Shown here: positions 1 to 48,433 of the stretch, piece by piece
How the letters are laid out: the number at the start of each line of letters is the position of its first letter
How positions within the stretch are numbered: position 1 is the stretch's first letter
Origin: Candidatus Uhrbacteria bacterium GW2011_GWF2_39_13
GTDB taxonomy: Bacteria; Patescibacteriota; Patescibacteriia; UBA9934; GWF2-40-263
Assembly: GCA_000993535.1 (NCBI GenBank)
Contig: LBWG01000005.1
Span: 1 to 48,433, forward strand
Length of the DNA stretch: 48,433 nucleotides
Direction: 5' to 3'
The notes under the pieces: generated by a model
Databases searched by the model: none
What the model was told of the DNA's origin: nothing
Seen by the model: the letters and a program-made list of their open reading frames with translations, nothing else
Program-made: the position numbers and the translations under genes

Positions 1-99
1 GATAAGACGCAAGAAGGTAATCAACTCGAGATGAGGTGGGTCTAGCCCCTTTGTAGGGGCTTTCCTGACGCTACCGGCTTTGCCGGTAGCTTGTTACTG
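1..99. repeat. 99-bp terminal inverted repeat, left copy
   Basis: Bases 1-99 are the exact reverse complement of 48335-48433; identity stops at base 100. The unit contains two perfect hairpins: 44-61 (7-bp stem, 4-base loop) and 70-90 (9-bp stem gctaccggc/gccggtagc, loop ttt). It codes for nothing obvious. Housekeeping genes lie between the copies, so a linear plasmid is unlikely. The likely reading is one copy of a dispersed palindromic repeat at which assembly stopped. Confidence 0.9.
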
Positions 100-118
100 T
101 GTGGAAAACTTCATTTTT

Positions 119-127
119 TGCTATAAT
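119..127 (+). promoter_or_regulatory. Extended -10 promoter of the glycosyltransferase operon
   Basis: TGC-TATAAT forms an extended -10 box ending 21 bases before the ATG at 149. There is no convincing -35 box. Transcription would start near 134, giving a leader of about 15 nt without a Shine-Dalgarno sequence. Confidence 0.55.
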
Positions 128-148
128 AAGTTTAAATAAAGACTTTTT

Positions 149-961
149 ATGGTTCATCAGCTTTTTGGAGTGCGTATAGATGATATTTCTTCCGTTGATC
201 TAGAGAGACTCTTTCAAGCATGGATTCGCTCTGACAAGGGTCATGTGATTGTGACGCCTAATGCAGAATTTCTTTTAATTGCGAAAAAACGAGATGATTT
301 TAAAATTCTTTTGAATAAGAGCGATCTGGCATTGGCTGATTCTGTCAGCCTACGTTATGCCGTGGCAGCACTCACGAATCAATACCTGCTCCATCGGTAT
401 CCAGGAGTCGATTTAGTAGAACGTCTCTGTTGCTTATCTGAAAAAGAAAACGCGCGAACCTTATTTATTGGAGGCGATCCTGGAGCAGCCGTTGAAGCTG
501 CTGTAAGAATGAATGAACGTTTTCCTCATTTAGATATTCAAGGAATCGATCCGGGTCAAATTTCTTTAACAGAGGAAAGTATTTTGATTCCTCAAGAACT
601 CATTCAAAAAATAAATGCCCTAAAACCCAACATTATTGCTGTGGGACTTGGGCAAGTAAAGCAAGAGCGTTTTATCTTTGAGCTCAAAAACAAGTGTCCA
701 TCCGTACGTATTTGGATAGGGGTAGGGGGAGCCTTTGAGATGATCTCTCAACAAAAACCGCGTGCTCCAAAATATTTTACTCGTTTAGGTTTTGAATGGC
801 TGTGGCGAGTTCTTATTGAACCAAAACGCTGGCGTCGTATCATGAATGCCGTTATCGTCTTCCCAAGTATCGTGGTCTACAGTACCCTACGATCAAGAAC
901 ATTTATTCAATCTTCTTTACGGGTCTTTTCAGAAATCTTGAAACAAATTCGTCAGATATGA
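149..961 (+). CDS. WecG/TagA/CpsF family glycosyltransferase
   Basis: 270 aa, near the usual length of glycosyltransferase family 26, whose members transfer N-acetylmannosamine or its uronate from UDP to lipid-linked sugars during cell-surface polymer synthesis. Visible family hallmarks are the N-terminal VTPNAEFL segment, an ALADSVSL segment, FIGGDPGA, VGLGQVKQE and the C-terminal GFEWLWRVLIEPKRWRR block. It leads a + strand operon and overlaps gltX by 4 bp. The ATG is the only sensible start after the -10 box at 122. The exact sugar and acceptor cannot be read from sequence. Confidence 0.85.
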   Translation: MVHQLFGVRIDDISSVDLERLFQAWIRSDKGHVIVTPNAEFLLIAKKRDDFKILLNKSDLALADSVSLRYAVAALTNQYLLHRYPGVDLVERLCCLSEKENARTLFIGGDPGAAVEAAVRMNERFPHLDIQGIDPGQISLTEESILIPQELIQKINALKPNIIAVGLGQVKQERFIFELKNKCPSVRIWIGVGGAFEMISQQKPRAPKYFTRLGFEWLWRVLIEPKRWRRIMNAVIVFPSIVVYSTLRSRTFIQSSLRVFSEILKQIRQI

Positions 962-2424
962 TTATCAAAACTCGTTTTCCACCGTCACCAACTGGATACC
1001 TTCATATTGGTTCATTGCGCACGGCTCTTTATAATTATCTTTTTGCTAAAAAATATGGCGGTATCTTTTTATTGCGCATAGAAGATACAGATCGTGAACG
1101 ATATGTGGAGGGAGCTGTCGAATCTCTTATCCAAACGCTTGATCGTGTTGGTTTAATCTGCGATGAGGGTCCTGTTTTGGTAAACGGTGTGCTTTCTGAA
1201 AAAGGGGATTATGGTCCATATACTCAGTCAAATCGCTTAGATACTTACCAAAAATATGCTCATCAACTCTTAGAACAGGGAAGTGCTTACCGTTGTTTTT
1301 GTTCGAAAGAACGTCTGGAGAAATTACGTTCTGATCAACAACTTGCCAAACTTCCTACAAAATATGATCGAGCTTGTTTACGGTTGGACTCAACAGAAGT
1401 TCAACATCGTTTAAACAATAATGAACCTTTTGTGATTCGTTTATTGATTCCAGAGGGGGAGACCACCTTTAAAGACGAGATTCGTGGAATGATTACTATT
1501 CAAAATAGTGAAATAGACGATCAGATTCTTTTAAAAACTGATGGATTTCCAACGTATCATTTAGCGGTTGTTGTTGATGATCATCTCATGGGTGTTACTC
1601 ATATTATCCGTGGAGAAGAATGGATTTCGAGTGTTCCAAAACATGTGTTGCTCTATCATGTGTTAAATTTTCCTTTACCATCTTTTGCCCACCTTCCTCT
1701 TATTTTGAATCCAGATAAATCAAAACTCTCAAAGCGTCAAGGAGACGTGGCAGTAGAAGATTATCTTAAAAAGGGGTATCTGCCAGAAGCTCTTATTAAT
1801 TTTGTAGCGCTTTTAGGTTTTAATCCTTCAGGAGACAGAGAAATTTATACAGTGAAGGAACTGATAGAATCCTTTGATTTAACTCGCGTGAATAAAAGCG
1901 GAGCCGTTTTTGATATCACGAAGTTAAACTGGATGAATAAACAGTATATCCGTTCTCTAGAACCAAAAAGACTCATGGATCTTGCAGAACCTTTTTTTAA
2001 TGAAGAACTAGATTTTTCTTTTGAACAAAAAGAAAGAATTCTTGCGGTAGAAAAAGAACGCCTCACAACATTGCAAGATCTTTCCCAGCAGACGAGCGTC
2101 TATAGTGCGATTCCTCTATTTGAGAAAAATCTGCTTGTTTGGAAAAAAGCAGATGAACAAGATGCTCTTCATCACTTAAAAAACATTGAACAGATCCTTC
2201 AGGATGCGGATGAAAAATTTTTTATGGATCAGCTATTGATTGAAGAGATCTTAAAGAAGTATATTGAAATAAACCACTATCAAAATGGAAATGTGCTCTG
2301 GCCATTGCGTGTTGCCTTATCAGGCCAAGCGCAATCAGCAGGTCCTTTTGAATTGGTATGGGTCTTAGGAAAGAGTGAATCGATCAAGCGTATTCAACAA
2401 GCCATTCAAAAAATAATCTCATGA
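958..2424 (+). CDS. gltX: Glutamyl-tRNA synthetase
   Basis: 488 aa class I aminoacyl-tRNA synthetase that charges tRNA-Glu with glutamate using ATP. The HIGH motif reads HIGS at residues 16-19 after PPSPTG, and the KMSKS motif is KLSKR near residue 256. The length is normal. The start overlaps the upstream stop as ATGA, and the stop overlaps the next gene in the same way, so translation is probably coupled. No gatCAB genes are seen here, so whether it also misacylates tRNA-Gln cannot be judged. Confidence 0.97.
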   Translation: MIIKTRFPPSPTGYLHIGSLRTALYNYLFAKKYGGIFLLRIEDTDRERYVEGAVESLIQTLDRVGLICDEGPVLVNGVLSEKGDYGPYTQSNRLDTYQKYAHQLLEQGSAYRCFCSKERLEKLRSDQQLAKLPTKYDRACLRLDSTEVQHRLNNNEPFVIRLLIPEGETTFKDEIRGMITIQNSEIDDQILLKTDGFPTYHLAVVVDDHLMGVTHIIRGEEWISSVPKHVLLYHVLNFPLPSFAHLPLILNPDKSKLSKRQGDVAVEDYLKKGYLPEALINFVALLGFNPSGDREIYTVKELIESFDLTRVNKSGAVFDITKLNWMNKQYIRSLEPKRLMDLAEPFFNEELDFSFEQKERILAVEKERLTTLQDLSQQTSVYSAIPLFEKNLLVWKKADEQDALHHLKNIEQILQDADEKFFMDQLLIEEILKKYIEINHYQNGNVLWPLRVALSGQAQSAGPFELVWVLGKSESIKRIQQAIQKIIS

Positions 2425-3620
2425 AATATTCAAGAGTTTTTACAAGCGTTTTTATTGTTTCCACGCTCTTATTTGGATGGACGCATTTTGTTTTAGCAGA
2501 AGGGACAACCTCAGATGACATTAACACTCTGAATCAAGAAATTGAATTGAAGCAACATTCTATTGATCAGTTAAATCGTCAAATTGAGGAATACCGAAAA
2601 AAAATAGAACAAAAACAGTCACAAACAAACTCACTCATCAATGAGATAGATATTATTGAAAATCGTATTGCAAAAACAAAACTTGATATTGAATCCGCCC
2701 AATCTCAAATTGATTTGGTGAATAGTCAAATAGCTCTCATTGAACGCGAAATTCATGAACTGGAGGAAACTTTGGAAAAAGATAGGGAATTGATCTCAAC
2801 GATTCTTCTGGAGGTTCAGATTCAAGATCATTCTCTTCCATTCCAACTTTTTTTTAGTACTGATTCTTTTTCAGAATTTTTTGATGATCTAGAACATCTT
2901 GAATCTTTGAGTACAGATTTAAAAAAAGCGGTTGATACGGCCCGTGTTTCAAAAGAGGAATATCTCTTTAAAAGAGAAAATGAACAAGGAAAAAAAAATC
3001 AACTTGTTTCTTTGAGTCAATCATTAGAAAAAGAGCAGCAAAACCTGAGCGAGGTTGTTGGAGCAAAGGAGACATTATTGAGCACAACACAAGCTTCAGA
3101 ATCCGCTTTTAAAGCATTATTATACGATGTTAGACAAGAACAAACTTACGTAAATCAACAAATCGCTCTCCTTCAAGATGAAATTGAAGGAAAATTAAAT
3201 GAACACGATTCAATAGGGGACAGTTCGATTCTTTCTTGGCCATTAGATCCAACGATTAGAGGAATTTCGACTTATTTTCATGATCCAACCTATCCATTTA
3301 GAAATTTATTTGAACATTCAGGTCTTGATCTTCCAGCACCCACAGGAACGCCTGTTGGTTCGGCAGCACCAGGGTATATTGCTTGGACAAAGGTTGGAAG
3401 CTTATATGGAAATTATGTTATGGTCATTCATACAAACGGTTTTGCGACACTTTATGCTCATCTTTCACGTATTGATGTGGTTCCAGATCAATTTGTCGCA
3501 CGTGGAGATCAAATAGGGGCAGTAGGAAGTACAGGATTTTCAACGGGACCCCATCTTCATTTTGAAATTCGAAAAAATGGTATTCCAACAGATCCTATTA
3601 GTTATCTTATTGCTTATTAA
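2421..3620 (+). CDS. EnvC-like M23 peptidase with coiled coil
   Basis: 399 aa exported protein. It has an N-terminal signal segment (about residues 1-27, ending FVLA), a long coiled coil rich in E, K and Q (about 30-250) and a C-terminal LytM/M23 domain. The zinc motifs are intact: H299-x3-D303 (HSGLD) and H378-x-H380 (HLHFE), so it could be an active endopeptidase that cuts peptidoglycan cross-links, unlike E. coli EnvC, which only activates amidases. The start overlaps gltX by 4 bp. A role in daughter-cell separation or wall remodelling is inferred from family architecture. Confidence 0.9.
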   Translation: MKYSRVFTSVFIVSTLLFGWTHFVLAEGTTSDDINTLNQEIELKQHSIDQLNRQIEEYRKKIEQKQSQTNSLINEIDIIENRIAKTKLDIESAQSQIDLVNSQIALIEREIHELEETLEKDRELISTILLEVQIQDHSLPFQLFFSTDSFSEFFDDLEHLESLSTDLKKAVDTARVSKEEYLFKRENEQGKKNQLVSLSQSLEKEQQNLSEVVGAKETLLSTTQASESAFKALLYDVRQEQTYVNQQIALLQDEIEGKLNEHDSIGDSSILSWPLDPTIRGISTYFHDPTYPFRNLFEHSGLDLPAPTGTPVGSAAPGYIAWTKVGSLYGNYVMVIHTNGFATLYAHLSRIDVVPDQFVARGDQIGAVGSTGFSTGPHLHFEIRKNGIPTDPISYLIAY

Positions 3621-3624
3621 TTTT

Positions 3625-3828
3625 ATGACACTCATTCTCATTTTAAAGATTTTGGGTTGGATATTTGCTCTGGTGCCATTTATTACTTTTTTTGTTATCA
3701 GTATCACAATGATTAAAGGAGCTGGAAAAGATGATCCATCCATTCAGGCCTTGTCTCTTATTGGTCTAACTATTTTTCTCATGGGTCTTATAACCCTTCT
3801 TGTTGTTTATCTTTCAGATTTATTCTAA
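3625..3828 (+). CDS. Small two-helix membrane protein
   Basis: 67 aa from the ATG at 3625, four bases after the peptidase stop. A longer in-frame start at 3562 would lie wholly inside the peptidase gene, so it is less likely. Two hydrophobic helices are separated by a short loop, GAGKDDPSIQ. I do not recognise a family. It is the last gene of the + operon, followed by a strong hairpin. Confidence 0.6.
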   Translation: MTLILILKILGWIFALVPFITFFVISITMIKGAGKDDPSIQALSLIGLTIFLMGLITLLVVYLSDLF

Positions 3829-3883
3829 TTTTAAAAAGTACTGGGATTAGATTAGTACTACAGAAAGGGAATAAAGAAGGTTC

Positions 3884-3929
3884 GAACTAGTGTCGTACAA
3901 TCATTCTTATACGACACTAGTTCTATTTT
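3884..3929. terminator. Hairpin between convergent operons
   Basis: A perfect 14-bp stem (3884-3897 with 3910-3923, 12-base loop) followed by a T-rich run sits between two operons that run towards each other. It probably terminates the + strand operon. A matching T-run for the minus strand is not clear. Confidence 0.65.
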
Positions 3930-3973
3930 TTAAATATCTATCGGTATTGGATGAAGCTCATTGTGAGTTTATT

Positions 3974-4807
3974 TTATTTAAAATAAACTCTGTCTCCAAA
4001 ACGCAGATCAATATATTCAAGATTATCAAGATTTTGTTGTTGATCATCTAGAACGATTTCGAGGTTACGATATTGAGTTTCAATATTACCACTAACATCG
4101 AATAAGATTCCGAAACCAGTGATTGTGTGAACCTGCATCCACTTTCCTGCTAAACGATCGATTTCAATATGAGTGTATGTAATACCTTTTTTGGAAAGTA
4201 GATCAAGAAAAAAGAATGTATTTGTAATCTCTTCTTTTTCGAGAACTTGAGAACCAAATTTTATAGAAATATTATTTTTATCTACAAAATGTGGAAGATT
4301 TTCTTGTGCAAGAAGATCTTTTTCTTCTTGTTCTCGAACAATGATACCTTCAAGATCTACAATGTAGCTCTTCCCTGCTGTTTTCCAAATAAGATTAGAC
4401 GTTCTCTCTTGTAGCGAAATGAAGAGTGTATTTTTATTTTTTTCTAACGAGATTGATGCTAGAGAAAACTTTTTTATCATAAGATCCTCCAAATCTTCAA
4501 ACGAAAAAAGAAATTTATTTGAACGAGAAAAAAACCAAAAAACAGGTTTCTCTAAATACTCTGTGATTGTTTTTTCTAAATTTGTTTTATCGATGTATTC
4601 AAGTCCGTGGATTTCGACATCATTAATTGAAAAATGCTTACTTTGCAGAAGATAAAAACTTATTCCTCCAATTATTAAAAAAAAAGAAAGGATAATTAAA
4701 ATTAGTTTCCAAGGAAGAGACTTTTTCTCATTTAAATGGGGGTTTTTATAGTTTCGAAAACGATACGTTTTTTGTTGGGTTTTTTTGAAAAAATCTCTTC
4801 GAGACAT
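3974..4807 (-). CDS. ftsQ: FtsQ/DivIB-type cell division protein
   Basis: 277 aa. A basic cytoplasmic N-terminus (about 1-32) is followed by one membrane helix (about 34-54) and an extracytoplasmic POTRA-like domain that opens with VEIHGLEYIDKTNLEKTI. This matches FtsQ/DivIB, the divisome protein that links early and late division proteins. It follows alr by 3 bp, the last gene of the lysS operon. Next to alr is a common position for ftsQ in wall-synthesis clusters. Family assignment rests on topology and the POTRA signature; overall sequence is divergent. Confidence 0.8.
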   Translation of the reverse strand: MSRRDFFKKTQQKTYRFRNYKNPHLNEKKSLPWKLILIILSFFLIIGGISFYLLQSKHFSINDVEIHGLEYIDKTNLEKTITEYLEKPVFWFFSRSNKFLFSFEDLEDLMIKKFSLASISLEKNKNTLFISLQERTSNLIWKTAGKSYIVDLEGIIVREQEEKDLLAQENLPHFVDKNNISIKFGSQVLEKEEITNTFFFLDLLSKKGITYTHIEIDRLAGKWMQVHTITGFGILFDVSGNIETQYRNLEIVLDDQQQNLDNLEYIDLRFGDRVYFK

Positions 4808-4810
4808 ATA

Positions 4811-5953
4811 TTAAGCAATAACTACTCTAGGCAAAAGAGGATTGATACGTGTCAAAATCTCGTAAGAAATTGTATCAATTTTACGAGCTATATCTTCAGA
4901 AGAAATTTTTTGTCGTCCATCTACACCTAATAAAATAATCTCGTCTTCTTTTTCGGGTTGTGGAACCTCAGAAACATCAACAATACTCATATTCATACAG
5001 ATGCGACCCAAAACTTTACAACGATATCCTTTAATAAGTACTTCACCTATAGAGGAAAGCGATCGGTCATATCCATCCCAATATCCTACAGGCATAATCG
5101 CCACCCGACCATTTCGTTTCATGACTTGTGTAAGTCCATATCCAATAGGCGTGCCCATACGTACTGACTTTATCTGAGCTATTCGTGTTTTCCACGTGAG
5201 AACAGGTTGTAAGTCACAAGAAAATCCTTGATTTCTAACAGTATTTTCAACGAGTTCAGAAGGCCAAATTCCATAAAGAGAAATTCCTGCTCTAACTAAT
5301 GTTTGATGTGTTTGAGGATATAAAATAATGGCTGCTGAACAAGCACAATGTTTCCATGCAGGATCTATACCGTAGCGTTTTAATTGCGAAATACTTTCTT
5401 GAAAAAGAGCAAATTGAGAGCCAGCATATTCTGGGTCTGATGTGTCTTCAACATTAGCAAAATGCGTTGAAACACCCATAACTTTTACAGCTTCAGAACG
5501 CTGAAGAAGCCTAATGATATCTTCTAAATCTTCAATAAGAATTCCCTGGCGACAAGTACCCGTTTCTATTTTAAGATGAATAGGAAACGGTCGTGCAGAT
5601 GCTTTTCCTACACTCTGCGCTTGCTCAATCCCCTCTTTATCATAGAGAGTTAAATGAATTTTTGCTCGCAGGGCATCTTTAAAACGATCAAATAGCGTAT
5701 AACCTAAAACAATAATCAAAGTACTCGGAAAAGATTCTCGAAGAGTCAATGCATCGTCAATATCATCAACAGCAAAAGCATCGACACCAGAACGAGAGAC
5801 CATTTGAGTTATTTCTTTTAATCCATGCCCATAAGCATTTCCTTTTACCACAGCACAAAAACGGGCATTGGAATCAAGTAATGCATTGAGCGATTTAATG
5901 TTATTGGTTAAAGCTCGTTCATTGAGTTCAATCCATGTTCGATAGCGTTGCAT
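4811..5953 (-). CDS. alr: Alanine racemase
   Basis: 380 aa PLP enzyme converting L- to D-alanine for peptidoglycan. The PLP lysine is K37 in VVKGNAYGHG, and the second catalytic tyrosine lies in the PIGYG segment. The length is typical. The start overlaps the end of the Nudix gene by 46 bp; the N-terminal TWIELNERALTNNI matches the family start, so the overlap is probably genuine. With the adjacent ftsQ it ties this operon to wall synthesis. Confidence 0.96.
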   Translation of the reverse strand: MQRYRTWIELNERALTNNIKSLNALLDSNARFCAVVKGNAYGHGLKEITQMVSRSGVDAFAVDDIDDALTLRESFPSTLIIVLGYTLFDRFKDALRAKIHLTLYDKEGIEQAQSVGKASARPFPIHLKIETGTCRQGILIEDLEDIIRLLQRSEAVKVMGVSTHFANVEDTSDPEYAGSQFALFQESISQLKRYGIDPAWKHCACSAAIILYPQTHQTLVRAGISLYGIWPSELVENTVRNQGFSCDLQPVLTWKTRIAQIKSVRMGTPIGYGLTQVMKRNGRVAIMPVGYWDGYDRSLSSIGEVLIKGYRCKVLGRICMNMSIVDVSEVPQPEKEDEIILLGVDGRQKISSEDIARKIDTISYEILTRINPLLPRVVIA

Positions 5954-6366
5954 GCAAGAAAATAGTTTAAAATATCTTTATTAGCTAAGAGACTCTCATA
6001 ATCAAGAGCTTCTGCAAGAGGTGTCCAAATAGACGAATAAGCTTTTTCGGTTTCAAGAATCACCTCTCCCTCCCCTACCATACAATGGAAACAATGTATG
6101 TGAACACGCAAAATTTTTTGTTCAAGATCCCAATCATGGTGATGAAGAAGAAAAAAAGAAGCACTTATAACCGACAGCCCCGTTTCTTCAAAAACTTCTC
6201 TTATGACCGTATCCAGAGGTTTTTCAAGGGATTCAATCTTTCCACCAGGAAATTCCCATTGTTTATCCCACTGTCTATTTTTAATATCTTTTCTTTGGAT
6301 AAGCAATATTTTTCCATTACGTTCACAAATAGCCACAGAGATTTCTATCTCTTGTATGGGTTTCAT
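5908..6366 (-). CDS. Nudix hydrolase (MutT-like)
   Basis: 152 aa from the ATG at 6366. A complete Nudix box (G-x5-E-x7-RE-V-x-EE-x-G-L) begins at GGKIES, so the metal-binding catalytic helix is intact. EFPGGKIE and a preceding WDKQW resemble MutT/8-oxo-dGTPase proteins, but substrates cannot be assigned. A longer start at 6417 would overlap the upstream gene by 55 bp and precede the conserved EIEISVAICE strand, so 6366 is preferred; this leaves a 4-bp overlap with the cytidylyltransferase gene. Confidence 0.85.
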   Translation of the reverse strand: MKPIQEIEISVAICERNGKILLIQRKDIKNRQWDKQWEFPGGKIESLEKPLDTVIREVFEETGLSVISASFFLLHHHDWDLEQKILRVHIHCFHCMVGEGEVILETEKAYSSIWTPLAEALDYESLLANKDILNYFLACNAIEHGLNSMNEL

Positions 6367-6734
6367 ATTTTTTTTATTCGCACAATAGGAATGTAGAGAT
6401 CTTTCTCTGACATCCAAGTAATCAACGACTTTTCTAATTCAACTTGATCATGACCGAGAATAATCGTGTCTGGTTCAGATATCTGAATAATCTCAAATGT
6501 ATTGAGTATTTCATCACAAAGGAATGTTTGGTCTACATAAGGAAGCTTCTGGATATTCTCTAGACGTTTGTTTTCAGAAGATCGAGGTTTATGACCTTTG
6601 AGTGCTACAACGTGTATATCTCTTGCCACACCAACGATGAGATCGGTTCCTCGAGATTTTGCCGAACGTAAAAAAAACTCGTGTCCTGGGTGGATATCAT
6701 CAAAGGTTCCAAAAACAAGAACTTTTTTTCTCAT
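6363..6734 (-). CDS. Cytidylyltransferase-like nucleotidyltransferase
   Basis: 123 aa. The N-terminal GTFDDIHPGHEFFL contains the HxGH nucleotide-binding motif of the TagD/RibL family, which joins CTP or ATP to a phosphorylated alcohol. Family members make CDP-glycerol, FAD or similar; the substrate here is unknown. The usual ISTT-type C-terminal motif is not visible. It overlaps lysS by 4 bp and the Nudix gene by 4 bp, so it is co-translated with both. Confidence 0.8.
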   Translation of the reverse strand: MRKKVLVFGTFDDIHPGHEFFLRSAKSRGTDLIVGVARDIHVVALKGHKPRSSENKRLENIQKLPYVDQTFLCDEILNTFEIIQISEPDTIILGHDQVELEKSLITWMSEKDLYIPIVRIKKI

Positions 6735-8215
6735 ACAGAATCCTGTTCTGGTTTGAGGGTTGGAAAGAGAATGACTTCTTTGATATTTTTTGCTCCTGTA
6801 AGAAGCATGACCATTCGATCAATACCTATTCCTAAACCACAAGCCGGTGGCATACCATGTTTTATTGCCTCAAGATAATCCATATCTGTTTGATGAGCTT
6901 CATCAAACCCTGCTTTTTCTCGATCTTTTTCTTCAACAAATCGTTTTTCGAGATCTTTCGGATCATTGAGTTCGGAATAGTTATTTCCAATTTCGCTACC
7001 CAAAGCAAAAGCTTCAAACCGTTCAACATACTTTGGATCATTTGGACATTTTTTAGCTAAGGGAGATACTTCGATAGGATAGTCAAAAATAAGAGTTGGT
7101 TGAATCAATTTTTCTTCAACAAGTTCTTCAAATGCAAAAGCAAGTAATTCTCCAGATGTTTGAATACGCTTGAGTTCTTGAAGTTTTCTCGTCGGAATTT
7201 TATGAAGTAAACATTCTCTTGCTTTTTCTAAACATTCCCATATATCTTTGGAAATACCTCCTATTTCTTCAACAGCATCAATTAAACGCATTTTTTTCCA
7301 TGGTCTTTTTAATTCGATCAACGTCTCTTCATGTTGTATTTGAGTTGTACCAAAGGTCGCTTTTGCCGCATTTTCAAAAATTTCTTCAAATAGTTCCATA
7401 CCGTATTCATAATTTTCATAGGCAATCTGAGCTTCAAACATAGTAAATTCAGGATTGTGGTCACGATCAATTCCTTCATTGCGAAATACTTTTGTGATTT
7501 CGTAAATTTTTTCAAATCCCCCTACGAGCAGGCGCTTAAGATACATTTCATCCGAAATTCGTAAATAAAAATCCGCATCAAGAGCATTGTGATGAGTAAC
7601 AAATGGTCGAGCAAAACCACCTCCATAAACAGGTTGTAATGTAGGTGTTTCTACTTCAAGAAACCCTCTCGAATCTAAAAGATGTCTAATAGAAGAAATA
7701 ATTTTGGTACGTGCCCGCAATCTATCTCTTACTTCCTTATTAAGGATAAGATCTAAATAACGCTTACGGAAACGCATTTCAATATCGTTCAATCCATGCC
7801 ATTTTTCAGGTAATGGAAGAATGGCTTTAGAAAGAAGTTTGTATTGGGTGACTTCCAAAGAATGTTCTCCTTTTTTTGTAATAAAGGTGATACCTGTGAC
7901 TTCTACAAAATCGCCTAAATCTATCGTCTTATGAAAAAAAGAATAAACACTCTCTGTAAGAATGTCTTTTCTCAGAACAATTTGCACAGCTCCCGTCTCA
8001 TCTTGCAACTGAGCAAACGTAAGACCTCCATGTCGTCTTAGGAGCAGTATCCTTCCAAGAAGTTTTGTCGTCTGATTGTTTTGACGAAGTTCATCAAAGA
8101 TTTCTAAAAAGTTTTCAATGACATGTGTTCTTTCTCCTTTTGAAGGATAGGGATTTACTCCTTGGGCAAGGAGGTTATTGAGTCTACCCGTTCTATCTTG
8201 TTCTTCTTGAGTCAT
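6731..8215 (-). CDS. lysS: Lysyl-tRNA synthetase, class II
   Basis: 494 aa from the ATG at 8215. An OB-fold anticodon-binding domain (about 50-160) precedes the class II catalytic core, with FRKRYLDL, FRNEGID and the C-terminal motif 3, GIGIDRMVML. A longer start at 8269 would be translated straight through the promoter, so 8215 is preferred. This is the first gene of a five-gene operon (lysS, cytidylyltransferase, Nudix, alr, ftsQ) joined by overlaps or 3-bp gaps. There is no Shine-Dalgarno; a run of T leads directly into the ATG. Confidence 0.96.
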   Translation of the reverse strand: MTQEEQDRTGRLNNLLAQGVNPYPSKGERTHVIENFLEIFDELRQNNQTTKLLGRILLLRRHGGLTFAQLQDETGAVQIVLRKDILTESVYSFFHKTIDLGDFVEVTGITFITKKGEHSLEVTQYKLLSKAILPLPEKWHGLNDIEMRFRKRYLDLILNKEVRDRLRARTKIISSIRHLLDSRGFLEVETPTLQPVYGGGFARPFVTHHNALDADFYLRISDEMYLKRLLVGGFEKIYEITKVFRNEGIDRDHNPEFTMFEAQIAYENYEYGMELFEEIFENAAKATFGTTQIQHEETLIELKRPWKKMRLIDAVEEIGGISKDIWECLEKARECLLHKIPTRKLQELKRIQTSGELLAFAFEELVEEKLIQPTLIFDYPIEVSPLAKKCPNDPKYVERFEAFALGSEIGNNYSELNDPKDLEKRFVEEKDREKAGFDEAHQTDMDYLEAIKHGMPPACGLGIGIDRMVMLLTGAKNIKEVILFPTLKPEQDSV

Positions 8216-8218
8216 AAA

Positions 8219-8269
8219 AAAATACAGCAAAATATGCTGTATTTTATCTACATGAAGGTAAACTGTCAA
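8219..8269 (-). promoter_or_regulatory. lysS promoter overlapped by a perfect dyad
   Basis: Reading the minus strand, TTGACA (8264-8269) lies 17 bp before TAAAAT (8241-8246), a near-consensus promoter. A perfect 11-bp inverted repeat with a 5-base centre (8219-8229 and 8235-8245) covers the -10 box and the start of transcription, a typical operator position. On RNA entering from greA the same dyad plus its T-run would act as a terminator ending at the lysS ATG. Confidence 0.75.
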
Positions 8270-8271
8270 AG

Positions 8272-8727
8272 TTAAAAAATATCTAAAATCGTATATTTAA
8301 TCACACCTGATGGAGCTTCAAATTCAACTTTATCTCCTTTTTTCTTGTCTAAAAAAGCTATTCCGATGGGAGATTCATTACTTATCTTTCCTTCAAGCGG
8401 GTTTGCTTCGTTTGATCCAACAAGTGAGTATGTTTTTTTCTTTCCTTCTGTTTCAACGATGAAGGTTGTTCCCAAAGCAATACGGCTGGCGCCTTGACTG
8501 TTTTTTACAAGAACAACGTCATAGAGTATTGATTCGATCTCCATAATACGTGTTTCATTAAGCGATTGTTCTTCTTTTGCTGTTTGATATTCAAAATTTT
8601 CAGAAAGATCTCCCATTTCTTTTGCATGAAGAATTTTTTCAGAAATTTCCCGACGGATGATCTTCTTTCTGTGTTCAAGTTCAATTTTCATTTGTTCAAA
8701 TGCTTCTGCAGATAAATAAGTTGCCAT
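8272..8727 (-). CDS. greA: Transcription elongation factor GreA
   Basis: 151 aa. The N-terminal coiled coil carries the acidic tip region (AKEMGDLSENFEYQ), followed by the FKBP-like C-terminal domain (SPIGIAFLDKKKGD). GreA enters the secondary channel of RNA polymerase and stimulates cleavage of backtracked RNA. Length and both domains are standard. It has its own promoter at 8777-8805 and a leader of about 43 nt. Confidence 0.97.
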   Translation of the reverse strand: MATYLSAEAFEQMKIELEHRKKIIRREISEKILHAKEMGDLSENFEYQTAKEEQSLNETRIMEIESILYDVVLVKNSQGASRIALGTTFIVETEGKKKTYSLVGSNEANPLEGKISNESPIGIAFLDKKKGDKVEFEAPSGVIKYTILDIF

Positions 8728-8776
8728 AAACGTTTCAAAAAAATGAACACCCGGTTTTAACTCGAGTGATCCTCAT

Positions 8777-8805
8777 AATCTACTTATTTTAGAGGCTGTT
8801 GTCAA
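8777..8805 (-). promoter_or_regulatory. greA promoter
   Basis: On the minus strand TTGACA (8800-8805) is 17 bp upstream of TAGATT (8777-8782). The predicted start is near 8770, about 43 nt before the greA ATG. A phased direct-repeat array begins immediately upstream of the -35 box. Confidence 0.65.
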
Positions 8806-8885
8806 TCTTATAGACATCTTATAGACATCTTATATCAACTTATAGACTCGGCATTCTCATTTCCAGATGATGTCTTATAGATGTC
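8805..8885. repeat. Helically phased direct repeats upstream of greA
   Basis: The core cttatagac occurs at 8807, 8818 and 8839, with degenerate copies at 8829 (cttatatca) and 8874 (cttatagat). Spacings of 11, 11 and 10 bp are close to one DNA turn, and the last gap of 35 bp is about three turns. The array abuts the greA -35 box. It could be a cooperative activator site or intrinsically curved DNA. Confidence 0.75.
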
Positions 8886-8913
8886 ATTATTGTAGAGATT
8901 TTCATATTAGTTT

Positions 8914-10866
8914 TTACTCTCCATTGGTAAACCACCAATCCAAAATGGATTTTGCTAGTGGGACAGCTGCATCGTTACTTTCCCCTCCTTCTTCTATTAA
9001 AACAATAAGAGCGAGTGTGGGTGAAAGATAGGGTCCAAAACCGGTAAACCAAGAATGATAGGGTGTATCCCCGAATGTTTGAGCCGTTCCTGTTTTTCCT
9101 GCGATCTCAACAGAAATATTTTTTAACGATTGTGCACTTCCAGAAGTAACAGTTTGACGCATACCCTGTCGAACAATGGAAAGAGCATTTTTATCCAAGC
9201 CTTCTATGGTTATTGGCGTTTCGTGAACAATCGTATTGATACCAAATCCATCAGCAGATTCAATAAGATATGGTTTAACCTTTTGTCCACCGTTGGCAAT
9301 GATGGCTGTTGCAACAGCCATCTGTAATGGAGTTGTTAAAAAATCTCCTTGACCAATAGCTAAATGATACGTATCTCCTACATACCAACGTTCTTTTTTG
9401 ATTTCTTCTTTCCATTCCTTTGAAGGTAAAAATCCATCTGCTTCGCTAGGAAGATCTATTCCTGTGGGAGATCCGAAGCCAAATCTACTTGCATATTCGT
9501 TAATGCGTGAAACACCCAAACCAGTTGTCGCATCATAACCTCCGCCGATAATATAAAAAAAGGTATTCACAGACTCAGAAATAGCTTTTCGTACATCTGT
9601 CACCCCGTGACCCCCTTCTTTCCAATCAGGAAAAAACCATTGACCAATACGAAGTCCTCCCGTTGAAAGAAAAGAAGTATGTTCACCAATAATTGATTCT
9701 GCTAAAGCGGCATAAGCAATAATAGGTTTAAGCGTTGATCCTGAAGGAAATTCTCCGGCAATGGCACGAGGAAATAAAGGGTGATCTTCGTTATTCAATA
9801 ATGCATCGTATCGATTCTGACCAATACCATCAACGAATTCGTTTGCATCAAATGTTGGTAAACTCACCAAGGCTCTCACAGCACCTGATCTTGGATCAAT
9901 CGCTACAACGGATCCACGGGAAACTCCTACACGATCAAAAGTTAGTTGTAATTGTTGTTCAATATATTTTTGAAAAGAAGCATCGATACTTAATGTAAGA
10001 TTTGACCCCAAGACCGGATCTTCTTTTGAAAGAATACTCTTTTTGTTTCCTAGAGCATCTACTTCATAAATTAATGTACCAGGAATTCCACGCAAAAGAG
10101 ATTCATATTGAAATTCAATACCTGTTTTACCTACCAAATCAATTAGTTGGTAATTTTTTTCTTTATAACGCTCCAAATCGGTGACACTTAAAGGACCTGT
10201 ATAACCAATAATGTGTGAAAAAGAAGGAACAGAGGAAGAGTAAACACGTTTTGTCCTTGTATTCAATGAAAATCCAGGAAAATGTTTCATTTCAATCGCA
10301 AGACGTATGGCTGATTCATACGGTAGGTCATCTTCAATCGCAATGGGGTCATAGGGATGGGAACTATATTGAGAAATAAGCAAATCAAGATCGGTAGGTT
10401 GCAAACCGATGAGTGTGGAGATCTGTTCAAATAGTTTTTCTCGCTCATCTATTTTTGGAAGATCAGCAATCGTCATCGTGAGGATAAACGCCGGTTCGTT
10501 CCAAGCAAGCACTGTTCCTTTTCGATCGTAAATAGTCCCTCTGGAAGGAATAATTAATTCTATGCGTTCTTTGTTTTGATTTGAAAGCGCTTCATATTCC
10601 TTCCCTTGAATAATTTGAAGTTGTGCCGAACGAGCGATAAAAAGAAAAAAAATACTTATGACGATAAAAAGAGAGAGAACCAATCTTTTTTTACGTATAG
10701 AAGGAGTTAGTGTTAATAAACTGCGTTCGTGTTTCCAGAGTTTTTTTTCAAAGGTAATGAATTGTTCTATAGCTGAATCTGAGTCATCTAAATCTAGTTC
10801 ACCATAGCGACCATCTTGTTGGAGGTGAAAGAGAGAGGGTGATGATTTCTGTTTTTTAAAAAACAT
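8914..10866 (-). CDS. mrdA: Penicillin-binding protein 2 (elongation transpeptidase)
   Basis: 650 aa class B penicillin-binding protein that cross-links peptidoglycan in the elongasome. It has a cytoplasmic tail, one membrane helix (about 63-83), an N-terminal pedestal domain and a transpeptidase domain with all three active-site motifs: S377-T-L-K380, SVN in SESVNTFF, and K591-T-G. Length is typical. It is the last gene of the mre operon, 2 bp after mreD, so it is PBP2 of the Rod complex rather than the septal FtsI. Confidence 0.95.
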   Translation of the reverse strand: MFFKKQKSSPSLFHLQQDGRYGELDLDDSDSAIEQFITFEKKLWKHERSLLTLTPSIRKKRLVLSLFIVISIFFLFIARSAQLQIIQGKEYEALSNQNKERIELIIPSRGTIYDRKGTVLAWNEPAFILTMTIADLPKIDEREKLFEQISTLIGLQPTDLDLLISQYSSHPYDPIAIEDDLPYESAIRLAIEMKHFPGFSLNTRTKRVYSSSVPSFSHIIGYTGPLSVTDLERYKEKNYQLIDLVGKTGIEFQYESLLRGIPGTLIYEVDALGNKKSILSKEDPVLGSNLTLSIDASFQKYIEQQLQLTFDRVGVSRGSVVAIDPRSGAVRALVSLPTFDANEFVDGIGQNRYDALLNNEDHPLFPRAIAGEFPSGSTLKPIIAYAALAESIIGEHTSFLSTGGLRIGQWFFPDWKEGGHGVTDVRKAISESVNTFFYIIGGGYDATTGLGVSRINEYASRFGFGSPTGIDLPSEADGFLPSKEWKEEIKKERWYVGDTYHLAIGQGDFLTTPLQMAVATAIIANGGQKVKPYLIESADGFGINTIVHETPITIEGLDKNALSIVRQGMRQTVTSGSAQSLKNISVEIAGKTGTAQTFGDTPYHSWFTGFGPYLSPTLALIVLIEEGGESNDAAVPLAKSILDWWFTNGE

Positions 10867-10868
10867 AC

Positions 10869-11381
10869 CTATTTTCCTTTAAAAAAGAATCGATGAAAAA
10901 TCGAGTGTGTCTGTTTAATAAATGGAAAAAGAAGAAATAGAGTTGAACAACCAAGAAAAACAGCCCATACATTAACTTTCACAATAGCCAACCACGGCAA
11001 AGAGGAATCATTAAAAAAATGAAGAATAAAGATACTCAGAACTTGGGTCACCGTTAAAACAAAAAGACAGATAATCATCGTTGCAGAAATAGCATAAAAT
11101 GAACGATTCGTGAATATCTGTTTGGCTAAAATAATAATGACAATAACTAAAATACTATAAGAAATCGTTTCTAACGGAGCATAGGAAATAGAAAAAAAAT
11201 CCAGAACAATCCCATAAAAAATAAGCCACCACCAGACGTTCGTTTGGTTTAGATATTGATAAAAATAAAGAGTCATCAACAAAAGAAAAGGTGTTCGATC
11301 AAATGGAAAAGGAAGAGCAAAAATAAAACTGACCTGTAGGGTAAGAAAAAAAAGAAAAAGAAAAATTCCTGTTTTTATCAT
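10869..11381 (-). CDS. mreD: MreD-like rod-shape membrane protein
   Basis: 170 aa, almost entirely hydrophobic with about five or six membrane helices. Primary sequence is weakly conserved in MreD; the assignment rests on size, topology and position between mreC and mrdA. It overlaps mreC by 4 bp and is 2 bp from mrdA. Confidence 0.8.
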   Translation of the reverse strand: MIKTGIFLFLFFLTLQVSFIFALPFPFDRTPFLLLMTLYFYQYLNQTNVWWWLIFYGIVLDFFSISYAPLETISYSILVIVIIILAKQIFTNRSFYAISATMIICLFVLTVTQVLSIFILHFFNDSSLPWLAIVKVNVWAVFLGCSTLFLLFPFIKQTHSIFHRFFFKGK

Positions 11382-12190
11382 GGAGAGGATGGTTGTTTAT
11401 TTATAAGAACAAGAACTGAGTCAATGCGACGAATATCAACAAGAGGTTCAATGATAGCCTCTTGAAATGGAGAACCTATTTCTTGTTTAACTGTGTTTAC
11501 AATTCCTACAAGTAAACCGCTGGGGATTGATAATTCTAAACCCGAAGTAACTACAAGATCATTTTTTTGGATTTGTTCATCGATAGGGATGAAGCTGATT
11601 TTTAACAAATCGCTCATTGTTCCACTTGTAACTCCAATGGTGCGACTTTCATTAAGAAGACTGACAGCGATGGCTTGTGTCAAATCTGTCGCGGTTGTGA
11701 CGGTTGAAGAATCTTTTCTCACATCTGATATTTTTCCAACAAATATTCCCTCTTGAGCAAGAACGGGAGTACCTAACTCGATTCCTTGATTACTCCCTAC
11801 ATCAATCACAAAACGACTGACCGTTTGTGAAATACTTTTTGTCATAATGTTAGCTGGAATATAAGAAAACGGAGAACGTTGAACAAAATTGAGCTCTTTT
11901 TTTAGGTGTTCATTTTCATCTTTTAATTGTTCAAAGATCATTCGTTCCACAGCAATATGACTACGTTGTTGGTAAAGCTCTTCTAATTCATGAGGGGTTA
12001 TTGAACGAGATTTTGACCACCAAAAGAGATTATCAGAAAATGACGTTGCTAACGAAACCAAAGGATGAGTGATTTCACTGGCTGTTTTTGTTAGAAAGTC
12101 TCTAAAAAGAAAAGAAAAAAAGAATAAAAAAAATGATATTAAAATAATAACCGGTTTATATTTATTTTTTCCAGCAAATCCAGGTTTCAT
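11378..12190 (-). CDS. mreC: Rod shape-determining protein MreC
   Basis: 270 aa. It has one membrane helix (about 13-31), a short coiled coil (about 70-100) and a periplasmic beta-domain with VDVGSNQGIELGTPVL and TSGLELSIPSGLLVG, both typical of MreC. It links the cytoplasmic MreB filaments to the wall-synthesis enzymes. It lies 53 bp after mreB and overlaps mreD by 4 bp. Confidence 0.93.
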   Translation of the reverse strand: MKPGFAGKNKYKPVIILISFFLFFFSFLFRDFLTKTASEITHPLVSLATSFSDNLFWWSKSRSITPHELEELYQQRSHIAVERMIFEQLKDENEHLKKELNFVQRSPFSYIPANIMTKSISQTVSRFVIDVGSNQGIELGTPVLAQEGIFVGKISDVRKDSSTVTTATDLTQAIAVSLLNESRTIGVTSGTMSDLLKISFIPIDEQIQKNDLVVTSGLELSIPSGLLVGIVNTVKQEIGSPFQEAIIEPLVDIRRIDSVLVLINKQPSSP

Positions 12191-12243
12191 ACCAAGTCGT
12201 TTTTGAAATCAATCTGAAATTCGCTCCTTTTTAAACTGATATG

Positions 12244-13296
12244 TTAAATGATACTTCCCTCTGTTGCCGAAGGTAGTGAAATATCTTTGAGTAATTCAGG
12301 GTCTTCTAAGAGTAAACCTGCTCCGCGTACAACACACGTAAGAGGATCATCTGCCACACGTACAGGAATAGCCGCTTGTCTTGAAATAAGAACGTCCATC
12401 CCTCGTAATAAAGCTCCTCCTCCTGTTAGGACAATTCCTCGTTCATAAATATCTGCCACAAGTTCAGGAGGAGTGGTCTCAAGAGTTGCTTTGATATTTT
12501 CTACAATTGTTTTTACAGATCTATGTATAGCTTCTCGTATTTGAGTATCATTTATGATGATTTCTTTTGGAAGCCCTGTGAGTAAATCTCTTCCGCGCAT
12601 TTCAATTTCAAGTGGTTCATCTGGTTCAATAGCTGTTCCGATTCTCATTTTTAAACGCTCGGCAATTCGTTCACCTACAAGTAGATTAAATGAGTCGCGA
12701 GCGTATTGAATAATATTTTTATTCATCTCATCACCAGCGATATCTAAAGACTTCCAGGTTACAACACCAGCAAGAGACATGACAGCGATTTCTGTTGTTC
12801 CTCCCCCAATATCAACTACCATCATTCCCAAAGATTCAGACAGAGGCAAACGAGCCCCTAAAGCCGCAAGTAATGGATTTTCAACCAGATAGACTTTTCG
12901 TGCGCCAGCAGAAAGCGCTGCGTCTTCAATCGCCTTTCGTTCCACTTCTGTTGTTTCTAAAGGGACGCCGATTACGACACTGGGTCGCGGAATAATCGTA
13001 AACGATTCGTCATGAACTTTATCAATAAAAAATTTCAACATTTTTTCTGTAACTTCAAAATCTGAAATGACTCCTTTGGAAAGCGGACGCGTAATTTGAA
13101 TATGTGGCGGAGTTTTTCCCAACATGTCTTTTGCATCTTTTCCTACGGATAAAATTTGATCTGTTCGCGTGTTTACTGCCACGACAGAAGGTTCGTTAAT
13201 GACAATACCGCCGTCTTTTGAATAGACGAGCGTATTGGATGTTCCAAGATCTATCCCGAGATCTTTTGAAAATTTGCCCAATAATTTATTAAACAT
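12244..13296 (-). CDS. mreB: Rod shape-determining protein MreB (actin-like)
   Basis: 350 aa actin-fold ATPase that forms membrane-bound filaments guiding lateral wall synthesis. Phosphate-binding motifs DLGTSNTLVY (near the N-terminus) and VDIGGGTTEIAVMS are present, as is the adenosine motif LTGGGALLRGMD. Length is standard. It leads the mreB-mreC-mreD-mrdA operon, with a good promoter just upstream. Presence of the full set implies elongated growth. Confidence 0.97.
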   Translation of the reverse strand: MFNKLLGKFSKDLGIDLGTSNTLVYSKDGGIVINEPSVVAVNTRTDQILSVGKDAKDMLGKTPPHIQITRPLSKGVISDFEVTEKMLKFFIDKVHDESFTIIPRPSVVIGVPLETTEVERKAIEDAALSAGARKVYLVENPLLAALGARLPLSESLGMMVVDIGGGTTEIAVMSLAGVVTWKSLDIAGDEMNKNIIQYARDSFNLLVGERIAERLKMRIGTAIEPDEPLEIEMRGRDLLTGLPKEIIINDTQIREAIHRSVKTIVENIKATLETTPPELVADIYERGIVLTGGGALLRGMDVLISRQAAIPVRVADDPLTCVVRGAGLLLEDPELLKDISLPSATEGSII

Positions 13297-13299
13297 AAA

Positions 13300-13346
13300 A
13301 GAGGTCTAACCTCTGCGATTGTATCCTATTAAAACACAAGTTTCAA
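13300..13346 (-). promoter_or_regulatory. mreB promoter with leader hairpin
   Basis: Minus strand TTGAAA (13341-13346), 17 bp spacer, TACAAT (13318-13323). The short leader holds a 6-bp stem with a 3-base loop (13300-13314) directly before TTTATG. The hairpin may protect the 5' end or modulate initiation; no Shine-Dalgarno is seen. Confidence 0.7.
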
Positions 13347-13402
13347 GCTTGACATTGAACATTTTTGGTGTTCATCTCTAGGAATCTCTGCATGATCTTT
13401 GT

Positions 13403-14185
13403 TTAAACGAATAGTTTCATTCTCTTTTCGGCAACCTTGAAGTATTTTTTATCTTTCTCAATCCCTATCCATTGTCTCCCAAGTTTTTGTGCCACAAAAG
13501 TTGTTGTTCCACTACCTAAAAATGGATCAAGAACAATATCGTCCTTATTTGAGGAGGCAAGAATAATGCGGCGTAACATTTCTTCTGGCTTTTGTGTAGG
13601 ATGAATTGCTCTGTTGTCCTTTCCTCTGATTCTTTCTTTTCCTTGAACGAGAGGTAGTTGCCAAACATCCCGCATTTGTTTAAGAGAACCGTCTTTTTGT
13701 TTGTCTGGGTTTAATTTTTTTAATTCTTCATAGTTAAAAATCCATTTTTTGCCTTTTACCGCCCAAACCACAAATTCAGTAGAGTGGGTAAAAACTCGTC
13801 TTGTCATGTTTGGCATCGCATTTGTTTTTTGCCAAGTAATGATGTTGTTAATTTTAAAATCCAATTGTTTCAAAACAATCATTACTTCTGCGATATTGTG
13901 ATAAGTGCAGGATATATAAATTGATCCGCCGTCTTTCAAAGTGCGATAAGCGCCGCCAATCCATTTTCGAGTAAACTGTAGGTATTCTGGTGCAGTCATC
14001 CTGTCCCATGCTTCATTTACCATGTACCAATCGCCACCTGTTTTGTTGCCCTTCCAATGCAAGCCATTGCCAGACAAGTTATATGGTGGATCGGCAAAAA
14101 TAAGATCAACAGACTCTTTATCAATTTTTGATTTGAGTATGTCTATACAATCATCGTTGTAGATAATGTTTGTTTTCATACTCAT
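13403..14185 (-). CDS. Beta-class DNA adenine/cytosine-N4 methyltransferase
   Basis: 260 aa SAM-dependent DNA methyltransferase. The catalytic motif DPPY (in [10 protein letters not shown]) comes before the SAM motif DPFLGSGTT near the C-terminus, the beta-class order. The sequence resembles DpnA-type adenine enzymes. It follows the endonuclease gene by 3 bp and is the third gene of the restriction cassette. An asymmetric type IIS site needs separate protection of each strand, which would explain two methyltransferases in one operon. An alternative start at 14179 is possible. Confidence 0.9.
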
Positions 14186-14188
14186 AAA

Positions 14189-16024
14189 TTAAAATGTTAA
14201 GCTCTTTTGCCATGACGAAATGGACGCAGGAATATTTTTGAGCCACTCGTTAGATTCGTTAAATGAATTTGATGAATTAATTATTTCATCATATAATCTG
14301 GCAATTTCGCCATGCTTCAAAAACTTATTCTCCGCTTTTATTTGAATCAGAATATTTAAAAGAGAGACGAAGTCACTTATTGATAGGGGAATTATTTTTT
14401 GTTTGCTGCCTTCGTACTCATATTTTATGGCAGTCCAAAAAGTATTGATTGTATCTCTGTGCATTTTAGGGGCTATGAACAAGCAGTAAGAGTTTTTATC
14501 ACTGTGCTTGCTTTCAAAGTCTCTCAAGTGTCTCATGACGGGCTGACCTTCGTTGTACCACTGGTCGCGCCCGGTCAACATCGTCACTTCGCAAATAGCA
14601 TTGAAACTCTCATAAAAGCATTCTATATCCGGCGTGTTGGCTGGTGCTGTAAATGTTGGTTCGTTGTCGTCTCCAACAGGATAATTTGGCTGTATTTTTA
14701 GCGCGTCATTTAGAGCATGCAAGCCGAGTGATGACAATTTTTCTAGTAATACAGGCTTATCATCGGCATTAAAAATATTTTCCAACTCTTGAATATAGGA
14801 TTTTATCGCTTCTGTGTCTTGAGATTTTCTGTGAGCCTCTTGATCTTGTAAGTTCCTTCGGTATTTTCTAAGTTCAGCAATGTATGTTTTAAGTTCAGCT
14901 TCGTGAAATTTTGAATAGTCCTGTATTTTAAGAGCGTCTACGCCTAATTCGGTTTCATAAGACTGAACATCTTCAATAAGTTTGGCGATAATTTCAATGT
15001 ACTTTTCTTTTGTTTCCCAAGGTAGCTGTGGTTGTGAAATGTCGGAAATATAATCTAAATATTTTTCTTTTAAAGCAAATGTTTTAGATTGAGCATTGTC
15101 AAAATTCAGCAAGACATTTATTTCAACCGATCTTCTTCGCTCCAAGTCAACATAAAAACTGCCACCGCGAATATAGATGTAGTTAGTTAATCGGAAGTAT
15201 CTAATGGCATTATCGCCGTAATCCTTCAAATTTTTGAGTAGTTTTTTTATTTTTTTTGAATCATCAGATTGAAGAAATTCTTTTGCAAAAGTAGTTTTAT
15301 ACTGATCAAAAATGGCCTTTTGTTCTTGTTTATTTTTTCCGTTCAATTGTTGTCGTAGAGCAATAATTTTTTCGGCATATGAATCTATATCATCAAAGTT
15401 GATTAACAATGGTCCAAATAATGAAAATTCTGCCTTACTGATGCCTTTGTCTTTTTCTCCCAATGCAAAAGATTTTTCGTTTACTTTTTGTATAAGGTGA
15501 AGTACCCCAATAAATGGCTTTATGTTATAGCCGTCAACCAATTTGTAACCAGAATTGTCAGGGTTGGGCAATTGCCATTTTATAAAGCTACTAAAAAATA
15601 TGTCTGAAAGATCATATTTATTAGATAAAAAGTCTTTGCCAAATGGTGTTATCTCTAAAATTTTATTTCGTAATCTTACAAACCCAAATTTTTTAAAAGG
15701 GTTAAAGGATTGTCGCCCTCGCATTGATGGATCTTCGTAATTTTTGCTATCAAACATTTCTTTAGCTTCATCGAAAGTTAAAGCATGTGAAAAATCAGTG
15801 AATATTTTTTTGTGGGCTTCTGATAAGCCATTTAAGAATTGCTGAGAAAAACCAGTATCTTCATTGTGTCCATATAATCGATGCTGAATCAAAAAAATTT
15901 GAAAATTTATCTGATTTTCTTTTGTCCACTCAAGACCAACAAAATTATCGACTAATACTCGTAGTTGTTCTCTTAGTCGGTAAGGACTTCTAGTAGTTGT
16001 TGTTATTGACCAAGGTTTTTTCAT
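14189..16024 (-). CDS. AlwI-family type IIS restriction endonuclease
   Basis: 611 aa. The N-terminal KPWSITTTTRSPYRLREQL and the overall length match the AlwI family, whose characterised member recognises GGATC and cuts a few bases outside the site. Recognition here is inferred, not shown. The gene lies 4 bp after the RadC-methyltransferase gene and 3 bp before the second methyltransferase. No frameshift or stop interrupts it, so the system looks intact. Confidence 0.85.
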   Translation of the reverse strand: MKKPWSITTTTRSPYRLREQLRVLVDNFVGLEWTKENQINFQIFLIQHRLYGHNEDTGFSQQFLNGLSEAHKKIFTDFSHALTFDEAKEMFDSKNYEDPSMRGRQSFNPFKKFGFVRLRNKILEITPFGKDFLSNKYDLSDIFFSSFIKWQLPNPDNSGYKLVDGYNIKPFIGVLHLIQKVNEKSFALGEKDKGISKAEFSLFGPLLINFDDIDSYAEKIIALRQQLNGKNKQEQKAIFDQYKTTFAKEFLQSDDSKKIKKLLKNLKDYGDNAIRYFRLTNYIYIRGGSFYVDLERRRSVEINVLLNFDNAQSKTFALKEKYLDYISDISQPQLPWETKEKYIEIIAKLIEDVQSYETELGVDALKIQDYSKFHEAELKTYIAELRKYRRNLQDQEAHRKSQDTEAIKSYIQELENIFNADDKPVLLEKLSSLGLHALNDALKIQPNYPVGDDNEPTFTAPANTPDIECFYESFNAICEVTMLTGRDQWYNEGQPVMRHLRDFESKHSDKNSYCLFIAPKMHRDTINTFWTAIKYEYEGSKQKIIPLSISDFVSLLNILIQIKAENKFLKHGEIARLYDEIINSSNSFNESNEWLKNIPASISSWQKSLTF

Positions 16025-16028
16025 AGTT

Positions 16029-17831
16029 TTAGTTTACTTTGCAATAAAAAATTCTTTCCGCATTTCCGTCGCCATTACTTTTACCTGCGGTAAAGGCTTT
16101 GTAGTCTCTTTCAAAAATTTCGACTTTTCCTTTATTTTTCAATATTCTCAAAATATCATTGTCGGAAATTCTGGCATTTGATCTTCCGTCTTTGGAATCG
16201 CCTGTATTATTATAAGACAATAAGATGTGTTTACAATCCGCATTTCTGATCAAATCTTCAAATACTTGCGTCGCATTTTTGAGACAGTAGGAGCTTTTAA
16301 TATGTGAACGATCCATTTTTTTTGCTACACCTACAACCTCTGGCTTCTTCCACTCGGCAAGATTTTCAAGTAAATGATAAGCATCTGAATATTGGCGTGA
16401 ATTGTAGGGTGGATCAATGTATAAGACATCACTAGAGATTTTTCTAATCAAAATATTTGCGTCTTCTTTGTAAATTTCGTTCGTCGCATTATTTGAGTAA
16501 TCAATATCTGGTGTTAGTAGTTTTACTGATTGAATCATGTCTAAATCTTTGCGAAAAGCATCATAATGTCCAACTGTATTTGCAACTTTGTCAACCGCAT
16601 ATAATAACGAACAAATGAGAGTATTTTTTTCCTCCTCGGTTTCTGTAATCTTCTCTATTTCTTCACGGATAGCTCCAATTTTTCGGGCGTTTTCTAGTGA
16701 AAAATAAGTATTTCCAAAATACTTTGAAAAATAATTATCTTCCGTAGCTTGTAGCTTATTTAGGATTTCTATTTTTTCCGCGATTTTATCAAAATTTGCG
16801 CTTGTACCAAGAAATGCTTTTAAACATGCGTAATTACTAAAAAGCAGGTCATTTGAAATAACTTTTATTTCTGGCTTATTAAATCTCTCGCCAACAACAC
16901 CTGTGCCAGCAAAAATGTCGCAAAATGATTTTATTCCGTTACACTTTTCTAAAACAATATCTTCAATAAAGCCAAGTAATTTATGCTTATTACCCAAATA
17001 TCTTCTATTGTGTAGTTGGAAAGTATTACCTCTGGCCTTTGAAAAATGAAAATGGGATTTTTCAATTTTATTTATCGTTACTTCATAAGGTGTTTTTTCA
17101 ATTTCCAGCAGATCAAAGAGTGTCCCTTGCAAGCCGTCTGCCACATAATCAAAGCTTCTGTTTTGATCTTTTAATTTTTCAAAAAAACTATAATTTCCAC
17201 TTAATGAAACAATGATGAAATCAATGACTGGGATCCCCATTATTTCTCCGGCTTGGGCTATTTTGTTCACGATTTGAGTATCCTTTTTACTAGGAGAAGG
17301 ATCATTCGAAGGATGATTATGCACCAAAATTACACTTGCCGCATTTAGCTCGGTGGCGGGATAAAAAATCTCTCTTGGATGTAATAGTGTTTTATCAAGT
17401 AGCCCAACACTCACAATTTCTTTCCTGAGTAAAACATTCCGTGCGTTTAGATAAAGACAAACAAGGTGTTCTTTCTTTTTGTCTCTTAGGTCGTAGTTTA
17501 ACGAAAAGACATCTTGTGAATTTCTTATAGTAATTTCGTTAGTTACATTGTTATCATAAAATCTTTTGACTAAAGAAATCGCAGCAGTAATTTGTAATGC
17601 TTTTGCTTGTCCAATACCCGAAATTTCTTGCAAATCTTCTACGGTAATATGCAAAAAGTCTTTGCCAAATTTTTTGATGATTTGTTGTGACAACTGTTGA
17701 ACATTTTTCCCTTTGATGCCAGTACCTAACAGGATAGCCAAAAGATCACTTTTTGAAAGTGCATCAGAGCCCTTTTTGAGGAATCTCTCTCTTGGGCGGT
17801 CTATTTTTGGTATATCCTTAATTTTTGCCAT
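16029..17831 (-). CDS. RadC-DNA adenine methyltransferase fusion
   Basis: 600 aa in one uninterrupted frame. Residues 1-223 are a complete RadC: a helix-hairpin-helix (SGIGQAKA, about 64-90) and a JAB/MPN domain whose metal motif is intact (H171-N-H173, S181, D184, with E138 upstream). A linker (about 224-275) leads to an alpha-class adenine methyltransferase starting RRYLGNK, with SAM motif FAGTG (307-311) and catalytic DPPY (473-476). It opens the restriction cassette and presumably protects one strand of the AlwI-type site. RadC function is unsettled in the family; its fusion to a methyltransferase is unusual. A palindrome on its presumed promoter suggests repression. Confidence 0.9.
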   Translation of the reverse strand: MAKIKDIPKIDRPRERFLKKGSDALSKSDLLAILLGTGIKGKNVQQLSQQIIKKFGKDFLHITVEDLQEISGIGQAKALQITAAISLVKRFYDNNVTNEITIRNSQDVFSLNYDLRDKKKEHLVCLYLNARNVLLRKEIVSVGLLDKTLLHPREIFYPATELNAASVILVHNHPSNDPSPSKKDTQIVNKIAQAGEIMGIPVIDFIIVSLSGNYSFFEKLKDQNRSFDYVADGLQGTLFDLLEIEKTPYEVTINKIEKSHFHFSKARGNTFQLHNRRYLGNKHKLLGFIEDIVLEKCNGIKSFCDIFAGTGVVGERFNKPEIKVISNDLLFSNYACLKAFLGTSANFDKIAEKIEILNKLQATEDNYFSKYFGNTYFSLENARKIGAIREEIEKITETEEEKNTLICSLLYAVDKVANTVGHYDAFRKDLDMIQSVKLLTPDIDYSNNATNEIYKEDANILIRKISSDVLYIDPPYNSRQYSDAYHLLENLAEWKKPEVVGVAKKMDRSHIKSSYCLKNATQVFEDLIRNADCKHILLSYNNTGDSKDGRSNARISDNDILRILKNKGKVEIFERDYKAFTAGKSNGDGNAERIFYCKVN

Positions 17832-17856
17832 AAATTGCTTTAAACGGTTGAATCAT

Positions 17857-17890
17857 ATTGTATTTAATGTTCCATCCTTATAAATAAGGA
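17857..17890 (-). promoter_or_regulatory. Possible promoter and operator of the restriction cassette
   Basis: Minus strand TACAAT (17857-17862) lies 25 bp upstream of the RadC-fusion ATG. At the expected -35 position there is no consensus box but a perfect palindrome, tcctta-taaa-taagga (17875-17890). The placement would suit a repressor or controller protein. Confidence 0.4.
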
Positions 17891-17943
17891 ACTTCTTAGG
17901 GCAAAAGAAAGCAATAATCAAATTAGATCTTACAAGAAATTTT

Positions 17944-18321
17944 TCAGCTGCGTTTTGTTGAGATAAAAGCCAATTCAATAAATGAGACAATCATGATGAT
18001 GAGAATTATGGTCCACCATCTAAACCATCCTTGAGAAAGAAGCAGTATGGAAGAAATGAAAATGATGGTCAATAAAATAGCCTGACGAAATGCGCGATAC
18101 GTGATTCTTGAAGAAAGTTCTTTCTCTGAACGCCAAAAACGAAAAATAAGACCTAGTAATGAAATAGTTCCAAAAGAGAGCATACTTAACGTCATGTAAA
18201 AAAGAAAAAAACCTAGATTCCCTGAACGTGCCGGATCGATGCCATAAACAACCACCAGCCAAGAAACCCAAGCTGTAAGCGTGCCAAGAGTCATGAAAAT
18301 AAGATAACTACGAAAGTTCAT
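17944..18321 (-). CDS. Four-helix membrane protein, unknown function
   Basis: 125 aa with four predicted membrane helices (about 7-27, 37-60, 80-100, 103-120) and a basic cytoplasmic loop, FRFWRSEKELSSR. I do not recognise the family. Its start overlaps the end of the DciA-like gene by 14 bp, so the two are co-transcribed. Confidence 0.75.
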   Translation of the reverse strand: MNFRSYLIFMTLGTLTAWVSWLVVVYGIDPARSGNLGFFLFYMTLSMLSFGTISLLGLIFRFWRSEKELSSRITYRAFRQAILLTIIFISSILLLSQGWFRWWTIILIIMIVSFIELAFISTKRS

Positions 18322-18634
18322 AACGAGATGGTTCTTTTGAAAGAAACGAAGAAATTTGTTTAATAGAACTTGAAGGAAATTCTTCTTGTAATTTCATTAG
18401 AAGAATCTGCTCGATTCCTTTGAGAGCATATCTTGCAGCTGAATTTTTCACACGCAATCGCACAATTCCCTCTTTAAAAGAAATAGCAACAACATCATAG
18501 GCTTGCATTCCCGGAAGCTGGCCTGGAATGATGCGATTTGCTGCTTCAACAATCATTGCAGCCTTTACGGATTTTCGAATACCGGCTCTATTGAGCGAAC
18601 CAGAAAGAAGATGTCGAAGAGAAGAAAGAGCCAT
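18308..18634 (-). CDS. DciA-like (DUF721) protein
   Basis: 108 aa. The KH-like core (VVAISFKEGIVRLRVKNSAARYAL ... KGIEQILLMKLQEEF, given in parts) resembles DUF721/DciA, the ancestral loader of the replicative helicase in bacteria without DnaC. The N-terminal basic helix is short. The family call is by pattern only. It leads a two-gene operon with an extended -10 box 8 bp before the ATG. Confidence 0.6.
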   Translation of the reverse strand: MALSSLRHLLSGSLNRAGIRKSVKAAMIVEAANRIIPGQLPGMQAYDVVAISFKEGIVRLRVKNSAARYALKGIEQILLMKLQEEFPSSSIKQISSFLSKEPSRYELS

Positions 18635-18642
18635 AGAACTCT

Positions 18643-18651
18643 ATTGTATCA
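18643..18651 (-). promoter_or_regulatory. Extended -10 promoter, leaderless
   Basis: Minus strand TGA-TACAAT ends 8 bp before the ATG at 18634. Transcription would begin at or within a base or two of the start codon. Confidence 0.6.
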
Positions 18652-18741
18652 AAATAAAAGAAAAAATGATTTTCCTTAAATATCTTTAATGAAAAATTTC
18701 AAATCTTTTTTAGTTTTTTCAGTTAAAGCATACTTATCAAG

Positions 18742-19077
18742 CTAATCGATAGGAACCCAATCAAAGTCTGCACCCTCATTTAAAACAAATTCGAACTTAA
18801 TTTTTTCACTCAGCGCATAAAATACAAATCGATGGGTTTGAAATTCTTCATTAAAATAGTCGTAAAGTGTAATCACTTCCTGTGTTGCAAATTTAACCCC
18901 GATTTCTTCATTGATTTCTCTGATAAAACAATCGACTGGCGTTTCCTCACCTTCATTTAAACCACCAAAAAATGCCCAGGAATTTGGATTAAATATTGTA
19001 TTTGAATCACGTTTATGCAACAAAACGCAATTATTTTTGAGATGATATAAAAATCCGCCAGCCCAGAATTTTTTCAT
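18742..19077 (-). CDS. Nudix hydrolase
   Basis: 111 aa with a complete Nudix box starting GGLNEGEE and ending REINEEIGV. It is shorter than most Nudix proteins but begins with the expected first strand (GGFLYHLKNNCVLLHKR). The substrate is unknown. It stands alone between the DciA-like gene and the helicase; a dispersed palindromic repeat lies just upstream. Confidence 0.85.
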   Translation of the reverse strand: MKKFWAGGFLYHLKNNCVLLHKRDSNTIFNPNSWAFFGGLNEGEETPVDCFIREINEEIGVKFATQEVITLYDYFNEEFQTHRFVFYALSEKIKFEFVLNEGADFDWVPID

Positions 19078-19096
19078 AACAATGCCTATTCAATTA

Positions 19097-19142
19097 CCCC
19101 TTCGACTCCGGTTCGTTGGACGAACCTCCGCTCAGGGAATAT
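19097..19142 (+). repeat. Dispersed palindromic repeat, copy 1
   Basis: A REP-like unit: ccccttcgact, a variable hairpin (here ggttcg-ttgga-cgaacc), then ctcagggaatat. Four more copies in the same orientation occur at 34878, 38127, 42555 and 43825. It lies downstream of the helicase gene and upstream of the Nudix gene. Confidence 0.9.
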
Positions 19143-19178
19143 ACGCTTTGATTCAAGATCATCTTGTTGCGAAGTTCT

Positions 19179-22136
19179 TCACTCCCTAAACTCACAAATA
19201 TCTGCGAAATCACAAAATCCACAATGAAAACCTGGGGTGGCTTGGAAGTTTGATGCGCGAATCGCTTGGATGCGTTCGACAATCTGTTCTTGAAGTTCAA
19301 AGAGTTGCTTGTCTGTCCCGATAAAAGAAACCTGGCTGTTATCTTGCAAGTAATGATACGTAAGACGTTTTGGATTAAGCCCGAGAATGTCTCGCGCGGC
19401 GATTTGATAGAGAAGCAATTGTTCTTTGTCTTCTTTTGAAAGCGTTTTTTCTGTTTTAGGACTTCCTGTTTTATAGTCAATAATTTCAACGCCGTCTTCA
19501 AACGAATCCATGCGATCGATACGACCCTTTAACACAACATCCCCGAACTTCATGGTGAAGCCTTGCTCGATAGAAAACGGCTGGGGAACCGCGTTTGCTA
19601 GTTGTCGATAAAATTGTTTAATCGAGTGTAAACCTTGTTCACGATATTCTTCACGCTGCTGGTCGTTTATATACCAATCGTCTTGCCAGCATGTTTTATA
19701 AACTTCTAACAGTTCTTGAAGCGAAACGGGGAGATTCCCTATTTCCTCTCTTTGAGAAGAATCAGTTTTTGGTTTAAATAAACTGATTTGCTGTACGTCT
19801 GTACGCTCAAGCCAGAGGGTAAAAAATTTCTGAAGCGTATTGTGCATGGTTTTTCCAAAAGAAAAAGTCCATTTTCCCATGATAGGGACGTTTAAAATAT
19901 GAGCGAATTTATATTGAAGCGGACACGTTTTAAATGCCGCTAATTGCGTAAAGGAAAATTGTTTTGGAACAGGCAAGATCAAAGACTCTTTCGTTTTTGT
20001 TTCATCAGGACCTTTATCTTCGTCAAACAGTTGAATTTCTTCAGAAACAGCATCGGATATTTCATACCCTAATTCTGAAAGGAAACGGGAGATTTTTCTT
20101 TTGCGCGTTCCTCCTTCATATTGCTGCGCAGACGTAAAATAAAGGCCCTTTTTTGCTCGCGTCATGGCCACATAAAACAACCGGCGCTCTTCTTCCAGAT
20201 GGAGATCGCTTCCCTCTTGAGAAGAGTCCGCATTCAATCCTTCGGGCAAAGGAATAGCCTCTGTCTTAGCATTTGTCGGAAATCGTTGTGCAACGAGATT
20301 TACCACAAAGACATGTTCAAATTCTAATCCTTTTGCCGCATGAACCGTCATAATTTTCATCATGTCTGGTCCTGCTTCAAAATCTACGGATAAAGACCCT
20401 TCCTCGCCAGCATCGCGTTCATGCGCGAACTCTTGAAGAAAATGATGGGCAACGGGATGTTCATGATGCTTTTCAAATGATTTGAGACGGCGATAAAATT
20501 GCTGCAGGTAATTAAACAGTTCTATTTTTTTTGCTTCAGATTGCTGATTAATCCACTCAATCATCCCGGATTCTTTGGCAACCGATACAAATAATTCTCC
20601 TACAGGACGGTTTCTTGCTGTTTTTTGAAATACGTCTATTTGTTTGAGGATTCGATTGATCATTTCTGCGTCGCCAGGATCTATTTGGGAAAGAGATCCT
20701 GCCTGCAGGCAAGCTTCAAACAAAGACTTGCCTTTACGATTAGCCAATCGGTTAAGCTCTATGATCGTTTTCTCACTCACACGAGAAAGCACGCAAGTGA
20801 GAACGCGGTAAAAACTTGGACTGTCATGTGGATTATCAATAACCCGCAAATAAGCAAGCAAATCTAAAATAACGGGTTTCGTATACAGGCCGCTTAATGC
20901 CAAAAACTGGTAAGGGATCCCGTAACGATCTAAGGCCGTGGCAAAATCCATTCCAGCATTATTTGAACGGACAAGAATCGCAAAATCGCTCCATGTCAAT
21001 TCTTTTTGATCGCGGCGCAAAGAAAGAATTTTTTGTACGACCTGTGCGACCTCTTCCTGGGCGGTCATGGCATGAAGATGCTCAATGGAGCCAGGAAATT
21101 CTTTCATAGCTTGAAGTTTCTTTGAAAGGTTCCTTTCAGAGACAGCCTCAAGTCGATGAGGATTATTATGTTGAATAAAACCATGAGCCTGATCCAAAAT
21201 TTCTTGGGCAGAACGATAATTTTTTGTCAGAACAATCTGTTTTGCGTCAGGATAATCTTCTTCAAAACGCAAGATGTTTGCTAAGGACGCTCCGCGAAAT
21301 TTATAAATGGACTGGTCGTCATCCCCTACCACTGTGAGATTGTGCTGCGGATATGCAAGAAGTTTCACCAACTCATATTGAACATCATTCGTATCCTGAA
21401 ATTCATCAACAAGAATAAATTTATATTGCTTACGGATTTTTTCTAGAACCGTAGGCCTGTTGCGCAAAAGCTTTAATGCATAAAGCAAAAGGTCTCCAAA
21501 ATCTAAAGAATCGTGGTCCAGAAGAATTTGTTGATAGGTCGCGTACGCTCGTGCTAACTCGTCCAAACGCTTCAGTTCAGAAGTCACACTATCATCGGCG
21601 TGTATTCCATCTAAATCGGCATGTTTATTTTCAACAAACGCTCTGTAATCTTCGGGATCAATCCCCAGATCTTTTGCTCGAGAAAAATGTGTGAGCAAAG
21701 AACGAATATATTTTGTGGGATTTCCTAAAGGACGATAATACTCTAATTCGAAAGATTGAAACTGTTGTCGTGCTAATAACCAAGCCTCTAGTTCTGTCAC
21801 AAGTTGAAATTCTCGAGAAAGACCTAATTCGACTCCATAATTCCGCAATAATTTTTCTGCAAATGCATGAAAGGTTGAAATGGAAAGATCCACATAGCCA
21901 TACGGCAATAAACGATCAACACGTTCTTCCATCTCCCCTGCCGCCTTGTCTGTAAAGGTAAGAGCTAAGATTTCTTCTGGCTTGGCTAAACCTTGTTCTA
22001 TGAGCCAGGCAATACGGTGAGTAATTACTGTGGTTTTTCCTGTTCCCGCACCAGCGACGATCATCAAAGGTCCTTGAGTATGCACAACAGCAGCCCGTTG
22101 TTCTTCATTAAGTGTAGAAAGAAAATCTTGAGACAT
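19179..22136 (-). CDS. UvrD/AddA-type helicase with C-terminal RecB-family nuclease
   Basis: 985 aa from the ATG at 22136. Superfamily 1 helicase motifs are in order: AGAGTGKTTV (Walker A), DEFQDTN (II), GDDDQSIYKFRGA (III), LTKNYRS (IV), TVHAAKGLEFEHVF (V) and VAMTRAKKGLYF (VI). The C-terminal 250 aa form a PD-(D/E)xK nuclease (GRIDRMD, IIDYKTG) with four cysteines (TCPLQYKF ... CGFCDFADIC) placed as in iron-sulphur AddB-type nucleases. It likely unwinds and resects DNA ends. A start at 22184 is possible, but the -10 box at 22147 makes 22136 more likely. Confidence 0.92.
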   Translation of the reverse strand: MSQDFLSTLNEEQRAAVVHTQGPLMIVAGAGTGKTTVITHRIAWLIEQGLAKPEEILALTFTDKAAGEMEERVDRLLPYGYVDLSISTFHAFAEKLLRNYGVELGLSREFQLVTELEAWLLARQQFQSFELEYYRPLGNPTKYIRSLLTHFSRAKDLGIDPEDYRAFVENKHADLDGIHADDSVTSELKRLDELARAYATYQQILLDHDSLDFGDLLLYALKLLRNRPTVLEKIRKQYKFILVDEFQDTNDVQYELVKLLAYPQHNLTVVGDDDQSIYKFRGASLANILRFEEDYPDAKQIVLTKNYRSAQEILDQAHGFIQHNNPHRLEAVSERNLSKKLQAMKEFPGSIEHLHAMTAQEEVAQVVQKILSLRRDQKELTWSDFAILVRSNNAGMDFATALDRYGIPYQFLALSGLYTKPVILDLLAYLRVIDNPHDSPSFYRVLTCVLSRVSEKTIIELNRLANRKGKSLFEACLQAGSLSQIDPGDAEMINRILKQIDVFQKTARNRPVGELFVSVAKESGMIEWINQQSEAKKIELFNYLQQFYRRLKSFEKHHEHPVAHHFLQEFAHERDAGEEGSLSVDFEAGPDMMKIMTVHAAKGLEFEHVFVVNLVAQRFPTNAKTEAIPLPEGLNADSSQEGSDLHLEEERRLFYVAMTRAKKGLYFTSAQQYEGGTRKRKISRFLSELGYEISDAVSEEIQLFDEDKGPDETKTKESLILPVPKQFSFTQLAAFKTCPLQYKFAHILNVPIMGKWTFSFGKTMHNTLQKFFTLWLERTDVQQISLFKPKTDSSQREEIGNLPVSLQELLEVYKTCWQDDWYINDQQREEYREQGLHSIKQFYRQLANAVPQPFSIEQGFTMKFGDVVLKGRIDRMDSFEDGVEIIDYKTGSPKTEKTLSKEDKEQLLLYQIAARDILGLNPKRLTYHYLQDNSQVSFIGTDKQLFELQEQIVERIQAIRASNFQATPGFHCGFCDFADICEFRE

Positions 22137-22146
22137 AGATGAGGTC

Positions 22147-22155
22147 ATGGTATCA
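22147..22155 (-). promoter_or_regulatory. Extended -10 promoter of the helicase gene
   Basis: Minus strand TGA-TACCAT, the same nine bases as upstream of rarA, ends 10 bp before the ATG at 22136. This supports 22136 as start and a nearly leaderless mRNA. Confidence 0.5.
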
Positions 22156-22190
22156 CAGCTGTCTTCTTGCTGAAATGATGTCAATATGGG

Positions 22191-22219
22191 TTGACAATCG
22201 ATACTTTTTAAGATAAGAA
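22191..22219 (+). promoter_or_regulatory. Promoter of the VWA-FHA operon
   Basis: TTGACA (22191-22196), 17 bp spacer, weak -10 TAAGAA (22214-22219). It is divergent from the helicase promoter, and the leader holds a strong Shine-Dalgarno before 22254. Confidence 0.45.
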
Positions 22220-22253
22220 CAAGAAGCCGATCATGGCAAAAGAAGGAGGTTAC

Positions 22254-23486
22254 ATGTCCTTTTCAACACAAAATTTATTGGATATCCGCCTTGTTCACGG
22301 ACGAACCTACACAAAAATGGCCAAGATAATTGAGGGACAGATTTTGGTCGAGCTTCGACCAAACGCAAGTACTCAGAATCCTTTTGTCCCAATCACGGAA
22401 TTTCGTCTTGTTATCGACTGTTCCGGTTCCATGAAACATGCGGCAGATTCAGATTCAGAGGAAAGTAAACTTGATCTTGTAAAAAAGGCAATTTTGAGTC
22501 TTCTTTCAAAACTTGAAACACAGGATTATCTTTGTCTGTCGATTTTCAGCACCACGGGAAGACTTCTTGTTCCTGTGACTTGTCTGACTGCCTCAGGCAA
22601 GGAACTTGTGCGACGTCATGTCTGTGCTCTTGAGCCTATGGAAGAGACGACGATTTCATCTGGATTGGAATTGGTTTTAGATCCAACAATTCCAAAACAC
22701 TTGACCCGTGTTGTTCTTTTTACGGATGGACGGTCTTCATCCACTTCTATTGATCATCCTCGTTTGGTCACATTGGCAGACGAAGCAAGGAAGAAAAATC
22801 TTCCACTGTCGATTTATGGAACAGGAGCGGGTTATAACTGGAGCCTGCTTCAGCAACTGGCTATTCGAGCAGGCGGAGGAAGTTTTTGCAAGCATGTCAT
22901 GAACATGGCAACGCTTGAAGGACATCTTCTTGGAGAGTTGGCGCATCTTCGGGGAACGTCTATTGATCGTCTCAGTGTCAAAGGAACATCAAAACCGAGA
23001 GTATCTTTCCTTCGTGTTACTCGAATGATGCCAGAAATGCATTCCTTGAATGTATCAGCTGATTCAACAGCCTTCGAAGATTTTTCAGGTGCGCTTGATA
23101 TCTATAGGGGTCAACAGTATTTGTTGGAATTCAAGCTGACTGATCCAGAAATAGGTCTTCAACCCGTATTGGATATGGAATTTCACGGATCTGTTTGTAA
23201 GAGTGGAAACCCTTTTAGTCAGACTTTTGGACTTTTAGTGGCTGTGACGCCAAAAGAATCTGCACAGCCCAATCCTGAAATCGTAAAAATACTAACCATG
23301 ATGGCTGCTGGCAAACAAGCGCAGACAGGTCAGTATGGACGAGCGTCTGAACTTTATCGTCGAGCCGGCGACATGGATACAGCACGAATTATGGATCGAA
23401 TGTCTGTTGCAGGAGAGGATGAGGATTCGAGACGCTTCTCTTCTACTGTGGTAACGGGTTCGATCTCCAAATTCTATACACGATAA
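22254..23486 (+). CDS. Von Willebrand factor A domain protein
   Basis: 410 aa. AAGGAGGT ends 4 bases before the ATG at 22254, which fixes the start over an ATG at 22233. The VWA domain (about 50-225) has a complete MIDAS metal site: D55-x-S57-x-S59 (DCSGSM), a TTISSGL threonine and FTDGRSS. The C-terminal part contains a short helical repeat-like segment (GRASELYRRAGDMDTARIM). There is no signal peptide, so it is probably cytoplasmic. It lies 10 bp before a zinc-ribbon/FHA gene; the pair suggests phosphopeptide-linked signalling, but no kinase is in the window. Confidence 0.85.
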   Translation: MSFSTQNLLDIRLVHGRTYTKMAKIIEGQILVELRPNASTQNPFVPITEFRLVIDCSGSMKHAADSDSEESKLDLVKKAILSLLSKLETQDYLCLSIFSTTGRLLVPVTCLTASGKELVRRHVCALEPMEETTISSGLELVLDPTIPKHLTRVVLFTDGRSSSTSIDHPRLVTLADEARKKNLPLSIYGTGAGYNWSLLQQLAIRAGGGSFCKHVMNMATLEGHLLGELAHLRGTSIDRLSVKGTSKPRVSFLRVTRMMPEMHSLNVSADSTAFEDFSGALDIYRGQQYLLEFKLTDPEIGLQPVLDMEFHGSVCKSGNPFSQTFGLLVAVTPKESAQPNPEIVKILTMMAAGKQAQTGQYGRASELYRRAGDMDTARIMDRMSVAGEDEDSRRFSSTVVTGSISKFYTR

Positions 23487-23496
23487 AGGAGATAAC

Positions 23497-24066
23497 ATGC
23501 CTTCGTGTGAATGTGGTTTCGAATATAACGAAGGAACTGTCGTCTGTTGGCAGTGCGGAGATTTATTGACTGAATCGTCCGTGCCTGTTCAAAGTCATAC
23601 CTCTTGTGTGCTGGTATGCGGGAAAAAACAGGAAATAGACCCATTTAAGCCAGCATTGATTCTTCATTTGATTTCTTGTTTTGAAGTCACGTTTCAAGAA
23701 GGCGAAGAAACTATCACGATTCCTTTGGACGTTCTAAGCACTCCTGTGCGTATTGGCAGACGAGATGAAAATCAAGATCCCCCGATCATACCAGAAGTCG
23801 ATCTCACTCCATTGCTTGAACGACACTGGGACCAAAGATTTCGACCGCCCATTTCGCGATTGCATGCAGCATTACAGATGGAAAATGGAAAACCAGCGAT
23901 CAAGCACCTGGTTGAAAGAACCAGTAAAACCTGGGTGCGGCACAGTGGTGATCGAAGAAAACATCTGCTTCCCTTGAATCTTCCTCTTATTTTAAAAGAC
24001 CGAGACGTGCTTTATCTTGGGCATCAAGACTTCGGATTGATCAAGATGAGAGTGTGTCTCTTGTAG
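23497..24066 (+). CDS. Zinc-ribbon and FHA domain protein
   Basis: 189 aa. Four cysteines near the N-terminus (C4, C6, C17, C20) form a zinc ribbon. An FHA-like domain covers about 60-185 with G87-R88 and S120-R121-x-H123, the residues that bind phosphothreonine peptides; the usual later asparagine is not evident. A good Shine-Dalgarno (AAGGAGAT) precedes the ATG. It is co-transcribed with the VWA gene and ends at a strong terminator. The FHA call is by motif and could be confirmed by structure prediction. Confidence 0.8.
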   Translation: MPSCECGFEYNEGTVVCWQCGDLLTESSVPVQSHTSCVLVCGKKQEIDPFKPALILHLISCFEVTFQEGEETITIPLDVLSTPVRIGRRDENQDPPIIPEVDLTPLLERHWDQRFRPPISRLHAALQMENGKPAIKHLVERTSKTWVRHSGDRRKHLLPLNLPLILKDRDVLYLGHQDFGLIKMRVCLL

Positions 24067-24079
24067 AATTGTGTAACGC

Positions 24080-24110
24080 AAAATCGACCCATTTATGAGG
24101 TCGATTTTTT
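24080..24110 (+). terminator. Terminator of the VWA-FHA operon
   Basis: A 10-bp stem (aaaatcgacc with ggtcgatttt), 9-base loop, followed by T. Confidence 0.85.
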
Positions 24111-24136
24111 AAAAAATTAATTTTCGTATATTTATT

Positions 24137-24163
24137 TAAAAACCTACTGTGTTTACAGTAGGT
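24137..24163 (-). terminator. Terminator of the first carbonic-anhydrase-like gene
   Basis: A 9-bp stem (24142-24150 with 24155-24163) and 4-base loop, followed on the minus strand by five T. Confidence 0.85.
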
Positions 24164-24173
24164 CAGATTTGCT

Positions 24174-24746
24174 CTAACGCCAACCTAAACGAGATGCCTT
24201 CTCTTTCCAAAACTCCATCCACTTGGTGTAAGAAATGAAATAGGTTCTGCGTCTGCCTGTTCCGTAGTCCACATGGACGAAGCACAGTACTTTGTTCGTA
24301 CTGTCGATTTCCTTGACACGTTCTTTGGCACGCATCAAAAAGACGATCTGATTGACCAGATTCAACTTGGCCAATCCAGCTGCTCCGCAAGGGACATGGA
24401 TATAAAGGAACACAGTCCCAATCCCCTTGAGGTCTTTTCCTTCAGCCTCACGGATGTGTTGAAGGAGAAGTTCGTCCACTCTGAACTCTTGATAGAGTGG
24501 GCAGTCTTCAGCCATAAGCATTGCCCCACCATGAAGCGAGAGCACATGCGGACGAACTGGCCAACCGCCCTTATCAGCAAGCTCGCACTGGTGAGAGAAC
24601 ATGTCGGGCATTTGATCACCATCTGCACATGTCACGACAATTTCTCCATCAGGAGACTCAAGCTTTTGCGTGTTTCCATCCTCGAAGATACCTTCCCTAC
24701 GCAGAACCTTTATGACTTCCATATCAAACTGAGTCCATTTTCCCAT
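24174..24746 (-). CDS. Divergent beta-carbonic-anhydrase-like protein 1
   Basis: 190 aa from the ATG at 24746, which has GGAGG 7 bases upstream; an ATG at 24791 would lie inside the promoter. C40-x-D42 (CADGD) and H117-x-x-C120 (HVPCGAAG) match the zinc-binding CxDxR and HxxC motifs of beta-carbonic anhydrases, and HVDYGTGR matches the later strand before a tG turn. The arginine of CxDxR is replaced by D44, so ordinary carbonic anhydrase activity is doubtful. A second member of the family lies upstream at 24864. It has its own consensus promoter and terminator. Confidence 0.6.
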   Translation of the reverse strand: MGKWTQFDMEVIKVLRREGIFEDGNTQKLESPDGEIVVTCADGDQMPDMFSHQCELADKGGWPVRPHVLSLHGGAMLMAEDCPLYQEFRVDELLLQHIREAEGKDLKGIGTVFLYIHVPCGAAGLAKLNLVNQIVFLMRAKERVKEIDSTNKVLCFVHVDYGTGRRRTYFISYTKWMEFWKEKASRLGWR

Positions 24747-24792
24747 CCGTTTTCCTCCATTTTCATGAGAAAGGAATAAATTGGCTGGCAAA

Positions 24793-24820
24793 ATTATACG
24801 TTTTTTCAGTCTTTTGTCAA
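24793..24820 (-). promoter_or_regulatory. Consensus sigma-70 promoter
   Basis: Minus strand TTGACA (24815-24820), 16 bp, TATAAT (24793-24798); both hexamers match consensus fully. Predicted start near 24786, giving a 40-nt leader to the ATG at 24746. Confidence 0.85.
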
Positions 24821-24821
24821 T

Positions 24822-24851
24822 AAAAAAATCTCCTTTTTTCGGGAGATTTTT
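24822..24851 (-). terminator. Terminator after the second carbonic-anhydrase-like gene
   Basis: A 10-bp stem (24824-24833 with 24842-24851), 8-base loop, with a T7 run on the minus strand. It closes the transcript of the gene at 24864 and probably of the ATP synthase operon. Confidence 0.85.
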
Positions 24852-24863
24852 ACTTTGTTAAAA

Positions 24864-25682
24864 TTATGCGGCAAGAGACCATTCCTCCTCAGATAAAGAG
24901 GTTTCTTCATTAGTTCTTACAGTCCAAGTATCAAGTTTAATAGGTTTATCCCTATGAGAGGAAAGGAAGTTTTCGAAATCCTTGCGTAATTGATTTGTGG
25001 AGTATTCACCAGAGCCTTCTTCTCCCAGAGCAATCAAAATCAATGGCATATCTTGAGAAAATTTTTTTCCAAATCCATGATCCCCCATGGCAATACTCAT
25101 AGCAATCTGTACTTCTGACACCGTTTGTGTTTGAGACATGTATCTACGGCTGACCACAAAACCTTGAGGAAGTCCTTCAACCAAAGATGGGTTAAAGCGA
25201 CCTGTTGCATCTATATAAATAACCCGAGCATTATGAAACTCCTTGGGTCTATTTAAATCTTCTCGATGACCTGTGTAAGGAACACCTAATTCTTCTGCCA
25301 TTCGGTTTGCTCCTTCTATGGCCACTTCGTCAGTGGTTTTATCGATAATCCCCTTTTTTTCACGGTATAATCCAGCTGCTCCGCAACTAACATGGCTCGT
25401 GACTTCTTTTACGCCAGCTTCTTTTAAATTTTTAATAAAGATTCGGCGTTCTTCACCTTCAAGAAGAATTCCTGAACCTGCACAACGCATGTCGCCAAAA
25501 GGAGTTCCTTCATCAATACAACATAACGTATGATTTTCCGACTTAAAAGTATCAGAAATAGACTCAAGTCTCTGTGCGTAGACCTGTATCCCGCACTCTA
25601 AAAGAGATTCGATCATATGATTTTGGTGCAACCACGCCTGTTCTTTCTCTCTTTCACAATGAGATTCCTGTTCAATAGACAT
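24864..25682 (-). CDS. Divergent beta-carbonic-anhydrase-like protein 2
   Basis: 272 aa. C55-x-D57 (CIDEG) is followed by a DMRCAGSGIL segment recalling the RNAGN strand of beta-carbonic anhydrases, then H97-x-x-C100 (HVSCGAAGL), which shares CGAAGL with protein 1, and a VIYIDATGRF strand. The arginine of CxDxR is missing. An acidic C-terminal extension (about 200-272) is not recognised. It starts 12 bp after atpC and has no clear promoter, so it is probably read from the ATP synthase operon. Function unknown; a zinc-dependent enzyme on a small carboxylated or carbonyl substrate is only a guess. Confidence 0.6.
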   Translation of the reverse strand: MSIEQESHCEREKEQAWLHQNHMIESLLECGIQVYAQRLESISDTFKSENHTLCCIDEGTPFGDMRCAGSGILLEGEERRIFIKNLKEAGVKEVTSHVSCGAAGLYREKKGIIDKTTDEVAIEGANRMAEELGVPYTGHREDLNRPKEFHNARVIYIDATGRFNPSLVEGLPQGFVVSRRYMSQTQTVSEVQIAMSIAMGDHGFGKKFSQDMPLILIALGEEGSGEYSTNQLRKDFENFLSSHRDKPIKLDTWTVRTNEETSLSEEEWSLAA

Positions 25683-25694
25683 ACAATAAAATGA

Positions 25695-26135
25695 TTAAGA
25701 CGTCTTTCCTACATCTTTATATTTTTTTCGTTTCAAAGCCACTTTATATCGAGCAAGTTCTCGCTCTAACATAGCTGCGGCATCGGCAAAAGCGACATCG
25801 TCTCCATGACGTTTTTCTTCCAATAATTTTTTCGCACGTTCTTTTGCTACTTCAATTTTTTCTAGTTCAAGCTCTTCTATACGCTCTGCTGTATCGGCAA
25901 GAATAATAATTTCGTTTTTTGGACGAACATGCAGAAAACCTGTTGAAGAAACCATAAACTGTTCAATACCGTTTTTTCGTAAACGTAATTCCCCTGCTTG
26001 TAAATTTGCTACCAAAGGAATGTGTTCAGATAAAATCGTCAATTCCCCCATATCTGTCATAACAGAAACCGAATCTACTTCGTCTTCATAGACGATTCTC
26101 TCAGGTGTTACAATAGAAAGACGAAGTTTATTCAT
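25695..26135 (-). CDS. atpC: ATP synthase F1 subunit epsilon
   Basis: 146 aa. The N-terminal beta-sandwich (LRLSIVTPERIVYEDEV ... LTILSEHIPLVANL, given in parts) is canonical, followed by the C-terminal helical hairpin that can inhibit the enzyme. It is last in the ATP synthase gene order, 2 bp after atpD. Confidence 0.95.
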   Translation of the reverse strand: MNKLRLSIVTPERIVYEDEVDSVSVMTDMGELTILSEHIPLVANLQAGELRLRKNGIEQFMVSSTGFLHVRPKNEIIILADTAERIEELELEKIEVAKERAKKLLEEKRHGDDVAFADAAAMLERELARYKVALKRKKYKDVGKTS

Positions 26136-26137
26136 AG

Positions 26138-28388
<2,251 letters not shown>

Positions 28389-28396
28389 ATCAAACC

Positions 28397-29902
28397 TTAT
28401 TTCTTGAATGTTTTATTAAATTCTTCAATTACATTTTTCAAGTCTGATTCAATCGTTTCGGTAATAGCCTTTTCGTTTTGTAATGACTCCAACACTTGTG
28501 CCCCTGAAGATCGAAGATAGTTTAAAAATGAATGTTCCCAATCGACAATATCTTCCACAGCTACTTGATCAAGGTATCCATTGATCGCAGCAAACAAAAT
28601 AGCGACCTGTTCTTCAAAAGGAAGAGGGTGATATTGAGGCTGCTTTAAAAGTTCTGTGAGACGACGACCTCGTTCAATTTGTTTGCGTGTTCCTTCATCT
28701 AAATCAGTGGCAAATTGAGCAAATGCTTCGAGTTCTCTAAATTGAGCGAGCTCTAAACGCAATTTTCCTGCCACTTTTTTCATGGCCTTTGTTTGTGCTG
28801 CTGATCCAACACGTGAAACAGAAAGTCCTACGTTGAGAGCCGGACGAATTCCTCGATAGAACAAATCAGTTTCAAGATAGATCTGACCATCCGTAATAGA
28901 AATCACGTTTGTTGGAATATAAGCGGACACGTCTCCTGCTTGAGTTTCAATAATAGGGAGAGCTGTGAGTGAACCTCCTCCATTTTCTTCATTTAAACGT
29001 GCTGCACGCTCAAGTAAACGTGAATGCAGATAAAAAACATCTCCTGGATAAGCTTCACGTCCTGGTGGTCGACGAAGCAGAAGGGAAATTTCTCGATAGG
29101 CCCAGGCTTGTTTTGAAAGATCATCATAAATAACCAGAGCATCCTCGCCCTTGGCCATAAAATATTCACCGATCGTACATCCAGTAAACGGGGCAATATA
29201 AGATAAAGCGGCTGGATCAGAGGCTCCAGCTACCACCACGGTGGTGTATTCCATTGCCCCTGCTTGTTCAAGTCGAGCAACAATTTTTGCAATTTTTGAT
29301 TCTTTTTGACCAATCGCCACGTAAATACATTTTACATTCTGTCCTTTTTGATTGATGATCGTATCAATCGCAATCGCTGTTTTTCCTGTCTGGCGATCTC
29401 CAATGATCAGTTCACGCTGACCCCGACCCACAGGAATCATGGAATCAATAGCCTTGATTCCTGTTTGGAGAGGAACACCTACGGATTTACGTGTCATGAC
29501 TCCTGGAGCTATTTTTTCAATAGGAAAAAATGTCCCGGCATTCAATTTCCCTTTTCCATCAATGGGCATTCCAAGCGGATCAACCACTCGACCTAAAATA
29601 TCATCCGAAATAGGAACGGATAAAATTCGTCCCGTTGTTTTTACGGTATCACCTTCTTTAATGTGTGAAGCATTCCCTAAAATAATCGCTCCTACACCAT
29701 TTTCCTCAAGATTCAATGCCACTCCATACGTACCTCCAGAAAATTCAAGCATTTCAGAGGCTTTTGCTTGTAAAAGCCCTGTCATACGAGCCGTCCCATC
29801 TCCGACTGATACAACGGTTCCTACTTCTTCTTGTTTTACTTCTGTGTGATATTGATCGAGTGCCTTTTTAAGCGAGTCAATAATGTCTGTTTTTGTTGCC
29901 AT
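28397..29902 (-). CDS. atpA: ATP synthase F1 subunit alpha
   Basis: 501 aa non-catalytic nucleotide-binding subunit with Walker [11 protein letters not shown] and the signature [17 protein letters not shown]-type segment (here [17 protein letters not shown]). Length is standard. It lies 8 bp after atpH. Confidence 0.98.
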
Positions 29903-29910
29903 ACATTCAT

Positions 29911-30297
29911 TTATGCGTTCCTAAGTATGTGAGCAAGTTGTAAAAGATGTCCTTGAATTGATCCGTCAATTATTGTTTCATCGACCCGAAGACGAGCTCC
30001 TCCAATCAGTTCAGGTCTTACTTCTTCTTTTAATTGCGCTCCTTGAGAGAGTGCTTGGAGTTTTTTACGCAAATTTTCTGAAAGAAAATGGGAAGTTTCA
30101 ATCGTGATAGTTGCAGCTCCATATTTCTTTATCCAAACCTGTTCAATAGCCTGGATCAATCCATTTAATCGATGAAGTTCATTTCTGGAAGCAAGTAAAT
30201 CAATAACAGCTTTGGTTGTTTGTTCAAGATTTTTGTTTGAAGCTCCTTCTAAAGTTTCAACTAATGTCCAAGCAAGTTGTGTTTCAGATAATTTCAT
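29911..30297 (-). CDS. atpH: ATP synthase F1 subunit delta, short form
   Basis: 128 aa, against about 175-180 in most bacteria. The conserved C-terminal [16 protein letters not shown] is present, but the N-terminal helical domain that holds the tops of the alpha subunits looks reduced. It sits between atpF and atpA as expected, 5 bp after atpF. A short peripheral-stalk subunit fits a reduced genome. Confidence 0.85.
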
Positions 30298-30302
30298 AGA
30301 TC

Positions 30303-30878
30303 TTACTGACTCATTGAATCGACAACCTGTTCAGCTAATTTTTGTGATTTTTTTTCATCAATAGCTTCAGAAAGAATTTTACGACTTGCTTCAACAGCAA
30401 TCAAAGCGATTTCTTCACGAGATTCTCGAATCATTTGCTCTTTTTCTCGTTGAAGTTGAAGCTTGCCTTGCATAACAACATCTTTAATTTCTTCTTTTGT
30501 TTTTTCAAGAAGAGCATTTTTTTGCTGTTGAGCATCTGAGTGAGCATTTTCTAAAATAATCGCAGCCTCGGTTTTGGCTTTTCTCATTAGTTCCCCCTGT
30601 TCTTTTTCAAGAGAAGAAATACGCTTCTCAATTTCTTCAGCTTGTTTCACGCCTTTTGTAATCTTTTTCTCACGCTCCTCAAGGAGCTTAACAATAGGGG
30701 TATAAACCCATTTCCAAAGAACAAGCACAACAATAGTAAAATTGATCAGTTGGGCGATAAAAATCTTTAGATTGATCCCCAATGTACCAATTCCACCAGA
30801 ACTTTCTGTGACATGAGCCACCTCTTGTGCCGCTTGAGCGACTTGTTGAATTTCTTGAGACATAGATAGTTTTCCCAA
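30303..30878 (-). CDS. atpF: ATP synthase F0 subunit b
   Basis: 191 aa. One membrane helix (about 34-55, LINFTIVVLVLWKWVYTPIV) is followed by a long charged coiled coil that forms the peripheral stalk. An alternative start at 30863 would drop five residues. The gap to atpE holds a large inverted repeat. Confidence 0.93.
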   Translation of the reverse strand: MGKLSMSQEIQQVAQAAQEVAHVTESSGGIGTLGINLKIFIAQLINFTIVVLVLWKWVYTPIVKLLEEREKKITKGVKQAEEIEKRISSLEKEQGELMRKAKTEAAIILENAHSDAQQQKNALLEKTKEEIKDVVMQGKLQLQREKEQMIRESREEIALIAVEASRKILSEAIDEKKSQKLAEQVVDSMSQ

Positions 30879-30892
30879 CCGACCATCTCAAT

Positions 30893-31024
30893 GCTTTGAA
30901 TTACGAAACTCGCGATCTTTGCGTTCACGGGCACCCGTTCTACCCACTCTCCCTACCTTTAAGTAGGGTTCGCTGGTAGAACAGCCCGTTCACGCAAATC
31001 TCATCGAGTTTCGTAATTCAAAGC
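30893..31024. repeat. 132-bp nested inverted repeat between atpE and atpF
   Basis: Perfect 20-bp outer arms (30893-30912 and 31005-31024) enclose a second imperfect pair (tttgcgt..acgggc) and inner stems gttctacc/ggtagaac and ccctac/gtaggg. No protein is encoded. In the mRNA it would form one long branched hairpin between the c and b subunit genes. It may be a partial terminator, an RNA processing or stability element, or an inserted miniature element. Confidence 0.9.
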
Positions 31025-31059
31025 TCAATGTCAATTAAGATGATGAGGTCGGGACTCGT

Positions 31060-31278
31060 CTAGAGGGTAAATACAACGACGAGTGAATAAATAGCGATCG
31101 CTTCAGCAAACGCCATACCAAGAAGCATCGGAACGAAAAGTTTTCCTGCTGCTTCTGGATTTCGTCCAATAGCTTCCATAGCCTTGAATCCAAGAAGTCC
31201 AATAGCAAGGGCTGGAGCAATACCTCCAAGTGCCATTGTTAATCCTTTCGTCAAGGTTATCATTGTAACTGCGTCCAT
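31060..31278 (-). CDS. atpE: ATP synthase F0 subunit c
   Basis: 72 aa, two membrane helices joined by the conserved RNPEA loop. The ion-binding glutamate is in AFAEAIAIY of helix 2. Helix 1 lacks the glutamine of sodium-type c subunits (PALAIG instead of PxxxQG), and the residues after the glutamate are A-I rather than S-T, so proton coupling is favoured. A start five codons later (31263) is possible. It is flanked by two structured intergenic segments. Confidence 0.96.
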
Positions 31279-31336
31279 AGGATTGGTATAAAGAAACGCT
31301 CATTTTTCAGAGGTTCCATTTTATTAAATAGTACAA

Positions 31337-31393
31337 AAAATCTCTGCGTGATTCGCAGACCTCAATTTATTTTTGTAAATTGAGGTCTGCGAG
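31337..31393 (-). promoter_or_regulatory. Attenuator-like alternative hairpins between atpB and atpE
   Basis: A perfect 16-bp stem (31354-31369 with 31376-31391, 6-base loop) is followed on the minus strand by CGCAGA. That segment can pair with the TCTGCG of the stem's 3' arm to give a 6-bp hairpin ending in GATTTTTT. The two structures exclude each other, as in antiterminator/terminator pairs. Confidence 0.5.
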
Positions 31394-31399
31394 CAACCT

Positions 31400-32251
31400 C
31401 TATTGTGTGGTTGCAGGAGTAATTTCTTCTTGATGAGGAGAATGGGCTTCGGATTCATCATGACTATGATCTTGAGTTGCAACAGTGAGATAGGCAAGGG
31501 TAAGCATAGCAAACACGGTTGCTTGAATCGCTCCAACAAGAAGCTCTAAAAACATAAAAGGAATGGGAAGAAAATAGGCTAACAAACCAAGCATGACCGT
31601 GAGAAGAACTTCTCCAGCAAAAATATTTCCAAACAAACGTAATGAAAGCGATACAACCTTAGCCACTTCAGAAACAATTTCAATGAGACCAACACCAAAT
31701 TCTACAATAGCCACCACGACAGCCATAGGACCTTTTTTGAAAGATCGGAAAATACCACGGATATTGATAAATTTACTGATGTGAGATATGGGTCCTATGG
31801 CAAACATTGCCATGATGTGTGAGGCTAAAACGGCAAAAAGAGCGATAGCAAGCGTAAGATTTAAATCGCTAGCGGCCGGACGAAGCAATGGGATAAGCTC
31901 GACCTCACCTTCATGCATTTCCCAGATGCCGATAGATCCGGTTCCAGGGAATAATCCTATCCAGTTTGAAAATAAAATAAAAAGAAAAATGGTTCCAACA
32001 ATTGGTAAAAATTGTTTCGCACGTTTTTCATCCCCTGTAACCTTCTGTATTTCTTTCAACAGAAATTCAACGATTGCTTCAATCAAATTATGAATACCCT
32101 TTGGAACCAAACCAGATCTACGACGTGCAATAAAGGCGATAAAAACAAAAAACACGACAGCAATCCAACCATTAACCATGGAATTGGTAATGGGAATTGA
32201 ACCGACGTGAAAAAGAGATTCAGCCGCAGCAGGTGGGAGGAGCAATTCCAT
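31400..32251 (-). CDS. atpB: ATP synthase F0 subunit a
   Basis: 283 aa with about six membrane helices. The essential arginine lies in the SLSLRLFGNIFAGE segment of the penultimate conserved helix. A hydrophilic acidic and histidine-rich C-terminal tail (DHSHDESEAHSPHQEE) is unusual and could bind metal or be disordered. It lies 4 bp after the AtpZ/AtpI-like gene. Confidence 0.96.
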   Translation of the reverse strand: MELLLPPAAAESLFHVGSIPITNSMVNGWIAVVFFVFIAFIARRRSGLVPKGIHNLIEAIVEFLLKEIQKVTGDEKRAKQFLPIVGTIFLFILFSNWIGLFPGTGSIGIWEMHEGEVELIPLLRPAASDLNLTLAIALFAVLASHIMAMFAIGPISHISKFINIRGIFRSFKKGPMAVVVAIVEFGVGLIEIVSEVAKVVSLSLRLFGNIFAGEVLLTVMLGLLAYFLPIPFMFLELLVGAIQATVFAMLTLAYLTVATQDHSHDESEAHSPHQEEITPATTQ

Positions 32252-32255
32252 AAGA

Positions 32256-32522
32256 TTACTTATCGTTCAAATCATTCTTTATGACTGATTCGTACTGTTT
32301 TTTGTAAAATTTTGCCTTTTTTACAATCAATATTCCTGTTAAGACAAAAGCAATGACAAAAAAGATGATGAGGTAACGAGGTTCTGTACCCTGCTTTTGA
32401 TCAAGCCATTTTCCCAAAAGAGCTGCAAGAACAACAGGAACAGCAATGATACCACTAAAATCGGCAAAGATACGTCCGGCAAGTCGATAATACTTTGCAT
32501 CACTGTGGACAGATTTTTTCAT
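32256..32522 (-). CDS. AtpZ/AtpI-like assembly protein
   Basis: 88 aa with two membrane helices (about 22-42 and 50-70) and a basic C-terminus. Position as first gene of the ATP synthase operon, plus size and topology, match the AtpI/AtpZ group, which helps assemble the c-ring or transports magnesium. The promoter lies 12 bp before the ATG. Confidence 0.8.
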   Translation of the reverse strand: MKKSVHSDAKYYRLAGRIFADFSGIIAVPVVLAALLGKWLDQKQGTEPRYLIIFFVIAFVLTGILIVKKAKFYKKQYESVIKNDLNDK

Positions 32523-32534
32523 AAAGGCGACCCT

Positions 32535-32563
32535 AGTGTACGGGAAAAAACTGCCAAGGTCAA
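32535..32563 (-). promoter_or_regulatory. ATP synthase operon promoter
   Basis: Minus strand TTGACC (32558-32563), 17 bp, TACACT (32535-32540). The -10 box ends 12 bp before the ATG, so the leader is only about 6 nt. Confidence 0.7.
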
Positions 32564-32639
32564 TACAACATTAAATTTTTGTCCCCACGACGAACGGAAT
32601 CGTATAGTCTGTGTTAAGTGATGTATTTTTTTCTCCAGT

Positions 32640-33419
32640 TTATTGAGGATCATTTTTCCAGTCTCTATGTTCAGATGTTCCCGCCTCATAGGTAAAGGTT
32701 AAATTCCTTTCATTGATGGCGACTATAATGACACGTGTTTTTGCTTTCAATACTTCATACCACAAGTTATCTGCAAACTCTATGTCTCTTTTTGAAAGCC
32801 CACCTATTGTTACTAAACCATCCTTTGGCTCTTCATCTTTAGGAATGGTGAATTTAGAATACTCATCAAAGTGATTATGGACGATGTAAACAGTTTCTGG
32901 GGCGGCCGAAACAATATCCAAATTTCCGATTACTAAATCAATACTTTCTTGAATTACTTCAGTGCCACTACCGACAGCAGCATCGCTATTGGTAATCTGG
33001 CCACCGTTAACTAGTGATATTTGTAGAACTTCAACAAATTTTCCTCCGCCGATTTTTGCTGCTGTTGCAAGGAATTGTCTTTCGGCGTCATTTGCCCATC
33101 TTACAGATTCTCTCCATTTCCTATCCCAAACTTTCTTCTGATGCGTTTTGTTTCGTTCAACAATTCCGTGGGTTTTTAGAAACTCTGCCAAAGGAATCCT
33201 CTTTCGGTCACCCCACTCTTTTTCACTATATTCTACCCAATGCTGTCGATGCATTTCTAACTCTTGATCATCTCTGGCTATAGCCTCTTGTAACTCTTGG
33301 TCGCCATCAATGATTTTTTGGAGCTTACTCGCTGTTTTAGCATCTATAGTTGAGGCTTCTGGAGGCGGGAACATATCTCTTTGAGGTTCGTCTCCGTTAT
33401 ACTTAAGTTTTTCACTCAT
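32640..33419 (-). CDS. JAB/MPN-like (RadC-related) protein with insertion
   Basis: 259 aa from the ATG at 33419, just after the tatD stop; a start at 33512 would overlap tatD heavily. The C-terminal domain has VYIVHNH (H181, H183) and LSKRD (S209, D212), the JAMM metal ligands of RadC and MPN+ peptidases, but 25 residues separate the histidines from the serine instead of the usual seven. The N-terminal half is charged and helical without a recognised domain. It is probably a metal-dependent isopeptidase or nuclease-associated protein; no partner ubiquitin-like gene is seen nearby. Confidence 0.6.
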   Translation of the reverse strand: MSEKLKYNGDEPQRDMFPPPEASTIDAKTASKLQKIIDGDQELQEAIARDDQELEMHRQHWVEYSEKEWGDRKRIPLAEFLKTHGIVERNKTHQKKVWDRKWRESVRWANDAERQFLATAAKIGGGKFVEVLQISLVNGGQITNSDAAVGSGTEVIQESIDLVIGNLDIVSAAPETVYIVHNHFDEYSKFTIPKDEEPKDGLVTIGGLSKRDIEFADNLWYEVLKAKTRVIIVAINERNLTFTYEAGTSEHRDWKNDPQ

Positions 33420-33438
33420 AATCCCATAAAATAATAAA

Positions 33439-34296
33439 TCAAATTTCCAAACCAAAAACTTGTTTTGTATTTTCAAACGTTTGACCAGCGACCTGTTCAA
33501 GCGATATCCCATGAAGATCTGCGAGTTTTTGGGCTACGTATTTTACACGCCAGGGTTCATTACGAACTCCTCGATCTGGAACAGGGGTGAGATAAGGAGA
33601 ATCTGTTTCCACTAGTAATTTTTGGAGTGGCAAAGCTTTGGCCACCTTTTGAAGTTCTTTTGAAAAAGTGAGGATACCGCTAAAGGAAATAAAAAAACCT
33701 TGTTCTAAAAAGGATTGAGCTTCTTGAATGGTTCCAGTAAAGCAATGAATGACTCCGCGACGAGTCAGTTTACCCGCCGCAAGATATTCTCCAATAAGTT
33801 TGGCTTGTTGCACATAGGCATCTCGATAATGAATAATCACGGGAAGATTCGCTTCTGTGGCAAGATCAAAATGAGCTCTTACGGTTTGCTCTTGCATTTG
33901 TATTACTATCTGGCGATCAACACCTTCTGGAATACGATAATAATCGAGTCCTGTTTCTCCTAAAGCAACACACTTTGGATGTTGAACCAACTTTCGGTAA
34001 TACTCCATGTCAAAAGATTCACATCGTGTTTTGATTTGAAGAGTCATTTGTTGTTCTGGAGGAAGTTCATCATTATCCCAGAATGTTTGTTCAACCGTAT
34101 GATTAGGATGCAATCCTACACTCGCCCACATACCTTGATAACGCTGTGCAACCTCTAGACCAGCACGTGAAGTGTCCCTTTGCGTACCAACCGTAATCAT
34201 AAAGGTTCCTTGCTCCAAGGTCCGTTGAATCACTTCATCCATATCCTCTTTATACGCATTAAAGTGGACATGGCAGTGGGAATCAATGAATCTCAT
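33439..34296 (-). CDS. tatD: TatD-family metal-dependent DNase
   Basis: 285 aa TIM-barrel hydrolase. Metal ligands are visible in DSHCHVHF (first HxH), ALGETGLDYYR (bridging glutamate), VIIHYRDA, VIHCFTG and ETDSPYL. Family members trim 3' ends of DNA or act as tRNA or D-amino-acid hydrolases. It follows cvpA by 1 bp. Confidence 0.95.
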   Translation of the reverse strand: MRFIDSHCHVHFNAYKEDMDEVIQRTLEQGTFMITVGTQRDTSRAGLEVAQRYQGMWASVGLHPNHTVEQTFWDNDELPPEQQMTLQIKTRCESFDMEYYRKLVQHPKCVALGETGLDYYRIPEGVDRQIVIQMQEQTVRAHFDLATEANLPVIIHYRDAYVQQAKLIGEYLAAGKLTRRGVIHCFTGTIQEAQSFLEQGFFISFSGILTFSKELQKVAKALPLQKLLVETDSPYLTPVPDRGVRNEPWRVKYVAQKLADLHGISLEQVAGQTFENTKQVFGLEI

Positions 34297-34297
34297 A

Positions 34298-34855
34298 TTA
34301 AGGCGTGGCGGTTACAGGAGGAGTAAGTGTGCCGGCTGTTGAGTCTGCAGCAGATTCAACCGCTTGTCTTGCATATTCAGGGAAGAATACTTGCAACGTG
34401 GTCATTGTGACTATGAGAAAATTCGCCACACGCGATGTTTCCAACACGTCGCGCAAAGTGTCGTCTGGAAGAACTTGCATAGCATAAAAAAGAACAACGC
34501 CCACCACGATCACTCCCTCAATGAATCCAAACAATGCTCCCAAGACACGATCAAAAGAACGCAGAAATGGAATCCATGAAAAAAAATGGAAAAATTTTGA
34601 TAAAAACCAAAAGACCAAGCCGATAATCCGGGTAATGAGAAAAAAGATGAGAATAAAAAGAATAATCTTTGCCGCTGTGCCGCCTCCAAACAAAAACCCG
34701 AACGTTGAAAACGCCGGGTCTATAAGTCTTGAGGCAAAAATAATTCCTACGATGGTTCCGATCATGGAACCAAGGGTGTGAAACAAGCCGAAAAAAAATC
34801 CAAAAAATACGAACGCCGCAACGATCACGATAAGAAAGATATCAATGAAACCCAT
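34298..34855 (-). CDS. CvpA-family membrane protein
   Basis: 185 aa with about four membrane helices; the GFIDIFLIVIVAAFVFFGFFFG start and the SFDRVLGALFGFIEG motif are CvpA hallmarks. The family was named for colicin V production, but its general role is envelope-related and unclear. A T/P-rich C-terminal tail follows the last helix. It lies between metG and tatD. Confidence 0.88.
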   Translation of the reverse strand: MGFIDIFLIVIVAAFVFFGFFFGLFHTLGSMIGTIVGIIFASRLIDPAFSTFGFLFGGGTAAKIILFILIFFLITRIIGLVFWFLSKFFHFFSWIPFLRSFDRVLGALFGFIEGVIVVGVVLFYAMQVLPDDTLRDVLETSRVANFLIVTMTTLQVFFPEYARQAVESAADSTAGTLTPPVTATP

Positions 34856-34877
34856 AATATTTTAAAAGTGAGTCAAA

Positions 34878-34921
34878 CCCCTTCGACTTCGCTCCAGTGG
34901 GTCGCTACGCTCAGGGAATAT
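34878..34921 (+). repeat. Dispersed palindromic repeat, copy 2
   Basis: ccccttcgact ... gctcagggaatat. Its right end encodes the last residues and the stop codon of metG: on the minus strand ATATTCCCTGA gives the final I-P-stop. Confidence 0.9.
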
Positions 34922-36353
34922 TTCGTTCGTCTCTGCGAGGGAATAAAGCTTCCCCTGTTTGAACTATCGTACCATATCGTCGCAAAATTTCTTGTGATGT
35001 CTGTGGAAGAATGGGCTCCAGAGCTCGACCAATAAATCGAATTTGCTCACACACTTTTGAAAGAACAAGTTCTGCCGCCGCTTTATCTTCTTTCACCAAC
35101 TTGAAGGGGGCTTTACGATCAATCTCTTCGTTTGCTTGATCTACGACTTCAAAAACCTGATCTATATACATTCTAAAATCATACTGTTTCAAAGCTCCTT
35201 CAAGAACCTTTTCGCGACCTGACCAATCAATAGAAACGACAACAAGCTTTCCTTCAAAATATTTTTGTGCCATGGCTGCTACACGACTAACGAGGTTCCC
35301 CAAACGATTTGCAAGCTCGGTATAGCGCTGTTCCATTCGTTCGCGAGAAAAATCTCCATCATCGTGAGAAGGAATTTCACGAAGCAAATAATAACGCAAC
35401 GCATCCGTTCCATATTCTTCAACCATCTCGAATGGATCAACAACGTTTCCAAGACTCTTACTCATTTTTTGTCCGCTGGAGGTAATAAATCCGTGAATAA
35501 AAATTTGTTTCGATGATTCAATTCCGGCAGAGATCAACATCGCCTGCCACATGGCGGATTGCTGCCTGAGATTATCTTTTCCAGCGACTTGAACACCCGG
35601 CCAAAAATTCTTAAAGGAACTATTCTCATCAGGCCATCCAAGCGTTGAAATATAATTGACGAGCGCATCAAACCAAACGTACATCACGTGTTCTTCATCA
35701 TTTGGAACAGGCACTCCCCAGGGCATCTTTGCTTTAATACGAGAAACAGAAAAATCTTTAAGCCCTCCTTCCACAAACGTTTTGATTTCTTTCAGACGAT
35801 TCTCTGGGACAACAAAATCTGGACGTTGCCCATAAAGTTCTAATAACTGTTGTTGATAATGTGAAAAACGAAAAAAATAATTTTCTTCATCTACCAGTTG
35901 GAGTTCAAGGTTTGGATGAACAGAACAATGATCATCCACAAGCTCTGAATCTGTTTTTTCTAATTCACATCCAACACAATACTTCACCTGGTAGCGTGCT
36001 TTGTAGATATCTCCCTTTTCAAGACAACGTAACCAAAATGTTTGAGCCGCTTGCTTATGTGCAGGATCGCTTGTTTGAATAAAATGTGTGTAGCTTAAAT
36101 TGAGTGCTTGTTTAAGGGCATCGAATTTACGAGCATACTCATCAACATAGACCTTTGGTTCCTTTCCTTCTTTTAAGGCCTTTTCGTAAATTTTTTGTCC
36201 ATGCTCATCAGTGCCTGTGTTGAAAATAACCTCATACCCACAGAATCGATAAAACCGAGCAAGGACGTCTGCTTGAATTATTTCCAAAGCAAATCCTATA
36301 TGAGGTTTTGCGTTTACGTAGGGCAAAGTCGTTGTGATGTAATACGGTTTCAT
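34911..36353 (-). CDS. metG: Methionyl-tRNA synthetase
   Basis: 480 aa class I synthetase, short form without the C-terminal tRNA-binding domain. The HIGH motif is HIGF after PYVNAKP, and KMSKS is exact (GQKMSKSLGN). A zinc knuckle YCVGCE is present. The last codons and the stop come from a dispersed repeat, so the original C-terminus may have been replaced. It overlaps rsmI by 4 bp. Confidence 0.96.
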   Translation of the reverse strand: MKPYYITTTLPYVNAKPHIGFALEIIQADVLARFYRFCGYEVIFNTGTDEHGQKIYEKALKEGKEPKVYVDEYARKFDALKQALNLSYTHFIQTSDPAHKQAAQTFWLRCLEKGDIYKARYQVKYCVGCELEKTDSELVDDHCSVHPNLELQLVDEENYFFRFSHYQQQLLELYGQRPDFVVPENRLKEIKTFVEGGLKDFSVSRIKAKMPWGVPVPNDEEHVMYVWFDALVNYISTLGWPDENSSFKNFWPGVQVAGKDNLRQQSAMWQAMLISAGIESSKQIFIHGFITSSGQKMSKSLGNVVDPFEMVEEYGTDALRYYLLREIPSHDDGDFSRERMEQRYTELANRLGNLVSRVAAMAQKYFEGKLVVVSIDWSGREKVLEGALKQYDFRMYIDQVFEVVDQANEEIDRKAPFKLVKEDKAAAELVLSKVCEQIRFIGRALEPILPQTSQEILRRYGTIVQTGEALFPRRDERNIP

Positions 36354-37024
36354 AATGGAGAAAAAACAAGAACAAATTCACCTTTGATACTAGTTGATTG
36401 AAGCTTTACTGTCACCTCTTGCGCAGAGCCTCGATAAATCGTTTCGTACATCTTTGTCAATTCCCGACAAACAATGAGATGACGCTCTGGCGTGCGTTTA
36501 TGGATTTCATCAAGCGTCTTGAGAATACGATGGGTGCTTTCATAGATCACAACCGTAGAAGACATTTGAGTCAGGTGATCAAAGAATGTTTGCCGTCCTT
36601 TCTTATGAGGAGGAAAACCAAGAAATGTAAATTCGTCCGCAGAAACGCCGGCAATGGAAAGCGCGGCGATAAGAGCTGAGGGTCCTGGAATGGGTGTAAT
36701 GGTTAAGTTGTCTCCAAAATGTGCGAGAAGTTCTTCAACCAATTTTCCTCCTGGATCAGAAATAGCTGGAGTTCCAGCATCGGTCACAAGAGCTAAATCT
36801 TTCTGCTCCTCTAACAACTCAATAATTTTTTGTGTTTTAAATTGTCCCGAGTGTTGATGGTAAGACAAAAGAGGGACGTGGATTCCATAAACAGATAACA
36901 ACTTCCCTGTGACACGCGTATCTTCACATAAAATCGTTTGAACACAAGAAAGCGTTTTTTTTGCACGTTCACTCAAATCGGAAAGATTCCCAATAGGGGT
37001 TGCCACAACAAATAACGTAGCCAT
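36350..37024 (-). CDS. rsmI: 16S rRNA 2'-O-methyltransferase RsmI, truncated form
   Basis: 224 aa from the ATG at 37024; the family N-terminus LFVVATPIGNLSDLS begins right there, so longer starts are ruled out. SAM-binding segments LVTDAGTPAISDPG and IPGPSALIAALSIAG are present. E. coli RsmI has about 286 aa; here the protein stops at KGEFVLVFSPL, so the C-terminal winged-helix-like domain is absent. It methylates the ribose of C1402 in the decoding centre. Confidence 0.93.
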   Translation of the reverse strand: MATLFVVATPIGNLSDLSERAKKTLSCVQTILCEDTRVTGKLLSVYGIHVPLLSYHQHSGQFKTQKIIELLEEQKDLALVTDAGTPAISDPGGKLVEELLAHFGDNLTITPIPGPSALIAALSIAGVSADEFTFLGFPPHKKGRQTFFDHLTQMSSTVVIYESTHRILKTLDEIHKRTPERHLIVCRELTKMYETIYRGSAQEVTVKLQSTSIKGEFVLVFSPL

Positions 37025-37034
37025 AAATCTCTTA

Positions 37035-38084
37035 TTAATTTTCAAAAGCCTTTGTCTGAGGATACATGGTTGCCCAACAAAACCAAAACATTTTTTGTAA
37101 AAGTTGTTCTGTTTCCAATAAAGAGTCTTCCGATGGTCCAGATAAAAAACGGGCTGTTTGCAGATCTTCATCCCACATAATTGTGATGGATTGTGATCCA
37201 ATCGTGTCTTGAATGGAACCAGCTTGTTTTATCCATTCCTGCGAATAGGCTTTTTGAAAATCCCCTGATTGATATCCATACACGATTTCTTTGGCCTCTA
37301 AACGTTCGTCTTCATGGGAGAGAGGATACCAAACGGCAGAAGAGGAATAGTATCCATCACGCTCATAAGGATCTTGAGTGTAATCGCGGACATAACCGGT
37401 ATTTCGCGAAAGAACTTCTGCAGAAGAATAGGCTTCTTTAAACGAAGCCCAGGTCGTGGAATAAAACGGATACCGTTCAAGTTTTGCTCCTGTGCGCGGA
37501 CCCACAACAGCTTCTCCTAAAACTTGGCTCCAGAGAGAGTGTGTAGATCGATCATATAAAAGCGTATTGTTGTTCCAAAGTTTTCCGGAAACTCCAAAAG
37601 AAAAAGCTTCGGAAGAATCTTTTTCTATCTGATAAACAGAACCTTCAAAACACAGTGGACAATAGCTAACCAGAAGCCGTATTTTACCAAATGTATCATT
37701 GACCGCTTGATGCCAAACCAAAATTTGATAAGGATAAAAACGAACAAGATTCTCACCCTCAATAACCAATCCGTATCCGTCGTCGTTTAAATAAACATCA
37801 GCCGAAGCAATAGATTCATAAACAGGTTCATCAATGGCAGGGATGTCATCTTCATGAAACGTCCCTACAATAATCTCATCAAGATCAATAGAGTGAAGCG
37901 TCCCATTCGTTTCAATAGGAACTCTCTGTGACACTTCTGTAGAGAAATCATTTAGCAAGAGAGGAATTCGATAATAACGATATTCAAAATAAAAAACAGC
38001 ACTTGCCCCAACAAGCAATAAACAGATAAACCACAAGAAAGAAAATCGAAACATAATTGACGAAAGACTATGATGCGCTACCAT
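37035..38084 (-). CDS. DUF3179 membrane-anchored protein
   Basis: 349 aa from the ATG at 38084. One N-terminal membrane helix anchors an extracytoplasmic DUF3179 domain, recognised by YPYQILVWHQAVND, LVSYCPLC (cysteines possibly redox or metal active) and FGVSGKLWNNNTLLYDR. Function is unknown in the family. Its promoter ends 7 bp before the ATG, which supports this start over 38120. It leads a transcript that also includes rsmI and metG. Confidence 0.85.
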   Translation of the reverse strand: MVAHHSLSSIMFRFSFLWFICLLLVGASAVFYFEYRYYRIPLLLNDFSTEVSQRVPIETNGTLHSIDLDEIIVGTFHEDDIPAIDEPVYESIASADVYLNDDGYGLVIEGENLVRFYPYQILVWHQAVNDTFGKIRLLVSYCPLCFEGSVYQIEKDSSEAFSFGVSGKLWNNNTLLYDRSTHSLWSQVLGEAVVGPRTGAKLERYPFYSTTWASFKEAYSSAEVLSRNTGYVRDYTQDPYERDGYYSSSAVWYPLSHEDERLEAKEIVYGYQSGDFQKAYSQEWIKQAGSIQDTIGSQSITIMWDEDLQTARFLSGPSEDSLLETEQLLQKMFWFCWATMYPQTKAFEN

Positions 38085-38091
38085 AGTAACG

Positions 38092-38120
38092 TATCTAATC
38101 AATGATGACGATAAGGTCAA
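38092..38120 (-). promoter_or_regulatory. Promoter of the DUF3179-rsmI-metG operon
   Basis: Minus strand TTGACC (38115-38120), 17 bp, TAGATA (38092-38097), with the -10 box 7 bp before the ATG at 38084. Confidence 0.55.
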
Positions 38121-38126
38121 CTTTTG

Positions 38127-38174
38127 CCCCTTCGACCGTTCGACAAGCTCACGACAAGCAAGCTCAGGGAATAT
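38127..38174 (+). repeat. Dispersed palindromic repeat, copy 3
   Basis: ccccttcgac ... aagctcagggaatat, between two divergently transcribed genes. The inner hairpin differs from the other copies while the two ends are conserved. Confidence 0.85.
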
Positions 38175-38195
38175 TAACTCTCTCGATTATTTTTT

Positions 38196-38753
38196 ATGGA
38201 AGACTTTATTGAAGAAATAGACACCCCTCAAATCGCACAGGTGAGCAAGCCTGCTCCAAATTTTAATGTAGAAACCGTTATAAAGGCAGGTGAATTTTCC
38301 CAAGCAAAACTTGAAGATTATAAAGGAAAATGGCTTGTGCTCTTTTTCTATCCACTCGATTTCACGTTTGTTTGCCCTACAGAAATTACAGGTTTCTCAA
38401 AACGTTATGAAGAATTTAAAGCACTTAACGCACAAGTGCTTGGTGGGTCCACTGACTCCATCCATTCTCATAAAGCTTGGTTGAAAGAATTAGGAGAACT
38501 TCAGTATCCCCTTTTCTCTGATATTACCCGAGATATGAGCTGGGACTATGGCGTATTGCTGCCTGAGGAAGGAATCGCTCTTCGAGGAACATTCATCATC
38601 GATCCAGAAGGAATCCTACGTTATGCCCTGTATCATGACCTGGGTGTGGGACGATCAGTAGACGAAACGTTGCGAGTACTCAAAGCGCTTCAAACCGGAG
38701 AACTGTGTCCCGTTGATTGGACACAAGGAAAAGAAACACTAGGAAAAGCATAA
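38196..38753 (+). CDS. 2-Cys peroxiredoxin (AhpC/Prx1 type)
   Basis: 185 aa. Peroxidatic C60 lies in FTFVCPTE and resolving C171 in ELCPVDW, so it is a typical 2-Cys enzyme reducing hydrogen peroxide and organic peroxides. Its reductase partner could be the nearby glutaredoxin-like protein at 39934, but that is only positional. It ends at a strong terminator. Confidence 0.95.
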   Translation: MEDFIEEIDTPQIAQVSKPAPNFNVETVIKAGEFSQAKLEDYKGKWLVLFFYPLDFTFVCPTEITGFSKRYEEFKALNAQVLGGSTDSIHSHKAWLKELGELQYPLFSDITRDMSWDYGVLLPEEGIALRGTFIIDPEGILRYALYHDLGVGRSVDETLRVLKALQTGELCPVDWTQGKETLGKA

Positions 38754-38761
38754 AATGCTAA

Positions 38762-38788
38762 TAAAACCGCTAAAAAGGCGGTTTTATG
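38762..38788 (+). terminator. Terminator of the peroxiredoxin gene
   Basis: A 9-bp stem (taaaaccgc with gcggtttta) and 7-base loop; the right arm supplies the T-run. Confidence 0.8.
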
Positions 38789-38789
38789 A

Positions 38790-38817
38790 TTGACAAAAAG
38801 GCTTTTTGATATATTAT
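38790..38817 (+). promoter_or_regulatory. Promoter of the G+C-rich small-protein islet
   Basis: TTGACA (38790-38795), 16 bp, TATTAT (38812-38817), immediately after the peroxiredoxin terminator. Leader of about 48 nt. Confidence 0.75.
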
Positions 38818-38871
38818 TCTGTGTTCGAGCATTAGGCTTGGATAGAAAAACTCCCGTATTAAGAGGATCAA

Positions 38872-39009
38872 ATGAACCTGAACAATGGACTTACAGCGAG
38901 GAATATTTTTATTGTAGTGTCAGCCGTTGTTCTTTGTTTGTGGGTTTTGTATGGACTCAGCCTCTTTATCAGCACCTTGGTGAATGCGTCACTCCTGTGG
39001 AGGGGGTGA
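38872..39009 (+). CDS. 45-aa single-helix membrane protein
   Basis: AAGAGG lies 5 bases before the ATG. The 45-aa product is a short polar N-terminus (MNLNNGLTARN), one hydrophobic helix (about 12-40) and LLWRG at the end. I do not recognise it. After the TGA the same frame stays open for 16 more codons that end in ETPRCVVTK, a tail homologous to that of the next gene (see findings). Confidence 0.55.
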   Translation: MNLNNGLTARNIFIVVSAVVLCLWVLYGLSLFISTLVNASLLWRG

Positions 39010-39060
39010 TTCCCATCTTTAGTGACCCATGAAACACCACGTTGTGTGGTGACTAAGTAG
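39010..39060 (+). other. Coding-like tail ETPRCVVTK, homologous to 39361-39403
   Basis: This stretch, in frame with the 45-aa gene after its TGA, reads ...THETPRCVVTK-stop. The tail at 39361-39403 reads ...GETPRCAVMTE-stop. Four of the differences are synonymous third-position changes, which suggests protein-level selection. The DNA also forms a hairpin (caccac/gtggtg) that keeps pairing in the second copy (cgccgc/gcggtg). Confidence 0.45.
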
Positions 39061-39089
39061 TCCTCTAAAAATTCTCAGGAAGGGAAGAA

Positions 39090-39403
39090 ATGATGAACTC
39101 AAGCAAGCGTACTCAGAAGCAGAAGGGTTTTACTATGGTAGAGCTGATGATCGTTTTGACGATGGGGGTGATTTTCGTAGCGACATCGCTGCTATCAAGT
39201 ATCTGGAAGGTCAGGGATATCGAGAGGTGCGTCTGATCGAGACGTACCGAGTCAACCCCCAGGATGTCGGTTGTATGCCCGCGGACAATGCGGCTTTCCG
39301 ACTCAGTGCACAGGATAGTGATGGAATCGAACATTCGTCTCTGACCCTGTGCTGTCTTGGTTCCGTTGGTGAAACGCCGCGGTGTGCGGTGATGACCGAG
39401 TAA
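39090..39403 (+). pseudogene. Prepilin-like gene, frame broken or recoded
   Basis: From the ATG at 39090 (purine-rich AGGAAGGGAAG upstream) the first frame encodes 48 aa with a textbook type IV prepilin cleavage and helix signature, KGFTMVELMIVL, after a basic leader, and stops at 39236. The -1 frame is open from 39053 to 39403 and reads plausible globular sequence (AIKYLEGQGYREVRLIETY, then VNPQDVGC), ending in ETPRCAVMTE. A single -1 shift would join the two into a pseudopilin-sized protein of about 100 aa. It may be a pseudogene, an assembly error or programmed frameshifting; the 48-aa form could also be made as is. Confidence 0.5.
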
Positions 39404-39427
39404 TCAAACTCAAGAAAAGGAGACGGA

Positions 39428-39862
39428 ATGTACGGACTCGCATTTGGTATCGTGATTGGCGCGTTCTTTTATTTTTTCGGTAGCAACGATAGTCTCACCC
39501 TTCACTATGCCAGCCAGTTCTGGATGTACTGGTATGGATTCTGGAGTGTAATCCAGGGTTTCTTTGTTCTATTGTCCAGTCTCGGTTTCATCGCGAGCGG
39601 AACGGTAGTAGGAGGAACTGCTGGTGGTCTGCTGGGTGGCCTCCTGGGGAGTGTCATTGGAACAGGGGGAAGCCTACTGATGTGGATTCCTTTCCTAGCA
39701 CGGTATGCCCTCCTGATCGGTGGTCCCTATCTGATGTGGACTGCCAGTAATCCCATCAATAATGATGGATTCCAGATGACACAGGCTATAATAGGAGCAA
39801 TCCTGTTCCTCATCGGGTTATTGATGATACGACAATCACCCAAGAAGGCGACCAGAGCTTGA
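39428..39862 (+). CDS. Glycine-rich multi-helix membrane protein
   Basis: 144 aa, about four membrane helices, with a glycine-zipper-like stretch (GGTAGGLLGGLLGSVIGTGG) in the middle. AAAGGAGA lies 5 bases before the ATG. I do not recognise a family. Glycine zippers occur in pore-forming and membrane-inserting proteins, but no function is claimed. A hand count of the line starting 39601 gives 60% G+C, far above core genes. Last gene of the islet; two terminators follow. Confidence 0.7.
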   Translation: MYGLAFGIVIGAFFYFFGSNDSLTLHYASQFWMYWYGFWSVIQGFFVLLSSLGFIASGTVVGGTAGGLLGGLLGSVIGTGGSLLMWIPFLARYALLIGGPYLMWTASNPINNDGFQMTQAIIGAILFLIGLLMIRQSPKKATRA

Positions 39863-39877
39863 TCAACCACGCAACAT

Positions 39878-39905
39878 AAAGCAGTTCTCTACGGACTGCT
39901 TTTTG
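39878..39905 (+). terminator. Terminator of the small-protein islet
   Basis: An 8-bp stem (aaagcagt with actgcttt), 9-base loop, then T. Confidence 0.8.
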
Positions 39906-39908
39906 ATT

Positions 39909-39936
39909 TAAAATAAGGGACAAGTCCCTTATTTTA
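39909..39936. terminator. Bidirectional terminator overlapping the glutaredoxin stop
   Basis: A 12-bp stem (39909-39920 with 39925-39936) and 4-base loop caag. Its right arm contains the stop codon of the minus-strand gene at 39934. Confidence 0.75.
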
Positions 39937-40167
39937 TTTAAGCTGTAACAGCTCATTTAATTTTTCTTTATCAAATCCTATGACGATTTGCCCATCGATA
40001 TCGGTGACCGGGACACCCATTTGACGAGATTTTTGGATCATTTCTTGTGCCTTTTCTTGAGAAGAAGAAACGTCAATATTCGTATATGTAACCTCATGTT
40101 CATCCAGATACTTCTTCAATTGTATACAAAAAGGACAGGTTGGAGTGGAATAGATAGTGATGGACAT
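39934..40167 (-). CDS. Glutaredoxin-like protein
   Basis: 77 aa thioredoxin-fold protein with the redox motif C11-P-F-C14 and the cis-proline strand GVPVTDI. Size and motif match the NrdH/YruB-type glutaredoxins, which reduce disulphides, for instance in peroxiredoxins or ribonucleotide reductase. It lies 3 bp after pepA. Confidence 0.93.
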   Translation of the reverse strand: MSITIYSTPTCPFCIQLKKYLDEHEVTYTNIDVSSSQEKAQEMIQKSRQMGVPVTDIDGQIVIGFDKEKLNELLQLK

Positions 40168-40170
40168 AAA

Positions 40171-41664
40171 TTAAAATTCTTTCAGATAAGCCAGAATGGT
40201 TCGTACACCATGTCCTGTTGCCCCTTTTTTTGTATAAGGATCGATGTCGCGTTCCGCATAGGCAGGACCCGCAATATCAAGATGGACCCAAGGTATTTTT
40301 TCGACAAATTCTTCCAAAAAAAGCCCAGCTGTCAGTGCTCCACCCCATCGACTTCCCACGTTTTGTAAATCGGCTACATTGGATTTCACTAATTTTTTAT
40401 AATTAGTTTCAAGAGGAAGACGCCATACTTTTTCTCCAACGGTTTGTGCGGCACTTGAAACCTGACCAGCAAGTTCATCATTATTAGACATCAGTCCTGT
40501 AATTTCCTCACCCAAGGCGACCATACAAGCACCGGTAAGGGTCGCTAGATCAATAATCGCTTGAGGTTTTTGTTTCACTGCAAAACCTAAAGTATCAGCA
40601 AGGGTAAGACGCCCCTCTGCATCAGTGTTAAGAACTTCGATACTTTTCTTATTCATCGCAATAAGGACATCTCCCGGTCGCATGGCTTTGCCTGAAGGCA
40701 TATTCTCAACCGCTCCAAAAATTCCATGCACTTCACAATGAGGTGCTACTTCATCAATGACACTAAAAACTCCTAACACAGCGGCTGCTCCTGCCATATC
40801 TGCTTTCATTGTTGTCATGTAATCCGCAGGTTTAAGAGACAATCCACCTGAATCAAAAGTTACGGCTTTTCCAACCAATGCCACACGTTTTTTTGTAGTC
40901 TTTTTTGGTTTATAGATCATGTGAACTAAAAAAGGTGGGTGATCAGATCCACGAGCAACACCTAAAATTCCTCCTGCGCCCATACGGATAAGAGCTTGAG
41001 TATCGTAGACTTTTACCTGAATCGTCCCCTTTCCTTTTGCAATCATGCGTGCCTGTTTGACTAGTTTTTCAGGATACATATCCTGGGCAGGTGTATTCAC
41101 AAGATCTCGTGCAAGAAGCGTTCCGCAAGCCATCAGTTCTCCTGTCTGGATACCTTTTTGAACCTGACGTAATTGTGCAGAAGGGACACAGATAAAATCA
41201 AAACGAATAGGAGATATTTTTGTCGGTTTTTTATAAACATCAAAAGAATACATCGCAAGCTGCGCCCCCTCTACCATCGCTTGAGCGCAATCAATACTAT
41301 TTAATGAATCTATTCCTGATCCATGCAAAATAGAAGTAACGGACTTTATTCCCAAACCCTTGGCAACCCCCAATGAGGTCGCTGTTGCTTGTCTGATTGA
41401 TTCCAATGAGACGAATTCTTTTTTCCCCAATCCAAGAACTAAAATTCTTTTGGCTCCAATTTTTCCGTGTGTACGCATAAGAAACGTACTTCCCTCTTTT
41501 GCTTTAAATTTATCTTCCTTCATGAAAGAGACAAGTTTCCCTTCAAGGGCTTCATTAACTTGCGCAAATTCAGGACTCAACTCTTTCTCTTTTAAAAACA
41601 CTCCTAAGACAAGAAGGTCACAAGCATACGTAGTCAATTCTTCCTTTCGTACAGAAATATCCAT
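40171..41664 (-). CDS. pepA: Leucyl aminopeptidase (M17, PepA)
   Basis: 497 aa. The C-terminal catalytic domain has the two-metal site in VTFDSGGLSLKP, MKADMAGAA and the signature NTDAEGRL. Members remove N-terminal residues from peptides as hexamers; some also bind DNA. Length is standard. It is followed after 3 bp by the glutaredoxin gene. Confidence 0.96.
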   Translation of the reverse strand: MDISVRKEELTTYACDLLVLGVFLKEKELSPEFAQVNEALEGKLVSFMKEDKFKAKEGSTFLMRTHGKIGAKRILVLGLGKKEFVSLESIRQATATSLGVAKGLGIKSVTSILHGSGIDSLNSIDCAQAMVEGAQLAMYSFDVYKKPTKISPIRFDFICVPSAQLRQVQKGIQTGELMACGTLLARDLVNTPAQDMYPEKLVKQARMIAKGKGTIQVKVYDTQALIRMGAGGILGVARGSDHPPFLVHMIYKPKKTTKKRVALVGKAVTFDSGGLSLKPADYMTTMKADMAGAAAVLGVFSVIDEVAPHCEVHGIFGAVENMPSGKAMRPGDVLIAMNKKSIEVLNTDAEGRLTLADTLGFAVKQKPQAIIDLATLTGACMVALGEEITGLMSNNDELAGQVSSAAQTVGEKVWRLPLETNYKKLVKSNVADLQNVGSRWGGALTAGLFLEEFVEKIPWVHLDIAGPAYAERDIDPYTKKGATGHGVRTILAYLKEF

Positions 41665-41719
41665 AGCAATAAAAAACTTAATTCAAAAAAACGATAAGAA
41701 TCAAAGTTTACCGTACGCA

Positions 41720-42061
41720 CTAACTAATAACAAACCCGTAAACAAATGGAAGTGTCATCAACAAAAAGATAATGATTGAACAGACAAAAAACCAAAAAAC
41801 ACGATCACGCCAATGACTCACATCTTTTCCTTTCCAAAAAGCCATAGCAAGAAGAAGAGTCATAAAAAAAGCACCTAAGGTATCAACATACAGACCTGAA
41901 ATAGGACCAATCTCAGGATTAAGCGTGATCCAATCACGAATACTAGACGAACGCGTAATCAATAAATTATCAATCCAAGCGACGTGAAGAGCGACGGATC
42001 CAGCCAAAATGCTTGCGAGGGCGAAAGATTCATGGATTCTTTCTTTAAAAAAATGAAACAT
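41720..42061 (-). CDS. Membrane protein, unknown function
   Basis: 113 aa from the ATG at 42061, one base after the upstream stop; a longer start would overlap the upstream gene by 89 bp. About three membrane helices. I do not recognise a family. Probably works with the gene just upstream. Confidence 0.7.
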   Translation of the reverse strand: MFHFFKERIHESFALASILAGSVALHVAWIDNLLITRSSSIRDWITLNPEIGPISGLYVDTLGAFFMTLLLAMAFWKGKDVSHWRDRVFWFFVCSIIIFLLMTLPFVYGFVIS

Positions 42062-42062
42062 A

Positions 42063-42497
42063 TTAAAGCATTGATTCAAAAATAATAACGACAACGCTTG
42101 CAAAACTGATTCCAATAGAAAACAAAACCGTTCCTCGATACACAAACGCATGTTTTTCTTTTATACGTTCTTGATACACCATCAGAATAAATAATGAACT
42201 CATCGTCAAAACAAGAGGAAGTTGAAACAGCAACCAGCGATGCGTCGAAAGGGCTTCCGATAAAGAAGCAAACGCTCCATAGGTATAAGAAGGGGTTTGC
42301 GCCGCACTAAACTCGATAGCAAGCGTACCAAGAAGCAAAAAAAGAATAACAAAAAGAACAGCGATCAAAGGCTTTACGACTTCGGTTTTAGATCCGATAA
42401 GAAAACTTAACGTAAAAGCCGAACCAAAAAGCAATACCACCAACGCAAAAAGTAATTGCCCTGGATGAATCACTTCAAGAAAGAACATTGTGTCCAT
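42063..42497 (-). CDS. Four-helix membrane protein, unknown function
   Basis: 144 aa with four hydrophobic helices (about 12-34, 41-61, 86-107, 120-141). It is not recognised. The start at 42497 is supported by an extended -10 box 8 bp upstream. It is followed after 1 bp by a second membrane protein gene, suggesting a complex. Confidence 0.72.
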   Translation of the reverse strand: MDTMFFLEVIHPGQLLFALVVLLFGSAFTLSFLIGSKTEVVKPLIAVLFVILFLLLGTLAIEFSAAQTPSYTYGAFASLSEALSTHRWLLFQLPLVLTMSSLFILMVYQERIKEKHAFVYRGTVLFSIGISFASVVVIIFESML

Positions 42498-42505
42498 AGA
42501 AGTTT

Positions 42506-42514
42506 ATTATACCA
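42506..42514 (-). promoter_or_regulatory. Extended -10 promoter, leaderless
   Basis: Minus strand TGG-TATAAT ends 8 bp before the ATG at 42497; no -35 consensus. Confidence 0.65.
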
Positions 42515-42554
42515 AATTTTGCTATAATCTTTCTTATAAACTGACCTTAAACTG

Positions 42555-42600
42555 CCCCTTCGACTTCGGCTCGTCGGACGAGCCTGCACTCAGGGAATAT
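42555..42600 (+). repeat. Dispersed palindromic repeat, copy 4
   Basis: ccccttcgact with inner hairpin ggctcg-tcgga-cgagcc, ending actcagggaatat. Downstream (about 42640-42705) lies a different REP-like segment with gaccat/atggtc arms. The remainder of the 42498-42749 gap shows no gene. Confidence 0.88.
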
Positions 42601-42749
42601 TTACTTTGAGTTTCATTACCATATTCCTTAAGCGAGAAGTCCTCTACGAGTCGCCCTTCAGTAAATTCAGAACGACCATGAGTCTATCGAATGGTCGAAG
42701 AGGAAATAATTAGACAAAATCTTGCGTAAGATGAATAATCTAAATACTT

Positions 42750-43526
42750 ATGAATGAACAAAACATTCCTCAAATAAATGAGCCTGTCCAAAGCTCAAAG
42801 AATATTTGGATAACAATTATCGCCGTGGTACTTACCGCAATTATCGTTGGTGGCGTAGTTCACGCATGGCAAAAAATAAGACTGCAATCCATAGAACAAT
42901 CTTTGCAACAGCAGATAAATACCTTACAAAGTCAAATTGAAAGTCTCCAGCAAACAACCCCTCCAGTTGCCACGACTCCAGAAACGACACAAGTGCCAAC
43001 GCAATCAACTGGTGAAACTGCAAGCTGGCAAACATACGAAAATAAAGAGCTTGAATTTAGTTTTAGATACCCAGCTAGTTACGGTAATTTTCAAATATCA
43101 ATCAATAATGGAGAGACTGGTAAAAAATTTACAGGCAATTTCCAAAACAATAACCATTTTTCTATTGGCGGAATTACAGCAGATTATTCGTCCGGCCGAT
43201 CTGCATATTTTTTGGATTTTGTTAAATATCTAAATGAAGGTGGAAAGTATTATCACCTTATGGCATTAGATAAAAAATGGTTAGTGGAGCCAACCAAGAT
43301 ATTGACCGCTGATGGTCAAAAAATACTTATTGTAAACGGCGATAGTTATGTCGAAGAAAGAAATGTTCAAGGTCCTACAATTAACCCAGGTTCTAACGGT
43401 GGTGCGTTAATAAATATGTCTGGTTCAGGTGAATTTAAGGGCATAGCAGTTTGGAATGATGATGTAAATGATCTACCACAAAGTGATTTTGAGGAGATTC
43501 TGATGACCTTTAAGTTTACGAAATAA
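42750..43526 (+). CDS. Membrane-anchored extracytoplasmic protein, unknown function
   Basis: 258 aa. A polar N-terminus is followed by one membrane helix (about 20-40), a short glutamine-rich coiled coil (about 44-70), a T/P-rich linker (70-92) and a C-terminal domain starting WQTYENKELEFSFRYP. Similar WxTYxNxxxGFSFRYP domains are common in Patescibacteria secreted proteins of unknown role. No Shine-Dalgarno is evident. It stands alone between repeat-bearing gaps. Confidence 0.75.
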   Translation: MNEQNIPQINEPVQSSKNIWITIIAVVLTAIIVGGVVHAWQKIRLQSIEQSLQQQINTLQSQIESLQQTTPPVATTPETTQVPTQSTGETASWQTYENKELEFSFRYPASYGNFQISINNGETGKKFTGNFQNNNHFSIGGITADYSSGRSAYFLDFVKYLNEGGKYYHLMALDKKWLVEPTKILTADGQKILIVNGDSYVEERNVQGPTINPGSNGGALINMSGSGEFKGIAVWNDDVNDLPQSDFEEILMTFKFTK

Positions 43527-43592
43527 ATTGCGAAAAAATTACATTAAGGAAAAGAAATTTCTGGCTACATCACATATTTTATGCAATTTAAC

Positions 43593-43622
43593 TTGACGGA
43601 TCATTGCTAAATACACTATGAT
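43593..43622 (+). promoter_or_regulatory. Promoter of the 39-aa basic protein gene
   Basis: TTGACG (43593-43598), 18 bp, TATGAT (43617-43622); leader of about 17 nt to the ATG at 43646. Confidence 0.7.
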
Positions 43623-43645
43623 TTCTCTGAAATTATATTACTTCT

Positions 43646-43765
43646 ATGCCTGGTAAGCGAAAACAAGTCCGTACAGCTTGGAAAGCACAACGTAAAGTTC
43701 AACTTGCGAACAGCCGAAAAGCCAAAGCAATCCGTATTGTAAAGAGCAAAAAAACCGCAGCGTAA
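43646..43765 (+). CDS. 39-aa highly basic protein
   Basis: MPGKRKQVRTAWKAQ starts a 39-aa product with many K and R residues and no D or E. It has a dedicated promoter and a strong terminator whose loop contains the stop codon, so it is very likely a real, well expressed gene. The composition suggests an RNA- or DNA-binding peptide, such as a small ribosome-associated or nucleoid protein, but it matches no small ribosomal protein (bS22, bTHX, bL36) that I know. Confidence 0.7.
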   Translation: MPGKRKQVRTAWKAQRKVQLANSRKAKAIRIVKSKKTAA

Positions 43766-43779
43766 CAGCTGTGGTTTTT
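43751..43779 (+). terminator. Terminator of the basic protein gene
   Basis: An 11-bp stem with one G-T pair (43751-43761 with 43768-43778), 6-base loop containing TAA, then T. Confidence 0.85.
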
Positions 43780-43796
43780 CTTTGTTTCATTCTCAC

Positions 43797-43870
43797 ATTC
43801 CCTGAGCGAAGCGACCGCAAATACCCCCTTCGACTCCGGTTCATCGAATGAACCTCCGTTCAGGGAATAT
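43797..43870 (+). repeat. Dispersed palindromic repeat, copy 5, with inverted half copy
   Basis: A full unit at 43825-43870 (inner hairpin ggttca/tgaacc) is preceded at 43797-43816 by attccctgagcgaagcgacc, the reverse complement of the right half of copy 2. The two halves could fold into a larger palindrome. Confidence 0.85.
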
Positions 43871-43920
43871 ACACTCTTATATTCTGTCACTTTGGCTCGC
43901 AGGAAGTTTCATTTTGATTA

Positions 43921-45528
43921 CTATCGATTCGTATCAATCTCTACACGCTTTCCTCTCAAAACCATACCCTCAATTCGAGCGTCAACATCGGGAAAGCTCG
44001 TTACTGTGTAAGAACCGTTGAGGTCAGGATCAATACCCATGCCATATCGAACAAAACTCACCATTGGGTTTACTGACCACGCTTGTTGATCCCCTGCTTG
44101 TTTATCAACAGGTGAAACATATTCGGGTAAAAATGTTTCACTATCTGTTTCTTTATGATAGGTCCACCAACGTGTGAGCGGATAATACCAATCGTTATTG
44201 GCGTATTTTAAACGAGCTCCAGCATTGATTCCATCCAAGAAAGCCCAATCTGTTCCATTTTGATAATGATACGGAGTAAAACCCTTATAGAGAGGCCAAG
44301 CGTTTAATACTCCCCAATCTCCATAAGCAATATCCGGATTGTTTACGCTCTCAAGAGTTTTAAGTTGTTTGAATAAAGAATCACGTTGTTCTGGCGTAGC
44401 TACATCGTAGAGAATGGCAAGAGCGGATTCGTTGGTGATACGGTCCTCACACACACGACGATAACAACTCTCGTAATAATATCCACCCTTTTTATTCCAA
44501 AAAAGTTTATTGATCTGATAGCGCACCAACAGAGATTGACGATGAAACGACTGCGCATGTTGAGGTTCTCCAAACGCATTTGCTAAATCAACAAGATTAC
44601 GGAGAGCTCTGTAGTACAACACTTCATTTGAAAACACTTCCCCGCTTCGTGGAATATTGTCTAACCAATCCTGCAAGGAATTTTTGGACTTTTCCGGAAG
44701 ATAGTTTCCATTGGAATCTTTGTCAGATAAATAGGAAACAATATCTTCCATGGTCGTAAAGATTGTCCGGCCATTCACACGTTCATTCAGAATAGAGAAA
44801 TCTCCTGTCCATCGAACATAATCATAAACCAGCATGACAAAATAAGAACCAGAATCGAAATGATCGACCCATAAAGGAATCTTTGTATCTTGGGGATTTA
44901 CAGTGATAGCACTAGGAGTACTCCCATTTGGTTCCACTCCTGAAGCAAGGAGTTCAATTTGATCACGGATAACATAAGGTTCAATCATCAATACAAGACC
45001 AGAGGCCCAATAGCTATCACGATAATACACACGTTCAGGTGAATCGTATTTAGGTCCGGCTCTGAGATATCTTGTTCCATTGGATGTGACTCCTATGGAA
45101 TCAATGGCTACATCGACTGATTCCTCAAACAAAGAAACTAAAACAGGATCGGAAGAGAAAAGTTGCAGACGCATGATGGTTGTATCAACTGAAACAATAG
45201 GCGTCTTTTCATATGCTGCTTTAGAGGCCGTAGCAACAAGAGAACTATTTGTGCGACGAATCACCTGTGCCCATTCATTTCCGACTCGCACACCCAGTGT
45301 TCCATTACTGTTAAGAAAATTTTTCCCTGAAATAAGAAAAACACTGTGACAATCCGTTTGTTTGTCTGAACACACAATAGACTTTTCAATACCTAAAATT
45401 TTTGGCTGTAAAAAATCAACCGTTTCCGCCTTAAGAGGTGTTGGAAACACAAAAAAAAGAACAAAAAAAATCCACAAACGCCACATACGAATAAACATTG
45501 GGTTAGAACAAAAATGGAACAACTTCAT
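43921..45528 (-). CDS. Secreted six-hairpin glycosidase-like protein
   Basis: 535 aa from the first ATG. A signal peptide ends PTPLKA; with a start at 45486 it would be a standard 20-residue signal, so that or 45498 may be the true start. A beta domain (about 40-120, with ISGKNFLNSNG) resembles IPT/TIG or other sandwich folds. The rest looks like an (alpha/alpha)6 barrel of the GH63/amylo-glucosidase group: RDSYWASGLVL, PLWVDHFDSGSYF, DWLDNIPRSGEV, NPDIAYGDWGVLN and YHYQNGTDWAFLDG. It probably cleaves an extracellular sugar polymer or glycoprotein glycan. Confidence 0.7.
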   Translation of the reverse strand: MKLFHFCSNPMFIRMWRLWIFFVLFFVFPTPLKAETVDFLQPKILGIEKSIVCSDKQTDCHSVFLISGKNFLNSNGTLGVRVGNEWAQVIRRTNSSLVATASKAAYEKTPIVSVDTTIMRLQLFSSDPVLVSLFEESVDVAIDSIGVTSNGTRYLRAGPKYDSPERVYYRDSYWASGLVLMIEPYVIRDQIELLASGVEPNGSTPSAITVNPQDTKIPLWVDHFDSGSYFVMLVYDYVRWTGDFSILNERVNGRTIFTTMEDIVSYLSDKDSNGNYLPEKSKNSLQDWLDNIPRSGEVFSNEVLYYRALRNLVDLANAFGEPQHAQSFHRQSLLVRYQINKLFWNKKGGYYYESCYRRVCEDRITNESALAILYDVATPEQRDSLFKQLKTLESVNNPDIAYGDWGVLNAWPLYKGFTPYHYQNGTDWAFLDGINAGARLKYANNDWYYPLTRWWTYHKETDSETFLPEYVSPVDKQAGDQQAWSVNPMVSFVRYGMGIDPDLNGSYTVTSFPDVDARIEGMVLRGKRVEIDTNR

Positions 45529-45577
45529 TCTAACAAATAAAGGACAAAAGATCTGTGGAAAATATTTCCATTCAATT

Positions 45578-45602
45578 TAAAAACACCCATCTGGATGTTT
45601 TA
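45578..45602 (-). terminator. Terminator of the lipoprotein gene
   Basis: On the minus strand a 9-bp stem with one G-T pair (45580-45588 with 45593-45601) is followed by T; it overlaps the stop codon of the gene at 45600. Confidence 0.7.
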
Positions 45603-46187
45603 TCTGAAAGATCCTTCAAGAATATGCTCATCGGCTGTTGCATTTCCATTTTCAGCTTCCAGAGTCAAAACGTAAAAGGCGTGATCAGACAAGTCTGTTG
45701 GTGACTGATACACGTTCATATACCCTTTTTCTGTTTTCACTGCGTGACCAATACTTAAGACAGAAAAAGAATCTCCTCGACGAATCAACCATCCTTCATA
45801 AAAATAACCTTGTGCTGGCTCAGGAAGATTCCCCATTTTTGTAATAATTGTATAAGTTTCATTGGAAAAATTCGCGTAAGCAAGTCCAAAACTATCTCCT
45901 CCCGTCACATCTGCCAGCGCAGCAGAATTCCATCCTTTAACTATCATCTCTTCATAATCTGAAACATCAGTAAAAATAACTCCAACATCTGTTTCAAGAG
46001 GTTGTACTTTCATTTGAGCGATTTCCTCGTCTTTCATAATAAGACCATTTTCTTTGGCCTGAATCAGAATAGAACCGCGGTCAATCACATCAGAAGGCGT
46101 CTGTGTGGATAATGTTTCCTTATCCTTTACACAACCACCCCCGACCAATAAAAGTACAATTAAAGGGAAAAAGACTATTTTTTTCAT
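45600..46187 (-). CDS. Lipoprotein with RskA-like domain
   Basis: 195 aa from the ATG at 46187, which gives a clean lipoprotein signal (MKKIVFFPLIVLLLVGGGC, lipid on C19). The C-terminal part (GNLPEPAQGYFYEGWLI ... FYVLTLEAENGNATADEHI, given in parts) resembles the extracytoplasmic domain of anti-sigma factor RskA, without the cytoplasmic zinc domain. It may be a detached sensor or adhesion-type domain. The -10 box TATACT lies 10 bp before the ATG. Confidence 0.75.
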   Translation of the reverse strand: MKKIVFFPLIVLLLVGGGCVKDKETLSTQTPSDVIDRGSILIQAKENGLIMKDEEIAQMKVQPLETDVGVIFTDVSDYEEMIVKGWNSAALADVTGGDSFGLAYANFSNETYTIITKMGNLPEPAQGYFYEGWLIRRGDSFSVLSIGHAVKTEKGYMNVYQSPTDLSDHAFYVLTLEAENGNATADEHILEGSFR

Positions 46188-46237
46188 AACGATCGGCAGT
46201 ATAACATAGGTTTTTTGTGGAAGCGAGAGGAAAAAAA

Positions 46238-47008
46238 TCAAAGATAATCCAATATCTTTTCTTGATTGATAAACGAAAAAGCTCGATAAAACCACCCAAG
46301 CCAAAGAGAAAGAAAATCTGTCAAAAGAAGGATTGCCAGAAATAGTAAAAACAAACCCCCAATGAAAGAGATGTAAGGCAAGAGATTGGAAAATTTTTTG
46401 ATTATCTCAGATACATGAGCCACACCAGCGGCAATAGCCAAAAAAGGAAGGGCAAGACCCAAAGCAAAAATAGCCAAAAGAAAAGCCCCCTGCCCCACTG
46501 TTGAACTAGAAGAAGCCAACAACAACACGGAACCCAAAATTGGCCCTACACAAGGAGTCCAGCTAAAGGCAAACGTGGCACCAAAAACAAAAGAACTCCA
46601 AGGACTTCCAGGTTTCAAAGAGACAGGAAGTTTAAAACGATGATCAGAATACAAAATAGAACGCAACGCAGGAATTTTTTCAAAAACTCCCATGAGATAC
46701 AAGGCAAAGAAAAAAATAAAAACTCCTCCTATTTTAGTAAAAATAAATTGATACTTTGCCAAAGCAACTCCGCCGATCCCGAAAAGCGTTCCCATGAGAA
46801 TAAAAACAACACTAAATCCAAACACATAAAAGAGACCATTGAGCATGACTTTGTGTCGAATGTAAGGATGATGAGCTGAATTCTGCAAATCTTTCGCAGA
46901 AACTCCGCTAATAAATCCTAAATAAGCTGGTACCAATGGCAATGTACAAGGAGCTAAAAACGTGAGGATACCAGCAATAAATGCTGGAATAATCAGAGAT
47001 GTCGTCAT
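46238..47008 (-). CDS. ccdA: CcdA-type thiol-disulphide transporter
   Basis: 256 aa, about six membrane helices with the two redox cysteines in FLAPCTLPLVPAYL and SWTPCVGPILGS. CcdA passes reducing electrons from cytoplasmic thioredoxin to extracytoplasmic thiol proteins. Its usual thioredoxin-like partner is not adjacent. It lies 2 bp after rarA. Confidence 0.93.
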   Translation of the reverse strand: MTTSLIIPAFIAGILTFLAPCTLPLVPAYLGFISGVSAKDLQNSAHHPYIRHKVMLNGLFYVFGFSVVFILMGTLFGIGGVALAKYQFIFTKIGGVFIFFFALYLMGVFEKIPALRSILYSDHRFKLPVSLKPGSPWSSFVFGATFAFSWTPCVGPILGSVLLLASSSSTVGQGAFLLAIFALGLALPFLAIAAGVAHVSEIIKKFSNLLPYISFIGGLFLLFLAILLLTDFLSLWLGWFYRAFSFINQEKILDYL

Positions 47009-47010
47009 AA

Positions 47011-48270
47011 TTAAAGTCGAAAATACTTCTTACCCTGAAGCGAGACTGGAAGAAATTCTTGTTGAGCGTCTTTAGCATCTTGAAATACTGGTGTGTATTT
47101 GTAACCTTTTCCATAATTTAATTGCTTCATCAAAGCCGTAGGCGCATTACGAAGATGAAGAGGAACGGGTTCGTTTGGAAATTGATGGATATCATGTGCT
47201 ACCTGTTCATAAGCCGTATAGAGAGCATTGGATTTAGGGGCTTTAGCCAAATACACAACCACTTGGGCAAGAATGACATTACATTCAGGTACACCAATCA
47301 GATGACACGCTTGATAGGCGGCAACCGATTGTTCCAATGCACGAGGGTCTGCTAATCCAATATCTTCTGAGGCAAATCGAATGAGACGTCTGGCAATATA
47401 AAGAGGATCCTCACCTGCTTCTAACATTCGAGCCATCCAGTACAAACTGGCATCTGCATCATGCCCGCGCATGGATTTATGTAATGCAGAAATAATATTG
47501 TAATGTTGTTCCCCTGTTTGATCATAAAGAAGATAAGATCTCTGAAACGCTTCTTGAATAACTTCTTTATCCAATTTAATCATCTCTTTTTCTCCAAAAG
47601 CTTGGACACCTACTTCAAGAGCATTAAGCGCTGTACGTGCGTCTCCATTGGCCATCTGAGCCAAATAAGAAATTGTTTCTTTATCTATTTGAATATTTTT
47701 TGTACCCAATCCATAAATGGGATCTACCAAAGCCCGTTCAATAAGTTTTTCAATATCTTTTGTTTCAAGTACGTTGAGGACAAAAACACGACAACGAGAA
47801 AGTAAAGCGGAATTGACCTCAAAACTTGGATTTTCCGTGGTAGCACCCATGAGAATAATCGTACCATCCTCGACATGAGGCAAAAAGGCGTCTTGCTGAA
47901 GTTTATTAAATCGATGTATTTCATCGATAAACAAAATGGTTCGTTTCTTTTCAAACTTCTCGCGTTCAATGGCTTCTGCCACAAAACGACGAATATCTTT
48001 TACCCCCTGATCAACTGCACTAAATTTCACAAAATAGAAACCTGTGATTTGAGCAATCACATGAGCCAGTGTTGTTTTACCTGTTCCAGGAGGTCCCCAA
48101 AAAATCATGGAAGGAATCTGGTCTTGAATGATCAGTCGTCGCAACATTTTCCCCTTTCCAACTAAATGTTCTTGCCCAACATAATCATCAAAGGTTTTTG
48201 GTCGCATACGATCAGCTAAAGGAGACGAAATCTTTTTTTGTTTTTGACGTTCATGTTCAAATAAATCCAT
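47011..48270 (-). CDS. rarA: Replication-associated recombination protein A
   Basis: 419 aa AAA+ ATPase. RPKTFDDYVGQEHLVG, Walker A GPPGTGKTT, Walker B ILFIDEIHRFNK and sensor ATTENPSFEVNSALLSRC are diagnostic; the C-terminal part contains MRGHDADASLYWMARML. It acts at stalled replication forks. An extended -10 box lies 8 bp before the ATG. It leads the rarA-ccdA operon. Confidence 0.96.
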   Translation of the reverse strand: MDLFEHERQKQKKISSPLADRMRPKTFDDYVGQEHLVGKGKMLRRLIIQDQIPSMIFWGPPGTGKTTLAHVIAQITGFYFVKFSAVDQGVKDIRRFVAEAIEREKFEKKRTILFIDEIHRFNKLQQDAFLPHVEDGTIILMGATTENPSFEVNSALLSRCRVFVLNVLETKDIEKLIERALVDPIYGLGTKNIQIDKETISYLAQMANGDARTALNALEVGVQAFGEKEMIKLDKEVIQEAFQRSYLLYDQTGEQHYNIISALHKSMRGHDADASLYWMARMLEAGEDPLYIARRLIRFASEDIGLADPRALEQSVAAYQACHLIGVPECNVILAQVVVYLAKAPKSNALYTAYEQVAHDIHQFPNEPVPLHLRNAPTALMKQLNYGKGYKYTPVFQDAKDAQQEFLPVSLQGKKYFRL

Positions 48271-48278
48271 AGACCATC

Positions 48279-48287
48279 ATGGTATCA
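48279..48287 (-). promoter_or_regulatory. Extended -10 promoter of rarA, leaderless
   Basis: Minus strand TGA-TACCAT ends 8 bp before the ATG; the same nine bases precede the helicase gene. Confidence 0.5.
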
Positions 48288-48310
48288 AATAGATATTCCA
48301 ACAGCATCGT

Positions 48311-48330
48311 CTTGACAGTGTTTTGTCAAG
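48311..48330. promoter_or_regulatory. Palindrome cttgaca-gtgttt-tgtcaag upstream of rarA
   Basis: A perfect 7-6-7 inverted repeat about 41 bp upstream of the rarA start. Each arm contains a TTGACA-like -35 hexamer, pointing outwards. It could be an operator, perhaps for a stress regulator. Confidence 0.5.
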
Positions 48331-48334
48331 AGAC

Positions 48335-48433
48335 CAGTAACAAGCTACCGGCAAAGCCGGTAGCGTCAGGAAAGCCCCTACAAAGGGGCTAGACCCACCT
48401 CATCTCGAGTTGATTACCTTCTTGCGTCTTATC
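48335..48433. repeat. 99-bp terminal inverted repeat, right copy
   Basis: Exact reverse complement of bases 1-99, with hairpins at 48344-48364 and 48373-48390. See the left copy. Confidence 0.9.

Follow-up and report, generated by a model that had tools for sequence, protein, structure and literature searches.

What does a RadC protein do at the head of a restriction-modification (R-M) methyltransferase? This question is raised by a gene of Candidatus Uhrbacteria bacterium GW2011_GWF2_39_13, located in the stretch of 48,433 nucleotides of contig LBWG01000005.1 that was analysed here and is called the window below. According to an earlier note on this DNA, a complete RadC is joined there in one frame to an alpha-class adenine methyltransferase, inside an AlwI-type operon; RadC was supposed to act on or near modified or cut DNA, or to control the enzyme by proteolysis or metal-dependent cleavage. 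RadC has no accepted biochemical activity, and claims of its role in DNA repair are disputed (PMC5512222, PMC11981726). The features of the locus are collected in Table 1.

Table 1. Coordinates of the fusion gene, its parts and the surrounding cassette in the window
Feature	Position	Strand	Remarks
RadC-D12 methyltransferase fusion gene	16029..17831	minus	600 aa; ATG at 17831, stop at 16029
UPF0758_N / helix-hairpin-helix part of RadC	17598..17822	minus	residues 4-78, Pfam
RadC JAB/JAMM domain	17178..17528	minus	residues 102-218, Pfam; fold match 2QLC
JAMM metal site H171-x-H173-P...S181-x-x-D184	17280..17321	minus	invariant in alignments
E121 codon, most likely the JAMM glutamate	17469-17471	minus	
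Linker	17001..17177	minus	residues 219-277, mostly low confidence in AlphaFold model
QGTLF, predicted sliding-clamp-binding motif	17115..17129	minus	residues 235-239
D12-class (alpha, Dam-like) N6-adenine methyltransferase domain	16239..17000	minus	residues 278-531, Pfam
AlwI-family type II (type IIS-like) restriction endonuclease	14189..16024	minus	611 aa; PF09491, PADLOC REase_II
Second modification methyltransferase (N6_N4_Mtase, CcrM-like)	13403..14185	minus	260 aa; PF01555 1e-64
Acquired cassette, approximate bounds	13304..17950	.	between mreB and 17960-18636 region

The frame of the fusion gene was found to be unbroken in an open reading frame check, and all Pfam domains of its product scored far over the cut-offs: UPF0758_N (2.7e-23), RadC (PF04002; 2.2e-35, 121.6 bits versus a cut-off of 22.1) and MethyltransfD12 (PF02086; 1.3e-35, 123.8 bits versus 22). 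The NCBIfam RadC model NF000642 matched the first 219 residues (5.4e-64, 215.7 bits, cut-off 180), and similarity to methyltransferases reached residue 599 in PADLOC models. With the RadC/UPF0758 family (PF20582 and PF04002; structure 2QLC) the module shares the N-terminal part bearing the helix-hairpin-helix (HhH), the JAB fold and the complete JAMM set; E121, which is most likely the JAMM glutamate of the window protein, as well as H171, H173, S181 and D184 are invariant across 61 RadC proteins, both fused and unfused. In the methyltransferase part FAGTG (motif I) precedes DPPY (motif IV), which is the order of the alpha-class, D12 enzymes. Both halves are thus what the earlier note took them for, with the HhH, H171, H173, S181 and D184 as described. 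The one-frame fusion was confirmed as well: the same architecture recurs in homologues on independent contigs, with 55-83% identity over the entire protein, and an assembly or frameshift artefact is therefore ruled out.

RadC and most of the methyltransferase were confidently predicted in an AlphaFold model of the fusion, based on an alignment of 61 sequences (mean pLDDT 74.2), which replaced a version based on 23 sequences (mean pLDDT 53.6). When compared with the RadC structure 2QLC, the modelled fold gave a TM score of 0.90 to the target and an rmsd of 1.5-1.7. For the second half of the model, weaker structural matches to Dam, T4Dam and DpnM were obtained.

The fusion is followed in its operon by the genes of the AlwI-type endonuclease (RE_AlwI, 1.9e-81, 274.8 bits versus a cut-off of 23.1; PADLOC REase_II, 5e-126) and of the CcrM-like N6_N4 methyltransferase, in agreement with the operon context noted earlier. 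Two methyltransferases are encoded in this operon, one as the D12 part of the fusion and one as a separate gene. In four congeners an empty site was found, where mreB directly adjoins the homologue of window 17960-18636; the cassette of roughly 4.6 kb is thus an insertion. Direct repeats were sought at its ends, and only chance-like matches were detected. Insertion beside a native radC-mreB pair was ruled out, since the neighbour of mreB in the congeners is the homologue of the non-RadC region 17960-18636. From the sequence and its context we propose that the fusion gene encodes the modification, that is host-protecting, enzyme of a mobile type II R-M cassette. AlwI-family plasmid systems of Staphylococcus, Enterococcus, Lactococcus and Priestia also combine an AlwI-family endonuclease with a D12 methyltransferase, 47-49% identical. 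However, the N-terminus of their methyltransferase is an HTH-like segment or absent where the window enzyme has RadC. Moreover, these plasmid methyltransferases have about 700 aa where annotated, a length suggestive of a second D12 domain, whereas the second methyltransferase of the window cassette is the separate CcrM-like gene.

Two further observations concern the neighbourhood of the cassette. A Nudix-domain gene (PF00293; window 18742-19077) lies in a stretch that is absent at the corresponding place of the compared congeners, reflecting either a second small insertion beside the R-M cassette or losses in the congeners. The neighbouring frames at window 24174-24791 and 24864-25682 have a common CGAAGL motif, and possibly form one paralogous family with a HANCGAAKK protein at L012:1069-2049.

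Whether any other genome carries such a fusion had been left by the earlier note to a search, and many do. Altogether about 30 loci carry it; apart from one archaeal MAG, they belong to Patescibacteria, Nitrospirota, Omnitrophota and Desulfobacterota. When GTDB species genomes were scanned, 24 loci with 58-84% best-segment identity were obtained, most of them with a full or nearly full RadC-methyltransferase frame, the rest being cut by contig ends or decayed. Sampled genomes of Patescibacteria, Nitrospirota and Omnitrophota contained further fusions at a frequency of about 1-2% of genomes, and the fusion was rarer in the phylum of locus L014 (1/297 genomes) and in that of L006 (1/194 genomes). 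Most loci are MAG contigs, whose assigned taxon may be wrong and of which single cases are possibly misbinned; L016 and L022 have identical RadC parts though assigned to two different phyla. In the window genome (69% complete) the fusion was the only RadC found, and any RadC occurs in 3 of the 39 genomes of the order, this genome included. Replacement of the host's own RadC is not a general explanation, as several larger genomes also hold a standalone RadC. A phage or plasmid origin was rejected as well, the full fusion not having been found in the viral contigs and the phage and plasmid collections searched. No published account of a RadC-methyltransferase fusion was encountered in the literature searched, and an earlier description may still exist.

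A tree was built from 88 RadC sequences, and in it the fused RadCs formed one clade (SH-aLRT 95); four further members of this clade are truncated or cut, and L200, an unrelated in-frame read-through described below, falls outside it. The clade does not follow host taxonomy, and the fusion family is a horizontally travelling one. Its methyltransferases and endonucleases are of several types. Type A is that of the window, with a D12 methyltransferase, an AlwI endonuclease and a CcrM-like methyltransferase; in type B the D12 methyltransferase is about 38-49% identical to that of type A, the endonuclease is a distant AlwI-family enzyme of 505 aa, and the second methyltransferase is a D12 enzyme of 301 aa. 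In type C (L061, with a cut copy in L197) RadC is joined to a C5 cytosine methyltransferase followed by an RE_HpaII gene. This is the gene order of HpaII-type R-M systems, but the L061 methyltransferase has the RadC head and the linker of the adenine enzymes. In type D (L199) the partner is another C5 methyltransferase, and the next gene has the NgoFVII C-terminal domain (RE_NgoFVII_C). The existence of types C and D indicates that the RadC head is bound neither to adenine methylation nor to AlwI.

A PLD-like gene (PF13091, with an NgoFVII-like N-terminus) was observed directly behind a truncated fusion in four decayed or recombined RadC-methyltransferase cassettes (L018:7662-8579, L019:6984-8754, L023:6819-7736 and L025:633-2404). 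These genes are 71-79% identical across different phyla, and a Bro-N gene is present in two of the four cassettes.

Types A and B are intermixed in the RadC clade, 7 changes of type are needed, and trees with A or B as a single clade were both rejected (p-AU 0.000125 and 0.000572, respectively). L002 (type A) and L012 (type B) are 92% identical in RadC and 44% in the methyltransferase, versus 80% and 86% for L002 and the window, both of type A. At the nucleotide level the identity of L002 and L012 is 81-90% up to about codon 240 and afterwards 61 to 45%; between partner types the drop is located at about codons 240-255, immediately past the linker motif. The histories of RadC and methyltransferase are thus in conflict, indicating that partners were swapped behind a constant RadC module. 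RadC codons are under purifying selection, with NG86 dN/dS of about 0.03-0.1 in pairs whose dS is about 1.4 or lower, the dS of distant pairs being saturated. We propose that the RadC module of an R-M-associated lineage was acquired once and has been kept constant since.

The flexible linker between RadC and methyltransferase (linker peptide in the window fusion, YVADGLQGTLFDLLE) contains a short motif which the earlier note had missed. Of 32 fused linkers, from all partner types, 30 have QxxLF, and the other two read QFSLL and QLSIF. In L009 the motif is QLSLF, and the consensus for binding of the bacterial sliding clamp is QL(S/D)LF (PMC9690074). The background of QxxLF is about 0.005 occurrences per 50 residues (0.5%). 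Standalone RadCs, of which the nearest are 45-49% identical to the fused module, end mostly some 10-15 residues past the JAB domain, whereas the fused RadCs continue through the QxxLF linker into the methyltransferase; in the standalone proteins examined QxxLF was absent past the JAB domain, one tail having the weaker QKNLL. The conservation of the motif in the fusions, its low background, its likeness to the bacterial clamp consensus and its absence from standalone RadCs make binding of the fused linker to the sliding clamp DnaN a fair prediction. DinB was sought as a yardstick for the clamp motif, and none was found in the incomplete host genome. A related observation was made in L277, an Enterococcus plasmid, where the RadC-less methyltransferase of an AlwI system (701 aa) has QLELF at residue 59, past the HTH-like N-terminus and ahead of the first D12 domain, a position corresponding to that of the fused-linker motif.

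The association of this RadC lineage with R-M genes extends beyond fused proteins. A DNA methyltransferase gene lay within 4.5 kb of 6 of the 10 Patescibacteria standalone RadCs that most resemble the module; the corresponding counts were 0 of 10 for less similar standalone RadCs and 0 of 20 for control stretches at a distance of 30 kb (Fisher p=0.011 for 6/10 vs 0/10, p=0.020 for 6/20 vs 0/20). Genes of standalone RadCs akin to the module often precede, in the same direction, those of type I, IIG, III or C5 methyltransferases, and in 18 RadC/methyltransferase pairs the strand was the same in 18/18 and RadC lay upstream in 17/18, as in the fusion. These proportions are not population rates, because the pairs were selected for proximity and the neighbouring methyltransferases were detected by similarity to previously identified proteins together with the PPY motif; moreover, similarity was part of the basis on which the standalone RadCs were chosen, and those of the second batch included cut contigs. 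Defence islands may be a partial cause of the proximity. As to the earlier supposition that RadC acts on or near modified or cut DNA, a general link to modified or restricted DNA did gain support, broader than the one then drawn: one RadC clade is fused to two methyltransferase chemistries, and related standalone RadCs lie upstream of R-M genes. The fusion, the AlwI cassette and the RadC-R-M link of the earlier note have therefore stood, and its scope proved too narrow, the exchange of partners having escaped it too.

Three other RadC arrangements were observed besides. At L200:981-2441 a standalone-type RadC (46% identical to the module) continues in frame into 270 residues with a resemblance, judged by eye, to the C-terminal endonuclease portion of type III Res proteins; this is probably a remnant of a RadC next to a type III system. 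On a single strand, L160:574-5874 encodes RadC, DarT-like and ADP-ribosylglycohydrolase-like proteins and a type III R-M system, the middle genes being assigned by eye. In two genomes of the phylum of L005, a small protein, PIN-like by eye (MxKIYLDTNxYNRPFDDQA), is encoded between RadC and the type III methyltransferase gene (L206:5490-5933 and L264:3746-4189).

The explanation that we favour for the fused form would involve coupling of modification to replication. The methyltransferase, the endonuclease and the second methyltransferase are exchanged behind the constant RadC module, and the linker would dock the fusion protein on the replication sliding clamp through QxxLF. New half-methylated DNA could then be methylated ahead of cutting by the partner endonuclease, and the RadC head, with its DNA-binding HhH and metal-dependent JAB site, might work on fork DNA, or on breaks made there by the R-M system. 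We give about even chances to such a replication-coupled modification methyltransferase, with an R-M-specialised RadC as its constant head and exchanged partners; clamp binding, replication coupling and RadC chemistry are inferred. A eukaryotic precedent for a methyltransferase with a sliding-clamp-binding peptide is the DNMT1-PCNA coupling (PMC9690074), in which the peptide likewise lies outside the catalytic domain. The parallel is a predicted one, and the fusion differs in its bacterial clamp motif, restriction context and RadC head, with no homology between the two. On the other hand, AlwI-type systems of Gram-positive plasmids occur without RadC, which is a counterpoint to the model.

Alternatively, the RadC head could be a regulator, its HhH binding DNA near the operon and tuning how far the modification enzyme is expressed or how active it is, in substitution for the HTH of unfused relatives. 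Indeed, an HTH-like N-terminal segment (by eye) occupies the same place in the unfused AlwI-type homologues from Staphylococcus, Enterococcus and Lactococcus plasmids, some methyltransferases with an N-terminal HTH repress their own promoters, and the fusion gene stands first in its operon. However, a regulator that does no more than bind DNA could dispense with the metal site, all of which is invariant, and should need operon-specific sites, whereas one module is shared by unrelated operons and different methyltransferases; we consider this role unlikely. The invariance of the metal site, together with the kept linker motif and the purifying selection on the protein, also speaks against a segment acting mainly as a recombination handle, i.e. 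a conserved homology arm for cassette exchange with little function as a protein. Crossovers between partner types directly behind the RadC segment would fit such a role, as would the retention of the 5' RadC end in the decayed cassettes L019, L023 and L025, but related standalone RadCs adjoin R-M genes without any fusion, and a mere handle appears quite improbable to us.

The same metal site would be expected of a JAMM peptidase, which might control R-M enzymes through cleavage of a protein partner. The JAB fold, with intact E/H/H/S/D and 2QLC, a JAB-fold RadC, as the best fold match, is in accordance with this, and a recent review stresses the metalloprotease-like fold of RadC, remarks on the absence of tests, and describes the characterised JAMM enzymes as isopeptidases (PMC11981726). 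However, a family scan recognised no ubiquitin-like gene in the operons examined, and the module is common to cassettes with unrelated endonucleases of AlwI, HpaII and NgoFVII types. According to a published analysis, RadC is also devoid of the ubiquitin-tail groove and probably serves to process nucleic acids or nucleotides (PMC5512222). Cleavage of a partner is thus very doubtful, and the control by proteolysis envisaged earlier found no support in our analysis.

RadC is likewise joined to nucleic-acid enzymes, partly in conflict systems, in polyvalent proteins and RadC-DinG fusions; unlike the R-M fusions described here, these are phage or conjugative multidomain proteins or helicases, and the available parts of the two publications contain no description of D12 and C5 R-M fusions or of the linker motif (PMC5512222, PMC11981726). 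A polyvalent protein is a multidomain early effector of phages or conjugative elements, whereas this cassette lies between chromosomal genes and full fusions were absent from the phage, plasmid and viral sequences searched.

Returning to the replication-coupled model, a wider version of it may tentatively be put forward, and we hold it to be somewhat improbable as a whole: one RadC lineage would be a general accessory of all R-M types, and its fused form a replication-coupled modification enzyme, a bacterial counterpart of DNMT1-PCNA, protecting daughter DNA or handling breaks before self-restriction. RadC is present in many bacteria and has been for decades without an agreed function. A RadC lineage that travels and is fused with varied R-M methyltransferases narrows the problem to a testable question, namely the role of RadC in modification or self-protection. 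Should the linker really be bound by the clamp, restriction-modification would come with its own coupling to replication, and the way in which newly replicated host DNA is spared would be explained.

Follow-up and report, generated by a model that had tools for sequence, protein, structure and literature searches.

A probably decaying pilin and membrane-protein cassette at a variable spot in Uhrbacteria genomes

The window analysed here, 48,433 nucleotides long, is contig C5 of a 1.16-Mb metagenome-assembled genome (MAG; G000) that is 68.6% complete. In this Uhrbacteria (Patescibacteria) contig, an islet of small genes sits between two conserved gene runs that converge on it, and the question is what kind of locus this is and whether its genes still work. 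A preliminary description had read it as a unit of three working genes with Shine-Dalgarno sequences, encoding a 45-aa single-helix protein, a prepilin-like protein and a glycine-zipper membrane protein (TM). All three ORFs are present (38872-39009, 39090-39236 and 39428-39862), and Shine-Dalgarno-like stretches read from the sequence precede them; the working unit was not borne out, the pilin being frame-broken and the first ORF being without a homologue found. The islet is probably an accessory cassette of pilin and membrane-protein genes that diverges fast, is partly decayed and occupies a variable spot between the two converging runs. The features of the spot and its anchors are as follows.

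38196..38753, + strand: left anchor, peroxiredoxin (AhpC/TSA) gene, prx (PF00578, E 4.7e-40); gene order kept in relatives
38763..38785, + strand: left terminator-like hairpin AAAACCGC..GCGGTTTT, read from the sequence
38790..38817, + strand: promoter-like TTGACA-16-TATTAT, matching at 11/12 positions (promoter scan)
38823..38843, + strand: 5' leader hairpin GUUCGAGC-AUUAG-GCUUGGAU (-8.3 kcal/mol, z -4.3), near the expected transcript start
38872..39009, + strand: 45-aa single-helix ORF, probably truncated (ORF list; PF12666 at E 0.11 only)
39010..39060, + strand: possible C-terminal remnant of a second pilin (..HETPRCVVTK-stop), in the frame of the 45-aa ORF and past its TGA
39090..39236, + strand: 5' part of the prepilin gene, a 48-aa ORF with KGFTMVEL (PF07963, E 2.9e-7)
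39179..39403, + strand: cysteine-containing C-terminal domain (C domain) of that prepilin, read in the -1 frame (67% identity to the G005 pilin, E 3.1e-30)
39428..39862, + strand: 144-aa glycine-zipper membrane protein with four hydrophobic segments (homologues in G005, G011 and G047; alignment; hydropathy)
39878..39902, + strand: right terminator-like hairpin at the end of the run (terminator scan)
39934..40167, - strand: right anchor, converging glutaredoxin gene (PF00462, E 2e-17)

The family search of the anchors covered prx and the glutaredoxin gene only. From their sequences, we take the genes before prx to be metG, rsmI and a DUF3179-like gene, and those that converge after the glutaredoxin gene are presumably a ferredoxin-like gene (in most relatives) and pepA. 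The latter is present in 41 of 42 family genomes, and both anchors are readable in 33 of the 42 (32 by script, the window by hand). Nine genomes were left out of the tally: G053, which is without pepA; G011 and G016, with no prx at the site; G056, which was not fetched; and G010, G043, G044, G046 and G049, where the site is at or near contig ends or no prx is in the fetched stretch. The spot is empty (<200 nt) in 20 of the 33 assessable genomes and filled (at least 500 nt) in 13. By eye, its cargo consists of pilin/TM or C-domain genes in G000, G005, G047 and G048, an assignment that profile matches back for the last three. G042 has a 145-aa protein that looks C-domain-like by eye and has no match with the profile. 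For the remaining cargo, also assigned by eye, G003, G019 and G055 have lipoproteins, G001 a CPBP-like membrane protein, G021 an HD-like protein, G015 HNH and glyoxalase-like proteins, and G050 and G054 unassigned proteins. In G011, a TM protein lies between the DUF3179-like gene and pepA. The G005 cassette comprises genes for a membrane protein (141 aa), a pilin (143 aa), TM (143 aa) and a C-domain-like protein (119 aa), and that of G047 genes for a 126-aa pilin followed by TM, so that the pilin-TM pair recurs in two relatives of the window; the first ORF of the proposed unit was found in none. The cassette occupies the same spot in two genera. Within G000 itself, a search for further copies of the islet returned only short chance matches.

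The proposed link to pilin-like surface proteins is upheld by the PF07963 match at the N-terminus, with one correction: the 48-aa ORF described as prepilin-like makes up the 5' part of a gene that extends further. The G005 pilin has the same N-terminal motif (PF07963, E 1e-7), and the window gene is a net 73 nt shorter than the G005 gene. Among 72 genomes of the order, the pilin profile matches at E <1e-30 in four places: full-length pilins with the C domain in frame in G005, G047 and G011 (E 2.7e-57 or better), and the C part in G000, where the C domain alone is in frame (E 5.9e-37). Helix and globular domain thus share one reading frame in the three relatives and not in the window. Because the frame is broken and a net 73 nt are lost, the window copy was not counted among working pilin genes. 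No classical slippery heptamer for programmed -1 frameshifting was seen by eye in the overlap, which has only a run of five G. The pilin model has a long helix and beta strands (mean pLDDT 73); its best match in the PDB has Z 6.0, no better than common folds (the search's usual best is 7-8). No pilin is among the PDB matches listed for this model, a weak absence. Solved structures matched to profile A6 were weak pilin helices, and there were none for profiles A5 and A1. The prepilin-peptidase model PF06750 matches in four of six genus genomes, with no match in G000 (68.6% complete) or G005 (96%).

The intact relatives resemble type IV minor pilins (PF07963) in their prepilin motif, N-terminal helix and small C-terminal beta domain. 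They differ from these in that the C domain falls below the cut-off of every curated family searched, that GC3 is far from that of ordinary pilins sampled in relatives, and that the partner is a glycine-zipper membrane protein; in this assembly, the gene is also broken.

No homologue was found for the 45-aa ORF. The possible remnant that follows it resembles a pilin end (..GETPRCAVMTE-stop), with ETPRCVV matching ETPRCAV, and its score against the window's own pilin C domain was reached by 8 of 2000 shuffles; against the pilins of G005 (154 shuffles) and G047 (471 shuffles) the score was not significant. It is plausible, though weakly so, that the 45-aa ORF is a truncated tandem paralogue of the pilin. 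The TM gene is the sole intact gene of the islet in this genome. Its product has a stretch with invariant glycines in the alignment, and its structure model is poor (pLDDT 59.5). TM was found in G000, G005 and G011 (three of 38 genomes searched) and, in another search, in G000, G005 and G047 (three of 42); in two relatives (G005 and G047), its gene comes after that of the pilin. The non-pilin products (45 aa and 144 aa), which the preliminary description had left unrecognised, match no curated family at its cut-off.

An individual promoter and two terminators had been proposed for the islet. The right hairpin was found by the terminator scan; the left one was missed by that scan, was read by eye, and is conserved in G005. 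The promoter is present as described, though the region has two promoter-like sites in total, not above the shuffle mean of 2.6. TTGACA also occurs at the hairpin tail of G005, G047 and G048. The leader hairpin, of 8 bp, lies directly 3' of the -10 element and may shield the 5' end of the message. The same hairpin (-8.3) is found in the leader of the G005 141-aa gene with one pair changed on both sides and, in addition, a G-U turned into G-C; in the leader of the G005 pilin gene the sequence is kept but the stem is unstable (-1.3). Among six genus genomes, leader copies with zero mismatches are found only in the islets of G000 (one) and G005 (two); with three mismatches allowed, matches are near the control level. 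The leader sequence TTCGA-CATTAGGCTTGGAT is at 38823-38843 in the window and at G005:C14:77376-77395 and 77854-77873, before two genes. Its presence before two genes of G005 and once in the window suggests that promoter and leader were duplicated together with genes.

The G+C content of about 60% reported for lines 39241 and 39601 is confirmed (61.7% and 60.0%, the two highest of 20 lines) but does not extend to the spot as a whole (46.7%, against 38.8% for the window); the spot nevertheless contains the window's G+C maximum at 300, 435 and 1116 nt. The islet ORFs have GC3 of 0.53-0.69, above that of 40 window genes (mean 0.30, maximum 0.506), which together with the 20 empty spots agrees with the idea of a compositionally distinct accessory cassette. 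In G000, the 22 other N_methyl matches have GC3 of 0.31-0.49, all under the islet values. Ten HX9DG prepilin sites (TIGR04294) were found in contigs C4, C8, C15, C22, C23, C26 and C33 of G000 and none in five genus mates. Their absence from the genus mates indicates that part of the G000 MAG is probably foreign, despite an estimated contamination of 0.55%; the foreign part may be of PVC-type origin. Because many contigs with pilins of this genome are thus probably foreign, its own pilins were replaced as a control of composition by pilins of G005, G047 and G048. The eight ordinary pilin genes sampled there have GC3 of 0.36-0.46, against 0.47-0.84 for the eight islet genes, the lowest being the G005 119-aa gene (0.47) and the G005 TM gene (0.51); the islet composition is thus not that of ordinary pilin loci in these sister genomes. 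Islet GC3 exceeds that of all compared flank genes in G047 (2/2), G048 (2/2) and G011 (1/1), and in 3/4 cases in G005; this excess is absent in G042. Recent import from a single donor was considered and is disfavoured, because islet GC3 tracks the host, from 0.35 (G011) to 0.84 (G047), and the cassette is at the same spot in two genera.

The islet genes are constrained yet more diverged than their neighbours, silent sites included. Between G000 and G005, dN/dS is 0.23 for TM and 0.14 for the pilin C domain, against 0.035-0.094 for five flank genes, and dS is 1.41 and 1.60, against 0.64-0.98. Exchanged alleles would be expected to give this pattern, and so would a difference in mutation or codon pressure. 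A recent break is compatible with the low dN/dS of the C domain that lies out of frame, but so is an assembly error.

The frame break is known from one MAG assembly, which includes foreign-looking contigs. If it were an assembly or sequencing artefact, the pilin would be intact in the organism and the cassette would work as in G005. The strong constraint on the C domain, the run of five G in the overlap, and a MAG that is incomplete and has HX9DG prepilin contigs absent from five genus mates all speak for this, but the 73-nt net difference exceeds a base-calling slip and the neighbour genes are intact, and an artefact is rather unlikely. Decay is the preferred reading of the break. That the 48-aa ORF is itself the product, a helix-only minimal pilin with an expendable C domain, is very improbable. 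The helix is in frame (hydropathy peak 2.28) behind a Shine-Dalgarno-like stretch, and profile A6 weakly resembles a short Geobacter pilin domain (7tgg, E 0.0013); against this, none of the three close homologues is shortened, each having an in-frame C domain, and that domain is constrained.

It is also improbable that the islet is a phage-derived, 'moron'-like cassette of surface proteins that changes the cell surface in phage-related competition, its pilin C domain being kin to the envelope-anchored T4 gp39.1 domain and to jumbo-phage pilins. In tblastn, the G005 pilin reaches a Xanthomonas/Erwinia jumbo-phage pilin (29% identity over 70% of the query, E 0.04), and this phage pilin matches phrog_902 (E 4.1e-15) and T4-like gp39.1. 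The extra 141-aa protein of G005 (L002:2443-2868) matches phrog_30702 (E 2.7e-15), Cellulophaga phages and an uncultured 462-kb phage. Alignment of profiles A4 and A5 by hhalign gives a probability of 79% with four Uhrbacteria sequences but only 38% with six; neither the G005 pilin nor the window C domain matches phrog_902, and a BFVD structure search returned 0 matches at E <= 0.001. TM has no match in phages or plasmids, the pilin has none in plasmids, and neither has relatives in viral contigs. The C domain is like the phrog_902/T4 gp39.1 family in the pattern GY-DV ... GC--D--F ... C joined to an envelope anchor, which in the Xanthomonas phage protein is a pilin anchor, as here; it is unlike that family in having no significant single-sequence match, and the T4-like members are lipoprotein-like (lipobox by eye). 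The kinship is that of a candidate homologue, a suggestive lead. A wider form of the idea, quite unlikely on present evidence, is that the Uhrbacteria spot holds a rapidly turning-over envelope cassette whose displayed domain is common to T4-like and jumbo phages, an exchanged module on pilin or lipoprotein anchors that perhaps blocks or mediates contact with phages or host cells. A new mechanism is less likely than the ordinary reading of a decaying accessory islet.

In such an accessory islet, an intact cassette (G005, G047) would be transcribed from its own promoter, and the N-terminal helix of the intact prepilin would anchor a small cysteine-containing beta domain, with the four-helix glycine-zipper protein encoded next. 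The prepilin may undergo processing and then be displayed on the cell, within a pilus as a minor pilin or at the membrane. The membrane protein is its predicted partner, and the role of the cassette may lie in contact with other cells or with phages; nothing points to the competence role once proposed. In this genome, the prepilin gene would be about 73 nt short and out of frame, the first ORF would be a probably truncated relative, and the membrane-protein gene alone would be intact. Pili are prime candidates for host recognition by Patescibacteria; in a saccharibacterium, host binding is aided by a thin pilus and by PilX2, a minor pilin of it, as summarised in PMC12206443. Host- or phage-specific differences of the surface could be stored in an optional pilin cassette that diverges fast and keeps to one spot, and this spot is readable in any Uhrbacteria genome.

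The possibility of a mobile cassette is not supported if mobility is taken strictly: the spot has no Rfam match (there are 0 in the window), no integrase-like ORF and no terminal inverted repeats, no inverted repeat of at least 12 nt bounding the islet. The coding-strand ORFs of the spot match no transposase or integrase family, and those on the minus strand are <75 aa. A 13-nt direct repeat of 92% identity at 38801 and 39898 is likely due to chance. Patescibacteria genomic islands, as summarised in PMC12455944, have accessory genes that differ between relatives in streamlined genomes; the Uhrbacteria spot is like them in its variable accessory genes, a likeness of general character, and no integrase or attachment site was found here. 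The literature titles and abstract openings listed contained no description of the islet or the spot. Within the searches made, the cassette is new as a locus and ordinary in kind.

Two repeats were observed elsewhere in the window. A stretch of 45-50 nt at 19094-19143 has many copies in G000 and G005, with about 90-98% identity. The contig ends (1-99 and 48335-48433) are inverted copies of one 99-nt sequence, with near-identical copies at the ends of contigs C6, C7, C9 and C11; similarity to G005 begins at base 100, so the contig ends look like the edge of a multi-copy repeat where the assembly breaks.
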